Below the pieces are notes generated by a model, which saw only the letters and a program-made list of their open reading frames with translations, had not been told where the DNA came from and did no database searches. Positions 1 through 34,711 of a stretch of 34,711 bases of DNA are shown here, in pieces. The number at the start of each line of letters is the position of its first letter. The stretch's first letter is position 1. Source of the DNA: Formosa algae (lineage in GTDB: Bacteria; Bacteroidota; Bacteroidia; Flavobacteriales; Flavobacteriaceae); contig NZ_LMAK01000080.1 in assembly GCF_001439665.1 (NCBI RefSeq), positions 1 to 34,711 on the forward strand. The letters run 5' to 3'. The translations under genes and the position numbers were made by a program.

Positions 1-1
1 T

Positions 2-487
2 ATGAAAATATTAGCTCAAATGTTGAAGAACATCGAGAGACAAAAAGGTAAAGTTGAATTTAAAGCGCCTTTAGTTGTTGCGCCTCCAACTTACAATATT
101 GTAGATGAGTTAAAAGCAGAAGGAGACTGGGAAGTATTACAAAAATATTCTGGTTTCGAATTTGATGATAACGATCCAAAAGCAGTAGCACGTACAGGAT
201 ACGAAAACATGCTATATTTAGAGCGTCCAGGGTGTAACCTTTGTATGGGTAATCAAGAAAAAGCTGAACCAGGAGATACAGTAATGGCAACATCTACGCG
301 TTTATTCCAAGGACGTGTGGTTAAAGATTCTGGAGAGAAAAAAGGAGAGTCTTTATTATCTTCAACTCCAGTTGTAGTCTTATCAACTATCTTAGGAAGA
401 ACGCCTAATTTAGCAGAATATCAAGAAGCAGTAGAGGGTATTAACTTAACAAAATTTAAGCCTTCAAGTAAATTATTATCTATCTAA
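2..487 (+). CDS. acnB: Aconitate hydratase B, C-terminal fragment (cut by window edge)
   Basis: This is the 3' end of a bifunctional aconitate hydratase 2/2-methylisocitrate dehydratase, the TCA-cycle enzyme that isomerises citrate and isocitrate in the cytoplasm. The reading frame is open to the left edge, so the Met at base 2 is internal and about 160 C-terminal residues are visible. The segment RPGCNLCMGNQ (visible residues 76-86) is the AcnB signature; its cysteines 78 and 81 should be two of the three [4Fe-4S] ligands. The rest resembles the AcnB swivel/C-terminal region (TSTRLFQGR, then STILGRTPNLAEYQ). The family is about 860-930 residues long, so most of the gene lies outside the window. 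A strong terminator follows 24 bases after the stop. A second, unrelated-type aconitase lies 8.3 kb downstream on the same strand. Confidence 0.93.
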   Translation: MKILAQMLKNIERQKGKVEFKAPLVVAPPTYNIVDELKAEGDWEVLQKYSGFEFDDNDPKAVARTGYENMLYLERPGCNLCMGNQEKAEPGDTVMATSTRLFQGRVVKDSGEKKGESLLSSTPVVVLSTILGRTPNLAEYQEAVEGINLTKFKPSSKLLSI

Positions 488-510
488 TTCATAGATTTAA
501 ATCATAAATT

Positions 511-548
511 AAAAGCCCGTGTCTAAATCAGACTCGGGCTTTTTTTTG
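511..548 (+). terminator. Rho-independent terminator after acnB
   Basis: A 14-base stem AAAAGCCCGTGTCT pairs with AGACTCGGGCTTTT (one T-T mismatch) around a 5-base loop, followed by a run of eight or more T. It should end acnB transcription and isolate it from the alpha-2-macroglobulin operon. Confidence 0.93.
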
Positions 549-604
549 CTATGTATGATCTTGCTTCTTTATCCGAATTAATGAATTTATGTCTACTATT
601 TTTA

Positions 605-612
605 TAAATTTG
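605..612 (+). promoter_or_regulatory. Bacteroidota -7 element for the A2M-pbpC operon
   Basis: TAAATTTG matches the TAnnTTTG consensus and lies 21 bases before the A2M start codon, giving a short leader. I see no clear TTG at the -33 position. Confidence 0.5.
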
Positions 613-632
613 TTTAAACATCCAACCAAAAT

Positions 633-3600
633 ATGCTAACTAAAAAAACAACGTCTTTATTATTATTTATCTGTTTCATATTTTTTGTAGGATGTGATGA
701 TAAACCTAGCGTCTCTTTAAGTAATATTCAAAAATTTAAAGACCATATCTTCGAAGTGTCCTCAGGAGTTATTTCAACCAAAGATCAGATTAAAATTGTT
801 TTAATTAATCCGATGAAGGATGTATCTTCAGAAGTAGAGTTAGATCAAAGTATTCTTAGTGTGTCTCCTAAAATTTCAGGAAAGGTAATGGCGCTTAATA
901 ATAGGACTATTGCTTTTATACCTAATGAAAGATTCGATTCAGATACGCGATATACTTTTGAATTAGATTTAGGAGCCTTACAAGATGTTAGTCGTGAATT
1001 TAAGACGTTTATTTTCGATGTTAAAACCATAAAACAAGACTTTCAGGTCAATACAAAAAACCTGCAAAGCTACTCAAGAGATTGGCAATATTTAAATGGT
1101 ATTATAAAATCTAGTGATGATATTTTAACATCGACCGCAAAAAAAGTAGTTACTGTTAAGCAAAATGGGAAAACGTTACCTATTAAAATTGTGAGTGAAA
1201 ACATCGATGGTAACTATTTCAAGTTTAAAATAGATAGTATTCAACGTTTTGAAAATGACTCTGAAATAGAAATAGAATGGGATGGAAGCGATTTTGACAT
1301 TGATACGAAAGGTGACTATACGTACGAAATACCCGGGAAAAATAATTTTAAAGTCATAGGTATTAATGTATTTGATGAAGAGAGTAAATACGTAGAAATT
1401 AACTTCTCAGATCCTGTTAATAGCAACCAAAATTTAGATGGTTTAATAACAATACAAGGTCAAGGCAACCTTTCTTTTTCTAAATCTAATAATATTGTCA
1501 AAGTCTATATTCAAGATGTTAAAGACACTAAAGAAATTACAATACACAGAAGCGTAAAAAGTAGTTATGGAAATACATTAAAAAGTAGTGTAACCCAAGA
1601 AATTACTTTTGAAGAAATAAAACCACAAGTAAGATTATTACAAAACGGTACCATACTTCCTAATTCTGAAAATTTAAAATTTAATTTTGAAGCAGTTAGC
1701 CTAAAAGCTGTCGATGTTACAATCATTAAAATTTTTGAAGACAATGTATTACAGTTTTTACAAAATAACGATTTAGGAGGTAGTGACGAACTTTTAAGAG
1801 TTGCTAGACCTATAGCTAAAAAAACAATTAATTTAAGTGGTTCTGGTGACGATCTTTCTAATTGGAAGGCATATTCTGTAGATTTAAAAGCAATTATAAA
1901 CCCTGATCCCGGAGCAATTTACAGAGTAGAACTTAGCTTTAAAAAAAGCTATTCAAATTATAAATGTGAGAATGAAAATGATGAATTAATAGAGGAAGAA
2001 ACTATTAATTATGATCAAGAAGAAGCTGAATTTAGTAATTGGGATTCTTCATACTACTATGATGATTATAGTTGGAGAGATTCAGATAATCCATGTGAAA
2101 ACTCATACTATGTCAATAAAAAAGTTAGCTCTAACATTTTAGCCTCTAATATTGGAGTCATTGTAAAAGAAGGTAAGAAATACACCTATTTTATTGCAGC
2201 TAGTGATATTGTAAATACAAATCCAATTGCAGATGCAGATGTGAAGTTTTATAATTACCAACAACAATTAATTGGTCGCCAAAATACAGACAGTGAAGGG
2301 AAACTAACTTTTTCAGCAGCTGCTAAAGCCTATTTTGTAATCGTTACTAAAAATAAAATAAGTACATATGTGCGATTAAATGATGGTAAGTCTTTATCGG
2401 TTAGTAAGTTTGATGTGTCTGGAGCCGAATTAAAGCGGGGTTTAAAAGGGTTTATTTATGGAGAACGAGGTGTTTGGAGACCAGGAGATACCATTCATTT
2501 ATCGTTTATGTTAAATGATAAAAACAACAAATTACCAAAGAATCATCCTGTTAAATTAGAAGTTTTTAATCCCTATGGAAACTTATATTCTTCAGAAATT
2601 AGTACTCAAGGTTTAAATAATTTTTATCGCTTTACGGTTCCAACAGATCCAGATGATTATACAGGGTCTTGGATGGCTAAAGTAAGTGTTGGAGGTGCTA
2701 ATTTTACTAAAGTCTTAAAAATAGAAACTATAAAACCTAATAGGTTAAAAATAAAAACGTCTCTAGATGAAGATTTAATTACTGCAAACAAATTGGTAAC
2801 AGGAAATCTTGAGGCTTTGTGGTTACATGGCGCCATTGCAAAAGATTTAAAAACAGACGTCACAGTAAGTTTTAACCCTATTAAAACAGAATTTAAAGCA
2901 TTTCCAGGTTTTGAGTTCGATGATCCTACCAAAACGTTTACCTCTCAAGACAAAGTTGTTTTCGATGGTAAGGTCAATGAAAGTGGTAAAGCACAATTTA
3001 CATTTAAACCCAATACAAAAAACAGTCCAGCAGGATTGTTAAGAGCCACATTTTTATCTAAAGTCTATGAAGAAGGAGGCGATTTTAGTTCAGATGCTTT
3101 TGCTGTAAATTATGCGTCGTATACATCTTATGTGGGTTTGCTTACTCCAAAAGGAGATGCTTCAAGAAATATGTTACTTACAGATACTAAACATAAATTT
3201 GAAGTGGCTACAGTTGATGCTTATGGGAAACCAAAAGCTGTAAAAGATTTAAAAGTAGCGATTTATAAAATAAATAGTAATTGGTGGTGGAATGAAGATG
3301 AAGATAACTTATCCTCTTTTGATACAAGTTCCAGTAAAAACGAAGAATTTACCACACAAGTTTCTACAGATGCTAGCGGAAAGGGAACATTTGAATTTGA
3401 ATTGAAATATCCAGAATGGGGACGTTATTTAGTATACGTTACAAATCCAGAGTCGGGACATTCAACAGCTAAAATGATATTTGTAGATTGGCCAGGTTGG
3501 GCTGGAAAGGCAAGAAAAGGAGATCCGTCTTCGGCAACGATGCTTTCATTTTCTACAGATAAAGAAAAATATCAAGTTGGAGAAACAGCAACAGTTACAT

Positions 3601-6134
3601 TTCCATCATCTGGTTCTGGTAGAGCATTAGTAACTTTAGAAAATGGAACCGGAGTGCTTAAAGGGTTTTGGGTTAAGGCAAGCAAAGGCGATACTAAATT
3701 TGAATTGCCAATAACTAAAGAGATGACACCAAATGTGTTTATAAACATTAGTTTATTGCAAAATCATAACAATACAAAAAACGATTTACCCATTAGAATG
3801 TATGGTATTACAGGTATAGCTATAGAAAATCCAGAAACAAAGCTTCAGCCTGTAATTAATATGCCAGATGTTTTAAAGCCGGAGGAAGAAGTTACCGTAA
3901 AAATTAGTGAAGAGAACGGAAAAGCAATGACGTATTCTATCGCTATTGTAGATGAAGGTTTGTTAGACCTTACACGATTTAAAACACCAGATCCTTGGTC
4001 TGTATTCTATAAAAAAGAAGCTTTAGGGGTAAAAACATGGGATGTTTACGATGAGATTATTGGTGCTTTTGGAGGTCATATTAATCAAGTATTTAGTATT
4101 GGTGGAGATGATATGCTTGCTGGTAGTAAAAATCAGAAAGCAAATAGATTTAAACCTGTTGTTATTTATAAAGGGCCATTTCAGTTAGATAAAAATGGCA
4201 GTAAGACACATCGTATTAAAATACCTAAATATATTGGTTCTGTTAAAACAATGGTGGTTGCTCATAACCCAGAAACGGAAGCTTATGGAAGTGCAGGAAA
4301 AGCGACGGCTGTTAGAAAACCTTTAATGGTTTTAGCGTCTATGGCAAGAAAAGTAGTTCCAGGAGAAAAAGTTAGAATTCCAATCACTGTTTTTGCTTTA
4401 GAAAACAAAATTAAAACAGTAAAAGTATCTATTACGTCAAATGATATTTTTAAAGTTATTGGCGCATCCTCTAAAACAATTACATATGCCAGTCCAGACG
4501 AAAAAATGGCTTATTTCGATGTAGAAGTGCTTAAAGATGGTATTGGAAAAATAGATATTAGTGTTAGTGGCCACGGAGAACACGCTTCCTATAATTTAGA
4601 GTTAAATGCTTTTAATCCGAATCCAGAAAGTATTGAAGCTATAGATATTGCATTACAACCTAATGCATCACAAACTTTAGATTTTAATACGTTTGGAGTT
4701 ATTGATACGAATAAAGCACAGTTAGAGTTGTCTAGTTTTCAACCTATAGATTTTACAGGTAGATTACAGTATTTAATTGCGTATCCTCATGGTTGTGTAG
4801 AGCAGACAACCTCTGGAGCTTTTCCTCAATTATATTTAAATGATGTTTTTAAAATATCTGAAGAAAAGAAAGCAGCAACACAAAAAAATATAGAATCTGC
4901 TATTGATAGATTATCAAAATTTCAGAAATCAAGTGGAGGGTTTTCATATTGGCAAAATCAGAATACAGTAGATGATTGGTCTACAAGTTATGTCGGACAT
5001 TTTTTCCTAGAAGCAGAGAAAAAAGGGTTTGTACTACCTATTAATTTTAAAACCAAATGGATAAATTATCAAAAGAAAGCCTCTGAAGGCTGGAGCTCTA
5101 ATGGAAATCAATTAGCACAAGCTTATCGTTTATATACACTGGCATTGGCTAGAAATCCTGACAAATCATCTATGAATAGGCTAAGAGAGCTTGCGCTTCA
5201 AGGTAATTTAAATGCCTTAGCGAAATTAAGACTTGCTGCAACTTATGCTATAACAGGTAAAAAAGATGTGGCTAAAGCATTAATAGCCGATTATGGGTAT
5301 AACGGAGATTTAGAAATTGCGGCTAAAAATGAAAATAATTATGGTTCTGAATTACGAAACCTAGCGATGTTTTTAGAGACTTATATTGTGTTAGATGATG
5401 AATTTAAAGCAAAAGAAATTGCAGATATTATCGCTTCATCATTAACAAGTGACACTTATATGAGTACTCAAACTACTTCATATTGCCTTTTAGCGATGTC
5501 AAAATATGCTAATTTTATAGGTAATGAAGGTATTAGTATCAGTTACAAATTTAATGGTAAAAAACAAGAAACTGTAAAATCTGACAAGGCTATAGTTCTA
5601 GATAATTTTAATGTGAAATCAGGTAGCAATACGATTCAAATTAAAAATAATAAAGATAATATTGTTTATGTTCGATTATTAAATAGCGGGATTTTACCTA
5701 TAGGAAATGAAAAGGTTATTGAGAAAAATATTTCAGTGACTATGAGTTTTACTGATAGATTAGGTAAAACGATTGATGTAAATAAAATTCTGCAAGGAAC
5801 TAATTTCGTTGCAAATATAACCTTAAAAAATAATAAGCAGTTAGCTGTGGATGATGTTGCTTTAAGTGCTTTGTTTCCTTCAGGATGGGAAATTATAAAT
5901 ACAAGGTTTAATCTTAATAATTCTAGAAATAGTAACATTACCTATGAAGATGTACGAGACGATAGAGTTAATTATTACTTCGATTTAAAATCTAATGAAA
6001 CCAAGAGTTTTAAAGTTTTGCTTAATGCGTCCTATTTAGGGAGTTATTATTTGCCTGGAATGCAGGTAGAAGCCATGTATGATAATGATTTCTTTGCACG
6101 TACAAAAGGACAATGGGTACAAGTATTAGAATAA
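633..6134 (+). CDS. Alpha-2-macroglobulin family lipoprotein with thioester motif
   Basis: A very large (1833 aa) bacterial alpha-2-macroglobulin. In this family a protease that cleaves a bait region is trapped covalently by an internal thioester; the bacterial forms are thought to guard the periplasm. The N-terminus is a lipoprotein signal peptide with lipobox FFVGC (Cys about residue 21), so it should be lipid-anchored. The MG2-like segment GERGVWRPGDT lies near residue 610. The thioester motif CVEQ is intact at residues 1388-1391, inside YPHGCVEQT, and is followed by the alpha-helical thioester domain. An unusual Asp/Glu/Tyr-rich insertion spans about residues 445-490. Its 3' end overlaps pbpC by 22 bases; the pairing of A2M with PBP1C is conserved in many bacteria and suggests protection of, or coordination with, cell-wall repair. 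The family assignment is firm; the protease-trap role is inherited from the family. Confidence 0.93.
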   Translation: MLTKKTTSLLLFICFIFFVGCDDKPSVSLSNIQKFKDHIFEVSSGVISTKDQIKIVLINPMKDVSSEVELDQSILSVSPKISGKVMALNNRTIAFIPNERFDSDTRYTFELDLGALQDVSREFKTFIFDVKTIKQDFQVNTKNLQSYSRDWQYLNGIIKSSDDILTSTAKKVVTVKQNGKTLPIKIVSENIDGNYFKFKIDSIQRFENDSEIEIEWDGSDFDIDTKGDYTYEIPGKNNFKVIGINVFDEESKYVEINFSDPVNSNQNLDGLITIQGQGNLSFSKSNNIVKVYIQDVKDTKEITIHRSVKSSYGNTLKSSVTQEITFEEIKPQVRLLQNGTILPNSENLKFNFEAVSLKAVDVTIIKIFEDNVLQFLQNNDLGGSDELLRVARPIAKKTINLSGSGDDLSNWKAYSVDLKAIINPDPGAIYRVELSFKKSYSNYKCENENDELIEEETINYDQEEAEFSNWDSSYYYDDYSWRDSDNPCENSYYVNKKVSSNILASNIGVIVKEGKKYTYFIAASDIVNTNPIADADVKFYNYQQQLIGRQNTDSEGKLTFSAAAKAYFVIVTKNKISTYVRLNDGKSLSVSKFDVSGAELKRGLKGFIYGERGVWRPGDTIHLSFMLNDKNNKLPKNHPVKLEVFNPYGNLYSSEISTQGLNNFYRFTVPTDPDDYTGSWMAKVSVGGANFTKVLKIETIKPNRLKIKTSLDEDLITANKLVTGNLEALWLHGAIAKDLKTDVTVSFNPIKTEFKAFPGFEFDDPTKTFTSQDKVVFDGKVNESGKAQFTFKPNTKNSPAGLLRATFLSKVYEEGGDFSSDAFAVNYASYTSYVGLLTPKGDASRNMLLTDTKHKFEVATVDAYGKPKAVKDLKVAIYKINSNWWWNEDEDNLSSFDTSSSKNEEFTTQVSTDASGKGTFEFELKYPEWGRYLVYVTNPESGHSTAKMIFVDWPGWAGKARKGDPSSATMLSFSTDKEKYQVGETATVTFPSSGSGRALVTLENGTGVLKGFWVKASKGDTKFELPITKEMTPNVFINISLLQNHNNTKNDLPIRMYGITGIAIENPETKLQPVINMPDVLKPEEEVTVKISEENGKAMTYSIAIVDEGLLDLTRFKTPDPWSVFYKKEALGVKTWDVYDEIIGAFGGHINQVFSIGGDDMLAGSKNQKANRFKPVVIYKGPFQLDKNGSKTHRIKIPKYIGSVKTMVVAHNPETEAYGSAGKATAVRKPLMVLASMARKVVPGEKVRIPITVFALENKIKTVKVSITSNDIFKVIGASSKTITYASPDEKMAYFDVEVLKDGIGKIDISVSGHGEHASYNLELNAFNPNPESIEAIDIALQPNASQTLDFNTFGVIDTNKAQLELSSFQPIDFTGRLQYLIAYPHGCVEQTTSGAFPQLYLNDVFKISEEKKAATQKNIESAIDRLSKFQKSSGGFSYWQNQNTVDDWSTSYVGHFFLEAEKKGFVLPINFKTKWINYQKKASEGWSSNGNQLAQAYRLYTLALARNPDKSSMNRLRELALQGNLNALAKLRLAATYAITGKKDVAKALIADYGYNGDLEIAAKNENNYGSELRNLAMFLETYIVLDDEFKAKEIADIIASSLTSDTYMSTQTTSYCLLAMSKYANFIGNEGISISYKFNGKKQETVKSDKAIVLDNFNVKSGSNTIQIKNNKDNIVYVRLLNSGILPIGNEKVIEKNISVTMSFTDRLGKTIDVNKILQGTNFVANITLKNNKQLAVDDVALSALFPSGWEIINTRFNLNNSRNSNITYEDVRDDRVNYYFDLKSNETKSFKVLLNASYLGSYYLPGMQVEAMYDNDFFARTKGQWVQVLE

Positions 6135-8488
6135 ATAAAGGCTTAGTTAAGCTTAGAATATATTTAAAAAAACATAGGTTTAAGACGTTTTTAATAGTTG
6201 TTTTTGGCCTATGTTATATATTTTGTCTTCCCGAAAAATTATTTATTACACCCAACTCAACCCTAATAGAAAGTAAAGATGGTGAATTGTTGGGTGCTTT
6301 AATAGCTAGTGACGGACAGTGGCGATTCCCTGATTTAGATGTTGTTCCTGATAAATTTAAATACTGTATCGTTCAATTTGAAGACGAACATTTTTATGAG
6401 CATCCAGGTTTTAATCCTATATCCATGTTCAATGCTCTTAGGGCTAATATAAAAGCAAAAAAAACAGTAAGAGGTGGTAGCACGATAACCCAACAAGTCA
6501 TTAGACTTTCCCGACAAGGACAAAGCAGATCGTACTTTGAAAAACTTAAAGAGTTAATTTTAGCAACACGATTAGAATTTAAATTTTCAAAAGAAAAGAT
6601 TTTAAAAATGTATGTTTCACATGCGCCTTATGGTGGTAATGTGGTTGGTTTAGAAGCTGCTTCGTGGAGATATTTTAATGTGGCTCCTACAAAATTATCA
6701 TGGGGACAAAGTGCAATGCTTGCCGTATTACCAAATGCTCCAAGTTTATTGTATCCAGGTAAAAACGCAGATTTACTTTTAAAAAAACGAAATCGGTTAT
6801 TAAAGAAGTTGTTAGAATCTCATATTATAGATCAAACAACTTATAATTTATCTATAGAAGAAGACATTCCTACTAAACCTAAAAACTTACCTCAAGTAGC
6901 TCCTCATTTATTACAAAGGGTAGCGAAAAAGAATAGAGGAGAACGTATTAAAACATCAATAGATCTCACCGTACAGGAATTAGCACTACAAATAGTAAAT
7001 AAACATTACACACTACAATCTCAAAATGGTGTATATAATATGGCTGCTCTTATTTTGGATGTTAAAACTAAAAAAGTGATAAGCTATATCGGAAACACAA
7101 ATACAACTAAAGCACACCATAAAGATGTTGATATAATTACAGCTCCTAGAAGTACAGGAAGTATTTTAAAGCCTTTTTTATATATGTCTATGTTAGATAC
7201 CGGAGAGTTGTTACCCGAAACCATATTGCCAGATGTGCCAACTACAATAGGTAATTATAAGCCTGAGAACTTCACGTTAGAATATCTAGGAGCAGTTTCA
7301 GCAAAATTGGCTTTAGCAAAATCACTTAATATTCCCGCTGTTAGAATGTTATATTCGTATGGTATAACACGGTTTTATGATGATTTACAATCACTTTCAA
7401 TATCAGATATTAATAAAGGGGCAGATCATTATGGACTCTCATTAATACTTGGCGGTGCCGAAGGTAGTTTATGGGATATCTGTAGTGCATATAGTAATCT
7501 AGCATCAACTCTTGTGCATTTTAATTCAAATTCTAGTCAGTATTATGTAAACGAATTTCAACAACCCAATTACAACAAAGAATTTAATGCTGATTTAGGA
7601 GCTTTAACTTTTGATAAATCACATCTTAATGCGGGTAGTATTTATTTTGGGTTTGAAGCGATGAAAGAACTTAATAGACCGAGTATAGATAATTCATGGC
7701 GTTATTATAATTCTGCACAAGAAATTGCATGGAAAACAGGAACGAGTTATGGTAATAGAGATGCTTGGAGTGTTGGTGTTACAAAAGATTATGTGGTAGG
7801 TGTTTGGGTAGGAAATGCTGACGGTGAAGGAAGACCTGGCGTAACAGGTACGAGTGCTGCTGCACCGGTAATGTTTGATTTGTTTGACATACTACCAAAA
7901 TCGGAATGGTTTGCAACACCTTATGACGATTTAATTGATACTAAAATATGTACTAAAAGTGGACAATTAGCTAGTGATATTTGTCCGAGTACACTACAAA
8001 AAATACCAGCTAAAGGTTTAGAAACAACATTATGTAAGTATCATAAATTAATTCATTTAGATCAGACAAGAACCTATCAAGTCAATACGTCTTGTGAAAA
8101 ACTAAGTCATATAAATACAGTGTCTCAATTTGTTTTACCGCCTTTAATGGCTTGGTATTACAAAAAAAATAATGTCGATTATAAAACAGTACCTCCTTTA
8201 AGAGATGGTTGTAAAGGGGAAGCTACAACTGTTATGGCTTTTTCAGAACCTGTAAACACTAATACTATAATAGTACCTAAAGGAATTTCTGGAGCACGGA
8301 ATAAAGTAATTTTTAAAGTAGCTCATAATGATGCCAATGCGACTTTGTATTGGTATGTAGACGATACCTTTTTAAAATCGACTACTAATTTTAATGAAGT
8401 TGCTATAGACTTAAATGTAGGCGAACATATTATTACTGTTTTGGATCATTTAGGGAATAGTATTCAGAAAAAAATTCTTGTAAAATAA
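6113..8488 (+). CDS. pbpC: Penicillin-binding protein 1C (bifunctional transglycosylase/transpeptidase)
   Basis: A class A penicillin-binding protein that polymerises and cross-links peptidoglycan at the outer face of the inner membrane. One N-terminal membrane segment (about residues 24-40) is followed by a GT51 transglycosylase domain with EDEHFYEHPGF (catalytic Glu90) and RGGSTITQQ (120-128). The transpeptidase domain has all three motifs: SILK (Ser350-Lys353), SLN (404-406) and KTGTS (541-545). About 100 C-terminal residues form the BiPBP_C domain typical of PBP1C. The start overlaps the A2M gene by 22 bases, with AAAGGA just upstream, so the two are translationally coupled. At 791 aa the length is normal for PBP1C. 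No obvious terminator follows the stop. Confidence 0.95.
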   Translation: MGTSIRINKGLVKLRIYLKKHRFKTFLIVVFGLCYIFCLPEKLFITPNSTLIESKDGELLGALIASDGQWRFPDLDVVPDKFKYCIVQFEDEHFYEHPGFNPISMFNALRANIKAKKTVRGGSTITQQVIRLSRQGQSRSYFEKLKELILATRLEFKFSKEKILKMYVSHAPYGGNVVGLEAASWRYFNVAPTKLSWGQSAMLAVLPNAPSLLYPGKNADLLLKKRNRLLKKLLESHIIDQTTYNLSIEEDIPTKPKNLPQVAPHLLQRVAKKNRGERIKTSIDLTVQELALQIVNKHYTLQSQNGVYNMAALILDVKTKKVISYIGNTNTTKAHHKDVDIITAPRSTGSILKPFLYMSMLDTGELLPETILPDVPTTIGNYKPENFTLEYLGAVSAKLALAKSLNIPAVRMLYSYGITRFYDDLQSLSISDINKGADHYGLSLILGGAEGSLWDICSAYSNLASTLVHFNSNSSQYYVNEFQQPNYNKEFNADLGALTFDKSHLNAGSIYFGFEAMKELNRPSIDNSWRYYNSAQEIAWKTGTSYGNRDAWSVGVTKDYVVGVWVGNADGEGRPGVTGTSAAAPVMFDLFDILPKSEWFATPYDDLIDTKICTKSGQLASDICPSTLQKIPAKGLETTLCKYHKLIHLDQTRTYQVNTSCEKLSHINTVSQFVLPPLMAWYYKKNNVDYKTVPPLRDGCKGEATTVMAFSEPVNTNTIIVPKGISGARNKVIFKVAHNDANATLYWYVDDTFLKSTTNFNEVAIDLNVGEHIITVLDHLGNSIQKKILVK

Positions 8489-8818
8489 TCTGCATTTATA
8501 ATATACATTTTCAACTTTTAAGGATTCAGAATTAGAGAAATGTCAATCCTATATATTGCTTGTTTTATTCTTATTTCTATTGTTATTACGCGACCTAATT
8601 TGTATCGACTTAGAGTTAGTGTTTAGTACAAATGGTCAGTAAATTTGTTCAGTATATGCCTTCTTGTTACATACTAAAAATTATGATGTGTTATTATTCA
8701 GAATATTAAGTTAAAAGATTCTATTTTATAATCATTCTATATAATATTATCTTTTTTATTACTCATTCACATTTTGTAACTTAGACTAAATTCAAATAAC
8801 AAAAAAAAACGAAATTTT
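8489..8818. other. Gene-free interval before aconitase
   Basis: About 330 bases, AT-rich, separating pbpC from the second aconitase gene. I see no convincing terminator, RNA gene or consensus TAnnTTTG promoter. A 28-codon hydrophobic ORF at 8540-8626 has no supporting evidence. The aconitase promoter is presumably in the last 60 bases. Confidence 0.5.
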
Positions 8819-11092
8819 ATGGCATTTGACATAGACATGATAAAAGGTGTGTACACCAAAATGGCGGATCGTGTAGACAAAGCACGCGGCATTGTAGGCA
8901 AACCGTTAACGCTTTCTGAAAAGATTTTATATTCTCATTTATGGGACGGGACTCCTGATAAAGCATTTACAAGAGGGAAAGACTATGTGGATTTTGCTCC
9001 AGATAGAATTGCATGTCAAGATGCGACTGCGCAAATGGCTTTATTGCAATTTATGCAAGCTGGTAAAGATAATGTCGCTGTACCAACTACGGTACATTGC
9101 GATCACTTAATTCAAGCTAAAGATGGTGCGTCTACAGATTTAAAACACGCAAACGATGTAAGTAGTGAAGTGTTTAAATTTTTAGAGTCTGTATCTAATA
9201 AATATGGTATCGGATTCTGGAAACCAGGAGCAGGTATTATTCACCAAGTGGTTTTAGAAAATTATGCATTCCCAGGCGGAATGATGATTGGTACCGATTC
9301 TCATACTGTAAATGCAGGTGGTTTAGGTATGGTAGCTATTGGTGTTGGTGGTGCAGATGCTGTAGATGTGATGGCAGGAATGGCATGGGAATTAAAATTT
9401 CCTAAATTAATAGGAGTGAAGTTAACCGGAAAATTATCGGGTTGGACTGCGCCTAAAGATGTCATTTTAAAAGTAGCCGAAATTTTGACTGTAAAAGGAG
9501 GTACGGGTGCTATCGTAGAATATTTTGGTGAAGGTGCAACATCTATGTCGTGTACCGGTAAAGGTACCATTTGTAATATGGGAGCCGAAATTGGTGCAAC
9601 AACATCTACATTTGGTTACGACGAATCTATGGAGCGTTACTTACGTGCCACAGAACGTGAAGATGTAGCAGATGCTGCAAACGCAGTAAAATCGTATTTA
9701 ACTGCAGATCCCGAGGTTTACGCAGATCCAGAAACGTATTTTGATGAAGTTATTGAAATTGATTTATCTGTATTAACACCATTATTAAACGGACCATTTA
9801 CGCCAGATTTATCTACACCTGTTGGCGCTTCAATGACTGAAAAAGCCAAAGCGAATGATTGGCCTTTAAAAGTGGAATGGGGTTTAATTGGATCGTGTAC
9901 GAACTCGTCTTACGAAGATTTATCTCGTGCATCATCTATTGCGCAACAAGCTTTAGATAAAAACTTAAAAACAAAAGCTGATTTTGGTATTAATCCAGGT
10001 TCAGAAAAAGTTAGATATACAACAGAGCGTGACGGAATTCTTGAAATTTTTGAGAAATTGGATGCTAAAATATTTACCAATGCTTGCGGACCATGTATTG
10101 GGCAATGGGCAAGATATAGCGATCCTAAGAATGCGCCTAAAAATAGCATCATCCACTCGTTTAACAGAAACTTTGCTAAACGTGCCGATGGAAATCCAAA
10201 TACGCATGCTTTTGTAGCCTCTCCAGAAATGGTGGCAGCAATTGCCATTGCGGGACGTTTAGATTTTAATCCGATGACTGACAAGCTGATTAATGAAGAT
10301 GGGGAAGAAGTGATGTTCGATGAGCCAACAGGATGGGAATTACCTCCAAAAGGTTTTGAAGTTAAAGATAACGGTTACTTAGCTCCAGATGAAGACGGAA
10401 GTGGTGTTGTAGTATCTGTTAGTCCAGATTCTGAGCGTTTACAATTATTAGAACCATTTACACCATTAGGTGATTCTATTACCGGTGCTAAATTATTAAT
10501 TAAAGCATTCGGAAAATGTACAACAGACCATATTTCTATGGCAGGACCATGGTTACGTTTCCGTGGACATTTAGATAATATTTCTAATAACTGTTTAATT
10601 GGTGCAGTAAATGCATACAATAAGAAAACAAATTTTGTAAAAAATCAATTAACGGGTGATTATGCTGGTGTTCCAGATACAGCTCGTGAATATAAGGCTG
10701 CTGGTATTAAATCTATAGTGGTTGGAGATCATAACTATGGTGAAGGATCTTCTCGTGAACATGCCGCTATGGAACCTCGTCATTTAGGTGTGGCTGCTGT
10801 GTTAGTGAAGTCTTTTGCTCGTATTCATGAAACAAACCTTAAAAAACAAGGGATGTTAGGATTAACTTTCGATAATGAAGCAGATTACGATTTAATTCAG
10901 GAGGACGATACCATTAACTTTTTAGATTTAAATGAATTTGCTCCAGACAAACCACTTTCAATAGAGTTTGTACATGCAGATGGTTCTAAAGATGTAGTTG
11001 TTGCAAATCATACTTATAATGCGGCTCAAATTGCATGGTATAAAGAAGGTTCTGCATTAAACTTAATTAAGAAAGAAAATGCTAAAGCGTAA
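8819..11092 (+). CDS. acn: Aconitate hydratase, AcnA/mitochondrial type
   Basis: A complete 757-aa aconitase that converts citrate to isocitrate in the TCA cycle. It matches the mitochondrial-type family in length and domain order. The [4Fe-4S] ligands are Cys360 in GSCTNSS and Cys423 and Cys426 in NACGPCIG, and the 63- and 3-residue spacings match the mitochondrial enzyme (358, 421, 424 as I recall). Further family hallmarks are [15 protein letters not shown], the swivel-domain segment [20 protein letters not shown] and [10 protein letters not shown]. The ATG at 8819 is followed directly by the family's normal N-terminus. It lies alone between a gene-free interval and a bidirectional terminator. 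The unrelated-type AcnB at the left window edge makes this one of two aconitases at the locus. Confidence 0.96.
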
Positions 11093-11127
11093 TTTTAAGT
11101 CACGTTTTTAACAACTGTATTATAAAT

Positions 11128-11162
11128 AAAAAAATCTAGCCTTATTAGGCTAGATTTTTTTG
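11128..11162. terminator. Bidirectional terminator between acn and the PNGase F-like gene
   Basis: AAAATCTAGCCT pairs perfectly with AGGCTAGATTTT around a TATT loop, with A-run on one side and T-run on the other, so it can terminate the convergent genes on both strands. Confidence 0.93.
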
Positions 11163-11200
11163 TTATAGGACGTATTGATAAGCTATTAGCAATAGAAAGT

Positions 11201-13684
11201 TTACTTAAGAATAAGTTTAAAACTACCTTGTCCTGCGTTATTATCTATGGTTATAAAATAAAGTCCTTTAGCTAGAGACGATAAGTTAAAAGATGTGTTG
11301 TTTAAAGCTTCAGAAGAATCAAAATAATACGTTTTTACAATTTCTCCAGAAACAGACACTATATGCATTACAGATTTACCAATCGTCTCTGTTGTTGAAA
11401 TTTGAAATATCCCGTTAGATGGATTTGGGTATGCACTTAATTTATAATTTGCTGTATTATTAACTTCTTCAACACCTAAGGTGGCTTGTATTAATGGTGT
11501 GTTACTAAAATTAATAAGTTGTCCATCAATATAATATTGTGCTTTAAAGCCATCATTACAATCGTCGCAAGTAACGCCTGTAACACAATCAGGATTGTTT
11601 GGATGACAATAATCAACATAAGTCGGATCAAATCTATAGCTAAAATCTACAGTGCCTTTAGAGATTTGAGAGGTCATATCTACAATATCTGGCGGTGCTA
11701 TAGATCCTGGACACCATCCAGCTCTATTATAAGTCCATGTGCCTTGTTGTCCGGTACAGCTATCAGGATTTGGATTACACGTATTCCATAAATTTTGAGT
11801 ATAATTTGGCTCACCATCAACATCAATATAATTTGTAGCATTATAAAACTCAGCTGCATTTTCAGAATTATTGTCTCCCCAACCATGACCGGTGTTCGAT
11901 AAACGCAAATGGGAACTTAAAATATTTGCATTGTAAGTGTAGTTTGCAACAGGAACCGGTTGTAAATCGTCCGGATTTCCTAGATCCCAGTTTCCATCCC
12001 ATAATTCATCAACACTTGAATATAAATATTCTGGTGTGCCTTGCTGATATTCAAAATCTAATGATATTTGCCAGCCACCAGTGCCCCAAGTATCAATAAA
12101 CATTCTAAACTCCACTTCGCCTTGTAGTAAACTAGCATAATCGGTTAAATCGATAGTGTGGCTACAGCCCACACCGTATGGGGTAATGTATCTAATTATC
12201 TGAATCCAATTTCCGTCAGGGCCCATAACATCAATAAAGGCTCTACGGTCCCAATTATCGCAGTCTCCTGTTGTAGATGGACATTCAACTAATAAATTGG
12301 CTATAATCTTGTCATAGCTTCCCACATGTTGTGGCATTGTAAATGTGCCATAAAAATTTCGACTGTTAGTTGTATTGTATTCAATAACAGCTTCATCCAT
12401 GGTTTTTACATTTTGAGTGCTTATACTATTACTAACTTCAACGTTTTTTGTTATTGTGGTATTTTCACCATTAGAACCATAGGCTGTGATGTGTATTGTA
12501 TGTGATCCATAGGCCTCTGGAGTCCATAACGCATAGTGTAAATTATTTTCACTGTATACAGTGAGTGGAGTATCATCTACTAAAACTTCTATACTATTTA
12601 TGCTAATTAAGTCGGCTTCTTCTATAGCGGAAGTAATGTAAATAGGGTACGCATAAAATGATGGCATCTCTATAGGATAATCTTCTGTAAGGCGTGTTGA
12701 AATAGAAGGGGAGAAGGTGCTAAGGTCTATTACTTCAAATTGTGTAAAGGTTTCTGCTGCATTATAATTTGCATTACCAGCTTGCTCTGCTTTTAGGGTT
12801 ACGGTCCCAACAGTACCATCTAATGTTACCGTATTGCCATTAATTGTTGCAGGTCCAGATACAATGCTGTACGCGATATCTGTTAACTCGGAAGTTGAGG
12901 TGGCAGAAACATCAAAAGGATTGGCAGTAGTACTTTTTTTATCTACAGCATTAAAAGTTAGGATTTGATTTTGTTTGCCTGAGCCATCTCCTGTCCCAAA
13001 TAAATCGATAGAAGAGTTTGCTGTGATATGTGGATATTCTCCATTACCTGTAGTGTCATTTTCTTCTGACGGATAGTATGAAAACACAAAGTGCGTCGCA
13101 ACGGTATCTGGACTTTGATCTAAGGTGGCTTGATCTACTATAAGCGGATTGTTACCATTACCAACTCCCAATTCGCCATTATTGTTATATCGCTCTTGTC
13201 CGTTGGCGTGGACTAATCTTACAATTGGAGCATAATAATCTCCATCAATAATTCCACCATTTTTGTATGTATCGTCTACACCATTACTAGATACATTAAA
13301 AATGGTATAGGTTTTTGTAAATGTTTCATCTCCATTATCAACTGTTTCTGTTGTATAATAACTATTGCTAACATCTACATCGTTTAGAAGTCCTAGTGTC
13401 ATATTTAATCTGTCTGTAGCAGCAGTCCAATTTATATTGTCTGGAGCTTCTGCAACTAGAATACCATCTGGATAGGGGTAAAAACGAAGATTTATAGCAT
13501 TATCGGCGTCGTTAGGAACATTGCTTAATACAAATGTAATAGGTGAAGATGTCGCTAAAGTACCGTCGGGATGAAATTCTGCAGGTTTTCCTGTGAATTC
13601 AAAACTAGCCTGACCAAAACTTATAGTTGTAACTAATAAGTAAAGTAGGCATATTATATATTGGAGGTTTTTTTTGTTTTTCAT
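11201..13684 (-). CDS. Secreted PNGase F-like protein with T9SS sorting domain
   Basis: An 827-aa secreted protein. Order: signal peptide (about 1-24, ending ISFGQA); a region of unknown type (25-235); an MBG/Ig-like repeat (about 238-318, with SGPATINGNTVTLDG); a region related to peptide-N-glycosidase F (about 425-735); and a T9SS C-terminal tail (750-827, YPNPSNGIF ... GLYFITI). PNGase F cleaves the glycan-asparagine bond of N-glycoproteins. Recognisable shared motifs are CDNWDRRAF (Asp479, matching reference Asp60), FIDTWG (Asp531, where the reference has Glu118), GHGWG, NAAEFYNAT (Glu612, matching Glu206) and NRAGWCPG (653-660). Reference numbering is from memory. The protein should be exported through the outer membrane and released or anchored at the surface. 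Glycan release is a reasonable guess, but the Glu-to-Asp change leaves activity uncertain. Confidence 0.82.
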   Translation of the reverse strand: MKNKKNLQYIICLLYLLVTTISFGQASFEFTGKPAEFHPDGTLATSSPITFVLSNVPNDADNAINLRFYPYPDGILVAEAPDNINWTAATDRLNMTLGLLNDVDVSNSYYTTETVDNGDETFTKTYTIFNVSSNGVDDTYKNGGIIDGDYYAPIVRLVHANGQERYNNNGELGVGNGNNPLIVDQATLDQSPDTVATHFVFSYYPSEENDTTGNGEYPHITANSSIDLFGTGDGSGKQNQILTFNAVDKKSTTANPFDVSATSTSELTDIAYSIVSGPATINGNTVTLDGTVGTVTLKAEQAGNANYNAAETFTQFEVIDLSTFSPSISTRLTEDYPIEMPSFYAYPIYITSAIEEADLISINSIEVLVDDTPLTVYSENNLHYALWTPEAYGSHTIHITAYGSNGENTTITKNVEVSNSISTQNVKTMDEAVIEYNTTNSRNFYGTFTMPQHVGSYDKIIANLLVECPSTTGDCDNWDRRAFIDVMGPDGNWIQIIRYITPYGVGCSHTIDLTDYASLLQGEVEFRMFIDTWGTGGWQISLDFEYQQGTPEYLYSSVDELWDGNWDLGNPDDLQPVPVANYTYNANILSSHLRLSNTGHGWGDNNSENAAEFYNATNYIDVDGEPNYTQNLWNTCNPNPDSCTGQQGTWTYNRAGWCPGSIAPPDIVDMTSQISKGTVDFSYRFDPTYVDYCHPNNPDCVTGVTCDDCNDGFKAQYYIDGQLINFSNTPLIQATLGVEEVNNTANYKLSAYPNPSNGIFQISTTETIGKSVMHIVSVSGEIVKTYYFDSSEALNNTSFNLSSLAKGLYFITIDNNAGQGSFKLILK

Positions 13685-13841
13685 ATGTATAATGAGTGCA
13701 TGAAATATGCGTATTAATTAGGAAGGTTTAAGGTGTAGAAAAGTATCGTTCTAAAACAGGAAATAGAGCCAAGTAGATATTTTAAATGCTATTAATCAAT
13801 ACAATGTGTTTGTCTAAATACGCTCTGTTTTTTAACGACTA

Positions 13842-13884
13842 AAAAAAAATCCTGTTATATGTTTTAAATACAACAGGATTTTAA
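13842..13884 (-). terminator. Terminator after the LamG/T9SS gene
   Basis: AAAATCCTGTT pairs with AACAGGATTTT around a 15-base loop. Read on the minus strand it ends in a run of nine T, about 26 bases after the stop of the LamG gene. Confidence 0.85.
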
Positions 13885-13909
13885 TTAAAAGGTTAAAACT
13901 TATAGGATC

Positions 13910-14986
13910 TTATTTTTTAAGAATCTTTAAGTTTGCAACTTTGTTATCTTCTCTTACTTTAACTATGTATAGTCCAGTAGTTAATGTGCTCATATCTACA
14001 GATTTACCGCTAGTTCTAATAACAGCCTTTCCTGTGATATCAAATACGCTAATATCTAAAACACTATTACTTGTTGTTTTAATGTTTAAAACATCTACAA
14101 CTGCATTTGGATAGGCTTTAAGCTCGTCATCTCCAAAAGCAACATCTTCAATACTAAGTAAACTACCTCCGTAAATAAGTTCAATTTCTTCTTCACTAAG
14201 TGCTTCATCATAAACTCTAAGGTCATCAATTCCTCCTCCGTCGAACCATTTTAAGGTATTATTTCCTCTACTTCCAATAGTAAGTAAATCATTTGTAGTG
14301 TTAAAAGAGTTTCCTGTATTACTACCTCCGTCGTTAGTCGTTTTATTACCATCTATATAGAAGATTATATCCTCTAAGGCATCTCCATCATCATAAGTAA
14401 AAGCGACATGGTGCCAGTTACCATCTTCTAAATCTGTACTTCCGCCAGTAGTATAATTTCCGTTTACATTACCTCCTCCTACTGCTATTTGTATTCTGTC
14501 TTGAGCAGCAGCTAAAGTCCAAGTTACTCTTCCTTGAGAGCTAGAAGTAGGATCTCCCATGTTAAGTATAACATGTGATCCTCCACCACCAGATATATCA
14601 TCAAAACGAATCCAAGCAGCAAAAGTACGCGCATCATCACCTAAAATAGAATGATTGGTAGTACTTTGAATTTGAACATTAGATGAATTATCGATAATAC
14701 TTACATTGTCAGTATATTCACCAGAATCAGCATCATAAGCATAGCTAGAAAAGTCTATTGCATAACTTCCTTCTTTTGGAGTCGCACTATTATAAACTAT
14801 TAATGAACCTTCTCCATTAGGATCGGTAACCTCAAAAGTAATCCCATCAGATTCTGTAGTACTTGCTTCTAGATTGTTTTCAAATCTAACATGTAAAAAT
14901 GCATCAGGGTCTTGTGCATGTACAGTCCCAACGGCTAAAGTTGAAATTGCAAAAAATGATAAGTTTTTAAGTAATTTTTTCATCAT
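13910..14986 (-). CDS. Secreted LamG-domain protein with T9SS sorting domain
   Basis: A 358-aa secreted protein. The signal peptide spans residues 1-24 (ending GTVHA, before QDPDA). A LamG-like concanavalin A jellyroll fills about 30-270, with the typical segments TFAAWIRFDDI, GNWHHVAFTYDDG, IIFYIDGN, TIGSRG, GGIDDLRVYDEALSEEEI. A T9SS type A tail follows (about 285-358: LKAYPNAVVDVLNI ... LYIVKV). LamG domains bind carbohydrate or protein ligands, so a surface binding or adhesion role is possible; there is no catalytic motif. Two Met codons lie in tandem at the start and either could be used. The gene has its own terminator and is separated from the PNGase F-like gene by about 225 bases, so the two need not be co-transcribed. 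Confidence 0.87.
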   Translation of the reverse strand: MMKKLLKNLSFFAISTLAVGTVHAQDPDAFLHVRFENNLEASTTESDGITFEVTDPNGEGSLIVYNSATPKEGSYAIDFSSYAYDADSGEYTDNVSIIDNSSNVQIQSTTNHSILGDDARTFAAWIRFDDISGGGGSHVILNMGDPTSSSQGRVTWTLAAAQDRIQIAVGGGNVNGNYTTGGSTDLEDGNWHHVAFTYDDGDALEDIIFYIDGNKTTNDGGSNTGNSFNTTNDLLTIGSRGNNTLKWFDGGGIDDLRVYDEALSEEEIELIYGGSLLSIEDVAFGDDELKAYPNAVVDVLNIKTTSNSVLDISVFDITGKAVIRTSGKSVDMSTLTTGLYIVKVREDNKVANLKILKK

Positions 14987-15531
14987 AAAATAATATTATT
15001 GGATTAGTTGTTATTAATTTATGTAAAACAACTGATTTGGAACTTTTTTTTTAGATGAATAACAAAGCAACGTACTTAAACAACAATTTTATTAAGCTTA
15101 ATGTCTTGTATTCACCAGGTTTTGTGTGTAAACGATTAAAAAACAGCATATTATTTTTATATGGGTGCTATGTAGTAATTAAGAGGCAAAATGAAGCTCA
15201 GAATTAGGTGAATTTATAACTGATTTCATGTCTTCTGTTTTCAAATTAAAATGCATTTGGTTGTCAGAGTTTTATATTTATAATTCAATATGAAGTCAGA
15301 TTTAATTACAGCAGTAATAAGTACTATTATATATAGGTAGGAAAAGAAGTTATTAGAGAACTATTGTTTGAAACAATGCCAAGAGGTTGTAATGCTAGAT
15401 TGGAGAGATTGGTAATATTTTGTTTTAAGAGGTTTTATTGGTGGCTTTATTTATTTAGTAGTTAATACACGGTTTAAAATAATACATATAATTGTAAACA
15501 ACATTCTGAATATACTTTAGAATTTTGTAAC
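14987..15531. other. Gene-free interval between the LamG gene and tlpA-like gene
   Basis: About 545 AT-rich bases between divergent genes. I found no ORF, RNA gene or long repeat that I can support. It should contain the promoter of the minus-strand LamG gene, but I see no clear consensus for it. Confidence 0.5.
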
Positions 15532-15539
15532 TAAATTTG
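15532..15539 (+). promoter_or_regulatory. -7 element for the TlpA-like gene
   Basis: TAAATTTG is a full match to TAnnTTTG. It covers the in-frame TTG at 15537, which argues that this TTG is not the start codon and that translation begins at ATG 15582 or 15591. Confidence 0.6.
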
Positions 15540-15581
15540 AAACGCATCATCTGTATAGTGAATGTATCTGTTTTAAACCCC

Positions 15582-16157
15582 ATGTATCTCATGTTAAAAT
15601 CAAAAAAAAATAAAGTTTCAAATATTATTTTTGGAGTGTTTTTAGTGTTATTAATTATTCCACAAACACGGCAGCCTATTCAAGTGTTTATCCAAAAAGG
15701 CCTAGCGTTATTTGGACCATCTGTAAAAGCTAAAGCAGATCAGAAACAAATAGATACTTATCAATGGAATCTAAGTGATTTAAACGGGACGCCATTTCAT
15801 TTTGAAGCTGCTCAGGGAGACGTTATTTTGGTCAATTTTTGGGCTACTTGGTGTCCGCCTTGTATAGCCGAAATGCCAAGTCTTGTAGATTTACATGACG
15901 ATTATAAAGATAAGGTACAGTTTTTATTTATTTCAAATGAAGAGAAAACAGTTATCGAAGCGTTCTTAAAAAAGAACCAATTTCAAATTCCGATACATCA
16001 ACCCATTTCAGCAGTTCCAGAGTCTTTGCAGACATCTACAATACCAAGAACTTTATTAATAAGTAAAACAGGCAAGATTGTGATTGATAAAACGGGAGCA
16101 TCTAACTGGAACAGCCAAACAGTTAGAGAAACCATAGATAAATTATTAGCAGAATAG
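15582..16157 (+). CDS. Membrane-anchored TlpA/ResA-like thioredoxin
   Basis: A 191-aa thiol-disulfide oxidoreductase of the TlpA/ResA type. A short basic stretch and one N-terminal membrane segment (about residues 13-28) place the thioredoxin fold in the periplasm. The active site WCPPC is at residues 90-94 within FWATWCPPCIAEMP, and the cis-Pro motif TIPRTLLI lies later in the domain. Such proteins reduce periplasmic disulfides, for example in cytochrome c maturation; the partner here is unknown because no related gene is adjacent. The frame can be extended upstream to a TTG at 15537, but that codon lies inside the promoter -7 element, so I chose ATG 15582; ATG 15591 is equally possible. Confidence 0.85.
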   Translation: MYLMLKSKKNKVSNIIFGVFLVLLIIPQTRQPIQVFIQKGLALFGPSVKAKADQKQIDTYQWNLSDLNGTPFHFEAAQGDVILVNFWATWCPPCIAEMPSLVDLHDDYKDKVQFLFISNEEKTVIEAFLKKNQFQIPIHQPISAVPESLQTSTIPRTLLISKTGKIVIDKTGASNWNSQTVRETIDKLLAE

Positions 16158-16354
16158 AATTAATACCATTTGAGCTCTGCTTATTTAGCTCTTTAAACAA
16201 ATTGATGGCGTTTTAATAGAAGAACGTCTTAACCTCAATTTGGTTAAAACCTACAAAGGTGACTGTATGCGTAGGGAATGAGTGTTTAAATTAGATTGTA
16301 TTTAAGTATAAAATGAAGGAAATGTTATACTGAAATTTGTAAGATTATATAAAT

Positions 16355-16388
16355 TAAAAAAGGTTAAACATTGCTGTTTAACCTTTTC
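16355..16388 (-). terminator. Terminator of tRNA-Lys copy 1
   Basis: A stem AAAAGGTTAAACA/TGTTTAACCTTTT lies just past the tRNA 3' end on the minus strand and is followed by a T-run in that direction. Its stem is nearly the same as the terminator behind the second tRNA-Lys. Confidence 0.88.
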
Positions 16389-16390
16389 TG

Positions 16391-16463
16391 TGACCGGGCT
16401 GGGGCTCGAACCCAGGACCCTCTCCTTAAAAGGGAGATGCTCTACCAACTGAGCTACCAGGTC
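16391..16463 (-). tRNA. tRNA-Lys (anticodon TTT), copy 1
   Basis: 73 bases forming a complete cloverleaf on the minus strand: D-arm with AGTTGGTA, anticodon stem TCTCC/GGAGA with loop CTTTTAA (anticodon TTT), T-arm CTGGG/CCCAG with TTCGAGC, discriminator A. CCA is not encoded. The acceptor stem GACCTGG/CCCGGTC has a T5-C68 mismatch, and the second copy has the same mismatch. Confidence 0.96.
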
Positions 16464-16492
16464 ATTGTTTTTCTTTCTCTATAACGAGGGTG

Positions 16493-16522
16493 CAAATATA
16501 CGACCTTTATTTAGATAAACAA
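16493..16522 (-). promoter_or_regulatory. Promoter of tRNA-Lys copy 1
   Basis: On the minus strand TTG is followed by 19 bases and then TATATTTG, a clean match to the Bacteroidota TTG-N19-TAnnTTTG promoter. It ends 29 bases before the tRNA 5' end. Confidence 0.8.
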
Positions 16523-16667
16523 CTAATTTTTGATATTATTTTTAAAACATTTTTATGTGTTCTTTTCTTAGAAGAAAACATGTGTTTTAAACTATTGATA
16601 ACAAATGGTTTATGTTACTTGTGTAGCTGTTTAAAAACATGAAAAAAAATAAAAAAGAGTTAAAAAG

Positions 16668-16752
16668 TGCGCACGAGAAGATTCGAACTTCCACGTCCTA
16701 AACGGACACTGGCCCCTCAAGCCAACGCGTCTACCAATTCCGCCACGTGCGC
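16668..16752 (-). tRNA. tRNA-Leu (anticodon GAG)
   Basis: 85 bases on the minus strand with acceptor stem GCGCACG/CGTGCGC (perfect), anticodon stem TTGGC/GCCAG with loop TTGAGGG (anticodon GAG), the long class II variable arm TGTCCGTTTAGGACG expected of tRNA-Leu, T-loop TTCGAAT and discriminator A. It lies between the two tRNA-Lys genes. A terminator separates it from copy 2 upstream, so it probably has its own promoter or relies on read-through. Confidence 0.95.
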
Positions 16753-16777
16753 ATTATAAATAGGGTGGTGTATAAAT

Positions 16778-16810
16778 AAAAAAGGTTAAACGAATATGTT
16801 TAACCTTTTT
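16778..16810 (-). terminator. Terminator of tRNA-Lys copy 2
   Basis: AAAAAGGTTAAAC pairs with GTTTAACCTTTTT around a short loop immediately after the tRNA 3' end on the minus strand. Apart from the loop, the sequence matches the copy 1 terminator. Confidence 0.88.
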
Positions 16811-16814
16811 CTTG

Positions 16815-16887
16815 TGACCGGGCTGGGGCTCGAACCCAGGACCCTCTCCTTAAAAGGGAGATGCTCTACCAACTGAGCTACCAGGTC
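16815..16887 (-). tRNA. tRNA-Lys (anticodon TTT), copy 2
   Basis: Identical over all 73 bases to the copy at 16391-16463, including the T5-C68 acceptor mismatch. It is transcribed from the minus strand and is the most upstream gene of the Lys-Leu-Lys cluster. Confidence 0.96.
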
Positions 16888-16914
16888 ATTGTTTTTCTTT
16901 GCGTATTGCGGGTG

Positions 16915-16944
16915 CAAATATATCATCTTTATTTAGAAATCCAA
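16915..16944 (-). promoter_or_regulatory. Promoter of tRNA-Lys copy 2
   Basis: TTG, 19 bases, TATATTTG on the minus strand, with the same spacing as the copy 1 promoter. The bases between promoter and tRNA (GCACCC ... AAAGAAAAACAAT) are also partly shared between the copies. Confidence 0.8.
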
Positions 16945-17021
16945 GCCTGTTTCTTATTTTTTTTTCGTTTTTTTGTTGTGCAATTATGTATGTTTTTAAG
17001 TATCAATAAAAAGCACTTTTA

Positions 17022-17543
17022 ATGAATTTAATTTTAATAGGATATATGGGGTCAGGAAAGTCAACTTTAGGTAGAAAGTTGGCAGAAACTTTACAATACC
17101 CCTTTATAGATTTAGACGATTATATGGAAGAACAAGAACAGTTATCTATTCCAGAATTATTTAAAGTGCGAGGGGAAATTTACTTCAGAAAAAAAGAACA
17201 CGAATATTTAAAAGCACTTTTACAGGAACAAGATAATGTGGTACTGGCGCTTGGAGGTGGTACACCGTGTTATGCTAATAATATGGATCTCATTACTAAA
17301 AATGAAAATGCAAAGTCTTTCTATTTTAAAGCCGGAATAAAGGAACTTACAAGTCGTTTAAAGCACGAAAAAGAAAACCGCCCATTATTAAACCGATTTA
17401 AAACAGACGACGAACTAATGGAGTTTATAGGAAAACATATGTTTGAACGTTCTGCTTATTATAATCAGGCAGATGTTGTAATTCCTGTAGATAATACGAC
17501 AGAATTAGCTGTGTTAGAACAGGTGATGTCGCATTTAGTCTAA
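17022..17543 (+). CDS. aroK: Shikimate kinase
   Basis: A 173-aa cytoplasmic kinase that phosphorylates shikimate at the 3-position, in the chorismate pathway to aromatic amino acids. The Walker A loop GYMGSGKST is at residues 7-15, the shikimate-binding Asp residues are in DLDD (30-33), Arg56 in RGEIYFR contacts shikimate, GGG is at 78-80, and the lid Arg120 is in ENRPLL. Length is normal. Its last 9 bases overlap the 3' end of the convergent phosphoribosyltransferase gene, so no terminator fits between them. A degenerate TATGTTTT lies about 25 bases upstream of the start but is not a convincing promoter. Confidence 0.95.
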   Translation: MNLILIGYMGSGKSTLGRKLAETLQYPFIDLDDYMEEQEQLSIPELFKVRGEIYFRKKEHEYLKALLQEQDNVVLALGGGTPCYANNMDLITKNENAKSFYFKAGIKELTSRLKHEKENRPLLNRFKTDDELMEFIGKHMFERSAYYNQADVVIPVDNTTELAVLEQVMSHLV

Positions 17544-18038
17544 ATAGGCTTCGTAATGCTTAGCATCAAAATCTACAGTCACATGCTCGTTTAATGAGGT
17601 AGATAACGAAATACCTTTAAAATCGGCCTTTACAGGATATTTTTTATGGTTTCTATTAACAAGTACAGCTGTTTTAAATTGTTTTAACGGCACATCTAAA
17701 AAGAAACGTACGCCATAAATTAAAGCAGTTCCAGAATTTAATACATCATCTATTAATACAATAGACTTGTTTTGGTATTCTTCAATACTTAAAGATGTTT
17801 TAATCTCGTTTCTCGGATTTTTTTTATCAATACTAACTTTACAAAGTATAGGTTTAATAGGTGATATTTTACTTAAAACCGATTTTAGTTTTTTTGCTAA
17901 GACATAACCATTGCTATCAATACCTGCTAAAATAACTTCTTCTTCGTACACGTTACTTTCATAAATTTGATACGCGATACGTTTAATTTTATGATTGATT
18001 TCATCATGTGTTAAAATGATATTTTTAGTTGCTTCCAT
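17535..18038 (-). CDS. PyrR-like phosphoribosyltransferase
   Basis: A 167-aa type I phosphoribosyltransferase. The PRPP-binding motif is IVLIDDVLNSGTA (residues 93-105). The later segment AVLVNRNHKKYPVKADFKG closely resembles the AVLVDRGHRELPIRAD segment of PyrR, the pyrimidine-operon regulator and uracil phosphoribosyltransferase. The substrate cannot be read from the sequence: uracil is the best guess from the PyrR similarity, and hypoxanthine-type activity is an alternative. No pyrimidine gene is adjacent. The start ATG is preceded by a TATCTTTG -7 element 20 bases upstream. The 3' end overlaps aroK by 9 bases in convergent orientation. Confidence 0.82.
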   Translation of the reverse strand: MEATKNIILTHDEINHKIKRIAYQIYESNVYEEEVILAGIDSNGYVLAKKLKSVLSKISPIKPILCKVSIDKKNPRNEIKTSLSIEEYQNKSIVLIDDVLNSGTALIYGVRFFLDVPLKQFKTAVLVNRNHKKYPVKADFKGISLSTSLNEHVTVDFDAKHYEAYLD

Positions 18039-18057
18039 TTGAGTATTGATATTTAAT

Positions 18058-18065
18058 CAAAGATA
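18058..18065 (-). promoter_or_regulatory. -7 element for the phosphoribosyltransferase gene
   Basis: TATCTTTG on the minus strand, a full match to TAnnTTTG, 19 bases from the start codon. No TTG is visible at -33. Confidence 0.55.
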
Positions 18066-18127
18066 AAAAGAGTTTTTTTATCCCGTTATTATTTTAGCAT
18101 TATTATAAAGTGTAGAATCTTGACGTT

Positions 18128-18523
18128 TTATAAGTTTTCTTTAAGTGGATTTTCATCTTGATCGTCTTGATAATCGTCTATATCTCTACGATCTTTTTTA
18201 GTCGGTCTACCGGTTCCTTTTTTACGATAATAATCTTTTGCGTATTTTAAAAGCTCTTGAGCTTCAAAGGCTTCTTTTGGAGTTGTATCTACACGATAAA
18301 TATCTACCAATTTAGCACCAACCCGATTTGGAGGTAAATCGTTGACTTTTAAACTATAATTTATTTGATCTTTTCTGACTTCAATTTTATCTTGAGGATA
18401 GACATCACGACTGGGTTTAACAACAGCGCCGTTTACTTTAATATGTCCCTTCTTACATGCCGTGGTTGCAATACTTCTTGTTTTGTAATAGCGCACACAC
18501 CATAAATATTTATCTATTCGCAT
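18128..18523 (-). CDS. hslR: S4-domain RNA-binding protein, Hsp15 (HslR) family
   Basis: A 131-aa protein that begins directly with an S4 RNA-binding domain (MRIDKYLWCVRYYKTRS ... ACKKGHIKVNGAVVKPSRDV, residues 1-45). Hsp15 binds stalled 50S subunits carrying nascent chain-tRNA and helps recycle them. The C-terminal part is basic (KKGTGRPTKKDRRDI) and then ends in an acidic stretch, as in family members. The gene stands alone between the phosphoribosyltransferase and the beta-barrel genes, all on the minus strand, and has its own promoter. Confidence 0.87.
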   Translation of the reverse strand: MRIDKYLWCVRYYKTRSIATTACKKGHIKVNGAVVKPSRDVYPQDKIEVRKDQINYSLKVNDLPPNRVGAKLVDIYRVDTTPKEAFEAQELLKYAKDYYRKKGTGRPTKKDRRDIDDYQDDQDENPLKENL

Positions 18524-18590
18524 TCTTTAATTGTAAAAATCGTCGTTTTATAATAAGGTAGTATACATGTTACCTACGTGTCTTAAATAT

Positions 18591-18618
18591 CAAAAATAAG
18601 CAATATTGAAATTAACAA
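18591..18618 (-). promoter_or_regulatory. Promoter for hslR
   Basis: TTG, 17 bases, TATTTTTG on the minus strand. It matches the Bacteroidota promoter pattern and would give a leader of roughly 60 bases. Confidence 0.5.
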
Positions 18619-18731
18619 CACGCTCTTTAACTATTTTATTGTAGTATTCATAAACAGTTGTAAACCTTAATAAATTATGTTGTCTATAAAAAGGAACTAT
18701 ACATTCAAATAGATCTATATTAGGAAGTCGA

Positions 18732-19313
18732 TTAAAGTTTTAGAGAGACACTTAAAATAAGTTGCTCGGGTCTAGAATTAATGGTCACGACATCTAAACC
18801 GCTATTGGTAAGGTATAGTAATTCGTAGTCTTCGAGTCCGCGTTCGTATCTTAAATCAATTCCAATACGGCTAAAGTTAAAGGCAATTCCAAAATTAAGA
18901 CCTGTGGTAATATCTTCACTGCGATCTTCTGCGCTAATGTTATCTAGTTTTGTGTCTATAATATATTGAAGTGTTGGTCCGGCAAATATGCTAAATGGAC
19001 CAATTATCTGTACACCAATTAATGCAGGAGTATCTACTTTCTTAACGCTAAAGGTATCTTGATCGTATGTACTACTAGTTTGGGTGTAGATAACTTCTGT
19101 TTTAAGGTAAATTAAGCTTCCAAACTTACCAAAAACACCCAAATGAAAACCCGCGTTATGATCTGGGTGTTCTATGTATTTACCTAAAGATTCGTAACTG
19201 CCGTTAGAACTATAATTCAAACCACCTTTTAAACCGAAACCAGTACCTGACTGTGCCGATGAAACGTGTATAGTGCAAAGAATACCAAATAGTAGGACTA
19301 TTAATTTTGTCAT
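18732..19313 (-). CDS. Outer-membrane beta-barrel protein, paralog 1
   Basis: A 193-aa protein with a signal peptide (about 1-20, ending SSAQ) and a PorT-like small beta-barrel fold: alternating amphipathic strands, GFGLKGGLNYSSNG at the mature N-terminus, an internal LRYERGL segment and a C-terminal strand ending in Leu (LILSVSLKL). No specific function can be assigned. It is the same length as the next upstream gene (19476-20057) and shares about half of its residues, so the pair arose by tandem duplication. No TAnnTTTG promoter is visible just upstream. Confidence 0.82.
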   Translation of the reverse strand: MTKLIVLLFGILCTIHVSSAQSGTGFGLKGGLNYSSNGSYESLGKYIEHPDHNAGFHLGVFGKFGSLIYLKTEVIYTQTSSTYDQDTFSVKKVDTPALIGVQIIGPFSIFAGPTLQYIIDTKLDNISAEDRSEDITTGLNFGIAFNFSRIGIDLRYERGLEDYELLYLTNSGLDVVTINSRPEQLILSVSLKL

Positions 19314-19475
19314 AGTTTTGTAAATAGGGAGGTTTTAAAAAACGAAACTACTAAAATTATTTTCTTTTTATCGTTGTTTAAAGAGTCTTAACGATTAATT
19401 GATGCTTAATTGTATAAATGATAGTATTAGCAGTTAATAGATATATTATTATTATCGTGAAAAGCCATGTGTTTT

Positions 19476-20057
19476 TTACATTCTAATAGATAAACTCAGG
19501 ACAAGTTGATCTGGTCTAGAATCTATTGTGACAAGATTAGCATTGTTGTCTGTAAGAAATTCAGCTTCATTAGAATTAAAACCACGTTCGTATCTTAAAT
19601 CCAGACCAATGTTTCGAATGTTTAATGCGAAACCAAATTGTAATCCCATACTAATATCTTCTTCAATGTTGTCATAATCAATGTCATCATATTTAGAATC
19701 GATTATATATTGAAAAGATGGGCCAACAAATGCACTTAAAGGACCAATTAAACGGATTCCTACTAAAGCGGGTAAATCAATTTTCTGAATTTTAAATTCG
19801 TTACGGTTGTACTCACTACTGGTGCTGGTGTACATTAATTCTGGTTTAAAGTACAATCTGCTACCAAATTTAGCAAAAACACCCAGATGGAAACCAATGT
19901 TTCTGTCTGAGTGTTTTATATTGGAGCTGGACGAAATAAAGTTCCCGTTAGAACTATAATTTAATCCGCCTTTAATACCATAACCTGAACCTGATTGTGC
20001 CGATGTAAGCTGTAACGCTCCAACAACAACACTTAGCATTAGGATTATCTTTTTCAT
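19476..20057 (-). CDS. Outer-membrane beta-barrel protein, paralog 2
   Basis: A 193-aa paralog of the adjacent downstream gene. Shared landmarks are QSGSGYGIKGGLNYSSNG after the signal peptide (cleavage near TSAQ, residue 21), GFHLGVFAKFGS, PALVGIRLIGP, QYIIDSK, LDLRYERGF and the C-terminal strand RPDQLVLSLSIRM. The fold is that of PorT/OmpA-like small barrels. The loops between strands differ most, as expected for surface-exposed parts. It lies 47 bases downstream of the transketolase genes on the same strand and might be read from them. Function unknown. Confidence 0.82.
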   Translation of the reverse strand: MKKIILMLSVVVGALQLTSAQSGSGYGIKGGLNYSSNGNFISSSSNIKHSDRNIGFHLGVFAKFGSRLYFKPELMYTSTSSEYNRNEFKIQKIDLPALVGIRLIGPLSAFVGPSFQYIIDSKYDDIDYDNIEEDISMGLQFGFALNIRNIGLDLRYERGFNSNEAEFLTDNNANLVTIDSRPDQLVLSLSIRM

Positions 20058-20104
20058 AGATGTCGTTTTAATGTGTTTTTACATTAAACGCGAATCTACT
20101 ACAT

Positions 20105-21058
20105 TTATTTTCTTTTAATCACCGTTTCGCAAGCCTTAACAATAGCTTCAGCGTTTAAACCGTACTTATCCATTAATTGTGCTGGTGTTCCAGATTCTCC
20201 AAAAGTATCATTTGTACCCACAAATTCTTGAGGTGTTGGGTTGTGTGTTGCTAATACACGGGCAACGCTTTCTCCTAAACCACCAATAACATTATGTTCT
20301 TCAGCAGTAACAATACATCCTGTTTTTGCAACAGAATCTAAAATAGCTTTGGCATCTAATGGTTTAATAGTGTGAATGTTTATAACTTCGGCAGAAATGC
20401 CTTTTTCATTTAAAGTTTTAGAAGCTTCTAGTGCTTCCCATACTAAATGTCCGGTAGCTACTATAGTCACATCTGTACCTTCTGTAAAGTTGATGGCTTT
20501 TCCGATTTCAAATTTCTGGTCTGCAGGCGTAAAAATGGGCACAGATGGTCTTCCAAAACGAAGATATACTGGTCCGTGGTGTTCTGCAATTGCAATTGTA
20601 GCTGCTTTAGTTTGGTTGTAATCGCAAGGATTAATAACCGTCATACCTGGTAACATTTTCATTAACCCGATATCTTCAAGGATTTGGTGTGTTGCACCAT
20701 CTTCACCTAAAGTTAAACCCGCATGCGATGCACATATTTTTACATTCTTATCTGAATAAGCAATAGATTGACGAATTTGATCGTACACACGACCTGTAGA
20801 AAAGTTAGCAAAAGTACCTGTAAATGGAATTTTACCACCAATAGTTAACCCCGCTGCGATTCCCATCATGTTTGCTTCTGCAATACCAATTTGGAAAAAA
20901 CGTTCTGGATTTTCTTTAATGAATTCGTCCATTTTTAAAGATCCAATTAAGTCGGCACATAAGGCAACTACATTAGGGTTTGTTCTTCCAAGCTCTGCTA
21001 ATCCAGCTCCAAATCCGCTTCTTGTATCTTTTTTCTCTGTATATGTATATGTTTTCAT
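20105..21058 (-). CDS. Transketolase, C-terminal (pyrimidine-binding) subunit
   Basis: A 317-aa subunit of a two-gene transketolase, which moves two-carbon ketol units in the pentose phosphate pathway. It holds the TPP pyrimidine-binding domain ([25 protein letters not shown] ..., with the conserved Glu in [14 protein letters not shown]) and the transketolase C domain (about 190-310, VSAE-like [13 protein letters not shown]). Its start lies 20 bases after the stop of the N-terminal subunit gene, so the two form an operon. This split layout replaces the single ~660-aa enzyme and is common in Bacteroidota. Confidence 0.93.
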
Positions 21059-21078
21059 TGTCTTTTTGATTGTGAGGA

Positions 21079-21924
21079 TTAGTAGTCGCCTAAAGTTTCT
21101 GGGTTTTGTCCTAATGCATTTGCAAGTTGCTCGTCGTTAGGTGCTTTTCCGTGCCATGCGTGGGTGTACATCATAAAGTCTACTCCATGTCCCATAACTG
21201 TTTTTAATAACACACAAACAGGTTTTCCTTTTCCTGTTAAAGCTTTAGCTTCTGCCATACCTTTTAATATAGCGTCTATATCGTTTCCTTCGTTAACTTC
21301 TAAAACATCCCAACCAAAAGCTTCAAATTTAGCTTTAATGCTTCCCATTGGTAACACTGTATCTGTAGAACCGTCTATTTGCTGACCGTTTAAATCGATA
21401 GTTGCAATTAAGTTGTCTACCTTTTTAGCAGAGGCATACATAATAGCTTCCCAGTTTTGACCTTCTTGTAATTCACCATCACCATGAAGGGTATATACTA
21501 AACTTGTATCGTTGTTTAATTTTTTAGCTTGTGCAGCACCTAGCGCTACAGATAAACCTTGGCCTAAAGAACCAGATGCAATACGTACTCCAGGTAAACC
21601 TTCGTGAGTTGTTGGGTGTCCTTGTAATCTAGAATCAATTAATCTAAAGGTATTTAATTCTTCAACTGGAAAATATCCGGCATGTGCAAGTACACTGTAA
21701 AATACAGGAGAAATGTGTCCGTTAGATAAGAAGAATACATCTTCGTTTAAACCATCCATATCAAAGCCGTCTTTGCGGTCCATGATCTCATTGTATAGGG
21801 CAACTAAAAATTCTGCGCATCCTAAAGAACCTCCTGGGTGACCAGAGTTTACTTTGTGTACCATGCGTAGAATATCTCTACGAACCTGAGTCGTTAAATC
21901 TTGTAATTCTTTTGTGTTAGCCAT
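21079..21924 (-). CDS. Transketolase, N-terminal (TPP-binding) subunit
   Basis: A 281-aa subunit that carries the TPP diphosphate-binding half of transketolase. Visible motifs are [14 protein letters not shown] (about 27-40), [12 protein letters not shown], and the TPP/Mg motif beginning [13 protein letters not shown] and ending in IDLNG about 25 residues later. It pairs with the downstream subunit at 20105-21058. Upstream is a strong consensus promoter (TTTG-N19-TATTTTTG), in line with a highly expressed central-metabolism operon. Confidence 0.94.
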
Positions 21925-21950
21925 GTTTTATAACTTGATTTTTAAAGGCT

Positions 21951-21981
21951 CAAAAATAACCCTTTATGTCTGTTTAACAAA
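21951..21981 (-). promoter_or_regulatory. Promoter for the transketolase operon
   Basis: TTTG, 19 bases, TATTTTTG on the minus strand, ending 27 bases before the start codon. Both elements and the spacing match the Bacteroidota consensus. Confidence 0.75.
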
Positions 21982-22157
21982 TTAATATTTTGCTAATTTA
22001 CTTAAAGGTTTACGTAAATACTGTTATTATTCAAAATGTGATGCGTTTTTTTAAAATTTTAATAATAACTAGGCTCAAATTGAACACTTAAAGCAGATGA
22101 GTTAACTATTGATTCTTAATTTTTTTTAAATACCAATACATATCACAGCGAGTTAAT

Positions 22158-22165
22158 TATCTTTG
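22158..22165 (+). promoter_or_regulatory. -7 element for the tgt operon
   Basis: TATCTTTG, a full TAnnTTTG match, 22 bases before ATG 22188. The -33 region is T-rich without a clean TTG. Confidence 0.6.
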
Positions 22166-22187
22166 CCAACTGATTGATTTTTTGAAC

Positions 22188-23318
22188 ATGACATTTGACT
22201 TAAAAGCACAAGACCTGCAAAGTAAAGCCAGAGCTGGAGTAATAACTACAGATCACGGTAAAATTGAAACACCTATTTTTATGCCCGTAGGGACCGTTGG
22301 GTCTGTAAAAGGTGTACACCAGCGTGAACTTAAAGATGATATAAATCCAGATATTATTCTTGGAAATACCTATCATTTATACTTGCGTCCGAAAACTAAA
22401 ATCCTTGAAAAAGCAGGTGGTTTACATAAATTTATAAACTGGGACCGTAACATTTTAACCGATTCTGGAGGGTATCAAGTGTATTCATTGTCTTCAAACA
22501 GAAAGATAAAAGAAGAAGGGGTAAAGTTTAAATCGCATATAGATGGAAGTTACCACGTGTTTACTCCAGAAAATGTAATGGAAATTCAGCGTAGTATTGG
22601 TGCCGATATTATTATGGCATTCGATGAATGTACGCCTTACCCTTGCGATTATAACTATGCGAGACGTTCTATGCATATGACGCATCGCTGGTTAGAACGT
22701 TGTTTAACGCATTTAGATAAAACACCTTATACATACGATTATGCCCAAACATTCTTTCCTATTGTACAAGGGAGTACGTATAAAGATTTACGTAAGCAAT
22801 CTGCAGAATATATTGCTAGCGTAGGTGCAGAAGGTAATGCCATTGGTGGTTTATCTGTTGGGGAACCTGCAGAAGAAATGTACGCTATGACAGAAGTGGT
22901 AACGGATATCTTACCATGGGATAAACCTCGTTATTTAATGGGAGTGGGTACACCTATTAATATATTAGAAAATATTGCACTTGGAGTCGATATGTTTGAC
23001 TGTGTAATGCCAACACGAAATGCTAGAAACGGAATGTTGTTTACAGCATACGGATCTATTAATATTAAAAATAAAAAGTGGGAAGACGATTTTTCTCCTA
23101 TCGACGAGATGGGCATCACTTTTGTAGATACAGAATATTCTAAAGCGTATTTAAAGCATTTGTTTTCTGTGAATGAATTATTAGGAAAGCAAATTGCAAC
23201 CATACATAACTTAGGTTTTTACCTATGGTTGGTTCGTGAAGCGAGAAAACATATCTTAGCCGGAGACTTTAGAGTTTGGAAAGATATGATGGTTAAACAA
23301 ATGGATAATAGATTATAG
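22188..23318 (+). CDS. tgt: tRNA-guanine transglycosylase (queuosine pathway)
   Basis: A 376-aa enzyme that exchanges guanine 34 for preQ1 in tRNAs with GUN anticodons. The general-base Asp92 is in LTDSGGYQV, the nucleophile Asp271 is in DMFDCVMPTRNARNG (268-282), and GGLSVGEP is the guanine-binding loop. The usual bacterial zinc site is altered: at the place of the three Cys (302, 304, 307 of the E. coli enzyme) this protein has Gly309, Thr311 and Asp314 (MGITFVDTEYSKAY), although the fourth ligand, His340 in TIHNL, is kept. I placed the start at ATG 22188; a TTG two codons earlier is also in frame. It heads an operon with the LptF/LptG permease gene, which starts 2 bases after the stop. Confidence 0.94.
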   Translation: MTFDLKAQDLQSKARAGVITTDHGKIETPIFMPVGTVGSVKGVHQRELKDDINPDIILGNTYHLYLRPKTKILEKAGGLHKFINWDRNILTDSGGYQVYSLSSNRKIKEEGVKFKSHIDGSYHVFTPENVMEIQRSIGADIIMAFDECTPYPCDYNYARRSMHMTHRWLERCLTHLDKTPYTYDYAQTFFPIVQGSTYKDLRKQSAEYIASVGAEGNAIGGLSVGEPAEEMYAMTEVVTDILPWDKPRYLMGVGTPINILENIALGVDMFDCVMPTRNARNGMLFTAYGSINIKNKKWEDDFSPIDEMGITFVDTEYSKAYLKHLFSVNELLGKQIATIHNLGFYLWLVREARKHILAGDFRVWKDMMVKQMDNRL

Positions 23319-23320
23319 TA

Positions 23321-24397
23321 TTGAAAATATTAGATTGGTACATATTAAAACGGTATTTGCTCACATTTTTAATGATGTTGTTGCTATTCATTCCTATTGG
23401 GATTACCGTGAATTTAGCCGAAAAAATTGGTAAAATTTTAGAAAAAGAAGTGCCTTTTGGCGAAGTCGTATTATTCTATTTAGATTTTACCGTGTATTTT
23501 GCACACCTTTTATTTCCATTATTTTTATTTTTATCTGTTATATTCTTCACCTCTAAATTGGCAAATAATACAGAGGTTATTGCTTTTTTAAGTTCTGGAG
23601 TGTCCTTTTCAAGGTTTTTAAGACCGTATATGATTGGTGCTACGGTAGTAGCTATTTTAGCCTTAATTTTAGGAATGTACCTTGCGCCAGAAGCTAGTAA
23701 AGGTTTTAATGATTTTGATTATAAATACTTTAAAAATAATAAGAAAGCGGTAGAGACCGGGAGTGTGTACCGACAAATTAACGATCACGATTTTATCTAT
23801 GTAAGTAGTTTTGATGCCAAAAAGAGAATGGGACAAAACTTTACTTTAGAACATGTTGTAGATAATAAGATGGTATATAAAATGAGTGCTCGTAACATTC
23901 GTTATATTGAAAAAGACTCGGTGTACCGTATGGTAGACTATGTAAAACGTATTATTGGAGAAAACAACGACGAATTTATAACACAACGCCGTAAAGACAC
24001 TATTTTTAGTTTCGATTTGGAAGATTTAACACCTTTAGAATATATAGCCGAAACGTTAACGTATAGTGATTTAAATCAGTTTATAGAAAAAGAAAAGGAA
24101 AGAGGGTCGTCTAGTATTGGGCGCTACGAGCTTGTAAAATACAGAAAGTGGAGTTTACCCGTTTCTGTATATATATTAACTATTATTGCCGTAGCTGTGT
24201 CGTCTAAAAAACGTCGTGGTGGTATGGGAGTTAACCTTGCCTTTGGTGTAAGTATAGCCATGGTATTTGTCTTTTTCGATAAAATATTTGGTGTTATGGC
24301 AGAGCAGTCAGATTTCTCACCATTGGTAGCCGTATGGTTTCCAAATATTATTTTTGGGGTACTAGCTGCCTATCTATTGTACCATGCGAGACGTTAA
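23321..24397 (+). CDS. lptG: LptF/LptG-family lipopolysaccharide export permease
   Basis: A 358-aa inner-membrane permease of the YjgP/YjgQ (LptF/LptG) family, which with LptB extracts LPS from the inner membrane and passes it to the Lpt bridge. Topology fits: three N-terminal membrane segments (about 10-30, 50-72, 100-120), a periplasmic beta-jellyroll region (about 125-270) and three C-terminal segments (about 280-355). MKILDWYILKRYL is the typical N-terminus, which supports the TTG start at 23321; no better start lies nearby. The gene follows tgt by 2 bases and overlaps the EamA gene by 14 bases, so the three are co-transcribed. LptG rather than LptF is my reading of the N-terminus and is not certain. 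Confidence 0.87.
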   Translation: MKILDWYILKRYLLTFLMMLLLFIPIGITVNLAEKIGKILEKEVPFGEVVLFYLDFTVYFAHLLFPLFLFLSVIFFTSKLANNTEVIAFLSSGVSFSRFLRPYMIGATVVAILALILGMYLAPEASKGFNDFDYKYFKNNKKAVETGSVYRQINDHDFIYVSSFDAKKRMGQNFTLEHVVDNKMVYKMSARNIRYIEKDSVYRMVDYVKRIIGENNDEFITQRRKDTIFSFDLEDLTPLEYIAETLTYSDLNQFIEKEKERGSSSIGRYELVKYRKWSLPVSVYILTIIAVAVSSKKRRGGMGVNLAFGVSIAMVFVFFDKIFGVMAEQSDFSPLVAVWFPNIIFGVLAAYLLYHARR

Positions 24398-25280
24398 ATT
24401 ACTCAATTATTTGCATATGCACCTGTTGGTGTTTATTGCAGGATTTACAGCAATTTTAGGAGAATTAATCACCATAGATGCCATTCCATTAGTTTGGTTT
24501 CGTATGCTCATGGCTACAGGGTTAATGTATGCGTATATTCGTTTTAAAAAGATTCCTATAAAGGTGTCTCCAAAAACAATAGCAAGGTTTTCGTTTGCAG
24601 GAATCATTATAGCACTACACTGGATTACTTTTTTTGGAGCGATAAAGGTTTCTAATATTTCGATTACCTTATCTATGGTATCTTCTGGTGCTTTTTTTGC
24701 ATCTATTTTAGAGCCAATCATACATAAGCGAAAAATTATTAAATACGAAATGGTATTCGGTTTGGTGGTTGTTTTAGGTGTTATTATGATTACGCAGAGT
24801 GAACTTCAGTATATAAATGGTATCATTTTAGGAATTATTTCAGCTTTTTTATCCGCTTTATTTGCGGTGCTGAACGGAAAATTTGTGAAAGAACACAGAC
24901 CGTCTGTTATTTCAATATACGAGTTTATTAGTGGGGTATTATTCATCACCTTATTTATAGCCTTATTTGGAACAGGATTTAATGCAGAATTTTTTAGTGT
25001 AAGCACTTCAGATTTGTGGTATTTGTTTATTCTAGCCTCAGTATGTACTGCTTATGCATTTATTGCATCCGTAAAAATCATGGAACATGTCAGTCCATAT
25101 ACGGTAATGCTTAGCTTTAATTTAGAACCTATTTATGGTATTATTTTAGCGATAATATTATTCCCAGAAACAGAAAAAATGTCGACTAATTTTTACTTCG
25201 GAGCCTGTATTATTTTAGGTGCAGTGGTGCTTAATGGCATCCTTAAAAATTGGAAAGCACTAAAAAGAAAACGGTCTTAA
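24384..25280 (+). CDS. EamA-family (DMT) membrane transporter
   Basis: A 298-aa drug/metabolite transporter-superfamily protein with about ten hydrophobic segments in two EamA repeats (roughly 15-145 and 155-285). The typical features are PLVWFRMLMA in repeat 1, LHWITFFGAIKVSNIS, and SPYTVMLSFNLEPIYGIILA in repeat 2. The substrate cannot be predicted; members export amino acids or other metabolites. The start overlaps the LptG gene by 14 bases; a later in-frame ATG near 24417 (MHLLVFIAGF) is a possible alternative start. Confidence 0.87.
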   Translation: MRDVKLLNYLHMHLLVFIAGFTAILGELITIDAIPLVWFRMLMATGLMYAYIRFKKIPIKVSPKTIARFSFAGIIIALHWITFFGAIKVSNISITLSMVSSGAFFASILEPIIHKRKIIKYEMVFGLVVVLGVIMITQSELQYINGIILGIISAFLSALFAVLNGKFVKEHRPSVISIYEFISGVLFITLFIALFGTGFNAEFFSVSTSDLWYLFILASVCTAYAFIASVKIMEHVSPYTVMLSFNLEPIYGIILAIILFPETEKMSTNFYFGACIILGAVVLNGILKNWKALKRKRS

Positions 25281-25303
25281 CAAAATATCAACGCTAAAGT
25301 TTT

Positions 25304-25311
25304 TATATTTG
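25304..25311 (+). promoter_or_regulatory. -7 element for accA
   Basis: TATATTTG, a full TAnnTTTG match, 32 bases before the accA start. No clear -33 TTG. Confidence 0.55.
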
Positions 25312-25343
25312 TAGGCTAACTAAAAAACAAAACCTTCATTGGT

Positions 25344-26297
25344 ATGGAATATTTAGAATTTGAACTTCCTATTAAAGAGCTTGAAGAGCAATTAGATAAA
25401 TGCGAAATTATAGGTAAAGAAAGTGATGTTGACGTATCAGAGACCTGTAAGCAAATCGAGAAGAAGCTTATCGAGACTAAGAAAGAAATATATAAGAATT
25501 TAACGCCTTGGCAACGTGTCATGATGTCTAGACACCCAGATAGACCTTATACTTTAGATTATATTAAGGCGCTTTGTGGTGAAACTTTCTTAGAGATGCA
25601 TGGCGATAGAAATGTGAAAGACGATAAAGCCATGATTGGTGGTTTAGGTAAAATAGGCGACCAAAGCTTTATGTTTATCGGACAACAAAAAGGATTTAAT
25701 ACCAAAACAAGACAGTTTAGAAATTTCGGGATGCCAAATCCAGAAGGCTATCGTAAAGCATTACGCTTAATGAAGTCTGCAGAAAAATTTGGAATTCCTG
25801 TTGTTACTTTAATAGATACTCCTGGTGCTTACCCTGGTTTAGAAGCAGAAGAACGCGGACAAGGAGAAGCCATTGCAAGAAATATTTTAGAAATGACTCG
25901 TTTAAAAGTACCTATTATTACCATTATTATTGGTGAAGGTGCTTCTGGAGGAGCATTAGGCATTGGTGTTGGAGACCGTGTGTTAATGTTAGAAAATACG
26001 TGGTATTCTGTGATTTCTCCAGAATCTTGTTCTTCAATTTTATGGCGTAGCTGGGAATATAAAGAACAAGCTGCTGATGCTTTAAAGCTTACAGCTACAG
26101 ATATGAAGAAACAAAAGTTGGTAGACGAGATTGTTAAGGAACCAATTGGTGGTGCACATACAGATCGCCAACAAACGTTCTCTATAGTTAGAGATGCTAT
26201 TATTAAATCTTTCGATGAACTTAAAAACTTATCACCAAAAGATTTAGTGAAAAAGCGTATGACAAAATATGAAAATATGGGAGTGTTTAAAGACTAA
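25344..26297 (+). CDS. accA: Acetyl-CoA carboxylase carboxyltransferase subunit alpha
   Basis: A 317-aa subunit that, with AccD, transfers the carboxyl group from biotin to acetyl-CoA to form malonyl-CoA, the first step of fatty acid synthesis. The family N-terminus ([15 protein letters not shown]) and the crotonase-like core are plain: [67 protein letters not shown] and [14 protein letters not shown]. Length matches the family. The gene has its own -7 element upstream and a terminator downstream, so it is probably monocistronic. Confidence 0.96.
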
Positions 26298-26320
26298 CTC
26301 TTTCACTACCCAAATGTTAC

Positions 26321-26352
26321 AAATCTGAAGTGGTCTAGCTTCAGATTTTTTT
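26321..26352 (+). terminator. Terminator after accA
   Basis: AAATCTGAAG pairs perfectly with CTTCAGATTT around an 8-base loop, followed by more T. Confidence 0.9.
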
Positions 26353-26355
26353 ATG

Positions 26356-26411
26356 GTTATTAACAAAATTTGTAAGTTATTAACAGTTAGAATGTTCAAT
26401 AATCGTTAACA
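26356..26411. promoter_or_regulatory. Repeated near-palindromic GTTA-type sites upstream of dnaB
   Basis: GTTATTAACA occurs twice, at 26356-26365 and 26376-26385, exactly 20 bases apart, and GTTAACA follows at 26405-26411. GTTATTAAC is a 4-1-4 inverted repeat. Two further GTTAA sequences occur at 26418 and 26432. The 20-base phasing puts the first two sites on the same DNA face. A regulator-binding role is inference. Confidence 0.35.
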
Positions 26412-26464
26412 TCAACCGTTAAAAATCATGTGTTAATAGCGCCAATTTAGTTACTTTCGCAGTT

Positions 26465-28012
26465 ATGAAGCAACCGAATCAATTACAAGGCTACAAGGTC
26501 GATAAAAGCACTTTAATAAACTTAGAACGCGGAAAAATTCCGCCACAAGCTACTGATTTAGAAGAGGTTGTGTTAGGTGCTATGATGATTGATAAAAAAG
26601 GTGTCGATGAGGTCATCGATATTTTAAGTGCCGATGCATTCTATAAAGAATCGCATAAACATATTTTTGAAGCTATATTTCAGTTGTTTGAGAATAGTGA
26701 ACCTATTGACTTATTAACGGTTTCTAGTCAGTTAAAGAAAAGTGCTAAGCTAGATTTAGCAGGAGGCGATTTCTACCTGATTTCTTTAACTCAAAAGGTG
26801 TCTTCTTCGGCCCATATTGAGTTTCACGCACGTATCATATTACAGAAATTTATTCAACGTAGTTTGATTAAAATTTCTTCTGAAATTATTGAAGATGCTT
26901 ACGATGAAACGAAAGATGTTTTCGATTTATTAGATGCTGCCGAAACCAAGTTATACGAGGTCACCCAAGGGAACATTAAGAAGTCGAGTGAAACGGCGCA
27001 AGAATTGGTTATTCAAGCCAAGAAAAAGATTGAAGAAATCTCGAATAAAGAAGGATTAAGTGGTATTCCTACCGGATTCGATAAGCTAGATAAATTAACA
27101 TCGGGATGGCAACCTTCAGATTTAATTATTGTAGCCGCTCGTCCAGGTATGGGTAAAACTGCATTAACCTTATCTATGGCTCGTAATATTGCTGTAGATC
27201 AAAACATACCCGTTGCCTTTTTCTCTCTGGAGATGGCATCTGTACAGTTAATTATGCGTTTAATATCTTCTGAAACTGGTTTGTCTTCAGAAAAATTAAG
27301 AACAGGAAAATTAGAGAAACACGAGTGGGAGCAACTAAACGTTAAAGTAAAAGGTCTAGAAAAAGCACCACTGTTTATTGACGATACACCCTCGCTTTCT
27401 ATATTCGATTTACGTGCAAAAGCCAGACGTTTATCGTCGCAACACGGTATTAAATTAATCATGATTGACTACCTGCAGTTAATGACAGGTGGACCAAGCC
27501 ATGGTGGAAACCGTGAACAAGAGATCTCGATGATTTCTCGAAACCTTAAAGCTTTAGCAAAAGAATTAATGGTGCCTGTAATTGCACTATCTCAGTTATC
27601 GCGTGCGGTGGAAACGCGTGGTGGATCTAAACGTCCGTTACTATCCGATTTACGTGAATCTGGTGCGATTGAGCAGGATGCCGATATTGTATCGTTTATT
27701 TACCGTCCAGAATATTATAAAATTGAAGAATGGGATGATGATGAACGCTCGCCAACAGAAGGTCAAGCCGAATTTATTATTGCTAAACACAGGAATGGTG
27801 GATTAGAGAATATCCGATTGAAGTTCTTAGGTCACTTAGGTAAGTTCGATAACTTAGATGATTTTGATTCGCCTTACGAGTTCCATAGTAAGATGAATAC
27901 CAATCCTAATGATGATGCTTCTGGATTTGCTTCTGGTAATAGTTTTCCAACACCAACAGATGCGTTTGGGAGTGCTATGAATGAAGACGATGATAACGAC
28001 GTGCCGTTTTAA
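26465..28012 (+). CDS. dnaB: Replicative DNA helicase DnaB
   Basis: A 515-aa hexameric helicase that unwinds DNA at the replication fork. The N-terminal DnaB domain (PPQATDLEEVVLGAMM from about residue 29) is followed by a linker and the RecA-like C-terminal domain, with Walker A ARPGMGKT at 225-232, the Walker B segment LIMIDYLQLM, VIALSQLSR and the arginine-finger region DLRESGAIEQDAD. The C-terminal tail is acidic. It contains no intein. A degenerate -7 (TTACTTTC, 26451-26458) sits only 6 bases before the ATG, so the mRNA could have almost no leader. A terminator follows. Confidence 0.96.
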   Translation: MKQPNQLQGYKVDKSTLINLERGKIPPQATDLEEVVLGAMMIDKKGVDEVIDILSADAFYKESHKHIFEAIFQLFENSEPIDLLTVSSQLKKSAKLDLAGGDFYLISLTQKVSSSAHIEFHARIILQKFIQRSLIKISSEIIEDAYDETKDVFDLLDAAETKLYEVTQGNIKKSSETAQELVIQAKKKIEEISNKEGLSGIPTGFDKLDKLTSGWQPSDLIIVAARPGMGKTALTLSMARNIAVDQNIPVAFFSLEMASVQLIMRLISSETGLSSEKLRTGKLEKHEWEQLNVKVKGLEKAPLFIDDTPSLSIFDLRAKARRLSSQHGIKLIMIDYLQLMTGGPSHGGNREQEISMISRNLKALAKELMVPVIALSQLSRAVETRGGSKRPLLSDLRESGAIEQDADIVSFIYRPEYYKIEEWDDDERSPTEGQAEFIIAKHRNGGLENIRLKFLGHLGKFDNLDDFDSPYEFHSKMNTNPNDDASGFASGNSFPTPTDAFGSAMNEDDDNDVPF

Positions 28013-28036
28013 TTAGTTTATACAATAACATAATAT

Positions 28037-28076
28037 AAACCATGATTAGTAGTTAATACAGATCATGGTTTTTTTA
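28037..28076 (+). terminator. Terminator after dnaB
   Basis: AAACCATGAT pairs perfectly with ATCATGGTTT around a 15-base loop, then a T-run. Confidence 0.9.
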
Positions 28077-28263
28077 TACTCATGCGTTATTTAGGGTAAC
28101 CTTGCATTTTAGTTTTTGTCATAAGATAACATTTAAAAGGACTAGTTGAAACTCTGTTTTCTGTAGCATTTCAGACAAGGTTTTGGAATTCTGTTTTCTC
28201 TAGATTGAAAAAATTAACAGCTAATCTTTTTATAAAGTATATTCAAAGGCATCAAAAATTAAG

Positions 28264-28271
28264 TATCTTTC
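28264..28271 (+). promoter_or_regulatory. Possible -7 element for the secreted conserved protein
   Basis: TATCTTTC matches TAnnTTTG at all but the last position, 21 bases before the ATG. Confidence 0.4.
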
Positions 28272-28292
28272 AACTTCAATTTTTTACCTATA

Positions 28293-29558
28293 ATGATTTT
28301 GAAACGCGTCTTATTCTTACTCTTATTTTTATGTCTTTCAGTTAAATCCTTTGCATCTTATATCTTGATTCCTATGGATGCGGACGGACAGAAAAATCAT
28401 CTAAAAGCATACGGCATGACCTATTGGGCGCTCGATAAGCAATTAAAAGTAAAATGGCTGCTGAATTATCGTGGAGGCTCTTTTTTAGTACCGGATACCG
28501 ATGCTATTCAAAGGGAATGTCAGATTCGAGGGGTGTCTTTTGAAGTCATATCTAGTGATAAAGCTGAAAGTATTCTAGAACTAATTGATAGTCCGAGTCA
28601 GAATATGGAGGCTGTAGTTCTAGAAAAAGCACCTAAAATAGCTGTGTATACGCCCAAAGGAAAATTACCTTGGGATGATGCTGTGACTATGGTGTTAACC
28701 TATGCTGAAATTCCGTATACCACAGTGTACGATGAAGATGTTTTAAATGATAATTTGTTGTTATACGATTGGTTGCATTTACACCACGAAGATTTTACAG
28801 GACAATTCGGAAAATTCTATAATAGTTTTAGAACAGCTGCTTGGTATATTGAAGATAAGAAAGAAGCCGAAGCTTTAGCTACACGATTGGGATACAATAA
28901 AGTGTCTGATGAGAAACTGGCAGTAGCTTTAAAAATTAGAGATTATGTTGTTGGTGGTGGTTTTATGTTTGCCATGTGTAGCGCAACAGATTCTTTTGAT
29001 ATTGCATTATCTGCAGAAGGGATAGATATTTGTGAAGCCATGTTTGATGGCGATGCGAGTGATCCTGGCTATCAGAAGCAGATCGATTACAATAAGACAT
29101 TTGCTTTTACCGATTATATTCTAGAACGCGATCCTAAGGTCTATGAGTTTTCATCTATTGATATGACCACTAAACGACGTATTTTTAAAGATGCTGATTA
29201 TTTTAGCTTGATGGATTTTTCTGCCAAATGGGATCCTGTGCCTACTATGTTATGTCAGAATCATACGGCTTTGGTGAAAGGGTTTATGGGGCAAACGACT
29301 TCGTTTACACGCGACGAGATCAAGTCTAATGTATTGGTGCTCGGGGAAAACAAAACTAATGGTGAAGCGAAGTATATTCACGGAATTAAAGGGAAAGGTT
29401 TTTTTACATTCTACGGCGGTCACGACCCTGAAGATTACACGCATAAGGTAGGCGATCCTAAAACGGAACTGGAATTACATCCGACTTCTCCAGGGTATCG
29501 GTTAATTTTAAATAATGTGTTGTTTCCTGCTGCTAAGAAGAAGAAACAGAAGACTTGA
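28293..29558 (+). CDS. Secreted conserved protein, amidotransferase-like elbow (often labelled asparagine synthetase B)
   Basis: A 421-aa exported protein with a signal peptide (residues 1-21, ending KSFA). Closely similar flavobacterial proteins are, as I recall, commonly named asparagine synthetase B, but I see neither the N-terminal Cys nucleophile of a Ntn glutaminase nor an ATP pyrophosphatase SGGxDS motif, so that name looks wrong. The segment GGGFMFAMCSATDSFDIAL (221-239) resembles the nucleophile elbow of class I amidotransferase-like or ThuA-like folds, with Cys229 as candidate nucleophile. Other marked stretches are LHLHHEDFTGQFGKF (161-175) and, near the C-terminus, GKGFFTFYGGHDPEDY. 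It ends in a Lys-rich tail. The gene stands alone. Function unknown; a periplasmic hydrolase or binding protein is conceivable. Confidence 0.8.
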   Translation: MILKRVLFLLLFLCLSVKSFASYILIPMDADGQKNHLKAYGMTYWALDKQLKVKWLLNYRGGSFLVPDTDAIQRECQIRGVSFEVISSDKAESILELIDSPSQNMEAVVLEKAPKIAVYTPKGKLPWDDAVTMVLTYAEIPYTTVYDEDVLNDNLLLYDWLHLHHEDFTGQFGKFYNSFRTAAWYIEDKKEAEALATRLGYNKVSDEKLAVALKIRDYVVGGGFMFAMCSATDSFDIALSAEGIDICEAMFDGDASDPGYQKQIDYNKTFAFTDYILERDPKVYEFSSIDMTTKRRIFKDADYFSLMDFSAKWDPVPTMLCQNHTALVKGFMGQTTSFTRDEIKSNVLVLGENKTNGEAKYIHGIKGKGFFTFYGGHDPEDYTHKVGDPKTELELHPTSPGYRLILNNVLFPAAKKKKQKT

Positions 29559-29857
29559 TTGGTTATTGGTGAGAGGTGAATGGTGAGTAGTGAGTGGTCA
29601 GAAGTTTTTTAGTGAATTGTGAATAGTTTTTGATTGTTGTTTGCGTTGATTAGATTCCTCCTTTGTCGGAATGACAATTTGGGTGAGTGGTGAATCGTGA
29701 TTAATGAGAGGTTTTTTAGTGAAAGGGGTTTAGTGAATTGGGAGTAGTTTTTGATTGTTGTTTAGGTTGATTAGATTCCTCCTTTGTCGGAATGACATTT
29801 GTTTTTTATTCGTGAGAAGTGATTCGAGAATTGTTTATTTAAAATTGTGAAAACTTT

Positions 29858-30045
29858 GGCCTATCGAGAATGTAACTTAAAATGTACAGTGCACAGCTCG
29901 TAAAATTTTAAGCTGTTTGAGCAAGAATATGTTGCTCGACCTCACTATCTACTTTACATCGAAATCATAATAATTCTTAAGTTTTACAAGCGAGTTCTTA
30001 AAATTTAGAGCTGAAACATAACATTTAGTTACAGTGTCGTAAGCC
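29858..30045. repeat. 188-bp inverted-repeat-bounded (MITE-like) element
   Basis: The ends are imperfect inverted repeats: the left end GGCCTATCGAGAATGTAACT (29858-29877, continuing to 29885) matches the complement of 30021-30045 (GGCTTACGACACTGTAACT...). A second inverted pair lies inside, at 29893-29912 and 29994-30013 (CAGCTCnTAAAATTTTAAG type), and a perfect small hairpin GAGCAA/TTGCTC lies at 29919-29937. The whole can fold into a long imperfect hairpin. It has no coding capacity. It could be a non-autonomous mobile element or a structured RNA; I cannot separate these from the sequence. Confidence 0.6.
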
Positions 30046-30057
30046 TAGATTTTTTTG

Positions 30058-30088
30058 GTTCGTTTTTTCATTAATGGAAAAAATGAAC
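30058..30088 (+). terminator. Hairpin with T-rich tail next to the 188-bp element
   Basis: GTTCGTTTTTTCAT can pair with ATGGAAAAAATGAAC (one bulge, one mismatch) and is followed by ATCTTTTTCTTTTG. It may be a terminator, or the outer flank of the adjacent inverted-repeat element. Confidence 0.4.
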
Positions 30089-30210
30089 ATCTTTTTCTTT
30101 TGTGGATTGGTAAGTGGTGAGAGGTGAATCGTGAGTAGTGATAAGTTTTTTAATGAATAGTTGTTGATTGTTGTTTCGGTGTTTTAGATTCCTCCTTTGT
30201 CGGAATGACA

Positions 30211-30396
30211 ATTTGGGTGAATTGGGAGTAGTGAGAGGTGATTAGTGAATAGTTTTTGATTGTTGTTTACGTTGATTAGATTCCTCCTTAGGTCGGAATG
30301 ACAATTTGGGTGAATTGGGAGTAGTGAGAGGTGATTAGTAAATAGTTTTTGATTGTTGTTTACGTTGATTAGATTCCTCCTTAGGTCGGAATGACA
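30211..30396 (+). repeat. Near-perfect 93-bp tandem duplication
   Basis: Units 30211-30303 and 30304-30396 are both 93 bases and differ at a single position (TTAGTGAAT versus TTAGTAAAT). Each ends with a type A element. The high identity points to a recent duplication. Confidence 0.9.
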
Positions 30397-30525
30397 ATTT
30401 GGGTGAGTGGTGAGAGGTGAATTGGGAGTAGTGAGAGGTGATTAGTGAATAGTTGTTGATGAGTTTTAGGTGTTTTAGATTTCTCTTTTGGGCGTAATGA
30501 CATTTGATTATTAATGATTAAGTGA

Positions 30526-30558
30526 TTTGTTACATTTGAGATATAAATGTTTCCTTTG
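30526..30558 (+). promoter_or_regulatory. Promoter for the YjbQ-like gene
   Basis: TTTG, 21 bases, TTCCTTTG; the -7 differs from TAnnTTTG at one base. It ends 24 bases before the start codon and lies just past the repeat array. Confidence 0.5.
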
Positions 30559-30582
30559 TACCTTTAATTCAAAAGCTTATTT

Positions 30583-31002
30583 ATGGTCCATCAAAAAGAG
30601 ATTACTTTAAAACCATATAAACGTGGGTTTCATATTATCACAGAAGATATCCTCAAAGCATTCCCTGAATTGAGAACTATACATGCAGGATTGTTACAGG
30701 TATTTATTAAACATACTTCAGCGAGTTTAACCATCAATGAAAATGCAGATCCTTCCGTACGTGTCGATTTTGAAAGTCATATGAATATTATGGTGCCTGA
30801 GAATCAACCGTATTATATTCATACCTATGAAGGGGCAGACGATATGCCTGCACATATAAAATCGTCTTTAATGGGAGCGAGTGTTCTAATTCCTATTACT
30901 AATGGTCGGCTTAATTTAGGAACATGGCAAGGCATTTACCTCTGTGAGCACCGAGATTATGGCGGATCCAGACAGTTGGTCTTAACAGCCATTGGTGCTT
31001 AA
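30583..31002 (+). CDS. YjbQ/UPF0047 family protein
   Basis: A 139-aa member of the UPF0047 (YjbQ) family, small cytoplasmic proteins annotated as secondary thiamine-phosphate synthases because some members replace ThiE weakly; the main role is unsettled. The family signature is clear: IKHTSASLTINENADPSVRVDFE (His44 onward), EGADDMPAHIKSSLMG (83-98), and GTWQGIYLCEHRDYGGSRQL (113-132). Conserved His44, His91 and His123 are likely metal or substrate ligands. Length is typical. The gene lies alone, upstream and convergent to the HAD hydrolase gene, with repeat arrays on either side of the pair. Confidence 0.9.
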   Translation: MVHQKEITLKPYKRGFHIITEDILKAFPELRTIHAGLLQVFIKHTSASLTINENADPSVRVDFESHMNIMVPENQPYYIHTYEGADDMPAHIKSSLMGASVLIPITNGRLNLGTWQGIYLCEHRDYGGSRQLVLTAIGA

Positions 31003-31057
31003 AAAATATTAAGAGGCTTCAACAAGTTAGAATGCTTTTAAAAGTCTGCTATTGGGA

Positions 31058-31870
31058 TTACTTAGCCGCTTTTGCAGCAATCAGTTGCTCTAACACAGTT
31101 TCAACGCCAAGGGCATCATTACTAGAGGTTTCAAAACGCGCTGTATGTTTTACATTCGGATGTGCATTGGCCATGGCATAGCTAAAATACGCACGCTCAA
31201 GCATTTCTAAATCATTGTTATAGTCACCAAAAACCATGGTTTCATCTTCAGAAATACCAAACTCATCTTGTACGAGTTTTAAAGCAAAGCCTTTATTGGC
31301 ATCATGGTGCGAAATGTCTAACCAATTCTGCCCGGACACTTTAATTTTAAACTCATCTTCTAAATGCTTTATTTTTGGATAAATATTAGCTTCAGAATCT
31401 TCTATATGATAGATAGCCAGTTTTAGAAACTCATCGTCTGTGACTTTAGTCAGATCGTCTACCGTATTAAACTCGGTGTAATATTCACTTAATAATTTAG
31501 GGAAATGAATGTTATCGGTTTCTATATAGGCTTTCGTTTTACCGCATAGTACAATAAAGGTGTCTTCTATAGTTCTCAATAGCGGAAGAATGCTATTAAT
31601 CTTGTCTTTAGATAGTGTCATTTTGGCTAACTCTTGGTCGCCACGCTTAGTAATTCCTCCGTTTTCAGCAATAATGGTAATCTCATCTTTTATAGCATCT
31701 AACTTTTCAATAATACTGAAATACTGACGGCCGCTAGCCGCAATAAATTGGATGTTATGGTCTTGAAGTTGACGAAATAATGTGTAGAACTGTGGGCTCA
31801 CTTCCCCTTTAGAATTGAGTAAGGTTCCATCCATATCGGTAACCACGAGTTTTACTTGAGATAATTCCAT
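31058..31870 (-). CDS. Cof-type HAD-IIB phosphatase
   Basis: A 270-aa haloacid dehalogenase-type hydrolase of the Cof subfamily, which dephosphorylates sugar phosphates or nucleotide cofactors in the cytoplasm. Motif I is DMDGTLL at residues 12-18 (Asp12 nucleophile), motif II is AASGRQ, and the C-terminal motif is VFGDYNNDLEMLERA, with the Mg-binding Asp residues. The IIB cap lies between. The substrate is not predictable. I start at ATG 31870: the frame extends to a TTG at 31894, but that codon is the end of the TATTTTTG -7 element, so it should be upstream of the transcript start. Confidence 0.88.
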   Translation of the reverse strand: MELSQVKLVVTDMDGTLLNSKGEVSPQFYTLFRQLQDHNIQFIAASGRQYFSIIEKLDAIKDEITIIAENGGITKRGDQELAKMTLSKDKINSILPLLRTIEDTFIVLCGKTKAYIETDNIHFPKLLSEYYTEFNTVDDLTKVTDDEFLKLAIYHIEDSEANIYPKIKHLEDEFKIKVSGQNWLDISHHDANKGFALKLVQDEFGISEDETMVFGDYNNDLEMLERAYFSYAMANAHPNVKHTARFETSSNDALGVETVLEQLIAAKAAK

Positions 31871-31891
31871 AGTGCATTTTTTTTGAAGCCT

Positions 31892-31899
31892 CAAAAATA
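31892..31899 (-). promoter_or_regulatory. -7 element for the HAD hydrolase gene
   Basis: TATTTTTG on the minus strand, a full TAnnTTTG match, 21 bases from ATG 31870. No clear -33 TTG; upstream DNA is the edge of the repeat array. Confidence 0.55.
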
Positions 31900-31954
31900 C
31901 AGTTTTTAATGTCGCTGAGGTGTTAAGTGGGTGTTATTTTATGAACTGGTTTTG

Positions 31955-32601
31955 GTTGATGGTGAAGGGTGAAGGGTGAATAATGAGAAGTGAGAAGTGA
32001 GAGGTGAAGGGGGAGTTGTGAATTGTTAATTTAGTTTTAATGATGAGATGCTTCGCTTCGTTGCTCTTCGCTCTGCATGACAGTACTGATTAGTGATTGG
32101 AGGTTTTTTTGTCATTCCGACGGAGGGAGGAATCTCATTTTAGATGTGTTTTGTTGGGGGGTATTTGTGAGATGCTTCGCTTTGCTCTGCATGACAGTTG
32201 GTGAGTGGTGAATTGTTAATTTAGTTATAATGATGAGGTACTTCGCTTCGTGCCTTGCTCTGCATGACAGATAGATTTGTCATTGGAGGTTTTTTGTCAT
32301 TCCGACGGTAGGAGGAATCTCATTCAAGATGTGTTTTGATAGGGGGTTATTTGTGAGATGCTTCGCTTTGCTCTGTATGACAGGTGGTGAATGGTGAGAG
32401 GTGAATTGTTAATTTAGTTTTAAAGATAAGATACTTCGCTTCGTTGCTCTTCGCTCTGTATGACAGGTGGTGAATGGTGAGTTGTGAATTGTTAATTTAG
32501 TTTTAATGATGAGATGCTTCGCTTCGTTGCTCTTCGCTCTGTATGACAGTACTGATTAGTGAATAGTGAAGGATGAGATGTTTTGCTACGGTCTGCTGGA
32601 G
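31955..32601 (+). repeat. REP-like repeat array 2 (types A and B in higher-order units)
   Basis: Gene-free DNA between the HAD gene and the ABC permease. Type B elements (GAGATGCTTCG ... CTGCATGACAG) on the plus strand lie at 32045-32083, 32169-32197, 32235-32270, 32355-32383, 32428-32466, 32511-32549 and a degenerate one at 32575-32601. Type A elements in the opposite sense (TGTCATTCC ... GGAATCTCA) lie at 32110-32137 and 32295-32322. The phrase GAATTGTTAATTTAGTT restarts at 32020, 32210, 32403 and 32486, giving units of 190, 193 and 83 bases. The two long units read long B, inverted A, short B; the later ones contain only a long B. The leading 60 bases are a degenerate GGTGAAG-type tract. 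Confidence 0.85.
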
Positions 32602-32710
32602 AGTGAGGTTGTTTGTATTGTGGATGTTTGAGTTGCTTCTATAAGCTCTAATAAAAAACATTTCGGGATTAAAACCGATTTGTTATATTAGCGCAACTAA
32701 AATCAGTACC

Positions 32711-33592
32711 TTGAATTCATCAAACCCAACCGATCTTCCGTGGTTATATACCATCTCTCCGAAGCGTAAATTAATCGATCTTAACTTTAAGGAAATATGG
32801 AGGTATAAGGATTTGTTGTTCTTATTCGTAAAGCGAGATATCGTTACCGTATATAAGCAAACCATCCTTGGTCCGTTGTGGTATTTTATACAGCCTTTAT
32901 TTACTTCTATAATCTTTACGGTTATCTTTAATAATCTGGCAGCCATTCCGGTAAAGCCTGGTGTGCCTGCTTTTTTGTTTAACTTGGCAGGGATTACAGC
33001 ATGGAATTATTTTAAAGAATGCCTTACGGGAACGAGTGATACGTTTACTAAAAACCAAGCGATATTTGGGAAAGTGTATTTCCCAAGAGTGATTATTCCC
33101 ATGTCTATAGTCGTCTCTAATTTGGTGAAGTTTGCGATACAAATACTCGTGTTTATAGGATTTTATGTCTACTATGCTGGTTTTACTAATTCAGCTTATG
33201 CGGCGCGTCCGGAAATCAGTTTACTACTATTACCAGTGCTGGTTCTTATTATGGGACTCTTAGGGTTAGGCTTTGGGATGCTTATTTCCTCGATGACTAC
33301 TAAGTACCGCGATTTAACCTTTTTAGTCACTTTCGGTGTGCAATTGTTAATGTATGGCTCGGCGGTGATGTATCCGTTGTCCTTTTTTGAAGAAAAGTTG
33401 CCAAGTGTGTCTTGGCTTGTGGCTTATAATCCGATGACCATCGTAATCGAGGCCTTTCGTCATATTACATTAGGGGTTGGAGAGATTTCTGTGTCTCAAT
33501 TACTGTATATTGGGATTGTGAGTGTCTTGGTGTTTCTCTTAGGACTTATCGTGTTTAATAGTACGGAGAAGAAATTTATTGATACGGTTTAG
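32711..33592 (+). CDS. ABC-2 type export permease (polysaccharide/O-antigen Wzm-like)
   Basis: A 293-aa inner-membrane permease of the ABC-2/Wzm type, which with an ATPase (Wzt) exports O-antigen, teichoic-acid-like or other surface polysaccharide. About six membrane segments are visible after an amphipathic N-terminus (FKEIWRYKDLLFLFVKRDIVTVYKQT, a typical TagG/Wzm opening), with LGPLWYFIQPLFTSIIFTVIF as the first membrane helix region and ALVAYNPMTIVIEAFRH-like NPM motif near residue 245. The start is a TTG at 32711: conserved sequence begins at once and no in-frame ATG exists, so I accept it. A degenerate promoter (TTTC-N19-TATATTAG) ends 19 bases upstream. The partner ATPase does not follow directly; repeats and a nuclease gene do. 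Confidence 0.87.
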   Translation: MNSSNPTDLPWLYTISPKRKLIDLNFKEIWRYKDLLFLFVKRDIVTVYKQTILGPLWYFIQPLFTSIIFTVIFNNLAAIPVKPGVPAFLFNLAGITAWNYFKECLTGTSDTFTKNQAIFGKVYFPRVIIPMSIVVSNLVKFAIQILVFIGFYVYYAGFTNSAYAARPEISLLLLPVLVLIMGLLGLGFGMLISSMTTKYRDLTFLVTFGVQLLMYGSAVMYPLSFFEEKLPSVSWLVAYNPMTIVIEAFRHITLGVGEISVSQLLYIGIVSVLVFLLGLIVFNSTEKKFIDTV

Positions 33593-34222
33593 AGTGAGGG
33601 AATAGTGATTGGGTTTGTATTCGAGAGATGCTTCGCTTCGTTGCTCTTCGCTCTGCATGACAGGTAGGTTTGTTGTTTTAGGGTTCTATTATGAGATGCT
33701 TCGCTACGTTCTGCATGACAGGTGATTTCATGAATTGGAGGTTTTATTGTCATTCCGACCTAAGGAGGAATCTTATTCTAGATATGTTTTATTTTGGGTT
33801 CTATTTGTGAGATACTTCGCTGCGTACCTTGCTCTGCATGACAGTACGTTTCATGTATTGGGGTTTTAATGATGAGATGCTTCGCTTCGTTGCTCTTCGC
33901 TCTGCATGACAGTTTGTTTCATGATTTTGTGTTCAATGTCATTCCGACCTAAGGAGGAATCTCATTTACGGTAATTTTTATATAGTTTCAATTAGTGAGA
34001 TGCTTCACTGCGTTCTGCATGACAGTACATTTCATTATTGGGGTTTTAATGATGAGATACTTCGCTTCGTTGCCTTGCTCTGCATGACAATTGGGATTGG
34101 TGATTGTGGTTCAAATGATGAGATGCTTCGCTTTAATCAGCATGACAGGTATTATATTGCAGAGGTGTTTTGTTTCGTTTTTAATGGTAGAATATTAATG
34201 ATTGTATGAGTTTATCTTTCTA
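33593..34222 (+). repeat. REP-like repeat array 3
   Basis: Gene-free DNA between the permease and the GIY-YIG gene. Type B elements on the plus strand lie at 33625-33663, 33693-33721, 33809-33844, 33874-33912, 33997-34025, 34054-34090 and 34120-34148. Inverted type A elements lie at 33748-33775 and 33937-33964. A phrase TTGGGGTTTTAATGATGAGAT precedes several long B copies in whole or part. In the A copies here the core reads ATTCC-GA-CCT-A-AGG-A-GGAAT, a good hairpin. Short (about 29 bases) and long (36-39 bases) B forms are mixed. Confidence 0.85.
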
Positions 34223-34528
34223 CTAGATCATGTCATTTAAAAAGTGCCAATTAGGATTAAATGCTGAGATTAGTTTGTCTTTTTTCATTCGGCTATATCC
34301 TTTAATTTGTTTTTCTCTTTTAATAGCTGTTTCAATACAGGAAAAATGTTCGTAATAGACTAAGAATACACAATTATATTTTGCTGTGAATGCTTTAGAA
34401 CAGGGATTTGGATTGTTGTGAATATATAAACGCTCTTTTAAGTTTCCAGTTACACCTGTGTATAACACGGTTTTGTTTTTATTGGTTACGATGTAAACAT
34501 AGTAGTTATGATTCCCTTTTGTTTTCAT
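34223..34528 (-). CDS. Small GIY-YIG endonuclease (YhbQ/UPF0213-like)
   Basis: A 101-aa single-domain GIY-YIG nuclease. The two sequence halves are YYVYIV (9-14, GIY position) and LYTGVTGNLKERLYIH (22-37, YIG position with the conserved Arg33 and His37). The catalytic metal-binding Glu is probably Glu72 in AIKREKQIKG, and NPNW (91-94) is the usual C-terminal feature. Family relatives cut DNA, sometimes single-stranded or branched; this subgroup has no settled role. The gene is inside the repeat field: a type B element ends 74 bases past its stop and another begins 51 bases before its start. No partner gene is visible. A role in cutting or moving the repeats is inference. Confidence 0.88.
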   Translation of the reverse strand: MKTKGNHNYYVYIVTNKNKTVLYTGVTGNLKERLYIHNNPNPCSKAFTAKYNCVFLVYYEHFSCIETAIKREKQIKGYSRMKKDKLISAFNPNWHFLNDMI

Positions 34529-34578
34529 GTCTTTAATTTATGAAAAAATTGTGATTGTTTTAATTTGGGTAGATTGAT

Positions 34579-34711
34579 GAGATGCTTCACTTCGTTGCTC
34601 TTCGTTCTGCATGACAGTATGTTTCGTGATTCAGTATCTTTTGTTGAGATGCTTCGCTTTGCTCTGCATGACAGGTGTTTTTGTTATTGGGGTTTTAATG
34701 ATGAGATGCTT
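34579..34711 (+). repeat. REP-like repeat array 4 (runs off the window)
   Basis: Three type B elements on the plus strand: long at 34579-34617, short at 34646-34674 and one cut by the window edge from 34703. The array clearly continues to the right. Confidence 0.85.

Follow-up and report, generated by a model that had tools for sequence, protein, structure and literature searches.

What is a solitary GIY-YIG nuclease gene doing in the midst of a dense array of short hairpin-like repeats? The locus lies in the window, the whole stretch of DNA analysed, which is the entire contig C80 (34,711 bp) of a 4.29 Mb genome in 82 contigs (G000). An earlier note had described an intact 101-residue GIY-YIG gene on the minus strand inside the array, with type B elements 74 and 51 bases from its ends and about 27 copies in 5 kb, and had proposed a nuclease-repeat system. 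The gene is borne out by its Pfam match (Table 1), and the two distances were remeasured as 75 and 50 bases. We found 24 intact elements (15 of type B and nine of type A) in the last 5.1 kb of the window, from 29651 to 34673, together with one copy cut by the contig end (from ~34700) and, by eye, a few degenerate copies, which makes the figure of about 27 a fair one. From 29651 to the contig end the elements are arranged in tandem units of 83 to 189 bp, those in the 33625-34089 stretch being 189 bp long.

Table 1. Features of the element array and its surroundings, in window coordinates
Feature	Position	Strand	Remarks
Five type A elements	29651-30396	-	units of 121 and 93 bp
Six type B (-) and two type A (+) elements	32045-32548	both	upstream of wzm; tandem units of 186 and 83 bp
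ABC-2 permease gene, wzm-like	32711-33592	+	adjoins array; PF01061
Six type B elements (33625, 33693, 33809, 33874, 33997, 34054)	33625-34089	-	read 5' TGTC to 3' CTC
Two type A elements (33748, 33937)	33625-34089	+	read 5' TGTC to 3' CTC
Type B element	34120-34147	-	75 bp downstream of nuclease gene
GIY-YIG nuclease gene, single-domain, 101 aa	34223-34528	-	PF01541, E 4.9e-15
Type B element	34579-34616	-	50 bp upstream of nuclease gene
Type B element	34646-34673	-	further copy beyond, cut by contig end

With strict patterns, which cover non-degenerate copies only, type A has nine matches in the whole G000 genome, all of them in the window, and type B has 24, of which the window holds 13 and contig C32 the other 11. 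The array is more than chance, because the strict patterns are confined to the window and C32 and the reversed control patterns match nowhere in the genome. The window contig ends within the array. Since C32 (8618 bp) begins at one of its ends with elements that are followed by wzt (PF00005 and Wzt_C PF14524), the partner of the window's wzm, and since the order in the relative G250 agrees (wzm, array, the same two ORFs, array, wzt), C32 very probably continues the array of C80, the two contigs being neighbours. The ORFs between wzm and wzt in the array region, of 147 residues (L005 7528-7971) and 83 residues (8079-8330), have no Pfam match; they recur at loci L189, L190 and L193, being kept in G250 and G014, and in G245 they directly follow wzt. 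A structural RNA reading of the elements was dropped, Rfam at its gathering threshold giving no match in 29500-34711. Between the hairpin elements at 29556-30453 and 31961-32007 of the window run tandem repeats of seven GTGA-rich bases (TGAGTGG, GGTGAAG, TGAGAAG).

The window elements read 5'-TGTC, a stem beginning with AT, GA, a short inner stem-loop, GA, the second stem strand and CTC-3'. Stem pairing was assessed in 195 distinct elements picked by TGTCATNNNGA...GANNNATCTC, for which pairing in NNN is not required. Positions 1, 2 and 3 of the NNN stem are complementary in 183, 188 and 89 of these elements, and the total of 460/585 compares with a mean of 312 and a maximum of 335 in 2000 shuffles. 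Among the 54 elements of 28 nt, 46 have the first inner pair (shuffle maximum 39), 42 the second (shuffle maximum 42, a weak signal) and two the third, and the commonest loops are GCA, GTA and GAA. DNA of the sequence d(GCGNAGC) is known to fold into a very stable mini-hairpin, and pairing can also occur at tandem GA mismatches. Nearest-neighbour folding of seven flavobacterial-type elements did not rise above shuffles (z -0.65 to 1.15), which lends no support to strong hairpin thermodynamics for this type; folding of a Neisseria-type element was clear (z -3.92). The predicted hairpin is supported by stem conservation, not by thermodynamic stability.

Seven residues of the nuclease, Y12, Y23, G25, R33, H37, E72 and N91, are invariant across 34 aligned rows, and they include the Tyr, Arg and Glu residues (Y12, Y23, R33 and E72) that we take to be catalytic in the GIY-YIG domain. 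The domain match, these four residues and the fold make the protein a member of the GIY-YIG superfamily (PF01541). Its AlphaFold2 model (pLDDT 93.7) matches the UPF0213 protein BH0048 best (E 4.1e-4) and then Slx1, a structure-specific nuclease (E 0.011 and weaker). UPF0213 (1zg2 and 1ywl) and Slx1 share the GIY-YIG fold, but sequence similarity to the two UPF0213 chains is weak (E 3e-4 and 2e-3). The nearest named relative, among the best 80 of 328 homologues, comes from an uncultured Formosa sp. (87% identity), which makes a Formosa-like flavobacterium the probable source of the DNA. A phage-borne origin of the gene was rejected: PHROGs and PADLOC gave no match, and 50,697 phage records held only one match to the window protein (E 3e-7, in an unannotated record) and zero to its neisserial homologue.

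The association of gene and elements recurs well beyond this locus. We compiled 121 loci with homologous genes, comprising 79 from named genomes, chosen on protein similarity alone (best 80 of 328 confirmed), 27 from a search of related genomes and 15 from a plasmid collection (15 of 32 records with a match); L014 and L016, shortened by contig ends, are excluded, and the loci are not fully independent because some come from the same genome (e.g. L007 and L040). Under a looser element definition (TGTC, CGTC or CCTC; a stem of 4 bp that starts with AT or AC; CT or CC as the tail), an element lies within 500 bp of the gene in 112 of the 121 loci (77/79, 21/27 and 14/15), compared with 191 of 1820 pseudo-gene placements made at least 2.5 kb away within the named-genome and plasmid loci. 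The other nine loci have no element within 500 bp. Elements are thus enriched within 500 bases of homologous genes, as the earlier note had suggested could be checked. When elements that touch the stop codon are counted, the number rises to 113 of 121, and 98 of 121 loci have elements on both sides.

In the 79 named-genome loci the elements number 4.65/kb in the nearest 100 bp and 0.024/kb at a distance of 4-6 kb, and five tag-changed controls total 0-2 each. Near the gene, six control tag sets reach 0.07-0.53/kb and match 4 to 20 of the 121 loci. The nearest flanking elements lie at median gaps of 42 and 21 bases, and in 50 of 96 loci the nearest upstream and downstream elements form an inverted pair whose tails point to the gene (18, 16 and 12 for the other arrangements). 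The neighbours of the 79 loci belong to 95 families, 69 of them single. A tag-blind hairpin scan with 6-bp stems recovered the CGTC...CCA class (17 near, in nine loci, vs 6 far) and barely recovered the short-stem TGTC...CTC class (2 near, 5 far).

The pairing is found in three phyla, Pseudomonadota, Cyanobacteriota and Bacteroidota. Under a strict definition (5-bp stem), CGTC, TGTC or CCTC elements lie within 500 bp of the gene in 13 of the 15 plasmid-collection loci, those of Planktothrix, Spirosoma, two Shinella, S. meliloti, Sinorhizobium K101, Neorhizobium, two Rhizobium, Azospirillum, Aeromonas, Photobacterium and N. gonorrhoeae; the Novosphingobium and Sphingobium loci have no strict-definition element within that distance. 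The Azospirillum gene is found between sufB and sufC. The neisserial homologue sits among dRS3-type repeats, its elements being CGTCATTCCCGCGCAGGCGGGAATCCA or near variants, and dRS3 corresponds to the neisserial CGTC-1 repeats in a 2013 survey (PMC3733652). That survey defines a CGTC REP superfamily with a CGTC, TGTC or CCTC head, a stem that starts with complementary AT, a stem of 8-9 bp, a loop of 4-5 nt and a tail that is mostly CCA (PMC3733652). The window elements share the head, the stem starting with complementary AT (TGTC-AT...AT) and the short unpaired tail, but differ in their outer stems of 4-5 bp, their longer GA...GA interior and their CTC, CTA or CTT tails. Because the stem, interior and tail differ, we regard the window elements as relatives and not members of the CGTC REPs; the proteobacterial loci fit the stem, loop and tail definition better.

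A further difference is that the window elements have a candidate enzyme: in the survey, CGTC REPs were apparently without a dedicated transposase, none having been found flanked by CGTC repeats (PMC3733652). A term search of that survey gives no GIY, and one of a GIY-YIG survey (PMC1564403) gives no "palindrom". Among the papers listed by literature searches, titles and abstract openings showed none that pairs GIY-YIG with REP, dRS3 or Ssn.

Element tags agree with the lineage of the enzyme. On a tree of 120 proteins and 101 columns, built by a quick method and with many forks left open, the head tag requires 3 changes, the tail 6 and the AT/AC stem start 4; shuffling gives 12.5 (minimum 10 in 100), 15.3 and 8.8, respectively. 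Tags follow the enzyme tree, an agreement that is partly confounded with phylum on a poorly resolved tree. Within the Rhizobiaceae two enzyme groups have CGTC and CCTC elements. In one genus, different enzyme copies within a single genome may also carry different elements: G251 has two families, and in G245 TGTC elements lie near one copy and CGTC elements near the other. In six congeneric genomes tagged elements occur near only 6 of 14 GIY-YIG matches. Of the other eight, some are distant or broken genes, and those at trpB-trpA in G000 and G249 have hairpins that lack a head tag.

A second GIY-YIG gene of G000, 51% identical (L002; contig C13:28810-29079), lies between trpB and trpA, and this junction was examined in ten genomes. 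It is empty in the congener G245 (4 bp) and in G006 (3 bp). In G000, G249 and G013 it measures 378-400 bp and holds a GIY-YIG gene of ~94 codons between inverted hairpins, recognised by eye, whose head tags are lost; in G014 (303 bp) a gene of the same type is part-deleted. G250 and G251 (989 and 940 bp) have CGTC elements and a different GIY-YIG gene, which shares 51-52% identity with the C13 copy, G005 (202 bp) has elements and no gene, and G002 (~1.3 kb; trpB alignment partial) has neither. Two enzyme lineages at a single junction, beside empty ones, point to repeated insertion, in which the direction of change would be gain. trpB-trpA is the one junction known here in both filled and empty form; a GIY-YIG homing endonuclease would cut alleles that have no such gene and be copied into them.

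Gene and elements also vary at the wzm locus, where G250 keeps arrays without the nuclease, and in G014 the neighbouring genes are the same but elements are absent. Separation of wzm and wzt, which lie at most 66 bp apart in 16 of 30 loci from relatives, was considered as an insertion footprint and dropped: because the pair is apart in G014 with no element between, the array is not the cause of the separation.

Among the 95 of 125 places listed for G094, all 22 plus-then-minus neighbours within 200 bp are spaced 42-44 bp apart, and the three readable spacers are alike; the inverted pairs are REPIN-like dimers. Many G094 elements carry an extra GC-rich hairpin in the loop (around CCTGTCCCGGCCTTTTCGGTCGGGG), which is repeated at numerous places and looks like a repeat that has inserted into a different repeat. 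In the complete genome G220 (113 matches) the listed matches form ten clusters of at least four, one of which holds the strongest nuclease homologue.

The best reading of these patterns is an Ssn-like nuclease with cognate repeats that would work like a non-HUH REP/RAYT. Enzyme and repeats probably form one selfish, mobile system, in which the nuclease likely recognises the elements. The nuclease-repeat system proposed in the earlier note gains from the enrichment, from tags that match the tree and from presence and absence at orthologous places, and these lend support to spread of gene and elements as a single selfish unit; element-rich genomes without the gene, discussed below, tell against it, as do the congeneric copies that lack tagged elements, the nine loci with none within 500 bp, the folding result and the G250 arrays at wzm. 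For the specific proposal that the GIY-YIG protein is a site-specific nuclease, that its cognate targets are the surrounding elements and that the two make up one selfish unit, our confidence is somewhat better than even. Flanking on both sides, paired stems, intact catalytic residues, the evenly spaced inverted pairs of G094 and the variety of neighbour families also speak for it. The autonomous form would be element, gene and inverted element, and the non-autonomous forms would be the element arrays and the dispersed inverted pairs. When single-stranded, on the lagging strand, during DNA uptake or in repair, an element would fold into its hairpin and the nuclease would cut at or near the invariant tag. 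Repair or recombination could then copy elements, sometimes with the gene, to new sites, and arrays would expand.

A 2025 Nature Communications paper reportedly describes Ssn, a family of GIY-YIG nucleases that cut only single-stranded DNA, at specific sites, one target being a neisserial repeat. Ssn is said to modulate transformation in Neisseria and to have many homologues, each with its own targets. The window nuclease presumably resembles this family: the feature described for Ssn, a small GIY-YIG protein encoded alone amid a repeat family of its own, is seen here in the 112 loci and in the neisserial homologue with its dRS3-type repeats. The Bacteroidota elements would differ from those of Ssn in their TGTC and CTC tags, their short stems, their two types in opposite orientation and the evidence of mobility at empty junctions. 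If Ssn is as reported, a nuclease paired with its repeat is in essence already known; what appears to be new is the form seen in Bacteroidota, the connection with CGTC REPs and the genomic evidence of mobility. The REPtrons and REPINs of REP/RAYT systems show the same repeat-flanked gene, fixed-spacing inverted pairs, enzyme-matched families and enzyme-less genomes, but the flanked gene here encodes a GIY-YIG protein and not an HUH tyrosine transposase, and the head tag is TGTC, not GTAG.

The alternative that survives best is that the nuclease serves its host, the repeats being cut sites around variable loci and the enzyme tuning uptake and recombination of incoming single-stranded DNA without promoting its own spread. 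The array between wzm and wzt of a polysaccharide export locus would suit such a role, as would the neisserial homologue among its repeats and the reported effect of Ssn on transformation. However, gene and hairpins vary at orthologous junctions and in unrelated contexts, and many of the host loci are housekeeping ones (trp, suf). We consider this role unlikely as a full account; it is compatible with the selfish-unit explanation and not exclusive of it.

Less probable still is that another enzyme, such as a RAYT, spreads the elements, among which the GIY-YIG gene would insert as a parasite of the homing type. The earlier note had called for a comparison of genomes with and without the gene. 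In 249 genomes of the family, a homologue (E <= 1e-3) is present in 56 of the 63 with at least three element matches and in 113 of the 186 others (Fisher p 1.9e-5), and at E <= 1e-20 in 38/63 vs 34/186 (p 1.3e-9), in tests that ignore relatedness and with an element pattern that misses other tags. Elements and homologue thus tend to occur together; a search for PF01541 in 34 chosen genomes found no solo GIY-YIG gene in G094, G208 and G186, which have 125, 30 and 22 elements, nor in G164, G155 and G170, which have 4, 3 and 8. Taken literally, G094, G208 and G186 are the refuting case named in the earlier note, genomes rich in elements and without such a gene. Four more, G036, G131, G234 and G147, have elements and only distant solo GIY-YIG genes, and the four such loci fetched have no element. 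Enzyme loss or draft gaps could explain the element-rich genomes without the gene. The assemblies of G208, G186 and G170 are drafts, with several of the G208 elements close to a contig end; G094 is 99% complete. Enzyme loss with element survival is described for REPtrons (PMC3733652). The enzyme-less genomes and the REPIN-like pairs in one of them favour a different mobilising enzyme, against which stand the tags that follow the nuclease lineage and the absence, in the 2013 survey, of any transposase flanked by CGTC repeats (PMC3733652).

Passive co-location, with gene and elements both gathering in tolerant intergenic DNA, was rejected as the main explanation on the density near the gene and the 112/121 vs 191/1820 comparison, and is very improbable: most elements do lie between genes, and there are 1.49/kb in noncoding DNA more than 1 kb away, but per noncoding base the density within 500 bp is 9.65/kb, the tags agree with the enzyme lineage, and six distant solo GIY-YIG genes have no element in loci of 2.1-3.2 kb.

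Returning to the nuclease with cognate repeats, we suggest a broader version tentatively, with a little less than even confidence: small GIY-YIG nucleases may be the dedicated mobilising enzymes of CGTC, TGTC and CCTC REPs across phyla, a non-HUH REPtron that would move as hairpin, gene and inverted hairpin, mobilise REPIN-like pairs in trans and read the unpaired tags. CGTC-class REPs are present in several phyla, and the 2013 survey knew of no driver for them; if the suggestion is true, GIY-YIG enzymes would fill that gap, and the REP/RAYT lifestyle would gain a second enzyme class with a different chemistry. A tie between a nuclease of 100 residues and REP spread is testable with one purified protein and one oligonucleotide, and the differing tags offer a natural set of enzyme-target pairs. 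On plasmid p1 of Planktothrix agardhii (L144, 4995-5279), MmeI and drmA of a DISARM-like defence locus have a GIY-YIG gene between them that is accompanied by TGTC..CTC elements.
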